64,000 bases of DNA, from positions 372,001 through 436,000 of the forward strand of contig NZ_VLPL01000004.1 in NCBI RefSeq assembly GCF_007558725.1, read 5' to 3'. The notes below the pieces were generated by a model that made no database searches, had not been told where the DNA came from, and saw only the letters and a list, made by a program, of their open reading frames with translations. The stretch is from Fluviicola chungangensis (GTDB lineage: Bacteria > Bacteroidota > Bacteroidia > Flavobacteriales_D > Crocinitomicaceae). Made by a program: the position numbers and the translations under genes. Positions 1 through 64,000 of the stretch are shown here, in pieces (position 1 is the first letter of the stretch; every line of letters starts with the position of its first letter).

Positions 1-312
1 TCCTGTCATCACTGAGGAATGCACATTGCAACGGTACATGTACACACCCGCAATATTGAAACGTTTTCCAAACGTCCAGTTTGTACCGGTTGTCAGCATG
101 GAAAAGGATTCAGGGTTTTGCGGAAATGTCGCTGTTGTCCCGTTCAGATTGTGCGAACCGTTGTTGTTGTTTATCCATGTTACTGAATCTCCAAGATCAA
201 TGGTCACATCATTCGGTGACCAAGACATTGCTTGCGCATCTACGGTGTAATTTGTTTGTCCGAATGCGACCGGGGCCAAACACATCATAACTAATTGAGT
301 AAATCTCTTCAT
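1..312 (-). CDS. Secreted cupredoxin (plastocyanin-like) protein, partial
   Basis: Reading leftward from the ATG at 312, the frame stays open for 104 codons to the window edge, so the C-terminus is missing. It begins with a signal peptide (MKRFTQLVMMCLAPVAFGQ). A single small domain follows, with a His in a GSHN context near residue 53 and the late motif CNVHSSVM, which together give the Cys, His and Met expected of a type-1 copper site. Known plastocyanin-like proteins carry electrons in the periplasm or on the surface. A C-terminal T9SS tail may follow outside the window but cannot be seen. Family call is firm, the partner is unknown. Confidence 0.82.
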   Translation of the reverse strand, partial: MKRFTQLVMMCLAPVAFGQTNYTVDAQAMSWSPNDVTIDLGDSVTWINNNNGSHNLNGTTATFPQNPESFSMLTTGTNWTFGKRFNIAGVYMYRCNVHSSVMTG

Positions 313-539
313 AAGCTCTTTTTTTAATAGAAGTTATATTATTAAATATTATTTAAGAATATAACGCACTTGGTGAAGGAAGGTTGGAAACCGATCGAAA
401 GTTTTTTTCAGTGAAGTGTAAATTCATCCTTTCATTCGTAATCAGGAATTCGGTATTCATAATTAGTTTGGGCCGTCCCACATTTGTCCCGGTCAACTTC
501 TCCAAACTTTCTCTATTTTTAAAATTCTAAATTCACTTT

Positions 540-3500
540 ATGAAAAAACTAGTTGCTTGGATCATGATTGGTGCGATGGTAGCCAGCCTTCGAATGCCGA
601 ACCCGCCGGAACAAACTTCAAACACACCGCTTTGGATGCGTTACCCGGTCATTTCCCCGGATGGAAAAACAATCGTATTCACTTATAAAGGGGATATCTA
701 CCAGGTAGCCGCCACAGGAGGAACTGCTGTTCCAATCACTCTGAGTGAGGCCTATGATTTTATGCCTGTATTTTCCCCGGACGGAAAAACGATTTATTTT
801 GCATCGGATCGTTACGGGAATTTTGATGTGTTCTCTGTTCCCTTAGAAGGCGGAACAACCAAGCGATTGACGCTTCATTCCAGCAACGATTATCCGCAGT
901 GTCTTTCACCGGATGGAAAACGGGTAGTTTTCATCGCTTCACGTGTTGACAATGCAGCCATGTCTCAATTTCCATATGGAGCTTTGGGTGAGATCTATTC
1001 CGTTGGAATTGATGGTGGACGTGAAAAACAGGAACTTTCAATCACTGCTGAAAACATCAAATGGAATAAAGCCGGAACCAAAATGATCTTCCACGATAAA
1101 AAAGGATACGAAGATCAATGGAGAAAACACCACCGATCGTCTGTTACACGAGATCTATGGATGTATGAAAAAACAGGCGATCATTTCACCAAACTGACAG
1201 AATTCGACGGAGAAGACCGCAATCCGGTTTGGAACAACGATGAAAGCAGTATCTTTTATTTAAGCGAAAAAAGTGGTTCGTTTAACGTCTGGAAAATGAA
1301 TCCGAACTCACCTGCTTCTGCAACCCAGGTTTCCAAATTTGATAAAAACCCGGTTCGTTTCCTTTCCATTTCAGACAACAACATCCTGTGTTATGGGTAT
1401 GACGGTGAAATCTACACACAGAAAGAAGGTGCAAACCCTGAAAAAATCGCAATCAAAATAAACACCGAAGACCGCAGTGCAGATCTTCAAAACAAAGCAG
1501 AAACAGGCGGAGCGGGTGAAATTGCAGCTTCACCGAACGGCAAGGAAGTGGTTTTTACCAATCACGGAGATGTGTTCGCTGTTTCTTTGGAGAATGGAGT
1601 AACCAAACAAATCACCAACACGCCGGAAGAAGAGCGAAACGTGAGTTTTTCTCCCGATGGAAAAGCAATCCTGTATGCTTCGGAACGCAACAAGATCTGG
1701 GGAGTTTACCAAACCACCATGGTCCGTAAGGAAGATAGCTATTTCTACGCTTCTACGCTGCTGAAAGAAGAAGCATTGGTGGTAACGGAAAATGAATCCT
1801 TCCAACCGCAATATTCCCCTGACGGAAAAGAAATCGCGTTCCTGGAAAACCGCACAGCAGTAAGCATCTACAACCTGGCGAGCAAGAAGATCCGCAATGT
1901 ACTTCCTGCAACCAAAAACTATTCCTACAGCGACGGTGACCAAACATTCAACTGGGCTCCCGACAGCAAGTACATCCTGGTTTCCTTCCTGCAGGACGGA
2001 AATTGGCATGAACAAATCGGGTTGATCGATGTAACCGGTTCCAAACCCATGCTGGAACTGACACAAAACGGATTCTCAAACGGAGGACCGAAATTCCAGA
2101 TGGATGGAAAAGCCGTTCTGTGGTTCTCCAACCGGGATGGAATGAAAAATGTTGCAAGCCACGGTTCGCAGCAGGATGCCTATGCCCTTTTCCTGGACCA
2201 GAATGCATACGATCTCTTCAAAATGAAGAAAGCGGATTATGAACTCTGGAAAGAACAGAAAGAGAAAAACGACAAAGAAAAAGAGAAATCGAAAGAAGCT
2301 GAACCCAAGAAAGGAAAAGGTGAAAAAGCAGATACCACGAAAAAAACAGAACCTTTGAAAATCGATATGAATGGACTGATGGACCGCCAGGTCCGTCTGA
2401 CAGAACATTCGTCTTTCCTGCAAGATGCATTCCTGGACCCGAAAGGAGAGAAATTAGTTTACATCACTCCAAATGAAGATGGGAACAATGTATACGTCCG
2501 CAATTTCAAGGACCATGAAACAAAAATGCTCATTCCTTTAAAAGCAGGCGGAATCTGGAGCACTTCCATGGACAAGGACGGAAAGAACATCTTTGCTGTA
2601 ATCGACGGAAAACTAACGCGCTTAGACCTGGAAAAAGGAGAACGAAAAGACATTCCATTCAAAGCGGAACGCACTCATGACAGCTATGCAGAACGCGCAT
2701 ACCTGTTTGAGCACATGTGGAGACAGGTGAAAGCGAAGTTCTATGTTGCAGATCTGCAGGGAACGGATTGGGATTATTACAAAACGACTTATGAGAAGTT
2801 CCTTCCGCACATCAACAACAATTACGATTTTGCTGAAATGGCGAGTGAACTGCTGGGTGAATTGAATGCTTCACACACCGGATGCCGTTTCTATTCCCGC
2901 AAGGAAAATGGAGATGAAACAGCCCAGCTGGGGGTTATTTTAGACGAAACATTTACTGGAACAGGTTTGAAGATTGCAGAAATCCTGGACAAAGGCCCAC
3001 TGGTGAGCTCCGAAACAAAGATCAAGGCCGGGGCAATCATTGAGAAAATCGACGGAGTGGAAATCAAGCCGGAAATGAACTACTATTATTTATTAAATCG
3101 TAAAACAGGAAAGACACTGTTGCTTTCCATTTTCGATCCTGCAAGCGGAAAACGCTGGGAAGAAACGATCAAACCGATTTCAGCCGGAGCACAAAGCGAA
3201 TTATTATACCAGCGCTGGGTAAAACGTATGCAGGCAATGACCGAAAAATTATCCGGCGGAAAACTGGGATACATGCACGTTCGCGGTATGAACGACAACA
3301 GCTACCGGGAATTCTACAACCAAGTCATGGGAAAATACATCAACAAGGATGCATTGATCGTAGACACGCGTTTCAACGGTGGCGGCTGGCTGCACGACGA
3401 CCTGGCAACCTTCCTTTCCGGGAAACAATACATTAATTTTGTTCCGAGAGGACAAAAAATCGGGATTGAGCCGGGTTCCAAATGGACCAAACCAAGCTGC

Positions 3501-3806
3501 GTGATCATGGGCGAAGGAAACTACTCCGATGCGCACATGTTCCCGGTGGTTTACAAAACCCTGAATATCGGAAAACTGGTCGGGATGCCGGTGCCGGGAA
3601 CCGGAACCGCTGTTTGGTGGGAAACTCTGCAAGACAATTCCCTGGTTTTCGGAATCCCACAAGTTGGAGTGATGACCATGGACGGAAAATACTACGAGAA
3701 CAACCAATGCGAACCGGACTACAAAGTAGCAAATGATTACAACACCATGCTGAAAGGCGAAGATGCACAATTGAAAAAAGCGGTGGAGGTATTGTTAGGC
3801 AAATAA
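540..3806 (+). CDS. Tricorn-like S41 family protease
   Basis: A 1088-residue secreted protein with a signal peptide at 1-25 and a large N-terminal region of WD40/TolB-like propeller blades (repeated SPDGK.I.F motifs, about 35-690). Residues 564-604 are Lys/Glu-rich low complexity. A PDZ-like segment follows (about 800-900), then the S41 core. Catalytic residues of tricorn protease can be matched: Ser778-His779 in NASHTG, nucleophile Ser996 with Asp997 in NYSDAH, and Glu1058 in CEPDY. Known tricorn-type enzymes degrade oligopeptides; the signal peptide implies a periplasmic or surface role here. It stands alone, with a good terminator behind it. Length fits the family. Confidence 0.92.
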   Translation: MKKLVAWIMIGAMVASLRMPNPPEQTSNTPLWMRYPVISPDGKTIVFTYKGDIYQVAATGGTAVPITLSEAYDFMPVFSPDGKTIYFASDRYGNFDVFSVPLEGGTTKRLTLHSSNDYPQCLSPDGKRVVFIASRVDNAAMSQFPYGALGEIYSVGIDGGREKQELSITAENIKWNKAGTKMIFHDKKGYEDQWRKHHRSSVTRDLWMYEKTGDHFTKLTEFDGEDRNPVWNNDESSIFYLSEKSGSFNVWKMNPNSPASATQVSKFDKNPVRFLSISDNNILCYGYDGEIYTQKEGANPEKIAIKINTEDRSADLQNKAETGGAGEIAASPNGKEVVFTNHGDVFAVSLENGVTKQITNTPEEERNVSFSPDGKAILYASERNKIWGVYQTTMVRKEDSYFYASTLLKEEALVVTENESFQPQYSPDGKEIAFLENRTAVSIYNLASKKIRNVLPATKNYSYSDGDQTFNWAPDSKYILVSFLQDGNWHEQIGLIDVTGSKPMLELTQNGFSNGGPKFQMDGKAVLWFSNRDGMKNVASHGSQQDAYALFLDQNAYDLFKMKKADYELWKEQKEKNDKEKEKSKEAEPKKGKGEKADTTKKTEPLKIDMNGLMDRQVRLTEHSSFLQDAFLDPKGEKLVYITPNEDGNNVYVRNFKDHETKMLIPLKAGGIWSTSMDKDGKNIFAVIDGKLTRLDLEKGERKDIPFKAERTHDSYAERAYLFEHMWRQVKAKFYVADLQGTDWDYYKTTYEKFLPHINNNYDFAEMASELLGELNASHTGCRFYSRKENGDETAQLGVILDETFTGTGLKIAEILDKGPLVSSETKIKAGAIIEKIDGVEIKPEMNYYYLLNRKTGKTLLLSIFDPASGKRWEETIKPISAGAQSELLYQRWVKRMQAMTEKLSGGKLGYMHVRGMNDNSYREFYNQVMGKYINKDALIVDTRFNGGGWLHDDLATFLSGKQYINFVPRGQKIGIEPGSKWTKPSCVIMGEGNYSDAHMFPVVYKTLNIGKLVGMPVPGTGTAVWWETLQDNSLVFGIPQVGVMTMDGKYYENNQCEPDYKVANDYNTMLKGEDAQLKKAVEVLLGK

Positions 3807-3822
3807 CTCCTTATAATCATTG

Positions 3823-3859
3823 AAAAACGTCATCTGTCAATTAGCAGGTGGCGTTTTTT
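3823..3859 (+). terminator. Rho-independent terminator after the tricorn-like protease
   Basis: Arms AAAAACGTCATCTG and CAGGTGGCGTTTTT pair over 14 positions if G-U pairs are allowed, with an 8-nt loop and a T run at the end. It separates the protease gene from the DUF4157 gene, so the latter needs its own promoter. Confidence 0.75.
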
Positions 3860-3891
3860 ATTTTGACTTTTCCTGAAATTTCATAAATTGG

Positions 3892-6126
3892 ATGTCTGAT
3901 AACGGAAAACACTATTTACTTCCAATGGGCATTCACTCAAAAAAAACACCGAAAAAAGATCCTCCGTCGAATGCTTCAAAAAGAAGCAGTAGGGAGTCAA
4001 CCGCTTCTTTTCCTTATACGCAACCCCATTCCCTTGTCCAAAAAAAGATGCAGGAACTCGCGGATTACAGTCCACAGGCTTCCCAACTAAAGTCTGTTCA
4101 GGAAATGGCCGACAAGAACGAAAAAAACCAAACAAAAGAAAATAACACCGGACTTCCTGACAATTTAAAAGCAGGAGCTGAAAACCTTTCGGGGCATTCC
4201 CTGGATGACGTAAAAGTGCACTTCAATTCTCCCGAACCGGCCCAATTGCAAGCCCATGCTTATGCGCAGGGGACAGAGATCCATATTGGTCCCGGACAGG
4301 AAAAACACCTTCCACATGAAGCATGGCATGTCGTACAGCAAAAACAGGGGCGCGTAAAACCGACGAAACAATTGAAAGAAGAAACGAACATCAATGACGA
4401 TGCTGGTTTGGAAAAAGAGGCGGATGTCATGGGAGAAAAGGCAAATTCCCTGCTCCAAAAGCAAGCTTTCCCGGATCAACCGGAAACACTCACGATCAAT
4501 TCTCCGGGAAAGAAAACTCCCATTCAGGCAGTCATGAGTGTAGATGCGTTTAAGCAATCAACCACACTTGGCGAGAACCGGAAAACAATCGCCGCAATAG
4601 ATCAGGCACTCCAGGCATACCATGATTTCAGTCTGCAACCGGTAGACATCGAAGACCAGGACGCCAATACCCAGGAGCGATTGCGTTTAATTCAGATAGT
4701 ACTTCAACGAACCAACACGTATATCCACAATAAAGAACAGGAAAATCCCTGGCACAAACGACTCGAACCTGTACGCAGTTTTAAAGAGGATGTAATCCTG
4801 GAGATCCAACAGTTGAATGGTACCATCGTACGGGACTCATTGATCCAGCAAAAAATTGAAGACGATCCGAACTCAAACACAACCCGTGATTTACTTATTG
4901 CTGTATCACAGGCACCAAGAGCGAAACCGTGGATCCAGGATTATTTGGGTGTTACAAGCAATCCTCAAAAAATAGCCATGATGGAGCGGTTGTATACCGG
5001 CGGAGAACTTCCGGGAATCCTGGACCAGGCATTCATCAATGGGGACGGAACGGATGTATTGCTTGCTTTTCCGAAAGGAAGTGCATTAAATGCCACTCAA
5101 AAAGCAATCATCTCCTTATTTGTAGACCGGGTTACAGATCTGGACGCACTGAAAAAACTGGTCTCTCAACGTTTTGATATAGCTGTTGCCAATATCAAAG
5201 GCCTGGAAGTAGGAAAACCAACCAATGGTGGAGACGGTGAAACCGTTCAGGCAGAAACCGATTGGGACCTGGAAGGATTGAAACGGGCATTCAATGTAAT
5301 GAAGATCTTGCCGGATGGACATGCTTCCAGCAATGACAGTTTTGAAAAACTCAAACGTTTCACCGGATCCGGTGGCTGGTACGGTGACACCAACACGGTC
5401 GCAATAGCTTACGATAATATCGGCGACAAAAAATCGGATGGAAGAACATTTTCAGACAAATGGAATAACCGGGGACAAGATGTTTTTTCCGGGAAAAATT
5501 ATTTTGACGCCAGCGTAAGACATGAAGTGGGACATGCAGTGGATCACGAGCACGACTTCAGCGGCAATTATTGCAATACAGCTAATGGCGGCGGCTGGAC
5601 CACTTTTGCCACTTCCATGAACATGGTCCAGGACTACCTGAACCAAAACAATTCAGCCCTGTCAAACCATCAGGCATGCCTGGGTATGGTGAAACTGGAA
5701 ATAGCAAAACTAATTACCGCCGAAGAAACAGTTGGAAATGTAAAGGCAGAAGTCATCCGGTTAATGGCCCAAACGAGCGGGAATCATGGCATTGCCTTTG
5801 ACCCGGCTATTGTGCGCAACGATTCTATTTTTGAAGATCTTCAGAAGGCAAATCTGCAAAAACCCTGGAAATCGTCCGGAGGGAAAGACGTGGGCGGAAA
5901 AACATTTGTTTATTCCAATGACACCAAATTATTCTCTTATGACACTGCTGCACGCGCCCGACAGGTATCCAATTACCAATTCCGGGCTCCGGCCGAATGG
6001 TTTGCTGAAGCGTATGCCGCATATTATCAGCCGGACCAAACACCGCAAGGTTATGGATCCGCGCTTCAGACCCGCGATGTAACTACCTTTAACTACATTC
6101 AAACCAATGTCGATATCGCCCTATAA
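3892..6126 (+). CDS. DUF4157 (eCIS core) protein with C-terminal HExxH metalloprotease-like domain
   Basis: 744 residues without a signal peptide. Residues 1-85 are polar and look disordered. Residues 86-162 match the DUF4157/eCIS-core domain: LPDNLKAGAENLSG, the DVKVHFNS stretch, AYAQGTEIHIG and HEAWHVVQQ at 142-150, followed by the usual GLEKEAD at 172-178. A helical middle (215-440) leads to a C-terminal domain with HEVGHAVD at 544-551 and a downstream acidic helix AEWFAEAYAAYY at 701-712, the layout of a gluzincin-like zinc protease. DUF4157 is known to mark cargo of extracellular contractile injection systems and other polymorphic toxins, so a protease effector is the best inference. No injection-machine gene is in this window. 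Confidence 0.8.
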   Translation: MSDNGKHYLLPMGIHSKKTPKKDPPSNASKRSSRESTASFPYTQPHSLVQKKMQELADYSPQASQLKSVQEMADKNEKNQTKENNTGLPDNLKAGAENLSGHSLDDVKVHFNSPEPAQLQAHAYAQGTEIHIGPGQEKHLPHEAWHVVQQKQGRVKPTKQLKEETNINDDAGLEKEADVMGEKANSLLQKQAFPDQPETLTINSPGKKTPIQAVMSVDAFKQSTTLGENRKTIAAIDQALQAYHDFSLQPVDIEDQDANTQERLRLIQIVLQRTNTYIHNKEQENPWHKRLEPVRSFKEDVILEIQQLNGTIVRDSLIQQKIEDDPNSNTTRDLLIAVSQAPRAKPWIQDYLGVTSNPQKIAMMERLYTGGELPGILDQAFINGDGTDVLLAFPKGSALNATQKAIISLFVDRVTDLDALKKLVSQRFDIAVANIKGLEVGKPTNGGDGETVQAETDWDLEGLKRAFNVMKILPDGHASSNDSFEKLKRFTGSGGWYGDTNTVAIAYDNIGDKKSDGRTFSDKWNNRGQDVFSGKNYFDASVRHEVGHAVDHEHDFSGNYCNTANGGGWTTFATSMNMVQDYLNQNNSALSNHQACLGMVKLEIAKLITAEETVGNVKAEVIRLMAQTSGNHGIAFDPAIVRNDSIFEDLQKANLQKPWKSSGGKDVGGKTFVYSNDTKLFSYDTAARARQVSNYQFRAPAEWFAEAYAAYYQPDQTPQGYGSALQTRDVTTFNYIQTNVDIAL

Positions 6127-6139
6127 AACTCACTGAATT

Positions 6140-6850
6140 ATGTCCCGATTTCACGAAGAAACTGTTTCTTGTCCGGTTTGCGGAAAAAAAAGTACGGAAC
6201 TGATTGCAACAAGTCTCCGAATTTCATCCAACACCCCATTTAAAGATCAAATACTAAAGGGTGAATTTCAGCGCTTTACCTGCGAAAGCTGTCGCCATAC
6301 CTTCCATGCAGAAGACCCGCTCATGTATATGGACTTTGATAAAAAACTGATGATTGCACAATTTCCCAAACCCTGGAATGCAAATTGGAAAGAACACGAA
6401 AAAGTCGTAACCCATAATTATGACAATTACCTGGCGGGTAAATATGCTGCTCCCGCTGCCCGCGAACTGTCCAAAGGGTTTCAGTTGCGAACCGTATTCG
6501 GGTTGGACGCACTGGCAGAAAAGATTACCTGCCTGGAATACGGACTGGATGATCAATTACTTTCAATCCTAAAATTGCAGCTTATTTTGAATATCGAAGA
6601 AATTCCTTTTCATCCCGAATTCATTCCGCTACTCAAGGAAATCAAAGACGGCGATTTGGTGTTCTTGTGCAGGGTTTTAAATACAGATGGAAATGTAGGA
6701 CAGGCATTTTTTACCTTACCGTTCCCTCTCGCACTAGATGAAGTAAAAAATGCTGCCGATCAATACCAATCATTGTTGGAAACATTTCAGAATGCAACGT
6801 ACATTGATACCGGGCGTCTATTCTTTTCCGCTGATACAAATTCGGTTTAG
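6140..6850 (+). CDS. CpXC domain protein
   Basis: 236-residue soluble protein starting 13 bp after the DUF4157 gene, probably co-transcribed. The N-terminus carries a zinc-ribbon-like pair CPVCGKK (11-17) and CESCRHTF (about 50-57), the signature after which the CpXC family is named; the remaining alpha/beta part (60-230) fits that family's length. The biochemical function of CpXC proteins is not known to me. Position directly behind a putative protease toxin raises the possibility of an immunity protein or a chaperone/adaptor, which is inference only. Confidence 0.75.
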   Translation: MSRFHEETVSCPVCGKKSTELIATSLRISSNTPFKDQILKGEFQRFTCESCRHTFHAEDPLMYMDFDKKLMIAQFPKPWNANWKEHEKVVTHNYDNYLAGKYAAPAARELSKGFQLRTVFGLDALAEKITCLEYGLDDQLLSILKLQLILNIEEIPFHPEFIPLLKEIKDGDLVFLCRVLNTDGNVGQAFFTLPFPLALDEVKNAADQYQSLLETFQNATYIDTGRLFFSADTNSV

Positions 6851-6891
6851 AACATTATGCTTAATTTTCAGGAGTTATTGAAACCGTCATC

Positions 6892-7452
6892 ATGGATATA
6901 CTGATAAAAAACCAGGCTGCTTCTCAAAGCATTACCGAACAGATTCAAATTCGCACAAAGCTTTACATACGGAAAACCCGGAACCTGCTTTTAATCGGTT
7001 TTGGCATTGCACTTTTACTAATCGTTTCAGAAATTTTTTCTTTCAACAGCTATTCCATGATTAGAATGGGAAAAAATCAGGTTTACTCTAATTTCCATCT
7101 TATGGGAGGACTCGGAATGGGGCTTGCAATTGTATTCGGTTATTTGGCAATCAGGGTTTCAAAACTGAAAAAGCATGTGCTTTCAGAAGGAAAATCCATG
7201 GCAGATCAATTTCATTCAAAAAATGAATTCGAAATACATATCAACGAACAGGAAGTTGTCTTTTCAAGTCACATCCTGTTTCAAAAAATAAATTGGAGCT
7301 TATTTAAAAGTTATACCCTTTACGAAAACTACCTGTTCCTCAACTTTGAAAACCAACCTTTACATGGAATTTCAATTGACAAGCGACTTTTATCAGACGC
7401 AGAGTTTCAAGCAATTCGAAGAATCGCAACGCACAGGCTCAAAAAAGTCTAA
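6892..7452 (+). CDS. YcxB-like membrane protein
   Basis: 186 residues with two transmembrane helices (about 32-52 and 68-88) joined by a short loop, then a roughly 95-residue soluble tail. The tail (FEIHINEQEVVFSS, then INWSLFKSYTLYENYLFL) resembles YcxB-like C-terminal domains. It lies 41 bp after the CpXC gene on the same strand and could be the third gene of that cassette. Function of the family is unknown. The weak residue conservation of such proteins keeps the family call moderate, while the gene itself looks real. Confidence 0.65.
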   Translation: MDILIKNQAASQSITEQIQIRTKLYIRKTRNLLLIGFGIALLLIVSEIFSFNSYSMIRMGKNQVYSNFHLMGGLGMGLAIVFGYLAIRVSKLKKHVLSEGKSMADQFHSKNEFEIHINEQEVVFSSHILFQKINWSLFKSYTLYENYLFLNFENQPLHGISIDKRLLSDAEFQAIRRIATHRLKKV

Positions 7453-7464
7453 AACGCACTAAAC

Positions 7465-7472
7465 TACTTTTG
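7465..7472 (+). promoter_or_regulatory. Bacteroidota -7 element TACTTTTG
   Basis: Exact match to TAnnTTTG, only three bases before the ATG of a tiny frame at 7476. It could drive that frame as a leaderless message or csaA with a leader of about 170 nt. No clear -33 TTG is seen. Confidence 0.5.
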
Positions 7473-7475
7473 CAT

Positions 7476-7582
7476 ATGGACAACCAAAAAGACACAGCCG
7501 GAAACAAAAAAAACACCCAAATCATCCTTTTGTTATTATTGGAATAGCAACAGTTACATCAACCGTTTCCCGTTTTATATAA
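7476..7582 (+). pseudogene. Tiny membrane peptide frame interrupted at an A8 tract
   Basis: From the ATG at 7476 the frame stops after 23 residues (TAG at 7545-7547). If one A is added to the eight-A run at 7506-7513, the frame instead continues to TAA at 7580-7582 and ends in the hydrophobic stretch PFVIIGIATVTSTVSRFI, a plausible membrane anchor. This is either a broken micro-gene, a slippage-controlled one, or chance. A -7 promoter element lies directly ahead of it. Confidence 0.3.
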
Positions 7583-7650
7583 ATACGTGAACGAAGAGAG
7601 CCCCCGCCTAGTAAAACCCATTCCTTTTGTCAAATTTCAATTTTAAAACT

Positions 7651-7989
7651 ATGAACGATACTCTTTCCTGGGACCAATTTATGCAGGTAGAAATGCGCGT
7701 CGGAACAGTGGTTTCAGCAGAGCCCTTTCCGGAAGTACGCAATCCGGCGTATCGGATCACGATTGATTTCGGGGAATTCGGTATGCGGAAAACATCTGCA
7801 CAGGTCACAGCATTGTACACACCTGAAGAACTAGTCGGAAAACAGGTCGTTGCCGTGATCAACTTTCCTCCGAAACAAATTGCCCATATGATGAGCGAAT
7901 GTTTGATCCTTGGTGGAATTGGGGAAAACAAAGAAGTAACGCTGCTGCAACCGGAACGAAAGGTGAAAAACGGAACACGGATCGGATAA
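7651..7989 (+). CDS. csaA: CsaA-type tRNA-binding protein
   Basis: 112-residue protein made of one EMAPII/OB-fold tRNA-binding domain: DIRVGTI-like start (VEMRVGTVVSAEPFPEVRNPA), SSAQ-like TSAQVTALYTPEEL, VVAVINFPPKQIA, and LGG...VTLLQPERKVKNGTRIG at the end. These match CsaA, a homodimeric tRNA-binding, chaperone-like protein, along its whole usual length. A TTG start 24 bp upstream is possible, but the ATG at 7651 gives the normal N-terminus. It is followed by the convergent DinB-like gene. Confidence 0.9.
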   Translation: MNDTLSWDQFMQVEMRVGTVVSAEPFPEVRNPAYRITIDFGEFGMRKTSAQVTALYTPEELVGKQVVAVINFPPKQIAHMMSECLILGGIGENKEVTLLQPERKVKNGTRIG

Positions 7990-8066
7990 TACAATTGAAA
8001 AGCGGATACCGCTATGTAAAATTGAATTGAGAAATTTAGATTAAAACTCTTTTCAATTATCCATTC

Positions 8067-8609
8067 TCAATTTTCAATTCTCCGGGCCTGTACCATGTGC
8101 CTTTGATTGTGATAAATTACAAAACGGAACGTGTCTCCCAGCTTCAATTTGATGAGTTTCGAAATACTGATGGCAGTCCGTGTTTTGTTCAGGCTGATTT
8201 TACGGGATTCTTCCAACAATCGCAGGAGCTCTTTCTGTTGATCCAGGAATTCATCAATCACTCGTTTATCCAATTGACTATTCAGTGGATTCATATTTTT
8301 AAAGGTCTTCATTTTATTCAGTTTCTCCTTCGGAAGCATACTGTTGGCAAAGTAATTTCCCAACCAGCCACTTTTGAAAACAGGTTCGTGCTTCCCTTTC
8401 CCCCCTCGGATGCATTTGTCGATCTCCGGAAGGTAAAAACGACCGTATAAATTCAAGTGTTCCAAACATTCCAGTGCACTCCAGCTTTCAGCATGTGGTT
8501 TGCAATTCAGTTGCTCTTCTTTTTTTCCCTTCAGGATTTCTGCTTCCTCTATGAGTTGTTTGGTTCTATTCATCAAATCAACCAGTAATACTTCCGTCTG
8601 TATTTTCAT
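8067..8609 (-). CDS. DinB family protein
   Basis: 180 residues from the ATG at 8609; a TTG 18 bp further up is less likely. It is a predicted four-helix bundle with the DinB_2 pattern: W(S)ALECLEHLNLYG near residue 45 supplies one metal His and IYHNQRHMVQARRI at the C-terminus supplies the others. Known members are metal-dependent thiol transferases or uncharacterised hydrolase-like proteins; the substrate here cannot be told. It is transcribed in line with the Crp/Fnr and SnoaL-like genes upstream. Confidence 0.8.
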   Translation of the reverse strand: MKIQTEVLLVDLMNRTKQLIEEAEILKGKKEEQLNCKPHAESWSALECLEHLNLYGRFYLPEIDKCIRGGKGKHEPVFKSGWLGNYFANSMLPKEKLNKMKTFKNMNPLNSQLDKRVIDEFLDQQKELLRLLEESRKISLNKTRTAISISKLIKLKLGDTFRFVIYHNQRHMVQARRIEN

Positions 8610-8664
8610 CTCTGTTATTTTTGACAAAGGTCATGCATAAACCGTCCAAAAACATTGATTGAAA

Positions 8665-9198
8665 TCAAGACTTTTTTAAACGCGAAAGTGTTTCGGGGGT
8701 CATCCGCAAATAATTGGCAATGTGTCGGTTTGAAACTTCCTGAAACAGGATCGGACTTCTTCGCAATACGCGTTCATACCGTTCTTTCGGCGAAGCAATC
8801 AACAAATCCTTTTCGCGTTCTATTTGCTGGATAACGAGATCTTCCAGGATTTTTACCCAAAGCTTCAAATTAGCTTCATCCCGGTGGATGAATTCCATGA
8901 ATCTCTTTTTGGGAATCACCTTGACACGCGTTTTCTTCAAAGCCTGGATCACAAACTCAGAAGGTTTTTCGGTCAAAAAAGAATCGAGTGAAACCAAAAT
9001 ATTCTTTTTATAACCAAAGCGGATGGTCCGTTCTTCGTTCTTATCCATTACATAGACACGCAAACTTCCTTCCTCAACAAAATAGATGTTCGTATCACTG
9101 CTTCCTGCTGTTTTGAGAAAGGTATGGCGTTCGAAGATCAATTCCTTCTCGATCAACTGATGGGATTCAATGAGTTCGATCAGATCTGTAGGCTTCAT
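8665..9198 (-). CDS. Crp/Fnr family transcriptional regulator
   Basis: 177 residues. The N-terminal 1-115 is a cyclic-nucleotide-binding beta-barrel fold (FERHTFLKTAGSSDTNIYFVEEGSLRVYV, then SLDSFL), followed by a dimer helix and a short helix-turn-helix at the C-terminus (VSNRHIANYLRMTPETLSRL). Bacteroidota have many such short Crp-like regulators and most lack strict cAMP residues; the ligand here is unknown. It starts 13 bp after the SnoaL-like gene, so the two are likely one transcript, and regulation of that neighbour is plausible. Confidence 0.85.
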   Translation of the reverse strand: MKPTDLIELIESHQLIEKELIFERHTFLKTAGSSDTNIYFVEEGSLRVYVMDKNEERTIRFGYKKNILVSLDSFLTEKPSEFVIQALKKTRVKVIPKKRFMEFIHRDEANLKLWVKILEDLVIQQIEREKDLLIASPKERYERVLRRSPILFQEVSNRHIANYLRMTPETLSRLKKS

Positions 9199-9211
9199 AT
9201 ATAATCAACAA

Positions 9212-9568
9212 TTAAATCTCGAATGGTATATTGTACAGTTTATGGAAGGAAAGTTTATCCCAATATCCGCGCTGAAAAACAATTTTATCATTCTGAATAT
9301 GGAAAAAATCGCAACCACGCATTTCCTTCAGGTCTTTCCATTCCAGGATTACCCATTCACCGTCCTCAAAAATAGTTTCCGGAATACACACCATATTTGC
9401 AGTTTCAAACTCCCGAACGAATAGTTCTTTAATCGCTTGCTTTCCTGCAACAGGCTCATTTGCAACCTGGTGATTGACCGCGTGTTCCGCATACAACTCA
9501 GCGAGCTTCTCTCCATCTGCCTGGTTAAACAAACGAATCCATTCCTCTAAAACTTCTTTCGGTGCCAT
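9212..9568 (-). CDS. SnoaL-like/NTF2-like protein
   Basis: 118-residue single-domain protein. WIRLFNQADGEKLAELYAEHAVNHQVANEPVAGKQAIKELF is the classic N-terminal helix plus 'vnH..g....G...I..ff' of SnoaL-like proteins, and the C-terminal strands (WVILEWKDLKEMRGCDFFHIQNDKI) complete the NTF2 cone. Known relatives bind or isomerise small hydrophobic molecules, many without known activity. On the opposite strand to, and divergent from, the Nei-like glycosylase; it leads the pair with the Crp/Fnr gene. Confidence 0.78.
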   Translation of the reverse strand: MAPKEVLEEWIRLFNQADGEKLAELYAEHAVNHQVANEPVAGKQAIKELFVREFETANMVCIPETIFEDGEWVILEWKDLKEMRGCDFFHIQNDKIVFQRGYWDKLSFHKLYNIPFEI

Positions 9569-9705
9569 GTTTGTATCTTTTACCGATTAAAAATACAAAA
9601 AGGCTCAGATGAGCGATCAAAAACTGTGAATCCTGCAATTTTTAGATCAAATCATGCAATGCCAATTCAACCGGATTTTGCCAAATTATATGGAAACAAA
9701 AAAGT

Positions 9706-10440
9706 ATGCCAGAGGGTCCATCTATTGTTATACTAAAAGAAGAAGTTCAAAAGTTTGCGCGAAAAAAAGTTCTTTCAATCAGCGGAAACAGCAAAATTGA
9801 TCAGGCGCGGATGGCGGATCAAAAAATACTTGAATTCAGAAGTTGGGGAAAACATTTCCTGATTTGTTTCGGAGGCTTCACCCTAAAAATCCATTTCTTG
9901 CTATTCGGAAGTTACCGGGTCGATGAAGAAAAACCCGAAACAGCTTCCCGCTTATCATTCTTCTTCGAAAACGGTTCGCTCCATTTTTATTCCTGCTCGG
10001 TTAAATTCCTGGAAGGTGATCTGGATGCACATTACGATTGGAGCGTGGATGTCATGAACGATGCATGGAATCCCCAAAAAGCCAACATAAAACTCAAAGA
10101 ACGTCCCGATATGCTCGTTTGCGACGCATTACTGGAACAGGATATTTTTGCGGGTGTTGGTAACATTATTAAAAATGAAGTCTTGTACCGCATCAAAATT
10201 CACCCGGAATCCCTGGTTGGAAAATTGCCCGCTGAAAAACTGGACCAAATGATCGAAGAAGCACGAATCTACAGTTTCCAGTTCCTGGAATGGAAAAAAC
10301 GCTACGAATTGAAAAAAAACTGGCTGGCGCATACCAAAACCTGGTGTTTGCGTTGTAATTTACCCATTATCAGAAAGGTGACCGGCATCAAAAAAAGACG
10401 TAGTTTCATCTGTTCAAACTGCCAGATATTATACCTATAA
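9706..10440 (+). CDS. Fpg/Nei family DNA glycosylase
   Basis: 244 residues beginning MPEGP, where Pro2 is the catalytic Schiff-base nucleophile and Glu3 the helper of the family. The central helix-two-turn-helix contains the DALLEQDIFAGVGNIIKNEVL motif, and the C-terminus is a four-Cys zinc finger (CLRC at about 214 and CSNC near 235). Family enzymes excise oxidised bases and nick the abasic site. It is shorter than E. coli Nei/Fpg (about 265), but all key parts are present. Whether it prefers oxidised pyrimidines (Nei) or purines (Fpg) cannot be decided. Confidence 0.9.
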   Translation: MPEGPSIVILKEEVQKFARKKVLSISGNSKIDQARMADQKILEFRSWGKHFLICFGGFTLKIHFLLFGSYRVDEEKPETASRLSFFFENGSLHFYSCSVKFLEGDLDAHYDWSVDVMNDAWNPQKANIKLKERPDMLVCDALLEQDIFAGVGNIIKNEVLYRIKIHPESLVGKLPAEKLDQMIEEARIYSFQFLEWKKRYELKKNWLAHTKTWCLRCNLPIIRKVTGIKKRRSFICSNCQILYL

Positions 10441-10544
10441 ACTTACGTCTCTTCCAAAATCACTTCTTTCTTACCAAGTTATTTTTGACTCCCAGGCAGT
10501 TACTATCGGGTAAATCGTTATTTTGCGTCTTAAAAATCCACAAA

Positions 10545-11585
10545 ATGAAACAAATCCTATTCACTATCCTGTTGGTATTCAGCTTTTATGCTCATTCGGA
10601 TGACTTCAAAGCACATTTTATCAATGTCGGCCAGGCCGATGCCACGCTCCTCGAGTTCAGCAAGGGAGTTGTGATGATTGACGTCGGGGCTGAAAATGGT
10701 TCTCTCGGTGCAAGCCGCAATTCCCTGAACACTTATTTAACTGACTTTTATCAACGAAGAACTGATTTGAACAAAACCATTGACATTCTTATTTTAACAC
10801 ACAATCACTATGACCATTACAAATTGATCCTGGACTTATCGAAGGATTATACCATCAAGCGGATCATTACCACCAAATTCTACCTGGAAAGCGCAAAGGA
10901 TGTTGTAAAAGCAGCAAAAAAAGAAAAAATAAAACTGGAATTTATGGATTACCGGCTAATGGACAGCCTGATGCCGAAAGGGTATGAACTAAATTTGACA
11001 AACCTGGTTCGTCCCGGAAGCACTATTCCAAAACTAAGCTTATACTCGGGAAAGGTTTCTGTTCAAAGCCATCAAACGATCAACAATGAGTCTTTTTCCA
11101 AAACTCCGTTCAAAGATCCGAATAATCATTCCATCGTTTCCAAATTGACTTATGGAAAGACATCCATGTTATTTACAGGAGATCTAAAAACGGACGGAAT
11201 TCGCTATTTAACAGCCAAATACCGCGATAATCTCTCGGTATTCGATGTGGATTTTTACCACGTCGGGCATCACGGAGCTGAAAACGGAACGACACAGGCA
11301 TTTTTGGATATCCTGACACCTAAAATTGCACTCATCAGTGCCGGCGATACGACCCACCGGAATAGCGGATCAGCCTGGGGACACGGGCATCCCCGAAAAT
11401 GGACCGTGGAACTGTTGAATAACCAGTCGTCTTTAAACAAGCAGGACCCCATCCAGGTACACGCTTACCCGGATGAAGAAGTGAACCCCGAAACAATCGA
11501 AATTAAAAAAGAGATTTATTGTACCTGCTGGACAGGAAATATTGTGATGACAGTTGACAAAGACGGGAAATATACCGTGCAATAA
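10545..11585 (+). CDS. Secreted ComEC-like metallo-beta-lactamase-fold hydrolase
   Basis: 346 residues from the ATG at 10545, chosen because it starts a clean signal peptide (MKQILFTILLVFSFYAHS); the open frame extends 20 codons further up without one. The MBL fold is shown by HFINVGQADATLLE, the metal motif HNHYDHY, a GDL aspartate in LFTGDL and VGHHGAENGT, the pattern of the hydrolase part of ComEC/Rec2. Unlike ComEC it has no membrane channel, so it acts alone outside the cytoplasm; nucleic acid or nucleotide phosphodiesters are plausible substrates. A strong palindrome follows the stop. Confidence 0.82.
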   Translation: MKQILFTILLVFSFYAHSDDFKAHFINVGQADATLLEFSKGVVMIDVGAENGSLGASRNSLNTYLTDFYQRRTDLNKTIDILILTHNHYDHYKLILDLSKDYTIKRIITTKFYLESAKDVVKAAKKEKIKLEFMDYRLMDSLMPKGYELNLTNLVRPGSTIPKLSLYSGKVSVQSHQTINNESFSKTPFKDPNNHSIVSKLTYGKTSMLFTGDLKTDGIRYLTAKYRDNLSVFDVDFYHVGHHGAENGTTQAFLDILTPKIALISAGDTTHRNSGSAWGHGHPRKWTVELLNNQSSLNKQDPIQVHAYPDEEVNPETIEIKKEIYCTCWTGNIVMTVDKDGKYTVQ

Positions 11586-11604
11586 CTATTGGGATTAAAA
11601 ACCT

Positions 11605-11632
11605 GTGGGCATGCGATTAATCGCATGCCCAC
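11605..11632. terminator. Perfect 28-nt palindrome behind the ComEC-like gene
   Basis: Arms GTGGGCATGCGATT and its exact complement meet at the centre; an outer pair ACTATTGG (11585-11592) and CCAATAGT (11632-11639) extends the hairpin and even includes the last base of the stop codon. No T run follows directly. The core CGATTAATCG recurs at 31.5 kb and, degenerate, at 33.8 kb. Confidence 0.6.
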
Positions 11633-11665
11633 CAATAGTCTCATCAAAAATCATGAATAAAAAAA

Positions 11666-11698
11666 TCCCGACATCAGTCAGCTGACTAATCGTCGGGA
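11666..11698 (-). terminator. Terminator of tRNA-Ser
   Basis: On the minus strand a GTCCCGAC/GTCGGGA stem with an inner GTCAGCTGAC palindrome is followed by seven T. It begins 10 nt past the tRNA 3' end. Confidence 0.8.
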
Positions 11699-11708
11699 CA
11701 ATTTCCTG

Positions 11709-11793
11709 CGGAGAGTGAGGGATTCGAACCCCCGGTACCTCTCGGTACAACGGTTTTCAAGACCGCCGCAATCGACCACTCTGCCAACTCTCC
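11709..11793 (-). tRNA. tRNA-Ser(UGA)
   Basis: On the minus strand the acceptor arms GGAGAGT and ACTCTCC pair perfectly, with discriminator G at 11709. The anticodon loop reads CTTGAAA, giving anticodon TGA. A long variable arm (GTACCGAGAGGTAC) marks it as a class II tRNA, and GGTTCGAATCCC is the T arm. The length is 85 nt without an encoded CCA. A terminator hairpin follows within 11 nt. Confidence 0.97.
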
Positions 11794-11957
11794 GCGACAA
11801 AAGTAGTGTTAATTTCAATTTTGGCAAGTGTTAATCAAAAAAAAAACAAAAGTTATTTACTTGTTACCTGAGAATCAGTACCGTTTAATCAATGAATTTC
11901 CTTTTCAGGTCTTTCCTTTTCGGTAAATCCCTCCAAATTCATTAACTTTACCCTACC

Positions 11958-11965
11958 TATTTTTG
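11958..11965 (+). promoter_or_regulatory. -7 element TATTTTTG of the GWxTD gene
   Basis: Exact TAnnTTTG four bases ahead of the ATG at 11970, so transcription would start at or within the first codon, implying a leaderless or nearly leaderless mRNA. Confidence 0.55.
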
Positions 11966-11969
11966 AATT

Positions 11970-13424
11970 ATGAAAAAGCCACTTTTGGTGATTTTGACTT
12001 TATTGCTTCTCGTTTCAAATGTTTTTGGACAGAAAAATCAGATGAAAGCCTTCATTGATTACAAAAGTTATTATTCGCCTGAACAAGGACCTTATATCGA
12101 TTTACAATTCCAATTTGTTGCTTATACCATTAAGTTTGCCCCGGTTGACTCCGTACTGCAGGCAAAAATTGCTGTTTCAACAGTGGTTACCAGCCAGCCA
12201 AATGGAGATACGGTTTACACCAATGCTTTTGCGCTGGAAAGTCCGAGAATGCGCGATTCGATCGTTGAAGATTTTTTCGATAATATCCGGATTCCTCTGC
12301 AGCCGGGAAATTACGTCGCACATGTGAGTTTGAAAGACATCTATGGAAATGACAAAACACTCGATGGACAGATTGAAGTGAACGTACCGGATAAGTTTAC
12401 GCAGGTTTCCACTTCTGATATTTTAATCGCAGAAGTGGCTTCACCAAGCAGCAACATGGAGTCTCCTTTTCAAAAAAGCGGGTATGAAATCCTTCCGAGA
12501 ATCTCTAATTTCTACAGCCAGGCCATGATCAACCTTCCATATTACCTGGAAGTGTACAATACCAACCAAATCCAGGACAGCAGTTTCGGTTTGAGACAAC
12601 AAATTGTTTCTACTCAAACCAATCAGATCATGCCCGGTTTTTCACGCTTTACCAAATTAAAGCCTAGCCCTGTCATACCTATTCTCAGAAATATTGATAT
12701 TTCAAAACTTCCTTCGGGGTCGTACCACCTGACACTGGAAATTATTGACCGGAACAGCAAAACAATTGGCCAGGCAGCTGATTATTTCTTCGAGCGTATC
12801 AACGACATTGAAGTGGCTGAAAATGTAGATGAGATTATTTTAGACCCTGCGTTTCAGACCTCTTTAACGGACGATTCATTGGATTACTACCTGGCAAGTT
12901 TAATTCCAATTGCAAGACCGGCCGAAGTAAAGTCGATCATGAAAACCCTGAAAGCAAAGAGCCCGGACCTTTGCCGCAAACACATTCAGCAATTCTGGGT
13001 TCAGACTGCCGGATCTAACGCATCCGCTCAATGGCTTACCTACAAGAAAAATGTCCAGCTCGTTCAGAAAAATTACGGAAACAACTTCCAGGATGGTTTT
13101 GAGACTGATCGCGGACGGGTATACCTGCAATACGGACCTCCGAATACCATTATTGTTCGTGAAACGTCTCCGTCCGAATATCCTTATGAGATCTGGCATT
13201 ATTACAAAATAAAAACCTTTAGCAACAAGCGCTTTGTGTTCTACAACCCGGACCTGGTAAACAATGCATACCGTTTATTGCATTCGGATATGGTTGGGGA
13301 ACAGCAAAATTACAAATGGCAGGAAATGCTTGTGAAACGCAACAACTCAAATACCAATGTTGACACCAACAGCGGTAACAACCAATATGGTACGAATAGC
13401 GGCTATTATTACAAACAAGATTAA
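11970..13424 (+). CDS. GWxTD domain-containing secreted protein
   Basis: 484 residues with signal peptide 1-20 (ends NVFGQ). The N-terminal half (25-270) is beta-rich, like the Ig-like part of this family; the C-terminal GWxTD domain spans about 365-455, where the name motif appears as GFETDRGRVYLQYGPP, Trp being replaced by Phe, followed by PYEIWHYY and KRFVFYNPD. GWxTD proteins are widespread in Bacteroidota with no firm function. The C-terminus is Asn/Tyr-rich. The glycosyltransferase starts 8 bp after its stop, indicating an operon that may modify the cell surface. Confidence 0.87.
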   Translation: MKKPLLVILTLLLLVSNVFGQKNQMKAFIDYKSYYSPEQGPYIDLQFQFVAYTIKFAPVDSVLQAKIAVSTVVTSQPNGDTVYTNAFALESPRMRDSIVEDFFDNIRIPLQPGNYVAHVSLKDIYGNDKTLDGQIEVNVPDKFTQVSTSDILIAEVASPSSNMESPFQKSGYEILPRISNFYSQAMINLPYYLEVYNTNQIQDSSFGLRQQIVSTQTNQIMPGFSRFTKLKPSPVIPILRNIDISKLPSGSYHLTLEIIDRNSKTIGQAADYFFERINDIEVAENVDEIILDPAFQTSLTDDSLDYYLASLIPIARPAEVKSIMKTLKAKSPDLCRKHIQQFWVQTAGSNASAQWLTYKKNVQLVQKNYGNNFQDGFETDRGRVYLQYGPPNTIIVRETSPSEYPYEIWHYYKIKTFSNKRFVFYNPDLVNNAYRLLHSDMVGEQQNYKWQEMLVKRNNSNTNVDTNSGNNQYGTNSGYYYKQD

Positions 13425-13432
13425 GAGTATTT

Positions 13433-14461
13433 GTGCAAAATCCTGACATTGCCGTTGTTATTCTGAATTGGAATGGCTTACGTTTTTTAGAACAGTTTTT
13501 ACCGGAAGTCGTGGAACACTCGAAGCCATTCCGGGTAGTCCTTGCCGACAATGCATCGACGGACAGTTCCGTTCCCTGGACAAAGGAACACTTCCCCGAT
13601 ATGGAGATCGTGGTCAATGATTCCAATGGAGGTTTCGCCAAGGGTTATAACGACGCATTGAAACAAATTCAGGCAGATTATTATGTCTTGCTTAACAGCG
13701 ACGTCGAAGTAAGTGAAAACTGGCTGCTTCCATTGATCGAAACAATGAAAAACGAACAGGTTGCAGGATGTCAGCCTAAAATCCATTCGTTTAAACACCG
13801 GGATACTTTTGAGCACGCCGGAGCTTCCGGAGGTTTCCTGGATAAATACCATTATCCGTTTTGTCGCGGCCGGATTATGGACCATGTGGAGATAGACGAA
13901 GGCCAGTACGATTATCCTTCCAAAATATTCTGGGCTACCGGAGCTTGCTTAATGATCCGCTCGAGTATTTATTGGGAAGCCGGAGGATTGGACGAACGGT
14001 TCTTTGCACATATGGAAGAAATCGATCTGTGCTGGCGCATTCAGCGGATGGGATTCCATTTCGAAGTCAATCCGAAAAGCGTGGTATATCACGTTGGTGG
14101 CGGAACCTTGAATTACATGAATCCGAAAAAGACTTTTTTAAACTTCCGGAACAGTCTTTTAATGATCCACAAAAATCAACGCGTGGGATTGACCTATGTG
14201 CTGTTCAGAAGATTTTGCTTTGATGGACTGGCTGCTTTCATCTTTTTACTAAAAGGACAATTCCCGCATTTCTGGGCGGTTTTCCGGGCGCATATGTCTT
14301 TCTACAATCACCTTCCATCTTCCATGAAAGAACGCAAAAAATGGAAAAAACTGGATACTCAAACTCCTATTTCGTTTTACAAAGGAAGCATCCTTTGGGC
14401 GCTTTATATTCAAAAAATGACTAAATTCAAAGATTTGAACCAACGAAAATTTGACCTGTAA
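13433..14461 (+). CDS. Family 2 glycosyltransferase
   Basis: 342 residues from a GTG start; no in-frame ATG exists before the GT-A fold begins (IAVVILNWNGLRFLEQFLP), so GTG is required. The nucleotide-binding and metal motifs are visible: DNASTDSS, NGGFAKGYNDAL and the LLNSDVEVSENWL DxD-type site, followed by ATGACLMIRSSIYWEAGGLDERFFAHMEEIDLCWRIQ-type acceptor loop split over 170-205. This pattern fits the rhamnosyl/WcaA-like GT2 group that builds surface glycans. The C-terminus contains a hydrophobic helix pair. It overlaps the next start by one base (TAATG). Confidence 0.9.
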   Translation: MQNPDIAVVILNWNGLRFLEQFLPEVVEHSKPFRVVLADNASTDSSVPWTKEHFPDMEIVVNDSNGGFAKGYNDALKQIQADYYVLLNSDVEVSENWLLPLIETMKNEQVAGCQPKIHSFKHRDTFEHAGASGGFLDKYHYPFCRGRIMDHVEIDEGQYDYPSKIFWATGACLMIRSSIYWEAGGLDERFFAHMEEIDLCWRIQRMGFHFEVNPKSVVYHVGGGTLNYMNPKKTFLNFRNSLLMIHKNQRVGLTYVLFRRFCFDGLAAFIFLLKGQFPHFWAVFRAHMSFYNHLPSSMKERKKWKKLDTQTPISFYKGSILWALYIQKMTKFKDLNQRKFDL

Positions 14462-14832
14462 TGAGCTCTTCCCTGGCAATCTTTTTAGGAGGATATCCGC
14501 ACCCTGTTCGGGAATTATTCCTGGAAACACAGTTCTTACTGGAACGCGAGCTCCCGAACAGTCAGCAGGAATTGGATATCCCGGCCAAAATGCTCGCCTT
14601 TAGTTACGGCCCCGGTTATAAAGGAATGGTCTGCGTTTTACTCCCTTCTCAAAAAGGAGTGAAATTATCCTTCAGTAAGGGAGCAGAACTTTCCAACAAA
14701 CATGGCTTATTGGAAGGGACGGGGAAAAAAACGCGTTATGTGGAAATGAGCAAAAGCTTGCTGAAAAAACCGGAACTCCTGGAAATCATCCGAAATGCAA
14801 AGCTGTTTCATGAAATGACTTCCGGGGAATAA
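14461..14832 (+). CDS. DUF1801-like protein
   Basis: 123 residues starting on the last base of the previous stop codon, so translation is likely coupled. The segment AFSYGPGYKGMVCVLLPS, the GVKLSFSKGAELSN stretch and the basic end of the domain (KKTRYVEMS) resemble DUF1801/YdhG-type proteins, small single-domain folds without known function. It lacks a signal peptide. The operon context with a glycosyltransferase says little about its role. Confidence 0.65.
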   Translation: MSSSLAIFLGGYPHPVRELFLETQFLLERELPNSQQELDIPAKMLAFSYGPGYKGMVCVLLPSQKGVKLSFSKGAELSNKHGLLEGTGKKTRYVEMSKSLLKKPELLEIIRNAKLFHEMTSGE

Positions 14833-14870
14833 TTCGTTCATTTGGTTTAAAAGCTTACGATACGACATCT

Positions 14871-15752
14871 ATGAGAAACAGGTTCCTTCCAGCAATTTTC
14901 AGTTTGACCGGATTCATTTCTTTTTCCCAAGGTCAAGTTCCTTATAATTTAAAACAAGTGGAACAGCTCATTGTTCTTCCTTCCGAATTGAAAGAAGTTT
15001 CCGGGATCACCGTTGTAGACCAGAAAACCTTAGCTTGTGTCCAGGATGAAGAGGGAATTATTTTTATTTACGATCTGAAGCAGGAACGGGTCAAACAACA
15101 GATTCGCTTTGCAGGCCCGGGAGATTATGAAGGAATTGCAACGGTCGGAAAGGATATCTACGTGCTCCGGAGCGATGCCGTGTTATTTCACATTCACAAC
15201 TTTCAATCTGACAACTGGTCCCTGGATACCCTCGCAACGGAAATTCCGAACAAAGACAACGAAGGCTTGTGTTTCGATGCTAAAAATAACCGCTTGCTAA
15301 TCGGTTCAAAAAGTAAGCCGGCGAAAGGGGGTGAATTCAAAAACTTGCGCACTATTTATGCATTCGATCTGAGTCAAAGCAGGCTGATACCGGAACCTCT
15401 GTATATCTATGACATCAACACGATCAGGAATTTTGCCAACAGGAACGGGATCAAATTACCGCTAAGGCCGAGTAAAAAAGTTCCCCATGAAGAAGAACCG
15501 GTGTTGAAGTTCCAACTTTCGGCAATTTACATTCACCCGGAAAGCAAACTCCTGTATGTGCTCAGTGCTTCGGATTATTACCTGTTTGTTTTCAATTCCG
15601 ATGGTGAAATCATTCACCTGGAAGTCTTAGATCCACAAATGTTCAATAAAGCTGAAGGAATTGCCATTATGCAGAACGGCGATCTCTACATTTCGAATGA
15701 AGGGCAAGGTGGTGATCCGAAAGTCCTGAAATTTTCAGTTTCCAGGCGTTAG
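14871..15752 (+). CDS. SdiA-regulated-like beta-propeller protein
   Basis: 293 residues with an N-terminal signal peptide (about 1-20, SFSQGQ). Motifs KEVSGITVVDQ, GPGDYEGIATVGKDIYVLRSD, NEGLCFD and KAEGIAIMQNGDLYISNEG are repeated blade elements of the SdiA-regulated/esterase-like propeller family (YjiK type). Some relatives bind metal or act as lactonases, but no activity can be assigned here. Located 38 bp behind the DUF1801 gene in the same direction and probably the last gene of that transcript. Confidence 0.72.
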   Translation: MRNRFLPAIFSLTGFISFSQGQVPYNLKQVEQLIVLPSELKEVSGITVVDQKTLACVQDEEGIIFIYDLKQERVKQQIRFAGPGDYEGIATVGKDIYVLRSDAVLFHIHNFQSDNWSLDTLATEIPNKDNEGLCFDAKNNRLLIGSKSKPAKGGEFKNLRTIYAFDLSQSRLIPEPLYIYDINTIRNFANRNGIKLPLRPSKKVPHEEEPVLKFQLSAIYIHPESKLLYVLSASDYYLFVFNSDGEIIHLEVLDPQMFNKAEGIAIMQNGDLYISNEGQGGDPKVLKFSVSRR

Positions 15753-15856
15753 TCTTAACAAAGACAATGAATGGAGCTGCCTTTTAGAAAACATCCGTTG
15801 AAGTCATTCCGCAATATTACGTCACGAATCAAAAAAATCATTTAAACCACTGAGTA

Positions 15857-15876
15857 GAAACTATTTGAATAGTTTC
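15857..15876. terminator. Hairpin between convergent genes
   Basis: GAAACTATT and AATAGTTTC form a perfect 9-bp stem with a 2-nt centre. The T run is poor, so a weak bidirectional terminator at best. Confidence 0.4.
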
Positions 15877-15892
15877 GTTTGCAATTAAAATG

Positions 15893-16744
15893 TTATTCGG
15901 ATTTTTTCTTTCTCTCCCAATTCGTTAACTGGAACTGAGCCCCGAAAACGACGTTGTATTGCATAAAGAAAAAGTGCTGTTTTGCTTTATCCTCAGGATT
16001 CCTGGTGGTACGGATATCGGGCATGTGAATAAAACCGTATTTTGCTTCTCCCTGAATAAAGAAATACTTGAAAAAACTTAATTTAAGTCCGCCAACCACT
16101 CCCAAACCATAACCTGCCAGGTGAAATTCATCGTGTCTCGGATTACCCAAAAGTGTGGTATTTGTTCTTGGCACCAACACCCCCGCACCTGCTCCATAAT
16201 TCGTGCTCAAATTGAAATATTTTACATTGATTAGCGCATCGGACCTTCTCAATTCCGCATTCAGGTAATTCAATCCGTCTGTATGCTCAAACCTCAAAAA
16301 GGAGGTATCCATCACCATGGGTTGATTATTGTAAACCCCGTCATACTGAGTACCTGAATTTTCAATATTTCCATTCATGTTTACTGTCTGAAAAGCCTTC
16401 ATTACATATTTCATATGATCAGCACCAATGGATATTTCGTATTTGTCTTTGAAATAATATCCCAATCTCAGGTTGTATTGAGGAATGGTCATCGTGGAAG
16501 GATTCAAATACAAATTGGCGCGATACAAAGATTGACGGTCATTCGCAATCACATTGTTTAATTTGAAATCGTAGGATTTTCCCCAGAATGTAATATCCGA
16601 TTTCGTATATGAATCCCTGTTCCATCCCCAGTAAATATAAAAAGACCCTTTCTTGTTGGGTTTCCAAATCTCAGCTTTTTGAGGTTGCCCCATTGCAACA
16701 GGCATAGCAAAAGCCATTACCAGAAGAAGAACATGAAATTTCAT
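15893..16744 (-). CDS. Outer-membrane beta-barrel protein
   Basis: 283 residues with signal peptide 1-19 (MPVAMGQ). Alternating aromatic/polar strands such as GSFYIYWGWNRDSY, NLRLGYYFKDKYEISIGADHMKYV and LNAELRRSDALINVKYF run to a C-terminal strand (FFFMQYNVVFGAQFQLTNW), as expected of a porin-like barrel of about 12 strands. No T9SS tail. I do not recognise a specific family. A single promoter element sits 17 bp before the start, and the gene is alone in its direction. Confidence 0.7.
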   Translation of the reverse strand: MKFHVLLLVMAFAMPVAMGQPQKAEIWKPNKKGSFYIYWGWNRDSYTKSDITFWGKSYDFKLNNVIANDRQSLYRANLYLNPSTMTIPQYNLRLGYYFKDKYEISIGADHMKYVMKAFQTVNMNGNIENSGTQYDGVYNNQPMVMDTSFLRFEHTDGLNYLNAELRRSDALINVKYFNLSTNYGAGAGVLVPRTNTTLLGNPRHDEFHLAGYGLGVVGGLKLSFFKYFFIQGEAKYGFIHMPDIRTTRNPEDKAKQHFFFMQYNVVFGAQFQLTNWERKKKSE

Positions 16745-16760
16745 TTGTCTAAGTTTGGTG

Positions 16761-16768
16761 CAAATTTA
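16761..16768 (-). promoter_or_regulatory. -7 element TAAATTTG of the barrel gene
   Basis: Exact TAnnTTTG on the minus strand, 16 nt before the ATG at 16744. A -33 TTG is not evident. Confidence 0.45.
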
Positions 16769-16865
16769 GTAAAGAATCCGGTTGAGGAATTAGCTGAAAA
16801 GTTAAAACTGCAGTAAGGACCTTTTTGGCTCAAGTATCGATGAACGAATCAGTATTTCAATTGTA

Positions 16866-17213
16866 ATGACGCATATGAAAAGAATCATACTGCTTATCTT
16901 CTTTTTGGCTTTCGGCGAACTCCTGGTTGCACAACAGCAAACAGAATCCTGTTCCATTAAAGTTCCCGCTGAATTGAAAAAAGAAGCATGTGGCGCGCAG
17001 CGAATCCACCTGGTATTTGAAAGTTCGTGCAGCATTCAGCATGTTGAAATCACTGTTTATAATCACTGGGGGAATATTCTCTATGTTTCCGATCAATTGG
17101 ATCACTTCTGGCAGGGAAAAGACAAAACCCCGGGGAATTATTATTACCGGATCACAGGCGTTTTTCTAAACGGGAATAAAATCGATCAAAATGGGTACTT
17201 TACCCTCTTATAG
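16866..17213 (+). CDS. Mini secreted protein made of a gliding-type (CHU_C-like) C-terminal domain
   Basis: 115 residues; a second ATG at 16875 gives the tidier signal peptide (MKRIILLIFFLAFGELLVAQ). The rest, from ITVYNHWGNILYVSD through FWQGKDKTPGNYYYRI to GYFTLL, is the pattern of the gliding-motility/CHU_C (T9SS type B) domain that normally ends very large surface proteins. Here it is almost the entire mature protein. It may be a fragment of an old adhesin or a free-standing type B cargo. A terminator follows. Confidence 0.68.
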   Translation: MTHMKRIILLIFFLAFGELLVAQQQTESCSIKVPAELKKEACGAQRIHLVFESSCSIQHVEITVYNHWGNILYVSDQLDHFWQGKDKTPGNYYYRITGVFLNGNKIDQNGYFTLL

Positions 17214-17231
17214 AACCAAACTGTTTCAAAC

Positions 17232-17268
17232 AAAAAGGTGATCCGTCAGCTGACGAACCACCCTTTTC
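17232..17268. terminator. Bidirectional terminator with GTCAGCTGAC core
   Basis: AAAAAGGTG and CACCCTTTT arms surround the perfect CGTCAGCTGACG palindrome between two convergent genes. The GTCAGCTGAC core is also in the tRNA-Ser terminator. Confidence 0.65.
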
Positions 17269-17288
17269 TATCACAGGATTATTCCCTG

Positions 17289-19658
17289 TTATTCCTTTAC
17301 AAACTTGATCTGCGTAACTTCCTTGTTATCGGAAACGATTTTTACAAAGTAAACTCCTGAACTGATGCCCGAAACATCGATTGCAGCATTGCTTCGCAAT
17401 TCGGTACTTGAAAGTACTTTACCACTCATGTCCAATACTTCCGCATGCATCACTTCATCCGGGTTGGACGAACTGACAGTAAGCTTATCTTTTGCCGGGT
17501 TCGGATAAACCGAATAATCGGATGGATTACTTTCCTCCCCGGAGAAAGCAGCCGAAGTTTTTGCCACGTTCAGAGTGTAACATGCCGTACTATTTGCACC
17601 ATTGTAACCAAAAACCCGAACAGTATATGTTCCAACAGCCAGATTCGAGATTGATACGTTCTCTGTAGCGGTTGTTCCCGTTCCGGATCCGATCAACGTT
17701 CCCCCACTGTTGTATATATAAAGATCATAATCCACACCTGTTGGACCAGCCAGCGCAAACTGATGGGTTCCAACAGAAGTCGTTGTGACTTTGTAATAGT
17801 CCTGATCCGTACTTGAAGAAATTGCAGCGGAGATTGTTGCCGACAAAGGTATGGCAACAGCTGCCGATGTCGAATTATTCGGTTCGTAAGCTGTTGAGCA
17901 GTTTGTTACTGCTGTTGCAGTAGCCGTGAATGTATAACAGGTGGAACTAACCGCGTTATTGTATCCAAAGACTTTTGCATAATATGTTCCGGCAGCTTGT
18001 CCGTTTAACGTTACAGATTCAGTTGCCGTACCACTTGTACTTGAACCGATCTGTGTTCCGCCACTATTGTAAATTACCAGATCAAAATCCACACCCGAAG
18101 GACCGGCCAGGCTAAATACATTATTGGTAGTCGTGGAAGTGGTAATCTTAAAGAAATCGATATCGCCCGAGGTGGCAATTGCAGCTGATACTGCTGTTCC
18201 ACTTGTGAGCGTGGTCGCTGCCGACTGAGTTTCATTCGGCTCATAAGCAGTGGTACATGTTTGTCCGCCACCATCGGTATTGCAGGTCAGTGTTATACAA
18301 CTGTTCACCCGGCTTCTGATCAGGTTTCCGGGTTGAGGCCCGAAACCAAGCGTAAAGTTTATTCCCACACTGGTTAAATGACAATAACTCATGATTGTCC
18401 CTCCATTCGCGGGGATCGGACCGTTGCAGCCTTCGGAATAACCGGCCTGCGGACCACAACCGTCAATGGCGCCTCCTGTCCAGCTGCACGCGTGTGTATG
18501 CGGTGATCCCAAATTATGTCCAACTTCATGTGTTGTTACATTTACAGCCCAGCTATAAGTCGGGACGGCATTTACAGTTCCACCGACAGCTCCGCAAAAC
18601 CCGTGTTTGTAGTATTCATTACTCCCGCACAATTGATCCAGCCAAGCTACACCTCCACCACCGGTATTCGAAAACAAGGTAGCAATGTTTGCCCCGAAAT
18701 TCGAACGATTGGCTGAAAATGTATTCAGATCATCATTGTAAGTATCTGCCGTCGTCCAAACATAAAGCTGGTTCAACTTCGACCCGATCTGCTCATTTTC
18801 ATACATCAGCTTGAAGTTGTTGAAAATGTTTGTAATGTGATTGGTAACTGCTTGTGTACTGCCTTTTGCCGTATACAAATTGTACCGCGTTTCCCAGAAA
18901 TAAGTCACACATTTGTATGTTGCCTTCTCCATTTGTTCCAGGTCCTGCTTTTGAGAGGAAAGCCGCTCAACAGCTTCCCGGTATTGTTCCAATCCTTCGG
19001 AACCACAGGAATAAACAGGCATATTTTTCAGATCATCATCCGAATAGATCACGTGGATGCTGTTTCGGTTCTCCGGAAGCCGAATCAATCCCGCTTCAAT
19101 CGTTGCGTCTTCCGTTGAATTCCTGTTAATCAATACAAAAAATTCATCCCGGAAGAAACTGACTCCCACAACTGCATCTTCACCGCGAACGGTTCCCTGG
19201 TAATACAATCCGAAATCCACCCCCTTTTCTAATCCGGGAGTACTTGTTTCCAGTTTAAACTCATCGGTAAAAATATTCACCTGAACTAAATCGAGTGTCA
19301 AGACCCGATCTTCGTAAGGCAATTGGACCGAAAGCACTTCCGGCCGGATTCCGAGCAGGTTTGAAATGGAAGCCGTATTTGAATAGCTTACAAATCCGGA
19401 CTTTTTGAGTGTCAAATCAACAGTCGCTTCGATTTCCCCGGAAACTGACTTCGTACTTGCATCCGTAAAATCAAATGAATAGATCTCCCTCATTCCCTTC
19501 CATGCATCGTTGACCCGTTTCTGATTGATCCGTTCAAACGATTTTGTTTCCGAGTAGATTCCCTTTGGAAGAGAAACCTTCTTAAACTCCTGGTTGTAAG
19601 CACTCAATGAACACCCCATACACAGCAAAGTCATCACCAAATAGTTCATTTTCTTCAT
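17289..19658 (-). CDS. Secreted M12B-like (reprolysin) metalloprotease with T9SS tail
   Basis: 789 residues from the ATG at 19658; the frame reaches a TTG eight codons earlier, but the ATG begins the signal peptide (MKKMNYLVMTLLCMGCSLSA). A propeptide-like region (30-240) precedes the zinc protease core with HEVGHNLGSPH at 377-387, the extended HExxHxxGxxH site of metzincins, and a later Met-turn-like segment (GTIMSYC). Two similar PPC-like domains follow (about 470-585 and 590-700), then a Ser-rich linker and a type A sorting domain beginning YSVYPNPAKDKL. It is thus exported by T9SS as a soluble or surface-bound protease. Confidence 0.9.
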   Translation of the reverse strand: MKKMNYLVMTLLCMGCSLSAYNQEFKKVSLPKGIYSETKSFERINQKRVNDAWKGMREIYSFDFTDASTKSVSGEIEATVDLTLKKSGFVSYSNTASISNLLGIRPEVLSVQLPYEDRVLTLDLVQVNIFTDEFKLETSTPGLEKGVDFGLYYQGTVRGEDAVVGVSFFRDEFFVLINRNSTEDATIEAGLIRLPENRNSIHVIYSDDDLKNMPVYSCGSEGLEQYREAVERLSSQKQDLEQMEKATYKCVTYFWETRYNLYTAKGSTQAVTNHITNIFNNFKLMYENEQIGSKLNQLYVWTTADTYNDDLNTFSANRSNFGANIATLFSNTGGGGVAWLDQLCGSNEYYKHGFCGAVGGTVNAVPTYSWAVNVTTHEVGHNLGSPHTHACSWTGGAIDGCGPQAGYSEGCNGPIPANGGTIMSYCHLTSVGINFTLGFGPQPGNLIRSRVNSCITLTCNTDGGGQTCTTAYEPNETQSAATTLTSGTAVSAAIATSGDIDFFKITTSTTTNNVFSLAGPSGVDFDLVIYNSGGTQIGSSTSGTATESVTLNGQAAGTYYAKVFGYNNAVSSTCYTFTATATAVTNCSTAYEPNNSTSAAVAIPLSATISAAISSSTDQDYYKVTTTSVGTHQFALAGPTGVDYDLYIYNSGGTLIGSGTGTTATENVSISNLAVGTYTVRVFGYNGANSTACYTLNVAKTSAAFSGEESNPSDYSVYPNPAKDKLTVSSSNPDEVMHAEVLDMSGKVLSSTELRSNAAIDVSGISSGVYFVKIVSDNKEVTQIKFVKE

Positions 19659-19953
19659 AAATAGCTTTTTTAATGTTAGCAATGAATATTACAACTATTG
19701 TTTGAATTAAAACAATTATCAATGTTAAAATTCCAATTTTTAACAAATGCAAAATAAATTAACAGCTTAGTTTTACTTTTATTAGGCTACTGAAAAACAA
19801 ATAGTTATAAATCATTACTTAATCATGCACTTGAAAAACAAAATTTACTGACTTTCAGGTGCTTATTTTTGAAAAAAAGATCCTAAAAAAGAAATTCCGG
19901 AACATGATGTATGTTCAATTTAAAATTCCGACCTTTAATTGAATTCAAAAAAC
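19659..19953. other. AT-rich intergenic region between divergent genes
   Basis: About 295 bp between the protease and the desaturase-like gene, rich in A/T. It must hold both promoters, but I found no exact TAnnTTTG element at a convincing position and no repeat. Confidence 0.5.
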
Positions 19954-20742
19954 ATGGAAACATTTTACAGCTTTTGGCCGAAAATCGCTTATTACATTTC
20001 ACTGCGTTATCTGTTGATTGCCGGAGGGGCTTACCTGGTTTTTTACGTCCTGTTCCGCAACCAATTCTTCCGGCAAAAGATCCAGCTGATTTTTCCAAAA
20101 AACAAACGGGTAATCATGGAAATCCTTTATTCCATTCAAACTACGGTGATCTTCGCAACGATTTTTTTACTGGTAGTGATCGTTTTACGTCCTTATACCA
20201 ACCTGTATAATGAAATGAATGAATATGGTTTGGCCTACTATATTTTTACCATTCCGGTCATGTTTGTGATCCATGACACGTATTTTTACTGGATGCATCG
20301 TGCAATCCATCATCCGAGATTATTTAAACACATTCATTTCGTACACCATCAATCTACTAATCCCACTCCCCTGGCAGCCTACTCCTTCCATTTTTCGGAA
20401 AGTATCCTGGAAGGAATGATCATTCCACTTATTGCTTTCACCCTTCCGGTACATACCAGTGCGCTGGTCATCTTTTTACTCGGACAATTCATCATCAATG
20501 TATACGGACATTTAGGGTTTGAATTATTTCCGCCGCGCTTTCATAAAACACTTATCGGGAAGTGGATCAATACTTCCGTAGCACACAATCAACACCACAA
20601 ACACTTCAACGGAAATTACGGGTTATACTTTTTGTTCTGGGACCGCTGGATGGGAACACTGAGAACCGACTACGACGAGCAATTTGATGAAGTCAAAAAC
20701 AGGAAAGAAATGATTCATGGAAAACTACAAAGAAATCAATAA
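19954..20742 (+). CDS. Sterol desaturase/fatty acid hydroxylase family protein
   Basis: 262 residues from the ATG at 19954 (a TTG lies five codons earlier). It is a membrane protein with about four helices and the full set of iron-binding His clusters: HDTYFYWMHRAIHH, HFVHHQSTNPTP and HNQHHKHF. Family enzymes are membrane di-iron hydroxylases/desaturases of lipids; the substrate cannot be read off. The C-terminus overlaps the methyltransferase start by 26 bp, so the two are translated from one message. Confidence 0.88.
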   Translation: METFYSFWPKIAYYISLRYLLIAGGAYLVFYVLFRNQFFRQKIQLIFPKNKRVIMEILYSIQTTVIFATIFLLVVIVLRPYTNLYNEMNEYGLAYYIFTIPVMFVIHDTYFYWMHRAIHHPRLFKHIHFVHHQSTNPTPLAAYSFHFSESILEGMIIPLIAFTLPVHTSALVIFLLGQFIINVYGHLGFELFPPRFHKTLIGKWINTSVAHNQHHKHFNGNYGLYFLFWDRWMGTLRTDYDEQFDEVKNRKEMIHGKLQRNQ

Positions 20743-21511
20743 AGAACAATGGAATCAGCGGGTAGATCCGCATGTAGAGTCCGAATTTTATGACCAACCC
20801 GCCTTTTTGGCTGGAAAAAACTCACTCAATGAAACAGAACTTGCCTTACTGGGTAATGTAAAAGGGAAACGCATTTTGCATTTGCAATGTCATTTCGGAC
20901 AAGATACAATTTCCCTAGCGCGCATGGGGGCAAGCACTGTCGGAGCAGATATTTCCGACAAGGCAATTGACAAAGCGCGTGAAATTGCGGCAATAACCGG
21001 CGCCGATGCGACTTTTGTTTGCTGTGACCTCTACGATCTTCCTCAACACCTGGAGGGTGAATTTGATATCGTTTTCACTTCCTATGGAACCATTGGCTGG
21101 CTGCCCGACCTGGACAAATGGGCTTCGGTTATCGGTCATTTTTTGAAACCGGGAGGAAAATTTGTTTTTGTAGAATTCCATCCGGTGGTCTGGATGTTTG
21201 ACGATGATTTCCAAAAAGTGGGTTATCGTTATTTCAAATCAGACCCAATCGTAGAAACAGCGAGCGGAACTTATGCCGACCGGGATGCAGAAATAAAAAC
21301 CACTTCTGTAAGTTGGAACCACGGAATGAGCGAAGTCATTACGAGTTTATTGAAACAGGGAATTCAATTACAGGATTTGCAGGAATACGATTTTTCAAAC
21401 TACAATTGTTTTGCACATACAGAAGAATTCGCACCCGGGAAATACCGGATCAAACATTTGGGAAATTTCATCCCGATGATGTACTCAATTGTGGGAATTA
21501 AATCATTTTAA
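20717..21511 (+). CDS. Class I SAM-dependent methyltransferase
   Basis: 264 residues. The Rossmann core is clear: ILHLQCHFGQDTISLARMGA (motif I), GADISDKAIDKA (motif II) and FDIVFTSYGTIGWL with KPGGKFVFVEFHP (motifs IV-V). It fits methyltransferase_11/25-type enzymes acting on small molecules. It starts inside the end of the desaturase-like gene, so both could modify the same lipid or sterol-like product, although that is only a context-based guess. DUF1304 gene follows after 11 bp. Confidence 0.88.
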   Translation: MENYKEINKEQWNQRVDPHVESEFYDQPAFLAGKNSLNETELALLGNVKGKRILHLQCHFGQDTISLARMGASTVGADISDKAIDKAREIAAITGADATFVCCDLYDLPQHLEGEFDIVFTSYGTIGWLPDLDKWASVIGHFLKPGGKFVFVEFHPVVWMFDDDFQKVGYRYFKSDPIVETASGTYADRDAEIKTTSVSWNHGMSEVITSLLKQGIQLQDLQEYDFSNYNCFAHTEEFAPGKYRIKHLGNFIPMMYSIVGIKSF

Positions 21512-21522
21512 ACTTTAAAACT

Positions 21523-22368
21523 ATGGAAATCACTATTAAAATTGTAATCGGAATTGTGGCGCTTTTTCACGTGTATGTGATGTGGCTCGAAATGTTTGCC
21601 TGGACAACCAAAGGCCCGAAGACCTTCAAGAACTTCGAAAAGGATCTGTTCCCCAAAACGAAAGCATTGGCCGCGAACCAGGGATTGTATAACGGCTTCC
21701 TGGCAGCCGGATTGATCTGGACCTTCTTTATCTGCAATCCGGAATGGCGATTCCATATCAGCATGTTCTTTTTGATTTGTGTTTCTGTTGCAGGCATTTA
21801 TGGTGCTTTGACTGCAGATAAAAAAATCTTCTTCGTTCAGGCATTACCCGCTTTGGTTGGGATTGTACTTCTTGCTTTCTCCCAGGGAATGCATGACGGA
21901 ACATGCCACTCGAAATGTGACGATCGATGTGGGGACACCTGTGAAGTAAAAAAAGAGAAGGTTGCTTATTATATGCTATCGAATAGTGACCGTTATCCGA
22001 CTGACACTGTTACTGCAAAAGAACTGCTCATGAAAAATGATAAGGATTCACTGATCGGACTTGGTTTTGTTGATGTAAATGGGAGGAGTGTCGGTGTTTC
22101 ACTTTTCACAAATGTAAACCATGAATTTGCAATGGATGCAGATGCAAACGAAGGTTATATCGGCGGAATCGGGAAAATTTATAGTCATTCTATCACTTGG
22201 CGGAATTTTGGAGTACTCCACACCAACAATGACAGCATTAACCGGATTATAACATTGGGTTTGGGACGACTGATTACGCTGGAAACGGAAAACAAACTCA
22301 AAGTATCTCCTCCTGTTGTAACTTCAACTCAAAAAACGGTTCAGTTTCTACCTCCGGTTGTTGAATAG
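21523..22368 (+). CDS. DUF1304 membrane protein with extra C-terminal domain
   Basis: 281 residues. Residues 1-121 form a complete DUF1304 protein (four helices; HVYVMWLEMFAWTTKGPK near the start, NQGLYNGFLAAGL at 52-64), a family usually only about 120 long. Here it continues through a Cys cluster at 128-140 (CHSKCDDRCGDTC) into a soluble domain of about 135 residues that I do not recognise. No stop or frameshift marks the joint, so it reads as a genuine fusion. Third gene of the desaturase-methyltransferase operon. Confidence 0.75.
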   Translation: MEITIKIVIGIVALFHVYVMWLEMFAWTTKGPKTFKNFEKDLFPKTKALAANQGLYNGFLAAGLIWTFFICNPEWRFHISMFFLICVSVAGIYGALTADKKIFFVQALPALVGIVLLAFSQGMHDGTCHSKCDDRCGDTCEVKKEKVAYYMLSNSDRYPTDTVTAKELLMKNDKDSLIGLGFVDVNGRSVGVSLFTNVNHEFAMDADANEGYIGGIGKIYSHSITWRNFGVLHTNNDSINRIITLGLGRLITLETENKLKVSPPVVTSTQKTVQFLPPVVE

Positions 22369-22404
22369 CTTGCTACAAATCATCAGATTACCTCGAACTT
22401 ATTG

Positions 22405-22440
22405 ACCACAAGGAACACGATGCACACGAAGACTTTTTTA
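22405..22440 (+). repeat. Left inverted repeat flanking the GxxExxY gene
   Basis: ACCACAAGGAACACGATGCA and the next 16 bases resemble the complement of 22963-22998 over roughly 35 bp (ACCAC.A.G..ACA..G...CG.AAG.TTTTTT in common). Together the copies bracket the GxxExxY gene. Confidence 0.6.
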
Positions 22441-22486
22441 ATCATTACTGGAGAACACAAAAGAAGCACACAAGGCTTTTTTCTAT

Positions 22487-22894
22487 TTACAAGTCGATAT
22501 TTCCTCTCAAAGTGAAACGCTTTACACCGTTTCTTAATAGTTTTTCATTGAAATTGATCAGATACCCCAATTCCTTTTTGGCTAACCTCATATAGGTTAA
22601 AATCTGCGCTTGATGAATAGGAGCTAAAAAATCAACAGATTTTAATTCAATGATTATTTCTCTTTCAACAAATAAATCCAATCTTAATCCTGAATCTATA
22701 ATTTCCCCATCGTAAATTATTGGTAGTGTTTTTTGCCGCTCTACTAGCAACCCTCTTTTGGTAAGCTCTTGAAGTAAACAAGTTTCATAAACTGATTCTA
22801 ATAAACCAGGGCCTAAAGTTGAATGTACTTTTAAGGCAGATTGATAAATGATTTTCATCCATTCTTCTTGTTTTTCATAGTTTTCTGATTTCAT
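22487..22894 (-). CDS. GxxExxY protein
   Basis: 135 residues with the family's naming motif GPGLLESVYE (residues 28-37), the DLFVEREIIIELKSVDFL strand pair and QILTYMRLAKKELGYLINF end. The D...ELK arrangement is reminiscent of PD-(D/E)xK nucleases, so a nuclease-like fold is reasonable, yet no function is established. Its near neighbours face the other way or are unrelated housekeeping genes, and inverted repeats lie at both sides, so the gene may be a small mobile insertion. Confidence 0.88.
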   Translation of the reverse strand: MKSENYEKQEEWMKIIYQSALKVHSTLGPGLLESVYETCLLQELTKRGLLVERQKTLPIIYDGEIIDSGLRLDLFVEREIIIELKSVDFLAPIHQAQILTYMRLAKKELGYLINFNEKLLRNGVKRFTLRGNIDL

Positions 22895-22962
22895 TGAATA
22901 GCGTTTTCCATTTAATTTAAGAAAAAAGTTGACTTTCTCCTACTCTTAAATTCAACAAAATC

Positions 22963-22998
22963 AAAAAAAACTTAGCGAGCTTTGTGGGCTTCGTGGTT
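22963..22998 (-). repeat. Right inverted repeat flanking the GxxExxY gene
   Basis: On the minus strand it reads AACCACGAAGCCCACAAAGC followed by TCGCTAAG and eight T, matching the left copy at 22405-22440. Confidence 0.6.
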
Positions 22999-23003
22999 TA
23001 TTA

Positions 23004-23435
23004 TCAATACCCGATTTTCCCTCTCGGATTTCCCTTAAACCACTCCAATGCCAACCGGTAACCATCCATCCCGAATCCCATAATGGAACCTTCGCAAACT
23101 GCGGTGATAAATGAATTGTGACGAAATTCTTCACGTTCCGCTAAATTACTGATATGCACTTCTACTACCGGAACCGAAATTCCTGCAATGGCATCACGGA
23201 TTGCAACACTGGTATGGGTGTAACCTCCGGCATTGAGGATAATCCCGTCGTGTTTGGAATCGTGGAGTGCATTGATCAACTCTCCTTCCACATTGCTTTG
23301 GATGTAATCGATCTCACCAGGAAAATCTTTTTTCAATTCCTCCAAAACCTGTAAAAAAGTACGATTTCCATAAATTTCAGGCTCACGTGTTCCTAAAAGA
23401 TTTAAATTCGGGCCATTGAGAATTAGAATACGCAT
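23004..23435 (-). CDS. aroQ: Type II 3-dehydroquinate dehydratase
   Basis: 143 residues. Catalyses dehydration of 3-dehydroquinate in the shikimate pathway in the cytoplasm. All family signatures are present: ILNGPNLNLLGTREPEIYG with the catalytic Tyr, NAGGYTHTSVAIRDA, and VEVHISNLAEREEFRHNS with the active-site His and Arg. A second ATG three bases upstream (23438) is possible, but the start at 23435 gives the usual N-terminus. It is head-to-head with xerD with no intergenic space. Confidence 0.95.
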   Translation of the reverse strand: MRILILNGPNLNLLGTREPEIYGNRTFLQVLEELKKDFPGEIDYIQSNVEGELINALHDSKHDGIILNAGGYTHTSVAIRDAIAGISVPVVEVHISNLAEREEFRHNSFITAVCEGSIMGFGMDGYRLALEWFKGNPRGKIGY

Positions 23436-23437
23436 CA

Positions 23438-24343
23438 TTGAAAAATTGGGAACGCTATATTAAACAATTTGTTCATTACCTGAAGATCGAACGCAGTTTA
23501 GCAGAAAACTCTATTTTTGCCTATCAGCAGGATGTCGCTAAGTTACGTGACTTTTGCGAATCTTACACACTTTCTCCGGAGCACATTCAAACGGGGCACT
23601 TAAAACAATTCGTTGCTGAACTGTATGACATGGGATTGGGCGCCCGCTCGCAAGCAAGAATCATCAGCGGCTGGAAACAGTTTTTTGATTTTTTACTCCA
23701 GGAGGATATCCGTAAAGACGATCCTTCCGAAAGCCTGGAACTGCCGAAGATCGGGAGGAAGTTACCTGAGGTACTTACCATTGAAGAAATTGACGCTATG
23801 ATCGCTGCCATTGATCTCAGTTCAAACGAAGGTCAGCGCAACAAAGCCATTTTGGAAACCCTTTACAGCTGCGGATTGCGTGTAAGCGAATTGGTTTCCC
23901 TGCGATTGGAAGATTGCTTTTTTGAAGAAGGGTTCATTCGGGTAATCGGAAAAGGGAACAAAGAACGGCTGGTTCCAGTGAGTCCGAACGTTATTGAGGA
24001 AGTCACTTTTTATACTAAAAATGACCGCGGAAATGTTCCGGTAAAAAAGGGAAGTGAAGCAATCGTATTTCTCAACCGACGCGGAGCACAATTGACCCGC
24101 ATCATGATTTACACCATTATCACCCGTTTAGCCGAAGCTGCAGGAATCAAGAAAAAGATCAGTCCGCATACTTTCCGGCATTCTTTCGCTACTCACCTGA
24201 TTGAAGGCGGGGCAAATTTGCGCGCAGTACAGGATATGCTTGGTCATGAAAACATTACGACGACCGAAATTTATACGCATTTGGATCAGCGTTTTTTACG
24301 AGATGCGATTTTGACCTATCACCCACGGAATACTATTAATTGA
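23438..24343 (+). CDS. xerD: Tyrosine recombinase XerD
   Basis: 301 residues. The N-terminal SAM-like core-binding domain (YIKQFVHYLKIERSLAENSIFAYQQDV) and the C-terminal catalytic domain are complete: Arg in CGLRVSELVSL, His-x-x-Arg in HTFRHSFATHLI, and the H...Y end GHENITTTEIYTHLDQ. Length and lack of phage genes point to the housekeeping dimer-resolution recombinase. Start is TTG at 23438: an in-frame stop lies seven codons upstream and no ATG precedes the conserved region, so the start overlaps the aroQ start region. Confidence 0.93.
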   Translation: MKNWERYIKQFVHYLKIERSLAENSIFAYQQDVAKLRDFCESYTLSPEHIQTGHLKQFVAELYDMGLGARSQARIISGWKQFFDFLLQEDIRKDDPSESLELPKIGRKLPEVLTIEEIDAMIAAIDLSSNEGQRNKAILETLYSCGLRVSELVSLRLEDCFFEEGFIRVIGKGNKERLVPVSPNVIEEVTFYTKNDRGNVPVKKGSEAIVFLNRRGAQLTRIMIYTIITRLAEAAGIKKKISPHTFRHSFATHLIEGGANLRAVQDMLGHENITTTEIYTHLDQRFLRDAILTYHPRNTIN

Positions 24344-24403
24344 TTGGGAATCGGGATTGAATTCAATGGTTATGCCATTAATGTGAATATATTCCATGAT
24401 TTG

Positions 24404-24490
24404 GTAAGTAAGTTTACTAACATGCTAACAGCATGACTTAACATACTGTATCACAGAAAATTAAAGTTCCTTGTAAGTAAGTTTACTAAC
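24404..24490. repeat. Pair of 18-bp direct repeats GTAAGTAAGTTTACTAAC
   Basis: Identical copies at 24404-24421 and 24473-24490, 69 bp apart, each followed by (A/T)TGCT and preceded by TTG. The unit is itself partly palindromic (GTTAGTAAACTTAC in reverse). They lie between the convergent ends of xerD and the HTH gene, with a short ATGCT/AGCAT hairpin between them. Confidence 0.75.
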
Positions 24491-24498
24491 TTGCTTAT

Positions 24499-25503
24499 TT
24501 AAAACAAATCGGTTCCCTGAATCCGAATGCGGGCCCTGTCTATAAACAAATTCAAACTATCGAAATAGGCATTGCGTTGCCGTTGGTTTTCTTCGGAAAT
24601 CTTCACACAACTTTTCAGCATGGATTGGAAAACAGCAAAGGATTTATTGACATAATCCTGGTCGATTGTAAACAAATAATTCAGCATGTTATGTGTAATG
24701 TACAACATCCGGTATGCGTTTGTCTCAGAAATGATCGTGTTATCCTGAATATAAGTTTGATGAAGGTACAAATGGAAATTATCGGCCTCGGTGATAACGG
24801 GTTGTCCTTTAATAAATTTCCGGCCTATTTCCGCCTGTTTTTTAATGTGTTCAACCAAAGCAGCTACCTCATCAATCAGAAAAAGAGCATCTTCGGCACT
24901 CTCAAAATACCCCAATTCATAAAACGAAACTATTTCCCGGATCAACCCTTTTCCGGCATCGTATCCAATCACTTCAGTCGATTTTACCCGGATGTAAAAA
25001 TTAGCCATTTGCTGAAGCTGTTCATCGGAAATATCTCCTTTCCATCCTTTATGAAATTTAACGTGATCCAATTGTCCCAGTTTCAGGTAACACTTTCCGA
25101 AATAAAGCAGTTTAAAGCGCAAAAGTGCCGGGGAATTGAGCAACTGAAAGATGATCAGGTCCAAATTAGACATATACAGTTCCTGGGTTCGCTGGGCAAC
25201 CATGCGCTTAAATCCATCCATGATCCCATTTAAATAGGCTTCAAACGAAAATTCCGAACGTTGGATCGGATTGTATTGAAATGTCACACTTTTACCGGAT
25301 ACGCCGATGATCTTATCAATTGACAAATCGTACTTTCGACAAAGCAAGTTGATTTCTTCGGGTTTTAAGGCCGTTTCACCACGGGCTCTTCGATATGCGG
25401 AATCACGTGACAATTCCAAGTCATCCATCAATAATTTACCCAATGAAGTATCCGGAGGTAATTTTGCCTTTAGCTGTTCAAGTAGTCGGTTCTGAATGTC
25501 CAT
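24499..25503 (-). CDS. HTH domain regulator with large helical C-terminal domain
   Basis: 334 residues. Residues 5-65 (LLEQLKAKLPPDTSLGKLL, then LSRDSAYRRARGETALKPEEINLLCRKYDLS) resemble the N-terminal XRE/BetR-like helix-turn-helix; the remaining 270 residues are predicted all-helical with many aromatic residues and no family I know. No signal peptide, so cytoplasmic. Ligand and targets are unknown. It follows a terminator, so is transcribed separately from the secreted protein gene upstream on the same strand, which is the nearest candidate target. Confidence 0.72.
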   Translation of the reverse strand: MDIQNRLLEQLKAKLPPDTSLGKLLMDDLELSRDSAYRRARGETALKPEEINLLCRKYDLSIDKIIGVSGKSVTFQYNPIQRSEFSFEAYLNGIMDGFKRMVAQRTQELYMSNLDLIIFQLLNSPALLRFKLLYFGKCYLKLGQLDHVKFHKGWKGDISDEQLQQMANFYIRVKSTEVIGYDAGKGLIREIVSFYELGYFESAEDALFLIDEVAALVEHIKKQAEIGRKFIKGQPVITEADNFHLYLHQTYIQDNTIISETNAYRMLYITHNMLNYLFTIDQDYVNKSFAVFQSMLKSCVKISEENQRQRNAYFDSLNLFIDRARIRIQGTDLF

Positions 25504-25526
25504 GGCACCAAAATAACAAAAAAATA

Positions 25527-25550
25527 AAGTCGTCCATTTCCGAACGACTT
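25527..25550 (-). terminator. Terminator after the 435-residue secreted protein
   Basis: AAGTCGT and ACGACTT arms with a 10-nt loop; on the minus strand the stem is followed by TTTATTTTTTT. Confidence 0.75.
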
Positions 25551-25571
25551 AATAAACTCAAAAAAAGAAGA

Positions 25572-26879
25572 TCATTTGAACACCCGTTCAGTGGTTCCAT
25601 CCGAATAACAGTAAATCACGACTCCTTTACAGTTATCACTCACTTCCTGTCCCAGCATATTGTATATGTGTTCTACGTTTTTGGAATCCAGAAGATTATT
25701 GACGCTTAATAAATGTGTATCATAAACTGTTCTGGAACCATCCAGATCCGTCAGGTTCAAGCGGTAATAATTGATTTCGCCGAATGGGGGGGTTGAATGA
25801 AACGTGTGATAAGTATGACTTTCCTGGGAATGCCCCTGAGCCGGAACATTGGCTATTTCGTTCCAGTTTCCCGAGGCAGGATTTGTCGACCATTCAACCG
25901 TGAAATAGTTCGATCTGTCTTCCGTTAGTGTCGTCCAGTTTAAACTATTTCCTTGGGAAGTTTTTGTTACGTTAAAATCGACTAATTCCACAGGTAATGG
26001 TACCGGAGTACAACCCAACACAGAAGTTCCTCCGAAAGACAAATTATAAGGTTGGCCCGAATTGGAGAAATTATCCACCAGAAGGATGTAAACCTCATTG
26101 GCGTTGGTCGTTAAATTACTGACCCATTTGTCACCTCCCACACCTTCACTATTATCCGCAGGATTATTGGTAGAAGTAATCAACCCGTTACAAGGAAACA
26201 ATCCCAAAAAACCACAACCGAACGAACTGCTTTGCCCGTTGTAAGGAATCATCAATCCGGTATTGCCGGTTGCAGACGAATAACTGCATCGTACGGGGGC
26301 GGATGTCGGTGGGCAATTTGCCCCGGCTGAAGCAGCAGTGAACGGTCCCCAAACAGCAAAATCATAATCATCTCCTCCACTGTTAGGCGAAATCGTCAGT
26401 GTTAATGATCCTCCGGTTTGAACGTTTAGGTAATACCACGATGATTGGTGTTCAATGCCTAAACATCCTTGGTTCGCCGCCGATAATTCCTGCGTTGTTC
26501 CGGCCCCACCGCTATTTGCTGTCTGTGAGGTATTGGAACACAACAATTCTGCCGCTTCACAATCATTTCCTCCTGCTTTCTCCCGGAAGGTAGTTAGGTG
26601 CTTTGCACTGGTAACATTTAAAACCGGAATACCCACCGATTCAAATACAGACCGGACATAGTTTTCCGCATGTTCCTGTTCCAACACCAGTTCAAACCTG
26701 GTTTCAGCGATGTATTGACCGACATTGGGGATGTTGTCTGTTGCCAAGGCTAGATAGTCTTTCGTCAGATAACCAGAAGGAACAGAGATCTTGTAATTTA
26801 TCTGGGCTTGCGCTTCAGAATTGGCTTCGAGTAATAGTAGAGCAATCGCCATTGCTTTAAGTTGTAGTGAATATTTCAT
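25572..26879 (-). CDS. Secreted T9SS-type protein of unknown function
   Basis: 435 residues from the ATG at 26879, chosen because it begins a signal peptide (MKYSLQLKAMAIALLLLEAN) and lies 17 bp after a -7 element; the open frame runs 65 codons further up through intergenic sequence. The central part (about 110-290) has Cys pairs and GGDDYDFAVWGPF with CSYSSATGNTGL, a pattern seen in Bacteroidota beta-sandwich surface proteins; a PVELVDFNVTKTSQGN-type fibronectin-like domain follows. The C-terminal IYNMLGQEV...IYCYSDGTTERVFK looks like a T9SS type A tail. Function unknown. Confidence 0.78.
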   Translation of the reverse strand: MKYSLQLKAMAIALLLLEANSEAQAQINYKISVPSGYLTKDYLALATDNIPNVGQYIAETRFELVLEQEHAENYVRSVFESVGIPVLNVTSAKHLTTFREKAGGNDCEAAELLCSNTSQTANSGGAGTTQELSAANQGCLGIEHQSSWYYLNVQTGGSLTLTISPNSGGDDYDFAVWGPFTAASAGANCPPTSAPVRCSYSSATGNTGLMIPYNGQSSSFGCGFLGLFPCNGLITSTNNPADNSEGVGGDKWVSNLTTNANEVYILLVDNFSNSGQPYNLSFGGTSVLGCTPVPLPVELVDFNVTKTSQGNSLNWTTLTEDRSNYFTVEWSTNPASGNWNEIANVPAQGHSQESHTYHTFHSTPPFGEINYYRLNLTDLDGSRTVYDTHLLSVNNLLDSKNVEHIYNMLGQEVSDNCKGVVIYCYSDGTTERVFK

Positions 26880-26896
26880 GTTGTCAAGTTTCGTGT

Positions 26897-26904
26897 CAAA
26901 GATA
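26897..26904 (-). promoter_or_regulatory. -7 element TATCTTTG of the secreted protein gene
   Basis: Exact TAnnTTTG on the minus strand 17 nt before the ATG at 26879; supports the short start choice. Confidence 0.6.
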
Positions 26905-27004
26905 ATTTTCAACCAACTACACCCTCTTGATAATGAGTATTTTGCAGGTATCAATCTGCAAATTCCGGGTTTCATCGAAGATCCGTTTTGCAAATCCTGA
27001 CAAA

Positions 27005-27041
27005 AAAAAGGCCGTTCTAAAATAATTAAAACAGCCTTTTT
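27005..27041 (-). terminator. Terminator of the repeat-rich adhesin operon
   Basis: AAAAAGGCTGTT and AACGGCCTTTTT arms (minus strand) with an AT-rich loop, followed by a long T run. Confidence 0.8.
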
Positions 27042-27074
27042 AATTAATTGATAATCAAATAATTGATAGTGCAA

Positions 27075-29363
27075 TTATTGCTTTTGTATACGGAAGATGA
27101 ACTGTTGCCCATCGATTAACGCTTTTACAAAATATAATCCGGTGACTTGACCTGAAAAATCGATTTCTGTTGTTGTAGCAGAAGATTTAAAGCATCCGAA
27201 CGGAACTTCTTTTCCTTGGATATCAATTACGTTGACAATCGAGAAATCAGTCCCGGAAGATACACTTGCAGTAAATTTACCACTCGTCGGATTCGGGTAC
27301 ACTTCCAGTCCGAATGTCTGGCTGTTTTCTGTAAGACCCAAACAATCACTCACACTAATTGTAAATGTTGCCTGACCATCACATCCGTTTGCATCTGTGA
27401 ACGAATACGTGATCACGTGACTTCCAACTCCGGCTGTAACAGGATTCAACATTCCTCCGCTTACTCCAGCTCCGCTGTATGTTCCTCCTGCAGGTGTACC
27501 ACCAGAAAGTGTTAATGGCGCATGATTCAAGCACATCGTTGAAACCGGTGATGTGAAGCCAACTGTCGGAGCGGTATTTACCGTAATGGTTGTCATTGCT
27601 TCATCTGTACAACCGTTTGCATCCGTGAATGTGTATGTAACCGTTTGCGTTCCCGCCATCGGATCAAAATCAGTTCCTGTTACTCCTGTTCCAGAATACG
27701 TTCCGCCAGCAGGACTTCCACCTGTTAAAGCCAATGTCCCCGAGTTGCTGCATACTGCTGAAACGGCACTTTGGGTCACTGTAGGAGCTGCGTTTACCAT
27801 GATCGTTGTAGAAGCAGTATTCATACAACCATTTGCATCTGTATAAGCATATGTCACAGTTTGCGTTCCGGCTGTCGGGTCGAAATCACTTCCCGAAACC
27901 CCTGTTCCGCTATAAGTTCCTCCCGCAGGACTGCCGCCTGTCAAAGCCAATGCTCCTGAATTATCACACACTGCTGAAATAGCACTTTGTGTGACCGTCG
28001 GAGCAGTATTTACCGTGATTGTTGTACTTGCACTATTGGTACAACTATTTCCGTCCGTGTAAGTATAAGTAATCATTTGTGTTCCCGATGCAGGATCAAA
28101 ATCAGTTCCTGTTACTCCAGTTCCACTATAAGTTCCTCCTGCCGGACTTCCACCCGTCAAGGCAACTAATCCTTCGTTGTCACAAACTGCAGAGATTGTA
28201 CTTTGAGAGACTACCGGAGCCGGATTTACAGTAATGGTATAATTCGAAGAATGTGAACAACCGTAAGCATCTGTCATATCATACGTAATCGTCTGAGATC
28301 CCATTGCAGGATTAAAGCTTCCTCCACTGACATTGGTTCCGCTATAAGTTCCGCCTGCTGGTGATCCCTCTATCAGTGTATACGACGAACCATTGTCACA
28401 CAAAGCCGGGGCCGGTGAGAAAGTAATCGGATTTGCCGGGCAAACGACAGTGATTGAATATGCCTGTGAACCGGAACATCCGCTGTTATCATTAACCGTT
28501 GCAGTAAAGTTAAATGTTCCTGTAGCAGTTGGCGTTCCGGAAATGGTTCCGTTGGAAGCCAGAGTCAATCCTGGAGGAAGTGCTCCCGCCGTAATTGCAA
28601 AATTTGGTGCTCCCAAAGCTCCGGTTTGAGTCAAAGCCAATGAATATGCGGAACCTGCCGTTCCACCAGTCAATGCCCCACCGGTCGTCATGGTAAATGC
28701 AGGACAAGTATATGGCGTATAAACCACGTTGTCAAGTCCGATGAAATCTGAATTTGAGCCCAATGGACCACCATTCGTAACATAATAGCGGAATGCAATT
28801 CGTCCGGAAGTTGGTGCTGGAAGCCCCGAAATCGTAATGGTAAATTGTGTCCAAACCTGTGGATAAACTCCTGTTACCAAGGACGGATTCACACTTAGCA
28901 ACAAAGTAGTAAAATCTCCAACTGCAGCAGATCCCGTTCCCACGTTTGTGCTAGCTCCATTCGTACTTAAACGTACTTCCAAACGATCCGGGTATTCGGT
29001 TGGAGCTGGTGTTGGCCTTCTTGTATAAAAAGTAAATACATCACCGTTTCTAAAGGTTCTGTTTGGCGTTACCAACCAGTTACTAATGGTATTCGCACCG
29101 GTTGTGCTATTATAATTGGCACAAATATATGCACTCGCAACACCATTATATGAATCAAAAGGACCTGTTGGAGTACTTACACCTTGTATCCAGTTAGGAT
29201 TTGTTCCGATTGTCGTGCTGTTATTTTGTTGATACCACCCATTACCTGTCAATGTGGAAACATCATCAAAATTCTCAGTAAAAGCCTGTGAATAAGCCTT
29301 TGAAGTTAATCCGAAGACCAATAAGCCGCATAAAGCAGCTATTTTAAAAATTCGTGTTTTCAT
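27075..29363 (-). CDS. Large surface adhesin with Ig-like tandem repeats and T9SS tail
   Basis: 762 residues with signal peptide 1-26. Residues 27-215 form a choice-of-anchor J/cleaved-adhesin-like domain (FTENFDDVSTL... FIGLDNVVYTPY). A putative Ig domain follows (GTAGSAYSLALTQTGALG, LPPGLTLASNGTISGTP). Then come five near-identical units of 72 residues starting GSPAGGTYSGTGV, and the type A sorting domain LEVYPNPTSGKF to the end. It is likely a cell-surface or secreted adhesin. The start is 12 bp after the small coiled-coil gene, forming an operon with a promoter at 29750 and a terminator at 27005. Confidence 0.9.
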   Translation of the reverse strand: MKTRIFKIAALCGLLVFGLTSKAYSQAFTENFDDVSTLTGNGWYQQNNSTTIGTNPNWIQGVSTPTGPFDSYNGVASAYICANYNSTTGANTISNWLVTPNRTFRNGDVFTFYTRRPTPAPTEYPDRLEVRLSTNGASTNVGTGSAAVGDFTTLLLSVNPSLVTGVYPQVWTQFTITISGLPAPTSGRIAFRYYVTNGGPLGSNSDFIGLDNVVYTPYTCPAFTMTTGGALTGGTAGSAYSLALTQTGALGAPNFAITAGALPPGLTLASNGTISGTPTATGTFNFTATVNDNSGCSGSQAYSITVVCPANPITFSPAPALCDNGSSYTLIEGSPAGGTYSGTNVSGGSFNPAMGSQTITYDMTDAYGCSHSSNYTITVNPAPVVSQSTISAVCDNEGLVALTGGSPAGGTYSGTGVTGTDFDPASGTQMITYTYTDGNSCTNSASTTITVNTAPTVTQSAISAVCDNSGALALTGGSPAGGTYSGTGVSGSDFDPTAGTQTVTYAYTDANGCMNTASTTIMVNAAPTVTQSAVSAVCSNSGTLALTGGSPAGGTYSGTGVTGTDFDPMAGTQTVTYTFTDANGCTDEAMTTITVNTAPTVGFTSPVSTMCLNHAPLTLSGGTPAGGTYSGAGVSGGMLNPVTAGVGSHVITYSFTDANGCDGQATFTISVSDCLGLTENSQTFGLEVYPNPTSGKFTASVSSGTDFSIVNVIDIQGKEVPFGCFKSSATTTEIDFSGQVTGLYFVKALIDGQQFIFRIQKQ
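27430..28400. repeat. Tandem 216-bp coding repeats in the adhesin gene
   Basis: Five units with a 72-codon period; for example CAGTTCCTGTTACTCC recurs 432 bp apart (two periods, near 27672 and 28104). Boundaries are approximate. Such arrays can expand or contract by recombination. Confidence 0.85.
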
Positions 29364-29375
29364 AAGTTTAGTGAA

Positions 29376-29729
29376 TTAGCGGGTTTGTGAATTCGTCACT
29401 TCAGAGTAACGTGTGATTTCTTCCTGCAACTGAGTTCTCAATGACACATCTGTTGTTTTCTCTAATTCAGCAGAAAGCATTCCAAGGTATTCTTCTTTCA
29501 ACACACGGAACTCTTCATTCAGTTTGTTCATTTGTGATCTGGAAGAAGAAACTGCCTGATTGATCTCATACTGTTTTGAATCCAGTTTGGCTCGTTGAGC
29601 AGTTAAGATAGGATTTGAAGATACAACCAGCGGAGCCGGCTCTTTTAACGCATGAGTTTGGGATTGTCCAAAGCTGAAATTTGCCAATGAACACACACAA
29701 AGCCCAATGAATAGTAACTTTTTTTTCAT
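29376..29729 (-). CDS. Small secreted coiled-coil protein
   Basis: 117 residues: signal peptide 1-21 (ANFSFGQ), a linker, then a helix of heptad-like character (LDSKQYEINQAV to QEEITRYSEV, about 48-110). No lipobox. I recognise no family. It is the first gene of the operon with the large adhesin, 12 bp apart, so a periplasmic helper or an envelope partner of the adhesin is possible but unproven. Confidence 0.7.
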   Translation of the reverse strand: MKKKLLFIGLCVCSLANFSFGQSQTHALKEPAPLVVSSNPILTAQRAKLDSKQYEINQAVSSSRSQMNKLNEEFRVLKEEYLGMLSAELEKTTDVSLRTQLQEEITRYSEVTNSQTR

Positions 29730-29749
29730 AGTAACCTGTTTAGTTTGTT

Positions 29750-29757
29750 CAAAAATA
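29750..29757 (-). promoter_or_regulatory. -7 element TATTTTTG of the adhesin operon
   Basis: Exact TAnnTTTG on the minus strand, 20 nt before the ATG at 29729. Confidence 0.6.
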
Positions 29758-30079
29758 GGAATTGCACTTCGCCCGAAAAGACCGAAATTTTCGAAAGAGA
29801 AGAATCAAGGGTTTACCCTTATATTATCGAAAAATCTGCTGTATAAATTGATTTGAAATTTATCTGAACCGATCAAAAAACAATTTCTTTTCGATACTCC
29901 AGATCTTACCGGTGAATAGCAATCCGTATTTTCATTAAGTAATAGTATTTGTTTGCCAAAAATACAAACAAATAAAGCACACACAACATTAACCAACTAT
30001 AAATGAGCGTATTCTATCTATGAGTTATCGAATTCTACCGCTGAAAAAATATTTAACACAAAATTAACAAATGCTAAAC
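29758..30079. other. AT-rich gene-free region with an inverted repeat
   Basis: No convincing gene. It contains a perfect 10-bp inverted repeat TATTTGTTTG/CAAACAAATA at 29946-29955 and 29965-29974 and a short AAGGGT/ACCCTT palindrome near 29810. Either could be a binding site for regulation of the adhesin operon; no T run makes a terminator of them. Confidence 0.5.
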
Positions 30080-31393
30080 TTATAGTACGAATTTTCCGTA
30101 CAGGTCATAATGATCGGCAGAGGTAATCTCTACCAGTGCAAAATCACCGATACTTACGTACCCTTCTGATTTTTTCACCAGTACTTCATTATCCACTTCC
30201 GGGGAATCGAATTCTGTACGACCGATGAAATAATCTCCTTCAATGCGGTCGAATAACACTTTGAACGTTTTACCAATCTTTTCCTGGTTCAATTCATAGC
30301 TGATGCCTGACTGCAATTCCATGATCTCATCTGCACGCCGGCGTTTTACATCCTCCGGAACATCGTCTTCCAAAGAATAGGCATGGGTATTTTCTTCGTG
30401 GGAATAGGTGAAAATTCCCAAACGGTCGAAACGCATGCGTTCAACAAACTCATACATTTCCTCAAAATCTTCTTCCGTTTCTCCCGGATAACCTGCGATC
30501 AACGTAGTGCGAATTGCAACTCCGGGAACTTTCTCCCGAATGGTATTCACCAATGCTTCGGTTTTTTCCCTGGTAATTCCTCTTCTCATGGATTGGAGGA
30601 TTTTCGTGGACCCGTGTTGTAACGGCATGTCCAAATACAGACATACATTCGAATGCTTCATCATGGCATCCAGCACATCCATCGGGAAACCAGCCGGGAA
30701 CGCATAGTGTAAACGAATCCATTCGATTCCTTCAACAGCGGCAAGCTGATCCAACAATTCAGCTAAATTGCGCTTCTTGTAAATATCTAATCCGTAATAG
30801 GTTAGATCCTGTGCAATCAATAAAATTTCTTTCACTCCCTGGGCGGCCAAACTTTTCGCAGAATTTACCAACTGATCAATCGGTGTTGAAACGTGCTTTC
30901 CCCTCATTAGCGGGATGGCACAAAACGAACAAGGACGGTCACAGCCTTCCGCTATTTTGAAATAAGCATAATGAGAAGGCGTTGTCAGTAAACGCTCTCC
31001 AACCAACTCATGTTTATAATCTGCTTTTAGTGTTTTGAGTAATCGGGGCAACTCCCTTGTTCCGAAAAAGGCATCTACTTCGGGAATTTCCTGCTCCAGA
31101 TCGTCTTTGTAACGCTGCGCCAAACAACCGGTCACATAAACCTTGTCGACCAGCCCCTCTTTCTTCGCATCCGCATAGCGCAGAATGGTTTCAATGGATT
31201 CCTGTTTCGCATTATCGATAAATCCGCAGGTATTGATAATCACAATTTCAGAGTCATCCTGCTTTGCTTCATGCTCCACTTCGAATTTATTTGCTGCCAA
31301 TTGTGCCATCATCACTTCCGAGTCAAAGGTATTCTTTGCACAGCCTAGTGTTACGACATTTACTTTATTCTTACGAAGTGTTTTTGTTTTCAT
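30080..31393 (-). CDS. rimO: Ribosomal protein S12 methylthiotransferase
   Basis: 437 residues from the ATG at 31393; the open frame reaches a TTG four codons upstream. The N-terminal MTTase domain holds three cluster Cys (VTLGCAKNTFDSE, NTCGFIDNAKQES, TGCLAQRY), the radical-SAM core has CDRPCSFCAIPLMRGK (CxxxCxxC, loop typical of RimO rather than MiaB), and a C-terminal TRAM domain ends the protein. RimO adds a methylthio group to an aspartate of S12. Single gene with its own -7 element. Confidence 0.96.
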   Translation of the reverse strand: MKTKTLRKNKVNVVTLGCAKNTFDSEVMMAQLAANKFEVEHEAKQDDSEIVIINTCGFIDNAKQESIETILRYADAKKEGLVDKVYVTGCLAQRYKDDLEQEIPEVDAFFGTRELPRLLKTLKADYKHELVGERLLTTPSHYAYFKIAEGCDRPCSFCAIPLMRGKHVSTPIDQLVNSAKSLAAQGVKEILLIAQDLTYYGLDIYKKRNLAELLDQLAAVEGIEWIRLHYAFPAGFPMDVLDAMMKHSNVCLYLDMPLQHGSTKILQSMRRGITREKTEALVNTIREKVPGVAIRTTLIAGYPGETEEDFEEMYEFVERMRFDRLGIFTYSHEENTHAYSLEDDVPEDVKRRRADEIMELQSGISYELNQEKIGKTFKVLFDRIEGDYFIGRTEFDSPEVDNEVLVKKSEGYVSIGDFALVEITSADHYDLYGKFVL

Positions 31394-31413
31394 GAAATCA
31401 ACCAAATGGGGTG

Positions 31414-31421
31414 CAAAGGTA
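31414..31421 (-). promoter_or_regulatory. rimO: -7 element TACCTTTG of rimO
   Basis: Exact TAnnTTTG on the minus strand 20 nt ahead of the ATG at 31393. Confidence 0.6.
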
Positions 31422-31464
31422 CGACTACTAATTCAAAATGAAAAACGCAAAATTACGAAGCCGA

Positions 31465-31506
31465 AAAAACTGTAGGGGCGCCATTAATCGCGCCCCTACA
31501 GTTTTT
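31465..31506. terminator. Strong palindromic terminator after lgt
   Basis: Perfect 17-bp arms AAAAACTGTAGGGGCGC and complement with an 8-nt centre; A run before and T run after make it bidirectional. It lies 12 bp behind the lgt stop. Member of the GTAGGGGC/ATTAATCG palindrome group. Confidence 0.85.
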
Positions 31507-31518
31507 ATTAAATCGCTA

Positions 31519-32406
31519 TTATTTCAAAGGAAGCGGTTTCGCCACAGCTTCGTCAAATTTAGCTTGTTCTTTTTCGGGAACTTTCCGGAACGTTAAGTAG
31601 AGCCCGATTAAAATGAAAGGAATACTCAATAATTGACCCGTATTCAACGCCCAGGAATCATCCCGGTCAGTTTGGCCCACTTTTATAAATTCAATCACAA
31701 AACGAGCCGTCCAAATCAGGATCATAAACATCCCGAACAATCTTCCCGGAATTGCCTTCGCTGGCGTTTTCCAGAACATTCGGAACAAAACAATAAACGA
31801 AAATAAATATGTAATGGATTCGTACAACTGTGCCGGGTGACGTGGAACGACTTTTCCATCTACCAGGTATTCGGGACCGGCATGGAAGAAATTGAATCCC
31901 CATGGAAGATTTGTCGGAACTCCGATAATCTCATGGTTTACCAGGTTCCCCAACCGGATAAAACATCCTGCAATGGCAATCGGAGCTACAATTCGATCCA
32001 GAATCCATAACATCGGGCGGTGAATTACCTTTTTGGAATAAACATACAACATAATCAAAATCATGAATGCCGCACCATGACTGGCCAATCCGCCTTCCCA
32101 CACTTTGAAAATTGACATGGGATGGTCAAAATATCCTTCTTCAAACTGGCCTTTCGCATTGAATCCGTCGTGATAAGGACCGTAAAATAACACATGCCCT
32201 AAACGCGCCCCGATAATGGTTGCCGGAACAACGTAAAGCAATAACTTATCCAGGTATTTTTCTGAGATGCCCTCGGATTTGAACATTCTTTTGATCACAT
32301 AATATCCGATGATCATTCCCCCTACAAACAATAAACCGTATAGGTTCGGCGTAGACCACCCGTCAATAAGTTGTGAATCTACTTTCCAATCAATTGCTAA
32401 TTCCAC
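31519..32406 (-). CDS. lgt: Prolipoprotein diacylglyceryl transferase
   Basis: 295 residues from a GTG start at 32406. It is a seven-helix inner membrane enzyme that attaches diacylglycerol to the lipobox Cys of prolipoproteins. Family motifs are seen: WEGGLASHGA, IRLGNLVNHEIIGVPT and HPAQLYES. The N-terminal ELAIDWKVDSQLIDGWSTPNLYGLLF is longer than in E. coli but usual in Bacteroidota. It would process the lipoproteins predicted at 42.4 and 52.6 kb. A degenerate -7 element TATCTTCG lies at 32425-32432. Confidence 0.95.
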   Translation of the reverse strand: MELAIDWKVDSQLIDGWSTPNLYGLLFVGGMIIGYYVIKRMFKSEGISEKYLDKLLLYVVPATIIGARLGHVLFYGPYHDGFNAKGQFEEGYFDHPMSIFKVWEGGLASHGAAFMILIMLYVYSKKVIHRPMLWILDRIVAPIAIAGCFIRLGNLVNHEIIGVPTNLPWGFNFFHAGPEYLVDGKVVPRHPAQLYESITYLFSFIVLFRMFWKTPAKAIPGRLFGMFMILIWTARFVIEFIKVGQTDRDDSWALNTGQLLSIPFILIGLYLTFRKVPEKEQAKFDEAVAKPLPLK

Positions 32407-32438
32407 GTGTTTGATTTTGTTGGTCGAAGATAGCGGTT

Positions 32439-33482
32439 TTATTGATTCAATTTCTGCAATAAATGCTCCGCCCGTCCTTTTTTGAAGATTTTATTGCTGT
32501 TATCCTGTCCTTTTCTCAAAGCTTTCTGCTCTTCCAATGGAAGATGGATGATTTCCTGGCACTCCGGAGTACAGCAGCTCTCATACTTCGTGTTGCATTT
32601 TTCACACTGAATAAACAGCAAATGACAAGCTTCGTTCGCACAATTCACATGCACATCTGCAGGCTCACCACATTGATGACAGTGTGAAACAACATCATCC
32701 GTAATACGTTCTCCGCGTCGCTCATCAAATACGAAGTTTTTCCCGATAAAGCGATTTTCGAGACCTTTCTCCTTGCATTCGTTCGCATACTTAATGATCC
32801 CGCCTTCCAGCTGGTGAACATTCTTGAATCCACGGTGCTTGAACCAGGCCGACGCTTTTTCACAGCGAATTCCACCGGTGCAATACATCACGATGTTCTT
32901 ATCTTCATTTCCTTTCAGATAAGCATCTTCAATAATCGGCAGGGATTCTCGAAAGGTATCCACATCCGGAAGAATGGCACCTTTAAAATGCCCCACTTCG
33001 TGTTCGTAGTGATTTCGGAAGTCAATCAAAATCGTATCCGGATCCTGTGTCAGCGCATTGAACTCTTCCGCTTTCAAGTGCTTCCCGATGTTTGTCACAT
33101 CAAATGTTTCGTCACTTAAACCGTCTGCCAAAATTTTGTTACGGACTTTTACCTTCAGTTTCAGGAACGGAAAAACGGCTCCTTCTTCCTCTACGGCAAT
33201 ATTCAATCGTACACCATCGAGAAAATCAATGGAATACAAATCTGACCGGAAATCATTCAGGCGATCTGTCGGTACCGAAATTTGCGCATTGATTCCTTCA
33301 TTGGCAACATAAATCCGGCCAACAATCTGGAGGTTATCCAATAACTGATATAAATAATCTCTGAAAATTTGAGGATTGGCAATTTTTGCATATTTGTAGA
33401 AAGAGATCGTCACAAACTCGTGTCCGGCCTCGCGCAATTTTTGCTCTAATTCCTCTTTACTAAATGTGTTCCACAGTTGCAT
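32439..33482 (-). CDS. trhO: tRNA uridine(34) hydroxylase (rhodanese domain)
   Basis: 347 residues. N-terminal acylphosphatase-like domain (about 25-105; GRIYVANEGINAQISVP) and a rhodanese domain (120-225) with the catalytic loop MYCTGGIRCEKASAW, Cys near residue 197. The C-terminal extension (260-347) has a Cys-rich zinc-binding look: CHQCGEP, CANEACHLLFIQCEKC, CCTPEC. TrhO makes 5-hydroxyuridine at the tRNA wobble base under oxygen. Formerly YceA. Fits family length. Confidence 0.93.
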   Translation of the reverse strand: MQLWNTFSKEELEQKLREAGHEFVTISFYKYAKIANPQIFRDYLYQLLDNLQIVGRIYVANEGINAQISVPTDRLNDFRSDLYSIDFLDGVRLNIAVEEEGAVFPFLKLKVKVRNKILADGLSDETFDVTNIGKHLKAEEFNALTQDPDTILIDFRNHYEHEVGHFKGAILPDVDTFRESLPIIEDAYLKGNEDKNIVMYCTGGIRCEKASAWFKHRGFKNVHQLEGGIIKYANECKEKGLENRFIGKNFVFDERRGERITDDVVSHCHQCGEPADVHVNCANEACHLLFIQCEKCNTKYESCCTPECQEIIHLPLEEQKALRKGQDNSNKIFKKGRAEHLLQKLNQ

Positions 33483-33544
33483 GCTATGTTTGTTTTTGTA
33501 AAAAGTTACTACAGCGCCTTTGCCATAGCTTCAGCGCCGGCACA

Positions 33545-33584
33545 AAGATATTAAGATTTTAAGACTTCAAGATACCAAGACCGG
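33545..33584 (+). repeat. Five 8-bp tandem units, consensus AAGAynnn
   Basis: Units AAGATATT, AAGATTTT, AAGACTTC, AAGATACC and AAGACCGG follow without gaps. It is 63 bp upstream of trhO. Confidence 0.7.
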
Positions 33585-33605
33585 AGACTTTTCACAAAAA
33601 AAGAA

Positions 33606-33635
33606 AACTCCGGTTTATCGAAACAAACCGGAGTT
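33606..33635 (-). terminator. Strong terminator on the minus strand
   Basis: 11-bp perfect arms AACTCCGGTTT/AAACCGGAGTT; minus-strand transcript continues into TTTTCTTTTTTT. It stops read-through from the 33818-35071 gene into trhO. Confidence 0.82.
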
Positions 33636-33777
33636 CTCAAACATTAAACCTAACCCCTAAATTTATCCGGCCAAAGTAAGCCGGGCTAAAACACACTATT
33701 ACAGAATAAACCTGCAAACTATTCACCCTTACTTACGAATGAACAGGTGTTTTGGATTTCGGGGAACTAAAAAAATC

Positions 33778-33807
33778 AGTAGGGACGCGATTAATCACAC
33801 TCCTACT
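33778..33807. repeat. Degenerate copy of the ATTAATC palindrome
   Basis: AGTAGGGACGCGATTAATCA pairs imperfectly with the following CACTCCTACT; related to the copies at 11605 and 31465. It ends 10 bp from the stop of the neighbouring minus-strand gene. Confidence 0.6.
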
Positions 33808-33817
33808 ACATTGAAAT

Positions 33818-35071
33818 CTATGTTTTTCGCTTCTGTTTCTTCGCTGCCGGAAAGAGGATATTATTCAGAATCAACCGATATCCCGGGGAATTCGGGTGTA
33901 AGTTCAAATCGGTCGGCGGATCCCCCACTTTGTGCTGGAAATCTTCCGGATCATGACCTCCATAGAATGTCCAGGTTCCCTGTCCCAATTCCCCATGAAT
34001 GTAACGGGCTGTATTCAAGGCTTTGTTTTCTCCCATCACCAGCACATTCGATTTGATCAAATCGCGTCTGAAATCGGTTGTTTGCCCCATAAAGCCATCG
34101 ATCACATCGGTATGACATTGCGTCAGCATCGCGGGAACTACATCCCATTTAGCTGAAAAGTCGAACAGGGTGAATTTATCCTGATTTGCAGGTAAACGGT
34201 GTAAATCTGTCCCATCGATATTGGAATATTCATACAACATCGGGTCTTGTACCAAAATGAAATCTTTGAATGCAAAGGTCATAGTGTAATCCAATTTGTT
34301 TTGGCAATTCGGATCACGCGGGTCACCGTCAAACATCCGTTCACAGATGTCGGTTTCATGCGCTGCAAGTGCAATGTCAAAACTGTCCGTTCCACTGCAC
34401 ATGGTAAATAAAAATCCGCCGCCGATCACAAAATTCCGTAGGTTGTTTGCAACTGCCAGTTTTAATTGTGATACTTTCGCGAAACCCAAATTTGCTGCAT
34501 CCCGCTCTGCATCTGCAACCTGGTTGATGTACCAGGCATCCCGATGAAAGGAAGCGTAAAATTTACCGTATTGACCGGTGAAATCTTCGTGGTGCAAATG
34601 CAGCCAATCGTATTTCGGGAGGACTCCCATAACAATCGCCGAATCGTAAATTTTATCGTATGGAATCTCGGCATAATCCAATACCATCGTTACGGCATCG
34701 TCCCATGGCAATGCGCTGTTCGGCGTGTAAACTGCAATTTTCGGGGCTTTTTCCAGCTGAACGATTTCCATATTCACTTCCGGATTTGCGATTTCGGTTC
34801 GAATGGCATTCACTTGACCGTCAGCCACAATTTCGTAACTCACTCCGCGAATGATCAATTCTTCTTCGATGGTCCGCAAGTGAGGAAATAAGAACGAGCC
34901 GCCGCGGTAATTCAACAACCATTCCATTACCACGCCATTTTCAAGCACCCAGAAAGAAACTCCGTATGCTTTTAAATGATTGGTTTGTCTGTCATCCATC
35001 GGAACGAGGATCGAAGAAGCCGAAGCTGTTTTTACAACGATCAAAAATGCGATTGCCAGGAAAAATCTCAT
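33818..35071 (-). CDS. Secreted Bacteroidota protein of the type often labelled 'asparagine synthetase B'
   Basis: 417 residues with signal peptide 1-18. ILVPMDDRQTNHLKAYGVSFWVL opens a domain I recall from Bacteroidota entries labelled asparagine synthetase B. The sequence, however, has no N-terminal Cys amidotransferase site and no SGGxDS synthetase loop, so that activity is unlikely. APKIAVYTPNSALPWDDAVTMVLDYAEIPYDKIYD and GGGFLFTMCSGTDSFDIAL look like a class I glutamine-amidotransferase-like Rossmann fold. GHDPEDFQHKVGDPPTDL near the end is strongly polar and may be an active site. Function unknown. Confidence 0.6.
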   Translation of the reverse strand: MRFFLAIAFLIVVKTASASSILVPMDDRQTNHLKAYGVSFWVLENGVVMEWLLNYRGGSFLFPHLRTIEEELIIRGVSYEIVADGQVNAIRTEIANPEVNMEIVQLEKAPKIAVYTPNSALPWDDAVTMVLDYAEIPYDKIYDSAIVMGVLPKYDWLHLHHEDFTGQYGKFYASFHRDAWYINQVADAERDAANLGFAKVSQLKLAVANNLRNFVIGGGFLFTMCSGTDSFDIALAAHETDICERMFDGDPRDPNCQNKLDYTMTFAFKDFILVQDPMLYEYSNIDGTDLHRLPANQDKFTLFDFSAKWDVVPAMLTQCHTDVIDGFMGQTTDFRRDLIKSNVLVMGENKALNTARYIHGELGQGTWTFYGGHDPEDFQHKVGDPPTDLNLHPNSPGYRLILNNILFPAAKKQKRKT

Positions 35072-35149
35072 AATATGCTTGTGATAGACCCTAAATTTAA
35101 TTCAAAAAAGGGATAACGCTTTGTTTACAACAAAAATTGTGAACCGGTT

Positions 35150-36727
35150 TTAAAATGGTGTTTCATCCGGTCCGTTAAAGTCTTCATCCGGAACATTGTT
35201 CATATTACTTCCCAATGTAATTGTTCTGGGGGAATCATCAAATCCACGATTCATGGACATTCCGGCACTCATGGCATTCGGGTTGAAATCTGCACCGGGA
35301 GCACTGTTGTACTGGTCTTCCATGTTTTCGAAACGGGCGTATTTTCCTACGAAACGCATACGGACGTTTTCCAATCCACCATTCCGGTGTTTTGCAATGA
35401 TAATTTCACCTACACCTTCATTGGAAGAACCATCTTCCGCAGTAGTGATTCCATAATATTCCGGTCGATACAAGAATCCTACGATATCGGCATCCTGCTC
35501 AATCGCTCCCGATTCACGAAGATCCGAAAGTACCGGTCGTTTATCTCCACCACGTGTTTCCACCGAACGGGAAAGCTGCGAAAGGGCGATAATCGGAACG
35601 TTCAATTCTTTGGCAATTTCTTTAATCGAACGGGAAATAGTTGAAATTTCCTGCTCGCGATTCCCTGTACCTTTTCCTCCTCCGGCAGACATGAGCTGCA
35701 AGTAATCGATGATAACCATTTGGATGTCATACTGCATTTTCAACCGGCGGCATTTTGCACGCAAATCGAATACGCTTAGACCCGGAGTATCATCAATGTA
35801 AATGGGAGCCTCGGCCAATTTTGTAACCCGGCTGTATAGTTGCTGAAATTCGTATTCTTCCAGTTTTCCTTTTCTCAATTTCTCTGCGGAAATCATACTT
35901 TCTGCCGAGATCAAACGTTTTACCAGCTGAACGGAGGACATCTCCAGGGAGAAGATTGCAACTCCCATATTGAAATCGACGGCTGTATTTCGCGCCATGG
36001 ACAATACGAATGCGGTTTTCCCCATAGCAGGACGTGCTGCAATGACGATCATGTCGGAACGCTGCCATCCGGAAGTCAGTTCGTCCAGTTTTCTGAAACC
36101 GGTTGGAACCCCGGAAAGCCCGTCGCTGTTTTTCGCTGCCTGTTCAATTTCCTTGATCGCCTCACTCACCACGATATTCATGGTAGAAACCGATTTTTTC
36201 ATGTTGTTTTCGGCGATTCCGAATAGAGCTCCTTCTGCTTTGGTCAATAGCTCAAAGACATCGGAAGTTTCGTCATAAGCATCTCTCAGGGTTTCGGAGC
36301 ACATGCGGATAATTTCGCGCTGAATGTGTTTTTGGGAAATGATCCGTGCATGGTATTCGATGTGAGCAACAGAACCTACCCGCTGCGTCAACGAAGACAA
36401 ATAAACCACCCCGCCGGATGCTTCCAGTTCACCGCGTTGCTTCAATTTTTCGGCAACAGTCAATAAGTCGATCGGATTGGAAGTTCCGAATAATTCGCGG
36501 ATTGCTCCGTAGATGTATGTGTGCTTCGGATCGTAAAAACTTTCAGCCGATAACATATCAATGGTATCGGTCACGGCATTTTTATCCAACATCATAGCTC
36601 CCAGAACGGCTTGTTCTACGTCAATTGCCTGGGGTGGAATTTTCCCCATTTCATTTGCAAGCGGTAAAATAATATTCTTGGTACGAGCTCCTACCCTACG
36701 GGAATTGTTTGGTTGTTGTTCTTCCAT
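35150..36727 (-). CDS. dnaB: Replicative DNA helicase
   Basis: 525 residues from the ATG at 36727. N-terminal primase-interacting domain (PPQAIDVEQAVLGAMMLDKNAV, about 30-135), linker helix, and the RecA-like motor with Walker A ARPAMGKT at 231-238, the MVIIDYLQLM Walker B, and ALSQLSRSVETR plus SDLRESGAIEQDAD motifs. It unwinds DNA ahead of the replication fork as a hexamer. No intein interrupts the motor. The acidic C-terminal tail is variable. The promoter element is only four bases from the ATG. Confidence 0.97.
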   Translation of the reverse strand: MEEQQPNNSRRVGARTKNIILPLANEMGKIPPQAIDVEQAVLGAMMLDKNAVTDTIDMLSAESFYDPKHTYIYGAIRELFGTSNPIDLLTVAEKLKQRGELEASGGVVYLSSLTQRVGSVAHIEYHARIISQKHIQREIIRMCSETLRDAYDETSDVFELLTKAEGALFGIAENNMKKSVSTMNIVVSEAIKEIEQAAKNSDGLSGVPTGFRKLDELTSGWQRSDMIVIAARPAMGKTAFVLSMARNTAVDFNMGVAIFSLEMSSVQLVKRLISAESMISAEKLRKGKLEEYEFQQLYSRVTKLAEAPIYIDDTPGLSVFDLRAKCRRLKMQYDIQMVIIDYLQLMSAGGGKGTGNREQEISTISRSIKEIAKELNVPIIALSQLSRSVETRGGDKRPVLSDLRESGAIEQDADIVGFLYRPEYYGITTAEDGSSNEGVGEIIIAKHRNGGLENVRMRFVGKYARFENMEDQYNSAPGADFNPNAMSAGMSMNRGFDDSPRTITLGSNMNNVPDEDFNGPDETPF

Positions 36728-36731
36728 AAGG

Positions 36732-36739
36732 CAAAGATA
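36732..36739 (-). promoter_or_regulatory. dnaB: -7 element TATCTTTG of dnaB
   Basis: Exact TAnnTTTG on the minus strand, four bases before the ATG at 36727; implies a leaderless or near-leaderless message. Confidence 0.6.
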
Positions 36740-36816
36740 CAGAATCAAAAGTTGCCTTTAGAACGAAAGTTCAAGAATTAGTTACCAAAAGTTAATGAAC
36801 ATGTTATGAACAAAAA

Positions 36817-36849
36817 AAGAGTCCTGAAATTCAACATTTCAAGACTCTT
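36817..36849 (-). terminator. Terminator after the porin-like gene
   Basis: AAGAGTC.TGAAAT and ATTTCA.GACTCTT arms; minus strand ends in seven T. Confidence 0.82.
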
Positions 36850-36874
36850 CCCAAACCAATTACAGGCTTCGAGA

Positions 36875-37504
36875 CTAGAATCTATAACCCAATGTTAGCT
36901 GAAGCCATTGATTTTTATAGCGTGGAGCGGATGAGGAACCATCGCCATGGTTCGCTAGAAAATCCCATCCGGCTCTCGGAGACACCACAAAGTGGTTTAC
37001 GTTTACATCGAAGCCGACTACTGCTCCCAATGTATTCCGGCGAATGTTCGTATCGTAATCACGGAATTGTGTTTCGGACATCGTTCCCGAAGTAAAGTTA
37101 TCTTCCTGGCTCATTAAAAATGAATATTGCGGACCAGCAACGATACTAAACACAGGGAACGGTTTGAACGTAAATAAGATCGGTACGTCTAAGTAGTTGG
37201 TTGTACGTTTGAAGGAATAATTTTCTCCCAACATCACTCCGGATCCCTGGAATCCTTTTTGTGCAAACAACACTTCGGGTTGAACCCCTAAAAATTTACC
37301 GATTGGAATGTGCAAGAACGCACCTCCCGCAAATCCCGGTTTTCCATTTGCTTCAAAGTCGTTGTCCCGTTCGTCCCAAACGTTGGAGTAATTTGCCCCG
37401 GCTTTCAGACCGAATTTCAGGTTTCCCCTGTAATCTTCCTGCGCATTCAAATTCATCCCGAATATTGAAATACATGCTATCAGCATTGTTGTAACCTTTT
37501 TCAT
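36875..37504 (-). CDS. Porin-family outer-membrane beta-barrel protein
   Basis: 209 residues, signal peptide 1-21 (MNLNAQ). LKFGLKAGANYSNVWDERD, FLHIPIGKFLGVQPEVLFAQKGFQG, YLDVPILFTFKPFPVFSIVAGPQYSFLMS and the end WLQLTLGYRF are the standard pattern of the small 'outer membrane beta-barrel' family (PF13568-like), an eight-stranded barrel. Role unknown; many copies exist per genome in Bacteroidota. Single gene with its own terminator. Confidence 0.88.
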   Translation of the reverse strand: MKKVTTMLIACISIFGMNLNAQEDYRGNLKFGLKAGANYSNVWDERDNDFEANGKPGFAGGAFLHIPIGKFLGVQPEVLFAQKGFQGSGVMLGENYSFKRTTNYLDVPILFTFKPFPVFSIVAGPQYSFLMSQEDNFTSGTMSETQFRDYDTNIRRNTLGAVVGFDVNVNHFVVSPRAGWDFLANHGDGSSSAPRYKNQWLQLTLGYRF

Positions 37505-37704
37505 GTCTCAATTGTTTATCCGTTTGAAACACCAAAGGCCAATTCCATGCCCTCAATAGCCGGACAGGCTCTTAAAAAAACTTAAACATCAGTCAGGACG
37601 ATCTCTTTAGGGCCATCAGGTGAAAATGGGATTTGTGTCAAAAAGGCACTTTTATTTCATTTTGAAAAAGGAGTGTTCATTTTGGTAATGATGGCCTGTA
37701 AAAT

Positions 37705-37733
37705 GCAGTGATGTGATTAAATCACACCACTGC
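37705..37733. repeat. Imperfect palindrome after xth
   Basis: GCAGTGATGTGATT and ATCACACCACTGC pair with one mismatch around a short centre; AATGC and GCATT extend it. It lies 19 bp behind the xth stop. Same position rule as the ATTAATC group but a different core (GTGATTAAATCAC). Confidence 0.6.
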
Positions 37734-37751
37734 GCATTCTAATTATTCAGA

Positions 37752-38516
37752 TCACAAACTCAATTCCAATCCGACCGGACAATGGTCTGAACCAAAAATT
37801 TCGTTGTGGATCGTTGCTGCTTTCAAACTTGGAACAAATGCTTCGGAAACCAAAAAATAATCAATCCGCCAGCCTACGTTCTTCTCTCTCGCTCCACCAC
37901 GGTAACTCCACCAGGAATATTTAATCTCGTCCCCGTTCAGGATCCGCCAGGAATCAACCAGGCCGCTTCCGATAAACGCATCCATTCCGTCAATTTCTTC
38001 CTGCATAAATCCTGCAGATTTATTATAATTAGCTTTTGGACGTGCCAGGTCAATCGCTTTGTGTGCTACATTGAAATCACCACAAACAATGACCGGTTTT
38101 TTTTCCTCCAGTTTTTTTAAATATGTCAGAAAATCTGCATCCCAAGCCTGGCGGTATGGCAAACGCAATAATTCACTCCCGGAATTGGGAACGTATACGG
38201 TGATCAAATAAAACTGATCGTATTCTGCGCAAATAACCCGGCCTTCTTCATCATGCTGTGCAACTCCCATATCGTAAACAACTGAAATCGGTTCTGTCTT
38301 TGAAATAATTGCAGTGCCTGAGTATCCTTTCTTTCCAGCTTCATTTGCATATACAAAGCCATATTCCAGGGGTTTTACTGTTTCCAGTACTTGCTCTACG
38401 GTTGCTTTTGTTTCTTGTAAACAAATTACATCCGCCTGCATTTGTCTCATATCATCAAGGAAAGATTTTCCTGCAATTGCCCGAATTCCGTTGACGTTAA
38501 AGGATAGAAGTTTCAT
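37752..38516 (-). CDS. xth: Exodeoxyribonuclease III
   Basis: 254 residues. An AP endonuclease and 3'-repair exonuclease of base excision repair. Motifs: FNVNGIRAIAGK, ICLQETKA (catalytic Glu), TVYVPNSGSELLRLPYRQAWDADF, CGDFNVAH, WWSYRGGAREKNVGWRIDYFLVS and the GSDHCPVGLEL end with catalytic Asp-His. Full length for the ExoA/Xth group. Together with the Nei/Fpg-like gene at 9.7 kb the window encodes two steps of oxidative-damage repair, though not in one operon. Confidence 0.95.
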   Translation of the reverse strand: MKLLSFNVNGIRAIAGKSFLDDMRQMQADVICLQETKATVEQVLETVKPLEYGFVYANEAGKKGYSGTAIISKTEPISVVYDMGVAQHDEEGRVICAEYDQFYLITVYVPNSGSELLRLPYRQAWDADFLTYLKKLEEKKPVIVCGDFNVAHKAIDLARPKANYNKSAGFMQEEIDGMDAFIGSGLVDSWRILNGDEIKYSWWSYRGGAREKNVGWRIDYFLVSEAFVPSLKAATIHNEIFGSDHCPVGLELSL

Positions 38517-38596
38517 AGAAAAAATTTGTAGGGTAAAAATAGGAAAATGTTTCGCGCGCGCTCACATTAATATACTCTAAAAAAAATGGATCACCC

Positions 38597-38619
38597 TTCT
38601 AGGGTTGTAAACCCTAGAA
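38597..38619. repeat. Palindrome TTCTAGGGTT...AACCCTAGAA
   Basis: 10-bp arms with 3-nt centre, preceded by CACCC and followed by CAAATTT. A close relative is at 54977-54998. Both lie between divergent genes. Confidence 0.75.
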
Positions 38620-38670
38620 CAAATTTGAGTCGCAAAAAACTTCAATTTCACCAACATTTTCTTCTCCACT

Positions 38671-38700
38671 TTGCCAACTTCCAAATTGCCACTATTTTTA
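38671..38700 (+). promoter_or_regulatory. mutS2-like promoter: TTG, 19-bp spacer, TATTTTTA
   Basis: TTG at 38671-38673 and TATTTTTA at 38693-38700 with the typical Bacteroidota spacing; the ATG follows after four bases, again suggesting a leaderless mRNA. Confidence 0.65.
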
Positions 38701-38704
38701 CATC

Positions 38705-40840
38705 ATGAAAGGATTTGATCAGCAAACACTTCACGATTTAGAATTTAACCAAATCAGGGAATGGTTGGCTGCATTTAGTATCGGTGCAACTGCTCAAAAC
38801 AGATTGGAAAATTTAGCTCCCAACAATGATTTTGATACCATCGAATTTGAACTGCTCCGATTGAACGAATTCAAACGAATACGAGTGGAAGGGGAATCTT
38901 TTCCTGCGCTTGATTTTGAAGAGTTGCTGGCTGAAATCAAATTGCTCCCGATACACAACGCGGTTTTACAACAAGAAGGTTTCGTGCGAATTACACGCGC
39001 TTCCGAATTGGTAAATCACATGTTGCATTTTTTCGACAAACGTTCTCAGGATTTTCCAAACCTGTTTGCATTGCTCAACAATGTTTACTTTACCCGTGAG
39101 CTGATCGAAGCCATTGAAAAGGTGTTTGACCGAAGAGGACAAATCAAAGACGATGCTTCTGCTGAACTTTACGCGATCCGGCAACAAATTGCAAAACTGC
39201 GCAACCAGATCAACCGGAATTTCGATAAGGAAATGCGCCGGTACCTGAAAGAAGGTTTACTTGGCGACACCAAAGAAGCTTTTATCAATGAACGCCGTGT
39301 TCTGACCGTTCAATCCAGCCACAAACGAAAAATAGGCGGAATGGTGGTTGGATCTTCCAAAACCGGAAGCCTGACATTTATAGAACCTGCCATTAATATT
39401 CCGCTGAATAACGAACTGGAAATGTCTTTGGACGACGAACGAAAAGAAATCTTTCGCATCCTCCGGGAATTGACCAGGGAAATTGCACACCATCTTCCAT
39501 TAATAGAAGCTTACCAGGAATTACTGACCGAATTTGATTTCATCAATGCCAAAACCAAACTGGCCCTTGATCTGAATGCCAATTTACCGGGAATTGTTCG
39601 AAATACCCGAATTGAATTGATTGATGCTTTCCATCCGATTCTTTGGAAAACCAATAAAGCCCTAGGAAAAGTAACCCTTCCACAAAGTCTGGTCCTGGAT
39701 GCCACAAGCAGAATGCTGGTAATTTCCGGTCCGAATGCGGGTGGAAAATCCATTACACTAAAAACGATCGGATTGCTGCAAATTATGTTGCAGGCCGGTT
39801 TGTTGATCCCGGTCCACGAAAACAGTAAGTTTTGCTTCTTCCAGCAAGTACTTACCGATATCGGGGATAATCAATCCATAGAAAATGAATTGAGCACCTA
39901 TTCCTATCGGTTAAAACGCATGAAGTTCTTCCTGAAGGTTTCCAACAGGAGGACCTTGCTTTTACTGGACGAATTCGGAACGGGCTCTGACCCGGAACTG
40001 GGCGGCGCTCTGGCCGAAGTGTTTTTTGAAGAATTGTATAAAAGAAAATCCTACGGAGTAATCACCACCCATTACGCCAATATCAAATTAAAAGCTGACC
40101 GGCTCCCGAATGCTGTAAACGGGTGCATGCTTTTCAATACTGAAACCTTGGAACCTTTGTACCGGTTTTCCATGGGACAACCCGGAAGTTCGTTTACATT
40201 CGAGGTTGCTCAAATGAATGGAATCCCCTTGGACCTCATCGAACAGGCCAAAGGGAAACTGGATCAAAACCGCGTGAAGATGGACCATCTGCTAAACGAA
40301 CTGAACCGGGAAAAGATGTATCTTCAGCGTCTGAATAAAGAACACATTGAAGCCCAAGAACTTGCAAATCATGCACGGGAAGAATTCATTGAGAAGAAAC
40401 AACGCATCGATGAACGCTTACGCAATCAGCAGGAACTGGCCGAAAAGAACAACCTGTTCATTAATTCAGGTAAAAAAATGAAGTCATTTATTGACCGCTA
40501 CCAAACCAGGACCCGGAAGAAAGATGCAAACAAACCATTGATGGAAGACGTCCGCAAATACCTCATGGTTGAGAAATCAAAAATCGAGGAGGCAAAGCGG
40601 AAGGTTGAATTAATGAAGGCAGAGGCAAAACCTCAGAAACCAGTTGCAAAAAAACGCAAAACACAAAAACCGGAGGAAGATACCTATCAACGCGACAAAA
40701 TAGTCGTTGGGTCAACAGTGAAAATGATCGAAACCAAACAAAACGGAACAGTAGAAGAAATAAAAGGGCACATGCTTACCGTTACATTCGGATTTATGCG
40801 CTTAAAAGTAGAACGGGAAAAATTAATGTGGATTAAATAA
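38705..40840 (+). CDS. MutS2-like ATPase lacking a Smr domain
   Basis: 711 residues. MutS-type core and lever (1-320), ATPase with Walker A SGPNAGGKS at about 340-348 and Walker B LLLLDEFGTGSD at about 418, a long coiled coil (520-640), then a short KOW-like end (IVVGSTVKMIETKQNGTVEEIKG). This is the MutS2 layout, but the C-terminal Smr nuclease of Bacillus or Helicobacter MutS2 is missing; the protein ends about 75 residues short. Family members act on recombination intermediates or collided ribosomes. Here only the ATPase role can be supported. Confidence 0.88.
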   Translation: MKGFDQQTLHDLEFNQIREWLAAFSIGATAQNRLENLAPNNDFDTIEFELLRLNEFKRIRVEGESFPALDFEELLAEIKLLPIHNAVLQQEGFVRITRASELVNHMLHFFDKRSQDFPNLFALLNNVYFTRELIEAIEKVFDRRGQIKDDASAELYAIRQQIAKLRNQINRNFDKEMRRYLKEGLLGDTKEAFINERRVLTVQSSHKRKIGGMVVGSSKTGSLTFIEPAINIPLNNELEMSLDDERKEIFRILRELTREIAHHLPLIEAYQELLTEFDFINAKTKLALDLNANLPGIVRNTRIELIDAFHPILWKTNKALGKVTLPQSLVLDATSRMLVISGPNAGGKSITLKTIGLLQIMLQAGLLIPVHENSKFCFFQQVLTDIGDNQSIENELSTYSYRLKRMKFFLKVSNRRTLLLLDEFGTGSDPELGGALAEVFFEELYKRKSYGVITTHYANIKLKADRLPNAVNGCMLFNTETLEPLYRFSMGQPGSSFTFEVAQMNGIPLDLIEQAKGKLDQNRVKMDHLLNELNREKMYLQRLNKEHIEAQELANHAREEFIEKKQRIDERLRNQQELAEKNNLFINSGKKMKSFIDRYQTRTRKKDANKPLMEDVRKYLMVEKSKIEEAKRKVELMKAEAKPQKPVAKKRKTQKPEEDTYQRDKIVVGSTVKMIETKQNGTVEEIKGHMLTVTFGFMRLKVEREKLMWIK

Positions 40841-40942
40841 TATTCAAAAGTTGAATCGTGGAAAAGGTTTAAAACCAAAGTCATTTTAAAAAAATTATTT
40901 GAACATTTGAACTTAAAAAAACAGAAATAACAATAACAACTT

Positions 40943-42190
40943 ATGTCAGCTAACAAATACTATTACTTGGGTCAATCCAGCCTGTTGAACAGTTTGCTTT
41001 TCCTGGAGCGATTTGCATTCTATGGTTTACAAACCTTTACCTACAGTTACCTCATCAGTGAAACAATGAACCTGTATGGAGATGATGCCAACGAGTTATT
41101 GCTCACATTTGCTTCCGCTTTATTGTTTGCCCGTGTTTTCGGCGGATTGATCGTTGATTTTCTTCTTGGCCCCAAAATAGCAATCATTGTCAGTGCCGCA
41201 TTACAAATCCTGGGAATTCTGTTGTTCATGAAAGAAACACTGGGCATGTTCTATTTGGGAATGTTTGTCTTCATCCTGGGACAATGCCTCTTCTCTCCAG
41301 CCATACTCAAGTCGATTGGATCTGTGTACTCCGACAGGAGACAGAAAATGGACGGAGCAATGACTTTAAGCATTTTTGCCATCAACCTGGGTGCTTTTCT
41401 TGCGCCAAGAGCATTCCGTTATCTTGAATTGGCAGAAACTTTTAAGAGCGGGTTTACTTCTTGCATTATCTGCTTTATTATCATCATAGGACTCTGCTTT
41501 CTAATCAAAAAACCAACGGATTCTTCTGAAGACATTCGGGCAAACCAGGATCCAGATGACTATCGGGACGGAAATCGGGTGAACGAAGTCATTTTTCTTT
41601 CAATTTTAGGCCTGTTTGTTTATTGGTTGTTCGAACAACTGCTGAATCGAAGCATGGAGAATTTCAACTACAGTGGTTTCAGAAGATCAGACGATTTAGG
41701 GCTGCTCGTAGTGATGATCCCGGCACTAATCCCACTGGTCGGTTACCTGATATTCGGAATCATATGGAACCGGGTTAAATTCCCGCCTTTGCTTAAAATC
41801 ATCATTGGGTTCGCTGCTGCTACCATTTCCATCTTTGCAGCAATTATTACCATGTCGAATAGTCAAACGGATGAGCCGACATTCATGACCGCCTTTCTTT
41901 GTTTGAATTTTATCGGTGAAATTTTAATTGTTCCGATATTCCTGAGTTTCATCCTTCAATATTCCCCAAAGAAATTAATGGCTACGTATTCCGGGATTGC
42001 GCTCTCCATGTATGGCTTCCTGTCGATGTTTATCGGCAATAAAATCTACGAAGGAATCGGAGATGGAAATTACCGCATAACAACCATTGTTGCAGGAATC
42101 GGATTCTTTTTCTGCACGTTGACGGTTTTGATCCTGTTTTTGCTGACTCGTAAAAAAAACGACTCGAGTACCCATTTGGATGAGTTTTGA
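40943..42190 (+). CDS. POT/PTR-type MFS transporter
   Basis: 415 residues with about 12 hydrophobic segments. ERFAFYGLQTFTYSYL at residues 20-35 is the first-helix motif of proton-coupled oligopeptide transporters (usually ExxERxxYYG), and FARVFGGLIVDFLLGPK matches their helix 2-3 loop. It is shorter than typical POT proteins (about 500) and lacks the strict ExxERFxYY spacing, so a related MFS group is also possible. Peptide import into the cytoplasm is inferred. It is 102 bp behind the mutS2-like gene. Confidence 0.75.
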   Translation: MSANKYYYLGQSSLLNSLLFLERFAFYGLQTFTYSYLISETMNLYGDDANELLLTFASALLFARVFGGLIVDFLLGPKIAIIVSAALQILGILLFMKETLGMFYLGMFVFILGQCLFSPAILKSIGSVYSDRRQKMDGAMTLSIFAINLGAFLAPRAFRYLELAETFKSGFTSCIICFIIIIGLCFLIKKPTDSSEDIRANQDPDDYRDGNRVNEVIFLSILGLFVYWLFEQLLNRSMENFNYSGFRRSDDLGLLVVMIPALIPLVGYLIFGIIWNRVKFPPLLKIIIGFAAATISIFAAIITMSNSQTDEPTFMTAFLCLNFIGEILIVPIFLSFILQYSPKKLMATYSGIALSMYGFLSMFIGNKIYEGIGDGNYRITTIVAGIGFFFCTLTVLILFLLTRKKNDSSTHLDEF

Positions 42191-42203
42191 TAAAAAAATA
42201 AAA

Positions 42204-42246
42204 CCATGCCTTGAAACAAATCGTGCCCATTCATTTCAAGACATGG
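42204..42246. terminator. Hairpin between convergent transporter and lipoprotein genes
   Basis: CCATG..TTGAAA and TTTCAA..CATGG arms around an 18-nt loop, without a good T run. Confidence 0.45.
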
Positions 42247-42302
42247 CATTTATATACTAAAAGGTTTTGTTAACCTTCAAACATTCGGAATAACATTACG
42301 CA

Positions 42303-42524
42303 TTATAACAGCGTACATGTTTTAGTAATCGTTCCATCGGAGGATTCGTATCCGTCGCAGGTTTTTTTTGCGTCATCCAAAGATGAATTTTTAATGGTCT
42401 TATGTTCTGTTACGGTTGTTGTACTTCCCGTATTCTGATAGGTACATTCACAATCATAATCCTTCTTACACGATGCCAGGCCCAACAATGCCATTGCTGA
42501 AACTCCCAAAACTAACTTCTTCAT
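42303..42524 (-). CDS. Small lipoprotein
   Basis: 73 residues: MKKLVLGVSAMALLGLASCK carries a lipobox (LASC) with Cys19 as the lipidated residue. The mature part of 55 residues has four further Cys (DCECTYQ, KKTCDGYE, KTCTLL) that could form two disulfides. No family known to me. It is single, convergent to the transporter gene. Cargo of Lgt encoded at 31.5 kb. Confidence 0.78.
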   Translation of the reverse strand: MKKLVLGVSAMALLGLASCKKDYDCECTYQNTGSTTTVTEHKTIKNSSLDDAKKTCDGYESSDGTITKTCTLL

Positions 42525-42643
42525 AATATCTGTTTTTAGTTTCTAATTCCTAATCAAGATAGTTTGAATAAAAAGACCAAAAAATCAACGTTTGTTAAAA
42601 AACAATTGAAAACCTGGAGAAAACCGGAAAAGTCTAACCACTG

Positions 42644-43405
42644 CTATTCCCCTAAACGCAGGTGTATCCCTGCTGACGAACTGAAAACAGTCTTCCTCAC
42701 ATTGGTAGGCGGTGCACTGTCATAATAGATGTTAAATTCGATCCGCATATCCAACCGTTTGGTAATTGCCTGGCTAATGGAGTACTGACCCGAGAAGCGA
42801 AAATCGGAAAACCGGTCCCAACGCGGCTGATAATACGTCGTTCCCGAAAAACTGAATCCAGATCCTGTCCGAATAAACCAGCTCAGGTAATTGCTCCAGC
42901 GCATATTGTCATGAATGATTCCATCCTCTGTCAATTCCTCGTATTCCCAAAAAGCGGAAGTCCCGGCAAAAAAACGCACATTGTTGGTATCGATAAATTT
43001 CCAGCGTGGTCCGGTACCAATCAAATACCTTACCCGTTGATTCAATAACTGATTGTACTGAACCTGGGTATATGCCTCCCATTTCCAGGGACTGTTTTTG
43101 ATCCGCCTTGCGTAACGAAAATGAGCCATTCCCGAATTCGCATAGGTTGTTTTATTCGACGCCGTATAATTGAGATCTGTGATCAGTAAAAAATGATTTT
43201 TCCGCGTTTTGTACTGAACCCTTGGTCTGAAATTTCCGGAATACAAGATATCCGGCGAGTTTTGGGTAACCGCAAAACCTGCATCCAGCGCGCCGCTCCA
43301 TCCGGAAGTATCTTCATAAATACGCCTGTTTTCGATATTGACAATTTGTGCATGCAACTGCAAAACACCAGAGATCAGGAAACAAAATAAGACAGGAAAT
43401 TTCAT
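42644..43405 (-). CDS. DUF481-like outer-membrane barrel protein
   Basis: 253 residues from the ATG at 43405, which overlaps the stop of the LptF/G-like gene by one base (TAATG) and opens a signal peptide (MKFPVLFCFLISGVLQLHAQ). Residues 22-253 form regular beta-strands (NHFLLITDLNYTAS, NSPWKWEAYTQVQYNQLL, VRYLIGTGPRWKF) ending in a strand SSAGIHLRLGE, the DUF481 layout of a 12-strand barrel. Being translationally coupled to an LPS-export permease suggests an envelope role. Confidence 0.78.
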   Translation of the reverse strand: MKFPVLFCFLISGVLQLHAQIVNIENRRIYEDTSGWSGALDAGFAVTQNSPDILYSGNFRPRVQYKTRKNHFLLITDLNYTASNKTTYANSGMAHFRYARRIKNSPWKWEAYTQVQYNQLLNQRVRYLIGTGPRWKFIDTNNVRFFAGTSAFWEYEELTEDGIIHDNMRWSNYLSWFIRTGSGFSFSGTTYYQPRWDRFSDFRFSGQYSISQAITKRLDMRIEFNIYYDSAPPTNVRKTVFSSSAGIHLRLGE

Positions 43406-44517
43406 TACTTGGGCGCAACACGATACATGAATATGGCCAGAATGCCAAAAATAAAATTCGGGAGCCAAACAGCGGCAACCGGAGGAAAACCAACAGTTGT
43501 TGCTGCTACTGTGGTTACTTTCATTGCAAAAATATAAATGAATACGAACAATAAACCGATTGCAATATTCACACCGATTCCTCCGCGTTTTTTCCTGCTT
43601 GAAACACTTACTCCGATCAGGGTCAGGACGTAAGTAGCAAACGGATAACTCGTCCGCTGGTACAGTTCAATCTCGAACATCGGTGTGTTGGCATTTCCTT
43701 TTTCTTTTTCCTTCTTAATAAAGGTCCTTAATTCATTAAAGGTCATCGCTTCCGCAATATTGTCCCGGATAGCCATATCTTCAATGCGGTAGGGCAAAAC
43801 CGTATCCTTTTCATGCTTCTCAAGCAATGTTATTTTCTGATTGACAACCTGATCCTTAAATGCGATTGTATCGTTATAACTGATTATCCGTTCAAAAACA
43901 TCCACTAAATGCCAGTTTGACGAACCATGAGCCACAGTCGCCGTTCTCGACTTCAGGAAGTGGACCAGGCGGTTGTGATTATCATACTTTTCGATCACAA
44001 AATCATTGATAATATTCTCGTGGGAATTATAACTCGCATAATGCACCAGCTCATTCCCGGGAAATTCCGCATGATAGTTTTCCACCAGCAAACGGTCCCT
44101 GTAAAAGGACTCCTCGAAATCCAGCCGAACACGATTCGCTCTAGGCAAAACAAAATGGTTTAGGATCAATGACATCAGCATCAAAATCGTTGCAGCAATC
44201 ATGTAAGGACGAATAATCCGCGTAAAAGGCCTTCCGCTGTTCAACATCGGAATGATCTCCGCATCCTGGGCCATTTTTGCAGTGAACCAAATCACCGAAA
44301 TAAACACAATCATGGAGGAGAATGTGTTTCCGTAGTATAAGAGAAAATTGAAATAATAATCAAAAACAATGGCCCGAAGCGGTGCCTGGTTATCAATAAA
44401 TTCAGACAAACGCTCTGCAACATCGAACACCATCGCCAAAAGCATGATGACTCCCAACATAAAAAAGAATGTCGAGAGAAACTTCCGAATGATGTATCGA
44501 TCTATAATTTTGAGCAT
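43405..44517 (-). CDS. LptF/LptG family permease
   Basis: 370 residues with six transmembrane helices: three at the N-terminus (MLKIIDRYIIRKFLSTFFFMLGVI...), a periplasmic jellyroll-like region (about 125-270) and three at the C-terminus (TSYPFATYVLTLIGVSVS, VNIAIGLLFVFIYIFA). The RKKRGG loop near 320 is typical. LptF and LptG form the inner-membrane part of the LPS exporter; with one gene alone I cannot say which of the two it is. It starts directly at the tgt stop and overlaps the DUF481 start by one base. Confidence 0.9.
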   Translation of the reverse strand: MLKIIDRYIIRKFLSTFFFMLGVIMLLAMVFDVAERLSEFIDNQAPLRAIVFDYYFNFLLYYGNTFSSMIVFISVIWFTAKMAQDAEIIPMLNSGRPFTRIIRPYMIAATILMLMSLILNHFVLPRANRVRLDFEESFYRDRLLVENYHAEFPGNELVHYASYNSHENIINDFVIEKYDNHNRLVHFLKSRTATVAHGSSNWHLVDVFERIISYNDTIAFKDQVVNQKITLLEKHEKDTVLPYRIEDMAIRDNIAEAMTFNELRTFIKKEKEKGNANTPMFEIELYQRTSYPFATYVLTLIGVSVSSRKKRGGIGVNIAIGLLFVFIYIFAMKVTTVAATTVGFPPVAAVWLPNFIFGILAIFMYRVAPK

Positions 44518-45648
44518 CTAAATCCTTCTTCCCAGTTTTTTTACTTGTTCATCTTTCCAGGTTCTGAAAGTTCCGTCCAGAATTCTTCTGCGGGCTTCCT
44601 TAACCAACGCCAAATAAAAGGCTAAATTGTGAATGGTTGCAATTTGAATCGCCAAATTTTCCTTTGCCTTAATCAAATGATGCAAATATGCCTTGGTGTA
44701 CACCTGATCTACATAAGTCGTGCCATTCGGGTCCAAAGGAGAATAATCCATTCGCCATTTATGGTTTTTGATATTGATCGTTCCTTCAGAGGTAAACAGC
44801 ATTCCGTGCCGTGCATTCCGGGAAGGCATCACACAATCAAACATATCGACTCCCAAAGCGATGGATTCCAAAATATTTACCGGGGTCCCAACTCCCATCA
44901 GGTAACGCGGTTTGTCTGTTGGCAAAATCGAGCACACCAAATCGGTCATACTATACATATCTTCATCCGGTTCACCGACAGATAATCCCCCGATTGCATT
45001 CCCAACAGCGTGTTGCTCGGCAATAAATTCAGCAGATTCTTTTCTCAGGTCAGGATAAACACTTCCCTGAACAATCGGGAATAAAGCCTGGGAATATCCG
45101 TATTTCGGTTCTGTAGAATCCATTTGGGTAATGCAGCGTTTCAGCCAGCGGTGTGTCATATGCATCGAACGCTTGGCGTAATTGTATTCGCAGGGATAAG
45201 GAGTACATTCGTCGAATGCCATGATGATATCCGCACCGATTGTTCGTTGAATGTCTATTGCTCTTTCAGGAGAGAAAAAATGGTAACTTCCATCGTGGTG
45301 TGATTGGAAACGGACTCCTTCTTCTGTGATTTTCCGGCTGGTAGCCAAAGAATACACCTGGTAACCTCCGCTATCGGTCAAAATCGGCCGTTCCCACCCT
45401 ATAAACTGGTGCAGACCTCCGGCTCCTTCAATCACATCCAATCCCGGACGTAAATACAGGTGAAAGGTATTTCCCAAAATAATCTGAGCTTCCACATCGT
45501 CCCGCAATTCCTGTTGATGAACTCCTTTTACGGTTCCTTGCGTTCCCACAGGCATAAATATCGGAGTTTCAATGGTTCCGTGGTCAGTGTGAATAAGTCC
45601 GGCCCTTGCTTTCGAATGCGGGTCGGTATGCTTCAGTTCAAAGTGCAT
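44518..45648 (-). CDS. tgt: tRNA-guanine transglycosylase
   Basis: 376 residues from the ATG at 45648; the open frame begins nine codons earlier but there is no ATG there. Tgt exchanges guanine for preQ1 at tRNA position 34 in queuosine synthesis. Seen: PIFMPVGTQGTVKGV, ILGNTFHLYLRPG, LTDSGGYQVYSL with the catalytic Asp, GGLSVGEP, RYLMGVGTP, DMFDCVMPSRNARHG, and the later HLIKAKE zinc-site region. First gene of the tgt-lptF/G-DUF481 operon (0-bp and 1-bp junctions). Confidence 0.95.
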   Translation of the reverse strand: MHFELKHTDPHSKARAGLIHTDHGTIETPIFMPVGTQGTVKGVHQQELRDDVEAQIILGNTFHLYLRPGLDVIEGAGGLHQFIGWERPILTDSGGYQVYSLATSRKITEEGVRFQSHHDGSYHFFSPERAIDIQRTIGADIIMAFDECTPYPCEYNYAKRSMHMTHRWLKRCITQMDSTEPKYGYSQALFPIVQGSVYPDLRKESAEFIAEQHAVGNAIGGLSVGEPDEDMYSMTDLVCSILPTDKPRYLMGVGTPVNILESIALGVDMFDCVMPSRNARHGMLFTSEGTINIKNHKWRMDYSPLDPNGTTYVDQVYTKAYLHHLIKAKENLAIQIATIHNLAFYLALVKEARRRILDGTFRTWKDEQVKKLGRRI

Positions 45649-45672
45649 AATTGTGTTGAAAAATAAACGCTG

Positions 45673-45680
45673 CAAAGATA
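45673..45680 (-). promoter_or_regulatory. tgt: -7 element TATCTTTG of the tgt operon
   Basis: Exact TAnnTTTG on the minus strand 24 nt before the tgt ATG; forms one arm of an inverted repeat with 45702-45709. Confidence 0.6.
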
Positions 45681-45701
45681 AGGGGATTTCGGAAAGAGCC
45701 C

Positions 45702-45709
45702 CATCTTTG
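45702..45709 (+). promoter_or_regulatory. -7-like element CATCTTTG of the glycosyltransferase gene
   Basis: One mismatch to TAnnTTTG, 20 nt before the ATG at 45730. With CCCC ahead of it, it mirrors the tgt element (CAAAGATAAGGGG on the other side). Confidence 0.5.
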
Positions 45710-45729
45710 TACGCGAAGAAGACACTTTA

Positions 45730-46866
45730 ATGAAAATTATCCCCGAATTACAAGAAACAGGCGTATTTTATATCTTTTGGATTTTTGCCGGACTATTGGC
45801 TGTACAGTTGATTTACTCCGTTCTTTTCTTTGGGAGATTGGCTTTTTGGAAAGGTAAACCCGCTCAGAGCAGCTTGCCTCCGGTATCGATCGTCATTGCC
45901 GCCCGCAATGAATCAGACAATTTATACGAGAACTTACCGAAAATCCTGGAACAGGACTACCCCGCTCCATTTGAAGTGGTTGTTATCAATAACCAGTCGA
46001 TGGATGACTCCAAATACCTGTTGGACGCATTGAGCCGCCAGTACCCGAACCTGGTTGTAATGGAGGTAGAACGAAGCCGCCATTTGACTCCAAGCAAGAA
46101 ATTCCCCCTGACTTTAGGAATAAAAAAAGCCCGCTACGAGCACTTGGTCCTTACGGACGCCGATTGCACGCCGGCCAGCAATTTGTGGCTGCGCAAAATG
46201 GTAGAATGTTTCAGCGATAAAAAACAAATTGTTCTGGGCTATGGACCTTACACCACAAGAAAAGGATTCCTGAATAAGATCATCCGTTTCGATACCGCGA
46301 TGATCGCCATTAATTACTTTTCCATGGCAATCAACAAGGTTCCTTACATGGGAGTAGGGCGAAACATGGCTTACACAAAAACCGTTTTTAAATCAACCAA
46401 CGGATTCAAATCCCACTACTCGCTTATGTCCGGAGACGATGATTTATTTATCCAGGAAGCAGCGAAAAAAAGCAATTATACCATTCAATTGGATCCTGAC
46501 ACCTTCCAATACAGTGAGGCAAAAGAAAACTGGAAATCCTTTGTACTGCAAAAGTCCAGACACTACACCACGTCTCCGCGATACAAGGTTTTCAAGAAAG
46601 TAATGTTAGGAATATATCCAACTACCCTGATTTTGATGGGGATATCTTTTGTTCTTTTGATCTTACAAAGTGGATGGTGGATACATGCTCTTGCCGGGTT
46701 TGGTTTTGTAACAGTGATAAAATGGTGGCTTTTGGGGCTTTGTTTTAAGAAATTAAAATCGCCTGGTTTCATTGCTTTATTGCCGGTTACAGACTTGGTA
46801 TATGTTTTGATCCTTCCATTCTTTTATTATTCAGCATTGCAAAAAAATTCTTCGAAATGGAAGTAG
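45730..46866 (+). CDS. Membrane-anchored family 2 glycosyltransferase
   Basis: 378 residues. A first helix (17-37) precedes the GT-A domain: SIVIAARNESDNLYENLPKILEQDYP, VVINNQSMDDSKYLLDAL, the DADC (LTDADCTPASNLWL) metal site, GVGRNMAYTKTVF and SGDDDLFIQEAA plus QKSRHYTTSPRY, the QxxRW-like end motif. Two or three C-terminal helices follow (from 290). This is the processive/membrane GT2 arrangement used for envelope polysaccharide. The last 10 bp overlap the sigma factor gene. Confidence 0.88.
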   Translation: MKIIPELQETGVFYIFWIFAGLLAVQLIYSVLFFGRLAFWKGKPAQSSLPPVSIVIAARNESDNLYENLPKILEQDYPAPFEVVVINNQSMDDSKYLLDALSRQYPNLVVMEVERSRHLTPSKKFPLTLGIKKARYEHLVLTDADCTPASNLWLRKMVECFSDKKQIVLGYGPYTTRKGFLNKIIRFDTAMIAINYFSMAINKVPYMGVGRNMAYTKTVFKSTNGFKSHYSLMSGDDDLFIQEAAKKSNYTIQLDPDTFQYSEAKENWKSFVLQKSRHYTTSPRYKVFKKVMLGIYPTTLILMGISFVLLILQSGWWIHALAGFGFVTVIKWWLLGLCFKKLKSPGFIALLPVTDLVYVLILPFFYYSALQKNSSKWK

Positions 46867-47465
46867 TTGGAGATCATTTATCGGACAAAGCGCGCGTAGA
46901 CCTGGTTTTGGTAGACCAGGCCCGAAACGGGGATCAGGCAGCTTATGCCCAATTAATGGACCGATACCGTGAATCCATTTATTTCATGATGATGAAAATG
47001 GTACGGAATTCAGACGATGCAGACGATCTGACCATTGAAGCTTTCGGAAAAGCTTTTAGCCGGTTGGACCAATACTCTCCGAGTTTTGCTTTTTCTACCT
47101 GGCTGTTCAAAATTGCATCGAACAATTGCATCGACTTTATCCGCAAGAAACGTATCAAGCTGACCTCCATGGATACCGGGTACACGAATGAAGACGGGGA
47201 ATCAGTTGGCATTGATGCCAGGTCCGACACACGCGATCCGGAAGAGCACATCATTCACAACCAAAAGGTAAAACACATGCGTCAGCTCGTCAGTAAGTTA
47301 AAACCGCGCTATCGTGAACTGATCGAAAAAAGGTATTTCGAAGAATTGAGCTACGAAGAAATTGCAGAGGAATTAAACCTTCCTTTGGGAACCGTAAAAG
47401 CCCAGTTATTCAGGGCTCGTGATTTCCTTGCTCAAATGATGGAACAAACAAAAGATGCCATTTAA
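46857..47465 (+). CDS. RNA polymerase sigma factor, ECF-type
   Basis: 202 residues. Region 2 (ARNGDQAAYAQLMDRYRESIYFMMMKMVRNSDDADDLTIEAFGKAF, then FSTWLFKIASNNCIDFIRKKR) and region 4 (LKPRYRELIEKRYFEELSYEEIAEELNLPLGTVKAQLFRARDFL) are complete with no region 3, so it is a sigma-70 group 4 factor. No anti-sigma gene follows, unlike most ECF loci; a terminator does. The start overlaps the upstream glycosyltransferase gene by 10 bp. Confidence 0.94.
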   Translation: MEVVGDHLSDKARVDLVLVDQARNGDQAAYAQLMDRYRESIYFMMMKMVRNSDDADDLTIEAFGKAFSRLDQYSPSFAFSTWLFKIASNNCIDFIRKKRIKLTSMDTGYTNEDGESVGIDARSDTRDPEEHIIHNQKVKHMRQLVSKLKPRYRELIEKRYFEELSYEEIAEELNLPLGTVKAQLFRARDFLAQMMEQTKDAI

Positions 47466-47498
47466 GGCCATAAATAAACCCCTCAAACTAAGCCTATA

Positions 47499-47532
47499 AA
47501 GAAAAGGGTTCGTTTTTACGAATCCTTTTCTT
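47499..47532 (+). terminator. Terminator after the sigma factor gene
   Basis: AAGAAAAGG.TTCGT and ACGAATCCTTTTCTT arms, 4-nt loop, T-rich sequence behind. Confidence 0.8.
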
Positions 47533-47634
47533 ATTTATTGACATGCAGTTTTTTCAAACAATTGGGAAAACACAAAAATTCTTAATCCCATAATTGTGTA
47601 ACTCCTGATCAAAAACCAATCGATAAATTGAAGT

Positions 47635-48687
47635 ATGTCCATGGCAGAAATTTTCAATTTGGATGCCTTCCCTGAAATGGCTGATTTGGTTTACGTATCG
47701 GTTTCCGATCCGGGAATTTCCCGTGTACGGAAAGGTGAGGATTTTGAATATTATTACAACAATCAGAAACTGGTATCGAAGAAGCAGTTAAAGCGAATTA
47801 AAGAATTGGTCATCCCGCCTGCCTGGGAAAATGTTTGGATTTGCAAAGATGCCAACGGGCATATTCAATGCACCGGACTGGATCTCCGCGGAAGAAAACA
47901 ATACCGGTATCATGCGCTATGGCAGAAATCCAGGAATGAATCGAAATTTGCGCGTTTAATCGATTATGGAAATGCGTTGAAGAAGCTTCGCAAACAAATC
48001 TCCCGCGATCTGAGAAAAAAGACATTATGCGAAGAGAAGGTGATCGCTGTTGTGCTGTCCCTAATGGACGAAACGCATATCCGTGTGGGGAATAACCACT
48101 ATGAAAAAACAAATAACTCTTACGGATTGACTACATTGAAGGATAAGCACGTGGAGATCTCGGGAGAAAAAATGCTCTTCTCTTTTGTCGGGAAAAAAGG
48201 AATTCATCACACCATTTCATTGCGAAACAAACGACTGGCGCGTATCGTCAAACAATGCCGCGATATTCCGGGAAAAGCGCTTTTTCAATACTATGATCAG
48301 GATGGAAATCGCCATACATTGGATTCAGGAAAAGTAAACGCTTATATTCGAAAATATACGGAAGATTCATTTACCACCAAAGATTTACGAACATGGTCGG
48401 CCAGTGTTTGTGCACTGCAGGGATTTTTGAATTCGGATCCAGCGGACAACGAAACGGCTCGCAAGAAAAAAACAGTGGAGGTGCTGGACCTGGTTAGCGA
48501 GCAATTGGGCAACACGCGAACAGTTTGTAAAAAATATTATGTACATCCACAAATTTTAGCTCTTTATGAGAGCAATCAATTGAAAAAGCACATTAAAACA
48601 ATTCCGGCTTCCGACAACTGGCTTGGTTCTGAAGAAAAGCTGTTATTGAGGGTTTTGAAAAAAAACGCCACTCTCAAAGAAACATAG
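47635..48687 (+). CDS. Bacterial DNA topoisomerase IB
   Basis: 350 residues; ATG at 47635 with another ATG two codons later. N-terminal domain (DPGISRVRKGEDFEYYY, ELVIPPAWENVWIC, HIQCTGLDLRGRKQYRYH) and the catalytic domain with Arg in ETHIRVGNNHYEKTNNSYGLTTL, Lys/Arg in KDLRTWSAS and the nucleophile Tyr in CKKYYVHP around residue 300. This is the poxvirus-like bacterial TopIB, which relaxes supercoils through a 3'-phosphotyrosine. The stop codon lies inside a repeat word (AAACATAGGG) also found 20 bp further on. Confidence 0.92.
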   Translation: MSMAEIFNLDAFPEMADLVYVSVSDPGISRVRKGEDFEYYYNNQKLVSKKQLKRIKELVIPPAWENVWICKDANGHIQCTGLDLRGRKQYRYHALWQKSRNESKFARLIDYGNALKKLRKQISRDLRKKTLCEEKVIAVVLSLMDETHIRVGNNHYEKTNNSYGLTTLKDKHVEISGEKMLFSFVGKKGIHHTISLRNKRLARIVKQCRDIPGKALFQYYDQDGNRHTLDSGKVNAYIRKYTEDSFTTKDLRTWSASVCALQGFLNSDPADNETARKKKTVEVLDLVSEQLGNTRTVCKKYYVHPQILALYESNQLKKHIKTIPASDNWLGSEEKLLLRVLKKNATLKET

Positions 48688-48699
48688 GGCCCCAAACAA

Positions 48700-48964
48700 A
48701 AACATAGGGTGCGATGAATCGGAAATTAATCACAATTGGCACCCATACTTAATTTTTACCGCAAATGCGCAAATTTTAGCTCGGCTACCGCACTCGCTTT
48801 TGAATCGTGTAAACACATAGTTTTATGAGTCATTGCAAGACGAAGAGGCGACTGGTAAGCGCCTCCAATATTTGTGCATTTGTGGTAAAATATAACACAG
48901 TTTGTATTATAAAATAGTTTGGGTGCAATAATACGTATACCCCGATGAATCGCACCCTATGTTT
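48700..48964. repeat. 265-bp nested palindromic element
   Basis: Ends are perfect 16-bp inverted repeats AAACATAGGGTGCGAT (48700-48715 and 48949-48964). Inside, 48754-48774 and 48870-48890 pair over 21 bp with two mismatches, and GAGGCG/CGCCTC at 48845-48865 forms a hairpin. The outer arms also share further similarity over about 50 bp. It occupies almost all of the 306-bp space between topoisomerase IB and the acyl-CoA synthetase gene and codes for nothing visible. Confidence 0.8.
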
Positions 48965-48993
48965 TATATATATATTACTATTTAAAAATGAAT

Positions 48994-50769
48994 CTACTCG
49001 TGGTGCTCGTCCTTGTAAATCTCGTCCACCTGTTTTTTATATTTCTCCAGGATTATTTTCCGTTTGAACTTCAGCGTAGGCGTCAATTCTCCCGTTTCCA
49101 CTCCGAATTCATTTGGCAGCAATGCAAATTTCTTAATCTTCTCCCAGCTTCCATAACCTTCATTGATGCGATCCACTTCTTTTTGAATTCGTGCAATCAC
49201 ATCCGGATTTTTGGCGACCTCCTCATTGCTTGTACCGATTTGAATATTCTTGCGGTTTGCCCACTCTTTCACAAACGGGAATGCAGGAACAATCAATGCA
49301 GAAGGAAATTTCTGTCCCTCACCCAAAACCATGATCTGCTCGATGAAGCGGGATTCTTTGAAGGTGTTTTCCATTGCCTGCGGGATAATGTATTTCCCCC
49401 CCGAAGTTTTAAAGATTTCTTTCTTCCGATCAGTAATTTTCAGGAATATTCCATCTTCAAATGTTCCGATGTCTCCAGTGTGAAACCATCCCTGTGAGTC
49501 AATTGCTTCAGCCGTTTTATCAGGCAAATTGTAATATCCCATCATCACATTCGGCCCTTTTACCAAAATCTCCCCGTCTTCTGCAATTTTTACCTTCACC
49601 CCATCAATCAACGGACCAACAGTTCCGATCTTGATTCCTTTTTTCAGACAATTTACAGAAATCACAGGAGATGTTTCCGTTAAACCATATCCTTCCAATA
49701 CGGGAATTCCGGCTGCCAAAAAGATTTGTGCCAAACGGGGTTGCAGCGCAGCAGATCCGGAAGCAATCGCTTTCACTTCTCCCCCCAATGCTTCCTGCCA
49801 TTTCGAGAACACCAGCTTTCTGGCAATTGCCAGTTTTATTCTATACCAAAGCCCCAATTTCCCGGTATGGTATTGTTCTGCTACCGAAATGGCCCAGAAA
49901 AATATTTTTCGCTTGAAACCGGTCAGTGATTCACCGGTCAGCATAATGCGATCAAACACTTTTTCCAATAAACGCGGAACGGCGGTAAACACATGAGGCC
50001 TCACTTCTTTAATGTTCGGACCGATCGTATCCATGGATTCTGCAAAATAAATGGAAGAACCGCAATACATATATAAGTAGTGGAGCATGCGCTCGTAGAC
50101 ATGACAAACCGGTAAAAATGTCAAGACCCGGGATGTTTCATCTGCCGGAATACTGAATTTACAGGAAAGTACATTGGAAAGCAGGTTGTTGTGAGACAAC
50201 ATGACACCTTTTGGGTTCCCGGTTGTTCCGGACGTATAAATAATGGTTGCCAAATCTTCGTTGCGCACATTTGCCTTCAGTTCGGAAATCTTGTTTTGTG
50301 GAATATCCTTACCCATCGTGATCAATTCCTTGTAGTTGGTAAATCCTTCCAATTGATCAAAGGTGAAAATCTTCTCCAGGGAAGCAATCTGGGAAATGAC
50401 ACCTTGTATTTTATTCCCCAATTCCTCTCCGGCTACAAATGCATGACGGATTCCGGCATCATTAAAGATATAGACATAATCATGTTCCGAAATATTCGGA
50501 TAAACAGGAACTACAATTGCTCCTACCTGTTGGATTGCAATATCCAGGATATTCCACTCCACCCGGTTTGGTGAAACCAATGCCACTCGTTCACCAACTG
50601 AAACACCAAGCGCCACAAGTCCCTTGGAAATTTGATTTGTAAGTGCTACAAATTCTTCGGTCGTCATAGGTATCCAAGCGCCATCCACTTTACTCACAAA
50701 CATGGCAGCGTTTGGAAATGTATTCAATTGATAAGCAGGCACGTCAAATAGTCGTCTTACTTCATTCAT
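48994..50769 (-). CDS. Long-chain acyl-CoA synthetase
   Basis: 591 residues from the ATG at 50769 (a TTG 18 codons up overlaps the promoter). AMP-forming adenylation enzyme: P-loop-like IIYTSGTTGNPKGVMLSH, LPVCHVYERM, GYGLTETSPVISVN, WFHTGDIGTFEDGIFLKITDRKKEIFKTSGGKYI and the late catalytic Lys region TLKFKRKIILEKY. The GSAALQPRLAQIF and FFWAI...KIFF segments and length match the FadD15/long-chain group. It activates fatty acids at the membrane for degradation or lipid synthesis. Confidence 0.93.
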   Translation of the reverse strand: MNEVRRLFDVPAYQLNTFPNAAMFVSKVDGAWIPMTTEEFVALTNQISKGLVALGVSVGERVALVSPNRVEWNILDIAIQQVGAIVVPVYPNISEHDYVYIFNDAGIRHAFVAGEELGNKIQGVISQIASLEKIFTFDQLEGFTNYKELITMGKDIPQNKISELKANVRNEDLATIIYTSGTTGNPKGVMLSHNNLLSNVLSCKFSIPADETSRVLTFLPVCHVYERMLHYLYMYCGSSIYFAESMDTIGPNIKEVRPHVFTAVPRLLEKVFDRIMLTGESLTGFKRKIFFWAISVAEQYHTGKLGLWYRIKLAIARKLVFSKWQEALGGEVKAIASGSAALQPRLAQIFLAAGIPVLEGYGLTETSPVISVNCLKKGIKIGTVGPLIDGVKVKIAEDGEILVKGPNVMMGYYNLPDKTAEAIDSQGWFHTGDIGTFEDGIFLKITDRKKEIFKTSGGKYIIPQAMENTFKESRFIEQIMVLGEGQKFPSALIVPAFPFVKEWANRKNIQIGTSNEEVAKNPDVIARIQKEVDRINEGYGSWEKIKKFALLPNEFGVETGELTPTLKFKRKIILEKYKKQVDEIYKDEHHE

Positions 50770-50820
50770 ATCAGTTGTAATAGCACTCACAATATATGTA
50801 TTAAAAATTAAGCAATAGCG

Positions 50821-50828
50821 CAAAAATA
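50821..50828 (-). promoter_or_regulatory. -7 element TATTTTTG of the acyl-CoA synthetase gene
   Basis: Exact TAnnTTTG on the minus strand 51 nt before the ATG at 50769. Confidence 0.5.
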
Positions 50829-51001
50829 TTCATCCAAAACCAGTGTTTGTTTTTTCACAGCACCTTGTTAGGAAACAAGTTCTTACATTTACATTGTGGG
50901 AATATAGTTTCTAACTTCGATCAAGTGCAATTCATGAACTAGTTGGAAAGTTACAAAGAAATAATGACTTGTGTTTGATCGTTTTTGGTTTTTTGGTTTG
51001 T

Positions 51002-51025
51002 AGGGTTCGTTTGCCGGCGAGCCCT
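51002..51025. terminator. Hairpin behind the amidohydrolase operon
   Basis: AGGGTTCG and CGAGCCCT arms, 8-nt loop. The T run lies on the plus-strand side, so on the minus strand, where the operon ends, it is a weaker terminator. Confidence 0.4.
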
Positions 51026-51028
51026 TTT

Positions 51029-52657
51029 TTATTCTATCGAAAACACCAATTTCCCCTTAATAAAAGTTCTGTTTGAATAATTCGGATTGTATCCTCCCTT
51101 TGAAGAAAACGGACTTTCCAGCATCACCAGCGTAGCATCTTTTCCTTTTTCCAAACTTCCTTTTGTTTCTTCCTGGAAACTGGCAAAGGCTGCCCAAATT
51201 GTCATTCCTCGCAAACAAGCTTCTTCCGTAAGTGCTTCCCCCATTAAAAACCCATCAATCGGATCTCCTTCTGCATTCTTTCTGTTTACGGCTGCATGTA
51301 TCGTCAGGAACGGATTCGTACTTTCTACCGGAAAATCTGTTCCGATCGCCAGCATCCCCGCTTTTTGCAGCAAGGTATTGTAAGCGTACGCTCCCTTCAA
51401 ACGTGCTTTTCCCAAACGCGATTCAGCCCAGCGCTGATCACTTACAGCATGGGTCGGCTGCACCGAAGGAAAAGCTCCTGAATTTTCCAGCAGATCAAAA
51501 TCCTTCGGATCAATTACTTGTGCATGTTCCAACCTCCAGCGATGATCCGGGTTCTTTTTCGAATAAGTCTCGATTAATTCCAGTACCAACCGGTTTGTGG
51601 AATCCCCGATCGCATGAATATTTAACTGGTAGCCGGTCAATTCCGCTAAAGAAGAATAGCGTTTTAAATCGGATAGTGAAGTGGTCAGCAAACCATAATT
51701 GTGCGGATCATCCGAATACGGCTGTTTCAGAAGTGCTCCTCTCGACCCCAAAGCTCCGTCACCAATTACTTTAAAGGAGCGAACAAGCAGGTTTTTTTCT
51801 TTTAAAAATCCGTGTTTTTTCGCAAAATCCGCATTTTCTTTTACCGGATAAAGCATTCCATAAATCCCAATGGTCAGTTTATTTTCCTTTACCAACCGGC
51901 GGATTAATTTAAAATCATGTGGCGTCAAACCCGCCTCGTGCACATCCGTAATTCCATACCCAACCAACTCCTGCTGAATTTCCAACAATGCGGTGGCCAA
52001 TTCATGATCTGAAAAATCCGGTAACTTGTCACTAATCAATGAGATCGCGTTATCCAGTAGAATCCCGGTCATGCTTCCGTCTTCCTTTTTCAGGATCGCT
52101 CCACCTTCGATATGAGCAGATTCCGTCACTTTGAATTTTTTTAAGGCAGCATCATTCACCAACACAGCATGTCCGTCAACACGGTACAGGACTACCGGTT
52201 TATTCGGGAATTTTTCGTTCAACAAATCATTTGTCGGCAATTCTTTCGTATTCCAGAGACTTTGGTCCCAACCACCACCGACAATCACCGGGCGCTCCTT
52301 TTTCTGAGCGTATTTTTCTACCCGAACAATGAGTTCCTCCATGGAGGCCGTTCCGACCAGGTTCACAGAAAGTTTCTGACGGGCCAAACTCATCAAGTGA
52401 CCGTGCGCATCCGCAAATCCCGGGAAAATATCCTTTCCTTCCGCATCGATAAATTCGTCCGCACTGTATTTATTCATAATCTGGCGGTCCGGGCCTACTT
52501 CAATCACTTTCCCATCGCGAATTGCGATGGCCTGCACAACAGCATTTTTATCATCCATCGTGTGAATTTTGGCATTGTGAATAACCAGATCAACCGCCTG
52601 GCCTTTCATGCACGAAACGCCTGTCAATAAAACCAAGAAAAAAAGAAAATAACGCAT
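51029..52657 (-). CDS. Amidohydrolase family lipoprotein (YtcJ-like)
   Basis: 542 residues; signal sequence with a lipobox (LTGVSC, Cys16). Amidohydrolase_3 features: IHNAKIHTMD, FPGFADAHGHLMSLARQ (HxH metal site), KVIGDGALGSRGALLKQPY, NIHAIGDSTNRLVLELIE, RLEHAQVIDPKD and AIGTDFPVESTNPF. These are TIM-barrel metal hydrolases of amide-like bonds; substrate not known. Export as a lipoprotein is unusual but found in Bacteroidota. Its start overlaps the SDR stop by one base, so the genes are coupled. Confidence 0.9.
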   Translation of the reverse strand: MRYFLFFLVLLTGVSCMKGQAVDLVIHNAKIHTMDDKNAVVQAIAIRDGKVIEVGPDRQIMNKYSADEFIDAEGKDIFPGFADAHGHLMSLARQKLSVNLVGTASMEELIVRVEKYAQKKERPVIVGGGWDQSLWNTKELPTNDLLNEKFPNKPVVLYRVDGHAVLVNDAALKKFKVTESAHIEGGAILKKEDGSMTGILLDNAISLISDKLPDFSDHELATALLEIQQELVGYGITDVHEAGLTPHDFKLIRRLVKENKLTIGIYGMLYPVKENADFAKKHGFLKEKNLLVRSFKVIGDGALGSRGALLKQPYSDDPHNYGLLTTSLSDLKRYSSLAELTGYQLNIHAIGDSTNRLVLELIETYSKKNPDHRWRLEHAQVIDPKDFDLLENSGAFPSVQPTHAVSDQRWAESRLGKARLKGAYAYNTLLQKAGMLAIGTDFPVESTNPFLTIHAAVNRKNAEGDPIDGFLMGEALTEEACLRGMTIWAAFASFQEETKGSLEKGKDATLVMLESPFSSKGGYNPNYSNRTFIKGKLVFSIE

Positions 52658-53421
52658 TAGGAGTGTGTTTTATGAAAAATCGTTGAACTGGCCTGAGCAC
52701 TTGGCATAATCACTAAATCATTGATGCACACATGTTTTGGCCTGGAACAGGCATAGTAAACTGCATCCGCAATGTCTTCCGCCATCAAGGGGTCATATCC
52801 GTCGTAGACATTTTTAGCGGTTTGCTCGTCCCCTTTGAATCGCACCAGTGAAAACTCGGTTTCCGCAGCTCCGGGAGCAATGTTCGTCACTTTTATATTG
52901 TCGTGTACCAAATCTATCCGGATCGCCCTTGACAATGCATCTACCGCATGCTTCGTCGCGCAATAAACATTTCCTCCGGCATAAACTTCTTTTCCTGCAA
53001 TGCTTGCAATGTTTACAATGTGTCCGCCGCCGTTTTTCTTCAGTATGGGAGAAATTGCGCGAGTCACATACAGCAATCCCTTGACATTGGTGTCAATCAT
53101 GCGATCCCAGTCATCCGTTTCCCCGGAATCTATCGGCCCGCGGCCAACTGCCAAACCGGCGTTGTTGATCAAAATCGACAGATTGTTTTTCACCTCTTCC
53201 GAAAGAGATTGAACTGCCTGGTTTACTTCGTTTTCGTTTCGCACATCAAAATTCAGCAATACGATATCAACTCCTTTGGATTGTAATTCTTTCTTCACCG
53301 ATTCCAACCGGTCCATTCTTCGGCCGGTTAAAACCAAATCCCATCCATTATCAGCAAATATGCGTGCTGTCGCTTCTCCAAAACCGGCAGTTGCCCCGGT
53401 AATCAAAACGGTTTTTTTCAT
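52657..53421 (-). CDS. SDR family oxidoreductase
   Basis: 254 residues. Classical short-chain dehydrogenase: GATAGFGEATARIFADNGW (TGxxxGxG), TGRRMDRLE (NADP-type Arg), NNAGLAVGRGPI, catalytic Ser in NIASIAGKEV and YCATK. IDLVHDNIKVTNIAPGAAETEFSLVRFKGD is typical of the YdfG/serine dehydrogenase group that reduces 3-hydroxy acids such as serine or malonic semialdehyde. Middle gene of a three-gene operon with 4-bp and 1-bp overlaps. Confidence 0.92.
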   Translation of the reverse strand: MKKTVLITGATAGFGEATARIFADNGWDLVLTGRRMDRLESVKKELQSKGVDIVLLNFDVRNENEVNQAVQSLSEEVKNNLSILINNAGLAVGRGPIDSGETDDWDRMIDTNVKGLLYVTRAISPILKKNGGGHIVNIASIAGKEVYAGGNVYCATKHAVDALSRAIRIDLVHDNIKVTNIAPGAAETEFSLVRFKGDEQTAKNVYDGYDPLMAEDIADAVYYACSRPKHVCINDLVIMPSAQASSTIFHKTHS

Positions 53422-54866
53422 AATTTAAATTTGAATGGTCTTGAACCAATAAAAGCCATTAAAAACAGTGCTAAATATGCCGGCATCCGATACCGGACAA
53501 TTGCTCCCAAAACCGGGGTTGTCCAACCGATGAGTACAAATAAAACAAGTGAAAACGTCATTAAAAAGACCAATAGATTCCGTTCTTCTGCTGTTCTGTA
53601 CCTCCAATTATACCATAGACCAAAGGCAAGAAGTACGAACAAACCGATTGTTTCTAAAAAACTGACTATTTTCAGTTTCCCTCCCGGATCCCAAAAAGTA
53701 GGTCTGAAAGCTGCATTTGAAGCTGCTTCGGGAATGTTTTTAATCAATTGCCCGAAATCATTTCCAATAGGAGTCAATTCCACGTAACTTCCGCAAGCTT
53801 CCCCCATAAAAACCACTTTCCACGGACCTTCTCCAGGTTTTAACCGGATATCCTGGAACGGGTAACTCATCCCGAATGTCACTTTTTTGGCAATCACGGT
53901 TTTCCTGGCCTGAACTGTTCCATTGTCCCGGAACTCCAAATCAGGATACTGATCGGTCCTGAAATAATAAAAACAGGAATCCGCATAAGCATGCGTGCCA
54001 CCTCGCCCAACATTGATAAAATCGAATTGCATCCGGGTAAGCCGGTGAGTCACATTATTTCTGAATCCCGGAAAAATCGCAAAAATCAATGTAATTAATG
54101 CCAAACCTGTTAACGGAGCTAGCAAAACACGTTTCCTGAACAGGAATTTACCCAGTAAAAAAACCGGAAGGCTCAACAGCAAACACCCCAGAACATATGG
54201 TTTGAATCCGAGCATCAATGCAAAGCCCAGGACCATTCGCCATAGACGGGATTTTAATGCTAACTTTCCTAATAATACATTCAAAAGGAAGCCAAACCCC
54301 AGGATCATCAGGGGCTCCTTCAAAACAGAACTTGTCCAAAAACTAAGTGTTGGAAAGAGGAATAAAGCGAACCAAAACCAGGATTTTTTGTAGAAAATGC
54401 GATCCTTAAAAGCAAGAAAGATTTCCCGTAATCCGATGAAAGAAAAGAAAGAGAAAAACAAAATATGGACATAGACATTTCCTTGGGAAATGAAAACAAT
54501 CAGGCTGTTTACACGCAGCACATTTCGCGAATCGTTCATCAGATCAAGATCTCCTGCAGACCAGTGATTGGTATGTGAGAGGTATTGCTGAATAGCTGCT
54601 TCCGAATTGGTACCTAATAAAAAATGCAGGTAATCGCCCACTGACTGGTAAGCTACGCCATTGAGCGTAACACTGTCCGCCATGTATTCCTCCCAATCAA
54701 CCGTAACTTCCCCGATTCCATATATTTTAGTATGGATAATCATGAACAAGACTCCAAAGAGCACTTTAATGCCCCAGCCAATCAGTAAATTAGTCCGCGA
54801 CAAGCCATCTGTTTTGAATTTCCAAACAAACCATGTTAAACCGATCAGGACTAGCGTAAACACCAT
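53418..54866 (-). CDS. Polytopic membrane protein of unknown function
   Basis: 482 residues with about 10-11 hydrophobic helices and a luminal/extracytoplasmic loop around 270-390 (RLTRMQFDFINVGRGGTHAYADS, QDIRLKPGEGPWKVVFMGE). The large number of helices in the first half, SVLKEPLMILGFGF, and an RYRMPAYLALFLMAFIGSRPF end resemble GT-C-type glycosyltransferases or polymerases of surface glycans, but I see no decisive motif. The first gene of the operon with SDR and amidohydrolase, overlapping the SDR start by 4 bp. Confidence 0.7.
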   Translation of the reverse strand: MVFTLVLIGLTWFVWKFKTDGLSRTNLLIGWGIKVLFGVLFMIIHTKIYGIGEVTVDWEEYMADSVTLNGVAYQSVGDYLHFLLGTNSEAAIQQYLSHTNHWSAGDLDLMNDSRNVLRVNSLIVFISQGNVYVHILFFSFFSFIGLREIFLAFKDRIFYKKSWFWFALFLFPTLSFWTSSVLKEPLMILGFGFLLNVLLGKLALKSRLWRMVLGFALMLGFKPYVLGCLLLSLPVFLLGKFLFRKRVLLAPLTGLALITLIFAIFPGFRNNVTHRLTRMQFDFINVGRGGTHAYADSCFYYFRTDQYPDLEFRDNGTVQARKTVIAKKVTFGMSYPFQDIRLKPGEGPWKVVFMGEACGSYVELTPIGNDFGQLIKNIPEAASNAAFRPTFWDPGGKLKIVSFLETIGLFVLLAFGLWYNWRYRTAEERNLLVFLMTFSLVLFVLIGWTTPVLGAIVRYRMPAYLALFLMAFIGSRPFKFKL

Positions 54867-54976
54867 GAGGGCCCTAAGTTAATTACTTTAATTGCGAATG
54901 CCGAATTTTACAATTAGAATTAATTGTGATTTCGCGTGTGCGGTCACTTTCATATAACTACTTTTTTTTGCCCCCC

Positions 54977-54998
54977 TTCCAGGGTAAAAACCCTGGAA
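54977..54998. repeat. Palindrome TTCCAGGGT...ACCCTGGAA
   Basis: 9-bp arms with a 4-nt centre, preceded by CCCC and followed by CAAATTT, like the copy at 38597-38619. Confidence 0.75.
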
Positions 54999-55154
54999 CA
55001 AATTTTAAAAACACCCCTTCAGAGAACTTTAAATCTGATTCACTGTTTTCCCCGGAATTCCAAAATCCGGTAACGACCATTCAAAATAGAGAATTCCCCC
55101 CAAGTCTGTGGAAAAAAACGGAAAGGTTCAACCGCCTATGAACAAAGGAATGAT

Positions 55155-55162
55155 TACTTTTG
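55155..55162 (+). promoter_or_regulatory. purL: -7 element TACTTTTG of purL
   Basis: Exact TAnnTTTG; 18 nt lie between it and the ATG at 55181, which also argues against the TTG start at 55160. Confidence 0.6.
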
Positions 55163-55180
55163 CATCAAAGTTATAACAAA

Positions 55181-57418
55181 ATGAGTACTTCCATTAAGCA
55201 AGAAGCTACACTTGAGCAAGCAGTTGAACTGGGTTTGCGCGCGGATGAATTTGAAATGATCAAAGGAATTTTGGGACGCACACCAAACTTCACCGAAACA
55301 GCAGTTTATTCTGTTATGTGGTCTGAACACTGTTCTTACAAAAATTCCATTTACTGGTTAAAACAATTACCGAAAGATGGTCCCCACATGTTAGTAAAAG
55401 CCGGTGAAGAAAATGCAGGTTTGGTAGACTTGGGAGATGGAATCGGTTGTGTTTTTAAAATCGAATCTCACAATCATCCTTCAGCACTGGAACCCTATCA
55501 GGGAGCTGCCACTGGAGTTGGAGGAATTAACCGGGATATTTTTACAATGGGTGCCCGACCGGTTGCACAGTTAAACTCCCTGCGTTTCGGAGATATTGAA
55601 GAAGCTCGTACAAAATGGCTGGTTAAAGGTGTTGTCAAAGGAATCGGTGATTATGGAAATGCGTTCGGGATTCCGATTGTTGGAGGTGAAGTTTTCTTCG
55701 ACAAATCATACAATCAAAACCCGCTGGTAAACGCTTTTTCGGCCGGAATTATCGATACGAAAAAAGTAATTTCCGCTAAGGCGAAAGGTCCCGGAAACCC
55801 GGTTTATATTGTTGGTTCTTCAACCGGTAAAGACGGAATCGCAGGAGCTGCCTTTGCATCAAAAGATATTACGGAAGAATCTGCTCAGGATCTGCCTTCT
55901 GTTCAGGTTGGTGATCCGTTCATGGAGAAATTGCTTTTGGAAGCTACAATGGAATTGGCAAATACCGATGCAATTGTTGGAATGCAGGACATGGGAGCTG
56001 CCGGAATTACCTGCTCCACCTGTGAAATGAGTGCGGGTGGCGGTGTCGGAATGGAAATCCATTTGGACCTTGTTCCTACTCGCCAGGAAAACATGCTTCC
56101 ATACGAAATCCTGCTTTCTGAATCCCAGGAACGGATGTTGGTAGTTATCCAAAAAGGAAAAGAAGATATCGTCAAACGCATTTTCGACAAGTGGGATTTG
56201 CATGCGGAAGAAATCGGAACAGTAACCGGAGATGGCCGTGTTCGTTATTACATGAACGGAGAATTAGTTGGAGATGTTCCTGCAGAATCACTGGTACTTG
56301 GCGGCGGAGCTCCGCAATACCAGCGTGAATATTCCGAGCCTGCTTATTACCAGGAATACAAGAAATTTAATATCGATTCAGTAGAACAGCCGGAAAACCT
56401 AAAGGAAATCGGGTTCTTCTTATTGAGTCAGCCTAATATTGCTTCCAAACGTTGGGTTTACGAACAATACGACTCCATGGTGGGAACCAAAACCATGACT
56501 ACAAACCGTCCGACGGATGCAGGAATTGTGAACCTGAAAGGAACTCAAAAGGCATTGGCGATGACAGTGGATTGCAATTCACGCTATGTCAATGCTGATC
56601 CGGAAACAGGAACTGCAATTGCCGTATCTGAAGCTGCACGTAACATCGTGGTATCGGGTGGAATTCCAAGCGCAATTACAAACTGCCTGAATTTTGGAAA
56701 TCCATACAACCCGGAGTCTTACTGGCAGTTTGTCGGTGCGATCAAAGGAATGTCCAAGGCATGTTTGAAATTTGAAACACCGGTTACCGGCGGAAACGTT
56801 TCCTTCTACAATCAAAGCAATATCGGCGGTAAAGAAATCCCTGTTTTCCCTACACCTACTATCGGAATGATTGGTGTGGTGGAAGATAAATCGAAGATCA
56901 TGTCCCTTGATTTCAAGCAAAAAGGCGATTTGATCTTCATCCTGGGAGATTGTGTAAACGACATTTCATCTTCTGAATACCTGGCAAAATACCACAAAAT
57001 AGAAGCATCTCCGGCACCTCATTTTGATTTGGAAAAGGAGTATGCATTACAGGAAGCCGTAAAAGGATTAATCAGCCAGGAATTGATCAATGCTGCCCAC
57101 GATTGTGCTGACGGCGGGCTGTTCGTTTCATTGGTTGAAATGTCAATGCCTCGCGGACTTGGTTTTGATATTGTTACAGACTCAGAAGTTCGTGAAGATG
57201 CATTTTTGTTCGGTGAAGCTCAAAGCCGGGTAGTTGTAACTGTTTCTGAAGACGCGGAAGAAGAGTTCATCGAATTCATGATGGGAAGCGGTGTGAATTA
57301 CACCTTGCTTGGTCATGTTACAAAAGGCAAAATGATGGTTGACGACGAGCATTTCGGATTTATCTCTGAAGCAAAAGAGATTTACGATAATGCTTTAGGG
57401 AAACTGATTGAAAATTAA
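55181..57418 (+). CDS. purL: Phosphoribosylformylglycinamidine synthase subunit PurL
   Basis: 745 residues from the ATG at 55181. Converts FGAR to FGAM in purine synthesis, together with PurS and PurQ (not in this window). Visible: [66 protein letters not shown], and the second half with [12 protein letters not shown] and [16 protein letters not shown]. Length matches the small-subunit type PurL, not the 1300-residue fused form. Single gene; a terminator follows. Confidence 0.97.
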
Positions 57419-57432
57419 TAATTGAGAATTGA

Positions 57433-57464
57433 AAAGGTGGCTTCGACTCCGTTCAGCCACCTTT
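57433..57464 (+). terminator. Terminator after purL
   Basis: AAAGGTGGCT and AGCCACCTTT arms, 12-nt loop, then CTTTTCC. Confidence 0.8.
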
Positions 57465-57487
57465 CTTTTCCATTTTCTCCATTCAAG

Positions 57488-58117
57488 ATGGAATTAATCC
57501 TCAAATACTTTCCAAATCTGACAGCAGTTCAAAAAAAACAATTTGAGCAGCTGGAAGAATTATATTTATTCTGGAATGCGCAGATCAACGTCATTTCAAG
57601 AAAAGATACGGATGCTTTTTACGAACGCCACGTCTTGCACTCCCTAGGAATTGCAAAAATCATGGAATTCACGCCCGGATCTGCTGTGCTGGATATCGGG
57701 ACCGGTGGTGGTTTTCCCGGAATTCCCTTAGCGATCCTGTTTCCGGAAGTACAGTTTCATTTGGTTGATTCCATCGGAAAAAAAATCAAAGTGGTAAAGG
57801 AGGTTGCAAACGCCTTAGGATTGAAGAATGTGCGTGCTACACATGCGCGAGCAGAAGAAATCAAAGAACAATTCGATTTCATTGTCAGCCGGGCTGTAAC
57901 CGCTATGCCGGCATTCTTACCATGGACAAAAAGAAAGTTTTTGAAAGAAAATAAAAATCCCTTGCCAAATGGAATTTTGTATCTCAAAGGTGGTGATCTC
58001 AAGGAAGAAATGGCACCTGTAAAACATCCATACAAAATCCATCCACTGCAAACGATCTTTTCCGGTGAGTTTTTTGATACCAAAGCAGTGGTATACGTTG
58101 ATGTGACGGGGAACTAA
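57488..58117 (+). CDS. rsmG: 16S rRNA (guanine-N7) methyltransferase
   Basis: 209 residues from the ATG at 57488; the frame extends 22 codons further into the purL terminator, so a longer start is unlikely. Methylates G527 of 16S rRNA. Family motifs: LYLFWNAQINVISRKD, ERHVLHSLGIAKI, AVLDIGTGGGFPGIPLAILFP and FIVSRAVTAMPAFLPW. Full length for the family. Gene order purL-rsmG may simply be local. Confidence 0.95.
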   Translation: MELILKYFPNLTAVQKKQFEQLEELYLFWNAQINVISRKDTDAFYERHVLHSLGIAKIMEFTPGSAVLDIGTGGGFPGIPLAILFPEVQFHLVDSIGKKIKVVKEVANALGLKNVRATHARAEEIKEQFDFIVSRAVTAMPAFLPWTKRKFLKENKNPLPNGILYLKGGDLKEEMAPVKHPYKIHPLQTIFSGEFFDTKAVVYVDVTGN

Positions 58118-58290
58118 CCTGTAATCAGCTTTCTTCCAATCAGTTACTATTATCTCTTTATTTAGAATTCACAAAATATTCATTCAAACATAACATTTGA
58201 TCGATCAAACAGCCTGTTTATTCATCTGAAACAATTGTTATTCTTTTAACCATCTGTTATTTTGTATACTTGTCTTAAATCATCGTGATT

Positions 58291-58911
58291 ATGAAGACGT
58301 TATACCTACTACTCTGCTTTTCAGTAAGCTTTGGTCCTATTTATGCTCAAACGGATTACGCCGTGATCGCATCCAACCGGATGATCCAGAAACATCATTT
58401 ACCCGAAAGAATTCAAAAAATTGCTCAGATTGATCCCCAAAGGCTCCAGGTATTATGGGATTACTTTACAGAAAGTTTTTCATTCAATAGTTCCGAAACC
58501 GGCATTTCAGTTAAAGAGCTTTTGAACATCCAGCATTTCGACATATTCGAATTTGAACATTTAAGACAGGAAGATCAAACCGTTCAGTTTGTTTACAGAA
58601 ACAGTATCGTCATTACGCTAAAATCGAAAGCAGAACTAACCAACCTGCTCCAGGGTTATGATTTAAATTCGCTGGTAAATGAACTTCCGGAAAGACCTTT
58701 CCCGGCTTGGACAAGCTATACCTTTTCGGAATCAGACTTCCGGGCATATAAGGAACAAGTGTGGGATTGGGCCAGGGATTATCCGGCTGACTATTTACAA
58801 ATCACTGCTGATACCGGACGACTTCACATCCGTTTCGAAGAATTCAAAGCAATGGAAGAAACCAGGCGAACACAAATCCTTACCGGATTAAACTACTTAA
58901 TCATTGACTAA
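58291..58911 (+). CDS. Secreted protein of unknown function
   Basis: 206 residues from the ATG at 58291; a GTG two codons earlier is possible. Signal peptide 1-18 (FGPIYAQ). The mature part is polar, with helices in 25-75 (RIQKIAQIDPQRLQVLWDYFTESF) and mixed strands after. No T9SS tail, no lipobox, no family recognised. It lies 10 bp ahead of the T9SS protein gene and probably shares a message, so it may be a chaperone or partner of that protein. Confidence 0.7.
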   Translation: MKTLYLLLCFSVSFGPIYAQTDYAVIASNRMIQKHHLPERIQKIAQIDPQRLQVLWDYFTESFSFNSSETGISVKELLNIQHFDIFEFEHLRQEDQTVQFVYRNSIVITLKSKAELTNLLQGYDLNSLVNELPERPFPAWTSYTFSESDFRAYKEQVWDWARDYPADYLQITADTGRLHIRFEEFKAMEETRRTQILTGLNYLIID

Positions 58912-58921
58912 TTTGCTGCAT

Positions 58922-60799
58922 ATGAAAAGTTTAAACATCCTATTACTTCTTTCACTACTTATTGGTTGGTCGGAAAACAGCCGGGCACAATGTTCAGGCG
59001 GAAGTTCTTTTTCATCTGTTGCTGCACCCACAGGGACTACAGCTACTACCATCAGTTCATGTAACTGGGCCGGTGACTACAATACAATCACAAGTGTGGT
59101 TGCAGGAAGCTCATACACACTAACAGTTTCACCGTCGGCTTGTATCACAATTCACAGTGGTTCACCAACAGGTCCTGTAGTTGCTTTCGGAACATCATCC
59201 GTTCCATTTACTGCTGCTACTTCGGGAACGTACTACATGACTCTGAACACAAACTGTTCCGGTTGCGGAACAGGCACTACCTGTTTAACAACAACAATCA
59301 CCTGTACTTCCTGTGGAACAGGTCCCTGCGCTTCCATTTCAAATATTCCGGGATGCGGACAAGCCTTCACACTTTCAACAACCGGATCCTCTTCCTTTGT
59401 CTCCAACCTGTGCGCAACTGCAACACCCGGACTGGAACAAGTTTATACGTATACAGCAACATCAACCGGAACCTACTCCTTTAATGTCACATCTGTTACG
59501 GGCGGAGGTTATGCAATCGGCTGGCAGTCCAGTGGAAGCGGATGCAGTGCATCTGGCTGGAATTGCGCAGGAACAGCAACAACCCCGGGTTCCGTGGGAT
59601 CTATTGCTCTTACCTCGGGAACAACCTATTACTTTTTGATGGACGCTACTTCCACTGCTGCATCCGGAATAACCTTTTCTTTGACATGTCCATCCGGAGG
59701 ACCAACTGTTGCCGGAGATTGCAATGTTGCAGCAAACGTATGCTCCAATGCTTCATTTTCTATTGATCCCAACGGATTCGGGTTGGTCGATGAAATATGT
59801 GATCCGGGAACATGTGCTGCAAACCCCGACATCAATGTTTCAGGCACCAATTCAGGATGCTTACTATCAGGTGAATTAAACAGTACCTGGATGATCGTGA
59901 ATGTACTTACAGGTGGAACGCTTACATTCAATCTGGGAACACCGAATTCCGGAACGCTAAATTGTCTGGATTGGTCCATGTGGGCGTACACTCCAACAAC
60001 CTGTTCAGCCATTTCGGCAGGTACCCAAGCCCCGATTCGTTGTAATTACAATGGCTCCTGCGAAGAATATACAGGCTTGGCAAGTACACTTCCTGCAGGT
60101 GCAACTTCCATGACGAATTGGGAAGCACCGTTGAACCCGGGTTCCTATACCCAATACCTGATCTGTTTATCCAATTATTCATCGGCAAATACAACAGTTC
60201 CTTTGTCTTTCGGCGGAACTGCAGTGGTCAGCTGCTCCCCACTTGGGACGGAGTCGATGAACTTGACCGGTAAGAATGAATCCGGGTATAATTCCTTGGA
60301 ATGGGTGAGTTCAAGTGAATTCAATGTGGATAAATACATCATAGAACGCAGTGAAAACGGAAGTCAATTTATCGAAATAGGAACGGTTGATGCGCAAGGA
60401 ATGAGCCTTGAGGCACTGACTTACCGGTTCGAGGACATACAACCGGTCAACGGGACAACATACTATCGCGTAAAACTGGTTCGAAACAATGGAACGAATA
60501 TCAAATCAAACACGCTTGCGATTGAAGAAGGATTCAGGAATGATATGGAACTCGTAAAAGCATTTCCAAACCCGGCAGAAAGCAACCTGAACATCATTCT
60601 TTCTTCCAAAACGGAATCAACGTATCAATTGACTTTGTCTACGCTGAACGGACAAAAAGTCTTCGACAGCAACCGGGCAGTAAAGCAAGGTTTGACTTAC
60701 TTGTCAATCGATGTACGCGAATTTGAAAACGGATTTTACTTCTTAAACATCTTACAGGAAGGGAAATCCCTTTCTACACACAAAATTATCATCGAATAA
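58922..60799 (+). CDS. Large secreted T9SS protein of unknown function
   Basis: 625 residues from the ATG at 58922 (a TTG six codons up overlaps the previous stop). Signal peptide 1-26 (ENSRAQ). The mature chain is rich in Ser, Thr, Gly and Cys with at least three beta-sandwich units: SSCNWAGDYNTITSVVAGSSYTL, PGCGQAFTLSTTG and CNVAANVCSNASFSIDPNGFG, then an Fn3-like segment (GYNSLEWVSSSEFNVDKYIIERS) and a type A tail FPNPAESNLNII... to KIIIE. The Cys pattern hints at disulfide-bonded surface modules. Confidence 0.85.
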   Translation: MKSLNILLLLSLLIGWSENSRAQCSGGSSFSSVAAPTGTTATTISSCNWAGDYNTITSVVAGSSYTLTVSPSACITIHSGSPTGPVVAFGTSSVPFTAATSGTYYMTLNTNCSGCGTGTTCLTTTITCTSCGTGPCASISNIPGCGQAFTLSTTGSSSFVSNLCATATPGLEQVYTYTATSTGTYSFNVTSVTGGGYAIGWQSSGSGCSASGWNCAGTATTPGSVGSIALTSGTTYYFLMDATSTAASGITFSLTCPSGGPTVAGDCNVAANVCSNASFSIDPNGFGLVDEICDPGTCAANPDINVSGTNSGCLLSGELNSTWMIVNVLTGGTLTFNLGTPNSGTLNCLDWSMWAYTPTTCSAISAGTQAPIRCNYNGSCEEYTGLASTLPAGATSMTNWEAPLNPGSYTQYLICLSNYSSANTTVPLSFGGTAVVSCSPLGTESMNLTGKNESGYNSLEWVSSSEFNVDKYIIERSENGSQFIEIGTVDAQGMSLEALTYRFEDIQPVNGTTYYRVKLVRNNGTNIKSNTLAIEEGFRNDMELVKAFPNPAESNLNIILSSKTESTYQLTLSTLNGQKVFDSNRAVKQGLTYLSIDVREFENGFYFLNILQEGKSLSTHKIIIE

Positions 60800-60822
60800 C
60801 GATCCTTCAGGTTAAAAAATCA

Positions 60823-60856
60823 GAGCCGATTCCATCCGGGGATCGGTCTTTGTTTT
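60823..60856 (+). terminator. Probable terminator after the T9SS protein
   Basis: CCGAT and ATCGG stem with a bulged AGAG/TCTTT extension, then GTTTTT. Confidence 0.5.
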
Positions 60857-60978
60857 TAAAGCCCTTTACATTTCAAATGGATCCATGCAAAAACCGGAGA
60901 AGCCGGTCGGGAATAATGGGGTGATATGCTTTTATCAGAATACACGTTTCAATCTTTTTTGGTATCTTCGGGATAGTG

Positions 60979-61443
60979 ATGAAAACAGAAGGAACAACGC
61001 CGGAAGAAGTGATTGCAAATTGTCCGCCGGAGCGGCAGGAAGCAATGAGGAAACTCCGAAAAACAATCCTGGATAATCTTCCCGCAGGCTTCAGTGAGGG
61101 GATTGGGTATGGCATGATCGGTTATGCTGTTCCGCATTCGTTGTATCCGGCCGGATACCACTGTAATCCCAAACTTCCCTTACCGTTCATGAGTTTCGCT
61201 TCACAGAAGAATTTCATTGCATTTTACCACATGGGAATATATGCTGATCCGGAATTGCTGGACTGGTTTCGTACAGAATATGCCAAAGTAAGTAAGACCA
61301 AACTAGACATGGGGAAAAGCTGCGTCCGGTTTAAAAAGCCCGATCAGATTCCTTTCGAACTGATTGGTCAACTGGTTTCAAAAGTAAAACCGGAAGATTG
61401 GATCCACACGTATGAAAAAAATTATAATTCCAAATCAAAATAG
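60979..61443 (+). CDS. DUF1801 protein
   Basis: 154 residues from the ATG at 60979 (GTG one codon earlier). PPERQEAMRKLRKTILDNLPAGFSEGIGYGMIGYAVP, LPFMSFASQKNFIAFYHMGIY and LDMGKSCVRFKKPDQIPFELI are the DUF1801 core, in its usual order and length. Cytoplasmic, function unknown. A degenerate -7 element TATCTTCG lies at 60963-60970. The next gene begins three bases after its stop. Confidence 0.88.
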   Translation: MKTEGTTPEEVIANCPPERQEAMRKLRKTILDNLPAGFSEGIGYGMIGYAVPHSLYPAGYHCNPKLPLPFMSFASQKNFIAFYHMGIYADPELLDWFRTEYAKVSKTKLDMGKSCVRFKKPDQIPFELIGQLVSKVKPEDWIHTYEKNYNSKSK

Positions 61444-61446
61444 ACT

Positions 61447-62097
61447 ATGAGTGAAGTATTAGATAACATGAATTTTTTCTCCCAAAAGAATGTAGACCTT
61501 AGCAGTTTAAACTATCCGCTGAAGTTTAAGTTTAAAATCGGGACATTGGCGAACGACTTTGTCATTTCAGACTCCAATGCTGCAACCTTAGCCTATGTAC
61601 GTCAGAAAATGTTCAAATTTATTGAAGAAATCCAGGTTTTTACGGATACCAATAAAACAAGTCTGGAATTCACGATCAAGGCAAATAAGTGGATCGATTT
61701 CTCTGCTACTTACGTGTTTACAGACAAGCATGGAATTGAAAAAGGCCGTGTGGCACGTAAAGGATGGGCTTCGATCTGGAAAGCACGGTACGATATATTC
61801 GACCAGCAGGAACACCTGGCATTCCACATCATGGAAGAAAATGCCTGGACCAAGGTTTTTGACAGCCTGTTCAGTGAAATTCCTGTTTTGGGAATATTTA
61901 CCGGCTACGTCTTCAATCCGAAATACATCGTAGGAAGACCGGACGGTTCAAAAGTGATGCGCCTGAAGAAAAACCCTTCCCTATTCGGTAGAAGTTTTAC
62001 TTTGGAAAAGATTGGCCCGACACACAACTCCAGCGAAGACGAATGCATCGTACTTTCATTGATGATGATGATCTTATTGGAAAGAAGACGCGGATAA
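61447..62097 (+). CDS. LURP/phospholipid scramblase-like protein
   Basis: 216 residues, no signal peptide. A tubby-like C-terminal fold is suggested by strands such as FKFKIGTLANDFVISDSNAATLAYVRQKMF, a repeated FSATYVFTDKHGIEKGRVARKG and SLFSEIPVLGIFTGYVFNPKYIVGRPDGSKVMRLKKNPSLFGRSFTLEKI, a signature of LURP1/scramblase-like proteins. Bacterial roles are uncertain. Three bases after the DUF1801 stop, hence the same transcript. Confidence 0.7.
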   Translation: MSEVLDNMNFFSQKNVDLSSLNYPLKFKFKIGTLANDFVISDSNAATLAYVRQKMFKFIEEIQVFTDTNKTSLEFTIKANKWIDFSATYVFTDKHGIEKGRVARKGWASIWKARYDIFDQQEHLAFHIMEENAWTKVFDSLFSEIPVLGIFTGYVFNPKYIVGRPDGSKVMRLKKNPSLFGRSFTLEKIGPTHNSSEDECIVLSLMMMILLERRRG

Positions 62098-62100
62098 AAA

Positions 62101-62130
62101 AGTAGGGGCAAATAATTATTTGCCCCTACT
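62101..62130. terminator. Perfect 30-nt palindrome between convergent genes
   Basis: AGTAGGGGCAAATAA and its exact complement abut; A run before, T run after. Bidirectional terminator for the LURP-like gene and acs. Shares arms GTAGGGGC with the copy at 31465. Confidence 0.85.
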
Positions 62131-62133
62131 TTT

Positions 62134-64000
62134 TTATTTTATCGCATGCTCCACAATCTCGTCGACCACAAACGGGTCGAGCAAAGTAGAGGTGTCTCCC
62201 AAATTCTTCACATCTCCTTCTGCAATTTTCCGCAAAATGCGGCGCATGATCTTTCCTGAACGCGTCTTAGGCAAGCCTGAAACGAATTGGATTTTCTCCG
62301 GGATGGCAATTTTTCCGATTTCCGCCACAACGGATTCCATGATCTCACCTCGTGCCAGATCCTGGTTTTCTTTCGGAATTTCATGTTCACAAACAACAAA
62401 CGCATAAATGGATTGTCCTTTCACCGGGTGCGGATACCCCACAACAGCCGATTCAATGACCAACTTGTTCATATTGATCGCATTCTCAATTTCAGCCGTT
62501 CCGAACCGGTGCCCCGAAACATTAATAACATCATCTACCCGCCCGATAATGCGGTACATTCCTTGCTCATCACGTTTGGCACCGTCGCCGGTGAAATAAT
62601 ATCCGTTGTAATGTGAAAAATAAGTAACCCGGCAACGTTCGTGATCTCCGTAAGTGGTTCTTAAAATAGAGGGCCATGGAAATTTGATACACAAATACCC
62701 TTCTTCATCCGCACCTTCGATTTCTTTTCCTTCCTGGTTCAATAGAACCGGTTGAATTCCCGGTAAAGGATATCCGGCAAATGTTGGTTTCTGAGGAGAA
62801 ATATTCCCGATTCCGGAAATCATAATTCCTCCTGTTTCGGTTTGCCACCAATTATCCACTACCGGACAACGTCCTTTTCCAACATGCACGTGGTACCAGT
62901 TCCAGGCTTCTTCGTTGATCGGTTCTCCAACGGTACCAATAATTTTCAGCGAATCCAGGCTGTAAGAAAGCACATGATCTTCCCCGAAAGCCATCAAAGA
63001 GCGGATGGCAGTCGGCGCCGTTAAAAATTGATTGACCCCGTATTTATCAATCACCTGCCAAAAGCGACCCGCATCCGGATAGGTTGGAATTCCTTCAAAC
63101 ATCACGGTCGTTGCTCCACAGAGCAAAGGACCATACACAATATAAGAATGCCCGGTAATCCAGCCCACATCAGCCGTACACCAAAACACATCGGCCTCCT
63201 CATACTGGTAAACATTTTGAAAAGAATAGGCTGTATAAACCATATATCCGCCACAAGTGTGCACCACTCCTTTCGGTTTTCCGGTTGAACCGGAGGTATA
63301 CAAAATAAACAGCGGATCTTCGGCATCCATCGGTTCCGGATCGCAGGCAATGGCCTGTCCTTCTACCACGTCTTTCCACCAAATATCTCTTCCGGCCTTC
63401 ATGGATGGCTTCCAATTCAAACAATCACACACGATCACCTTTTCAACGCACGCAACATGCTCCAATGCCTCATCAACCACCCGTTTTAAGGGAATTTGTT
63501 TTGCCCCACGATTCAATCCATCTGCCGTAATGACTAATTTTGCCTGTGCATCTTCGATCCTGTCAGCAAGTGCATTAGCTGAAAAACCAGCAAAAACCAC
63601 CGAATGGATCGCTCCTATTCGGGCACACGCAATCACCGCAACGGTCAATTCCGGGATCATGGGCATATAAATGCACACCCGATCCCCTTTTTTTATTCCT
63701 ATTGCTTTCAAAGCATTTGCAAAGACACATACTTTTTCCAGTAATTCCGAATAGGTGTAAGTAAGTGATTTTTCATGCGGATCATTCGGTTCCCAGATCA
63801 AAGCCGTTTTATCTCCCCGGATTGCAGCATTCCGGTCCAGCATGTTTTGCGTAATGTTGAGCCTGGCCCCTTTGAACCATTGGATATTAGGTTCCGTAAA
63901 GTTCCACTCAAGGACCCGGTCCCATTTTTTCATCCATTGGAACTCGTTTGCGACATTCCCCCAGAACGCTTCCGGATCAGAAACACTTTGCGCATAATTC
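62134..64000 (-). CDS. acs: Acetyl-CoA synthetase, 5'-truncated by the window edge
   Basis: 621 residues are visible and the frame is open to the right edge, reading NYAQSVSDPEAFWGNVANEF just before the first in-frame ATG (63933); that stretch matches the family N-terminus, so the true start lies outside. AMP-forming enzyme making acetyl-CoA from acetate. Motifs: YTSGSTGKPKGVVHTCGGY, CTADVGWITGHSYIVYGPLL, WWQTETGGIM, and the acetylatable Lys in PKTRSGKIMRRILRKI. Terminator palindrome three bases behind the stop. Confidence 0.96.
   Translation of the reverse strand, partial: NYAQSVSDPEAFWGNVANEFQWMKKWDRVLEWNFTEPNIQWFKGARLNITQNMLDRNAAIRGDKTALIWEPNDPHEKSLTYTYSELLEKVCVFANALKAIGIKKGDRVCIYMPMIPELTVAVIACARIGAIHSVVFAGFSANALADRIEDAQAKLVITADGLNRGAKQIPLKRVVDEALEHVACVEKVIVCDCLNWKPSMKAGRDIWWKDVVEGQAIACDPEPMDAEDPLFILYTSGSTGKPKGVVHTCGGYMVYTAYSFQNVYQYEEADVFWCTADVGWITGHSYIVYGPLLCGATTVMFEGIPTYPDAGRFWQVIDKYGVNQFLTAPTAIRSLMAFGEDHVLSYSLDSLKIIGTVGEPINEEAWNWYHVHVGKGRCPVVDNWWQTETGGIMISGIGNISPQKPTFAGYPLPGIQPVLLNQEGKEIEGADEEGYLCIKFPWPSILRTTYGDHERCRVTYFSHYNGYYFTGDGAKRDEQGMYRIIGRVDDVINVSGHRFGTAEIENAINMNKLVIESAVVGYPHPVKGQSIYAFVVCEHEIPKENQDLARGEIMESVVAEIGKIAIPEKIQFVSGLPKTRSGKIMRRILRKIAEGDVKNLGDTSTLLDPFVVDEIVEHAIK

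Follow-up and report, generated by a model that had tools for sequence, protein, structure and literature searches.

A DUF4157-tagged metalloprotease-like protein of Fluviicola chungangensis, encoded far from the resident injection system and beside a CpXC gene

Does a gene whose product bears a DUF4157 cargo tag, and around which no injection machine is encoded, belong to a machine elsewhere in the genome, and what would its second, zinc-protease-like domain do? The gene in question occupies positions 3892..6126 (+) of the window, by which we mean the whole 64,000-nucleotide stretch of Fluviicola chungangensis DNA analysed here (C14:372001-436000). From an ATG start it encodes a 744-aa protein consisting of the tag, a middle region and a C-terminal metalloprotease-like domain, and we propose that this protein is a cargo toxin of a contractile injection system of the eCIS type. 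A sequence-only reading of the window had described an eCIS-core domain joined to a separate C-terminal HEVGH motif, and the open reading frame is as that reading gave it. The eCIS_core match (Pfam PF13699, residues 88-153, E 4.9e-8) scores 33.5 bits against a cut-off of 22, and the HEAWH motif within it lies at residues 142-146 (4315-4329, +). When the window is divided into thirty-two 2-kb bins, the one from 4001 to 6000 has the highest G+C content (0.465).

Two further genes follow on the same strand. The first, at 6140..6850 (+), begins 13 bp after the effector stop codon, was missed in the sequence-only reading, and encodes a 236-aa CpXC protein (PF14353, E 2.5e-23), which we propose to be the cognate immunity protein. 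The second, at 6892..7452 (+), begins 41 bp after the CpXC gene and encodes a 186-aa protein with no confident Pfam match. Upstream, a terminator-like hairpin (3821..3860, +) separates the effector gene from its S41 protease neighbour; it is weak evidence, and three terminator-like sites were found against 4.5 expected in shuffled sequences. The S41/Tricorn-like gene is present in 12 of 14 same-genus genomes, and both it and the CsaA-like gene on the other flank occur in six of nine same-genus stretches, where other genes fill the 0.95-2.4 kb that separate the two. The effector, CpXC and 186-aa genes are absent from all nine stretches examined. The interval between the S41 and CsaA-like genes is thus a variable locus. 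A clean insertion of the effector and CpXC genes between these flanks was also considered and set aside, as none of the nine stretches showed an exact empty site.

The resident injection system and its cargo tag

The sequence-only reading had called the effector an orphan, having found neither sheath nor tube in the 64 kb. The absence from the window holds, but the orphan label does not: a scan of the whole genome (4.27 Mb in 19 contigs) located both kinds of gene at C14:263-265 kb, and these are the only such matches in the genome. They belong to an eCIS on the same contig as the window (C14:260.9-283.6 kb), 94-112 kb upstream of the effector, which comprises Pvc16_N, sheath, two tube genes, CIS_tube, a spike with Phage_base_V, gp25, a 966-aa tape measure and an AAA ATPase, together with three cargo-like genes. 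The two tube matches (PF06841), the only ones genome-wide, are at C14:263.9-264.8 kb. The sheath family PF04984 has a single, weak match in the genome, under cut-off, at C14:263-265 kb, and a sheath C-terminal domain passes the Pfam cut-off on a closer scan of the locus. The AAA ATPase gene, the last eCIS gene identified by Pfam, ends at C14:282,327, and the effector gene starts at C14:375,892 on the same strand, which puts it approximately 94 kb away from that ATPase gene, its closest eCIS neighbour, and 111 kb from the tube genes. The effector is therefore distal rather than orphaned. It is encoded neither in the eCIS operon nor adjoining it; a place in or beside the operon is typical of eCIS cargo but does not define it.

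Matches to eCIS_core occur at three places in the genome: one is the effector gene, and the other two are genes at C14:277-279 kb. The latter are two of the three resident cargo-like genes, and their C-termini resemble Endonuclea_NS_2, both under the Pfam cut-off; the third is EndoU-like, with 25.9 bits against a cut-off of 25.3. The nuclease cargo genes stand back to back, with no evident immunity gene between them. All three consecutive genes (L009 7413-11010) encode an N-terminal motif of the ILQA(Y/F)K type, and since the third protein has this motif without DUF4157, it may be a loading signal.

A link between the distal effector and this machine is suggested by the tag, which spans residues 56-187 (4057..4452, +). 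By blastp, one resident eCIS_core cargo protein aligns with residues 56-184 at 74% identity (129 aa) and the other with residues 83-187 at 84% identity (105 aa), and no similarity to either was found outside the tag. The same arrangement extends through the genus. From 41 eCIS_core domain matches, a motif pattern yielded 22 distinct proteins, all of which share the tag at 59-84% identity to that of the window protein, and none of which matches its payload or middle region at E<=1e-4. The genus DUF4157 proteins thus combine a conserved tag with a variable predicted C-terminal payload.

Encoding at a distance is also shared. Of 14 genus genomes, 11 have eCIS_core and 10 the tube; eCIS_core is present in every tube-positive genome and, with no tube match, in one further genome that is 84% complete, and both are missing from the remaining three. 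Judging by coordinates, five of the 10 tube-positive genomes carry, on the contig with the tube, an eCIS_core gene whose distance to each tube gene exceeds 90 kb, so that distance from the machine appears normal in the genus. Pfam searches of 10 DUF4157 proteins encoded away from tube genes or on other contigs gave a payload match for five (GNAT, DUF4135, an APOBEC-like deaminase and two Endonuclea_NS_2-like domains, the last two under cut-off) and none for the other five. The DUF4135 payload is presumably LanM-like. Two same-genus tagged proteins encoded far from tube genes (L078 665-2899; L079 389-2791) carry APOBEC/SNAD-like deaminase and DUF4135 payloads.

The catalytic domain and its relatives

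The C-terminal module shared with relatives covers residues 393-744 (5068..6123, +), with the catalytic part beginning near residue 456, as defined by blastp and alignments; the blastp match to the Leifsonia protein described below spans residues 393-741. Within this module, HEVGH (residues 544-548; 5521..5535, +) is proposed to supply the first two zinc ligands and the catalytic Glu, and of Tyr695 and Glu702, seven residues apart (5974..5997, +), the Tyr would be catalytic and the Glu, which is that of EWFAEAY, would be the third ligand of the zinc. We take these roles to be those of the corresponding residues in lethal factor.

Relatives of the domain are few and scattered. A scan of a genome contig collection with six 8-residue patterns returned two, in Leifsonia poae and Streptomyces pinistramenti. 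With the Streptomyces domain as query, seven of 72,556 plasmid records match, and with the window domain none of the 72,556 does; three scans of viral contigs found no relative. A three-member profile matched seven of 395 genomes in the class, but in six of them the match was weak and partial, covering the region of the HExxH helix in five and profile positions 86-208 in one, and these six are not counted as relatives. The protease was found in one of 395 genomes in a phylum search with a seven-row profile, in one of 399 genomes of the order, and in one of the 14 genus genomes.

In L. poae, the tag and the catalytic domain of the effector are joined in one predicted protein within an eCIS operon. 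This 612-aa protein, read from a chosen ATG at L012:6996 (the longest open reading frame begins earlier), contains eCIS_core (E 1.8e-19), T6SS_Tse3_N and, at its C-terminus, the catalytic domain, and its gene neighbours encode sheath, tube, T4 baseplate, AAA ATPase, spike/Phage_base_V, gp25 and a weak PAAR match. The T6SS_Tse3_N match in this cargo (L012 6996-8834) exceeds its cut-off and occupies residues 215-308, between tag and protease. The S. pinistramenti domain lies within an open frame of more than 5,500 codons (L013 3-16585) that runs off the fetched stretch.

Alignment of the window domain with six relatives, which are 23-30% identical to it, reveals that HExxH, the downstream Glu and the Tyr are invariant in all seven members. 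The two-motif layout is thus no chance pairing, and the conservation on which the sequence-only reading had staked its proposal of a second zinc-protease-like domain is borne out, as is that proposal so far as tag and motifs can carry it. The Tyr and Glu are separated by seven residues in every member, as in the alignment with lethal factor, whereas the distance from the second His to the Glu is 138-164 residues in all seven and 45 in lethal factor.

Comparisons with known structures and families point in the same direction at low scores. Searched against the PDB, a three-member profile matched lethal factor (best chain E 3.3e-4, others 0.002-0.025) and Pro-Pro endopeptidases (0.07-1). The seven-member profile, which adds more divergent relatives, gave weaker values (0.002 at best, 0.13-0.25 for the remaining lethal-factor chains and 9.3 for a single endopeptidase), and the single 306-aa window domain sequence matched neither lethal factor nor a Pro-Pro endopeptidase there. 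Matches to the ATLF family (PF07737, cut-off 27.4 bits) fall below cut-off in three proteins, with 24.9 bits for the window domain, 24.3 for Leifsonia and 18.3 for S. anulatus; the best E among the sequences of the three-member alignment is 4.2e-6. In the whole effector, ATLF covers residues 692-737 (E 2.6e-4, 21.2 bits, below the same cut-off), and Reprolysin_5 covers residues 515-572 (18.6 bits, below its cut-off of 27). AlphaFold models made from a three-sequence alignment had a mean pLDDT of 33.9 for the catalytic domain and 36.0 for a longer piece. From these weak matches, the domain is probably a metalloprotease resembling lethal factor and the Pro-Pro endopeptidases (PPEP).

A CpXC partner and the readings it allows

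In six of the seven plasmid records with a protease relative, a CpXC gene directly follows the protease. An annotated CpXC gene stands immediately after a giant gene ending in the protease domain in Leisingera M527, NJS204, NJS201 and thetidis and in Phaeobacter G2, and in the unannotated Hyphomicrobiales record UR115 our reading places a CpXC gene 21 bp beyond the stop codon of the protease. As far as their sequences were read, none stands beside the protease in S. anulatus (the seventh plasmid record), Leifsonia or S. pinistramenti. Conversely, the window CpXC used as a query against the 72,556 plasmids matches six records (E 1e-12 to 3e-6), exactly those with a linked protease, and the Leisingera CpXC retrieves the same six. 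Since the four from Leisingera are closely related to one another, the six records amount to about three independent alphaproteobacterial cases in addition to the window.

The proteins that carry the plasmid proteases have N-termini unrelated to that of the effector. The giant Leisingera carrier (L075) has no Pfam match and no DUF4157, so that CpXC goes with the protease and not with the tag. Two such giant proteins ending in the protease domain are encoded at L075 2982-8528 and L076 2844-8528. The N-terminal 113 aa of the giant recur in five Leisingera/Phaeobacter and two Qingshengfaniella plasmid records, and could represent a toxin carrier in their own right.

Compared with the linked CpXC of another phylum, the window CpXC gives 76-89 bits; compared with four CpXC from Bacteroidota that are not linked, it gives 28-37 bits. 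In a tree of the window protein, four linked and four unlinked sequences, the key node has a support of 51, and it is the bit scores alone that separate linked from unlinked; a fifth unlinked match (L104) was excluded from both tree and score comparison. The stretches read around the five unlinked Bacteroidota loci, one of them only 2.2 kb long at a contig end, contain no HExxH gene. A CpXC profile finds one of 339 genomes of the order, that of the window itself, and CpXC is likewise present in one of the 14 genus genomes. Because CpXC accompanies the protease on different carriers, its function is most simply read as immunity.

We consider it fairly probable that the window protein is a cargo toxin of the resident eCIS, encoded away from the machine and accompanied by its own CpXC immunity gene. 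Under such a scheme, the effector would be made together with CpXC, which would bind and silence the protease in the producer. The DUF4157 tag would address the effector to the eCIS, with loading perhaps carried out by the AAA ATPase, and the particle would then be released and would inject its contents into a recipient cell, where the C-terminal zinc metalloprotease, of the lethal-factor/Pro-Pro-endopeptidase type, would cut a protein. If the producer needs immunity, the target would be one that bacteria possess too; the resident nuclease cargo genes, however, have no evident immunity genes, so that the target cell may also be of another kind.

A broader proposal, which we advance tentatively, is that protease and CpXC form a toxin-immunity module able to pass from one delivery carrier to another, unrelated one and from phylum to phylum. 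In its DUF4157-tagged form the module would arm an eCIS in a Bacteroidota genus, and as part of giant proteins without Pfam matches it would sit on Rhodobacterales/Hyphomicrobiales plasmids. If so, a branch of CpXC, a family so far uncharacterised, would be an immunity family, the resident eCIS would fire at bacteria and, CpXC being ribbon-like, the immunity protein might mimic a zinc-ribbon substrate of the protease.

It is less likely, though worth weighing, that the cargo protease is aimed at eukaryotes such as protists, fungi or invertebrates, and that CpXC is a chaperone or a zinc-loading or folding factor. Most characterised eCIS act on eukaryotes. Invertebrate hosts appear in the available text of Geller et al. 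2021 (PMC8213781), and Zhang et al. 2012 (PMC3482391), likewise in the text available, describe many PVC toxins without immunity genes. The predicted zinc-ribbon-like nature of CpXC would fit this reading, and so would the three members without CpXC. A general factor would be expected with all members, however, and the persistence of the pair with two unrelated carriers and across phyla is the usual pattern of toxin and immunity protein.

We think it improbable that no machine delivers the effector and that its tag is a relic or serves another export route. The distance of some 94 kb to the nearest eCIS gene and the absence of the effector from all 13 other genus genomes searched would fit such an explanation, as would the report, in the available text of Danov 2024 (PMC11297309), that most EATs are encoded no more than ten genes beyond the final core gene. 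Against it, the tag is nearly identical to the resident cargo tags, distal DUF4157 genes (>90 kb) in half of the tube-positive genus genomes make the distance normal, and every catalytic residue is kept. A housekeeping or regulatory protease outside conflict, with CpXC as substrate or adaptor, is very improbable: the activity and toxicity of the domain are indeed predictions, but the protease is rare in order and phylum (one of 399 and one of 395 genomes, the latter with the seven-row profile), sits in a variable locus and bears an injection-system tag, and its relatives are encoded within an eCIS operon, next to a HINT polymorphic toxin or as part of a giant frame of polymorphic type.

If cargo of the resident eCIS is what the effector represents, the locus is of use in several respects. 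For most antibacterial eCIS toxins no immunity gene can be recognised, which Geller et al. 2021 (PMC8213781) present as an open puzzle, and the effector and CpXC offer a testable candidate pair for it, giving one branch of CpXC proteins a predicted role. Cargo of a Bacteroidota eCIS can, moreover, have its gene at a distance of some 94 kb or more, and surveys confined to operon neighbourhoods would miss part of the arsenal.

Comparison with known systems

Effectors of this general kind have precedents, which we describe from the portions of the cited texts available to us. Zhang et al. 2012 (PMC3482391) tabulated Tox-ALFMetallopeptidase toxins with N-terminal PVC-metallopeptidase/DUF4157, primarily toxins of PVC systems (eCIS), with Bacteroidetes and Actinobacteria as hosts and Imm-SuFu as the immunity protein. 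The sequence-only reading had found the catalytic domain unfamiliar, which is apt insofar as its resemblance to lethal factor and PPEP is weak; since DUF4157 lethal-factor-like toxins were tabulated in 2012, the kind of effector was nonetheless already known. The likeness, drawn from the published description, lies in an N-terminal DUF4157 and a C-terminal HExxH metallopeptidase, and the difference in the partner, Imm-SuFu there and CpXC here. Zhang et al. also proposed that DUF4157 processes the cargo itself and reported immunity genes to be missing for many PVC toxins.

The EATs of Geller 2021 (PMC8213781) and Danov 2024 (PMC11297309) share with the window protein an N-terminal DUF4157 and a C-terminal toxin domain, and for some of them (EAT5, RES-like) a neighbouring immunity gene rescues E. 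coli. They differ from it in being encoded in or near the operon and not approximately 94 kb away, and the term "lethal factor" is absent from the texts of both papers. In AlgoCIS (PMC8894135), Cgo1 and Cgo2 are DUF4157 cargo proteins with a common N-terminal part and differing C-termini, shown to fill the tube lumen; unlike the window effector, they are encoded in the eCIS cluster, and the word "immunity" does not occur in that paper. According to a report cited by Danov 2024 (PMC11297309), growth inhibition by Cgo1 is independent of its metalloprotease motifs.

Proteases of the M34 type, anthrax lethal factor and the clostridial Pro-Pro endopeptidase Zmp1, share with the effector domain HExxH, the Tyr, the Glu and the seven-residue Tyr-Glu spacing, and are its best PDB sequence matches, with weak E-values. 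The effector family differs in an insert of about 100 residues, relative to lethal factor, between the second His and the Glu, and in its delivery route. As to the partner, the first 300,000 of the 357,715 characters of Zhang et al. 2012 (PMC3482391) contain no mention of CpXC, and the available texts of the open papers searched did not link CpXC to immunity or describe it as a protease partner. The type of cargo is thus an established one, and its pairing with an antidote of the CpXC family appears to be new.
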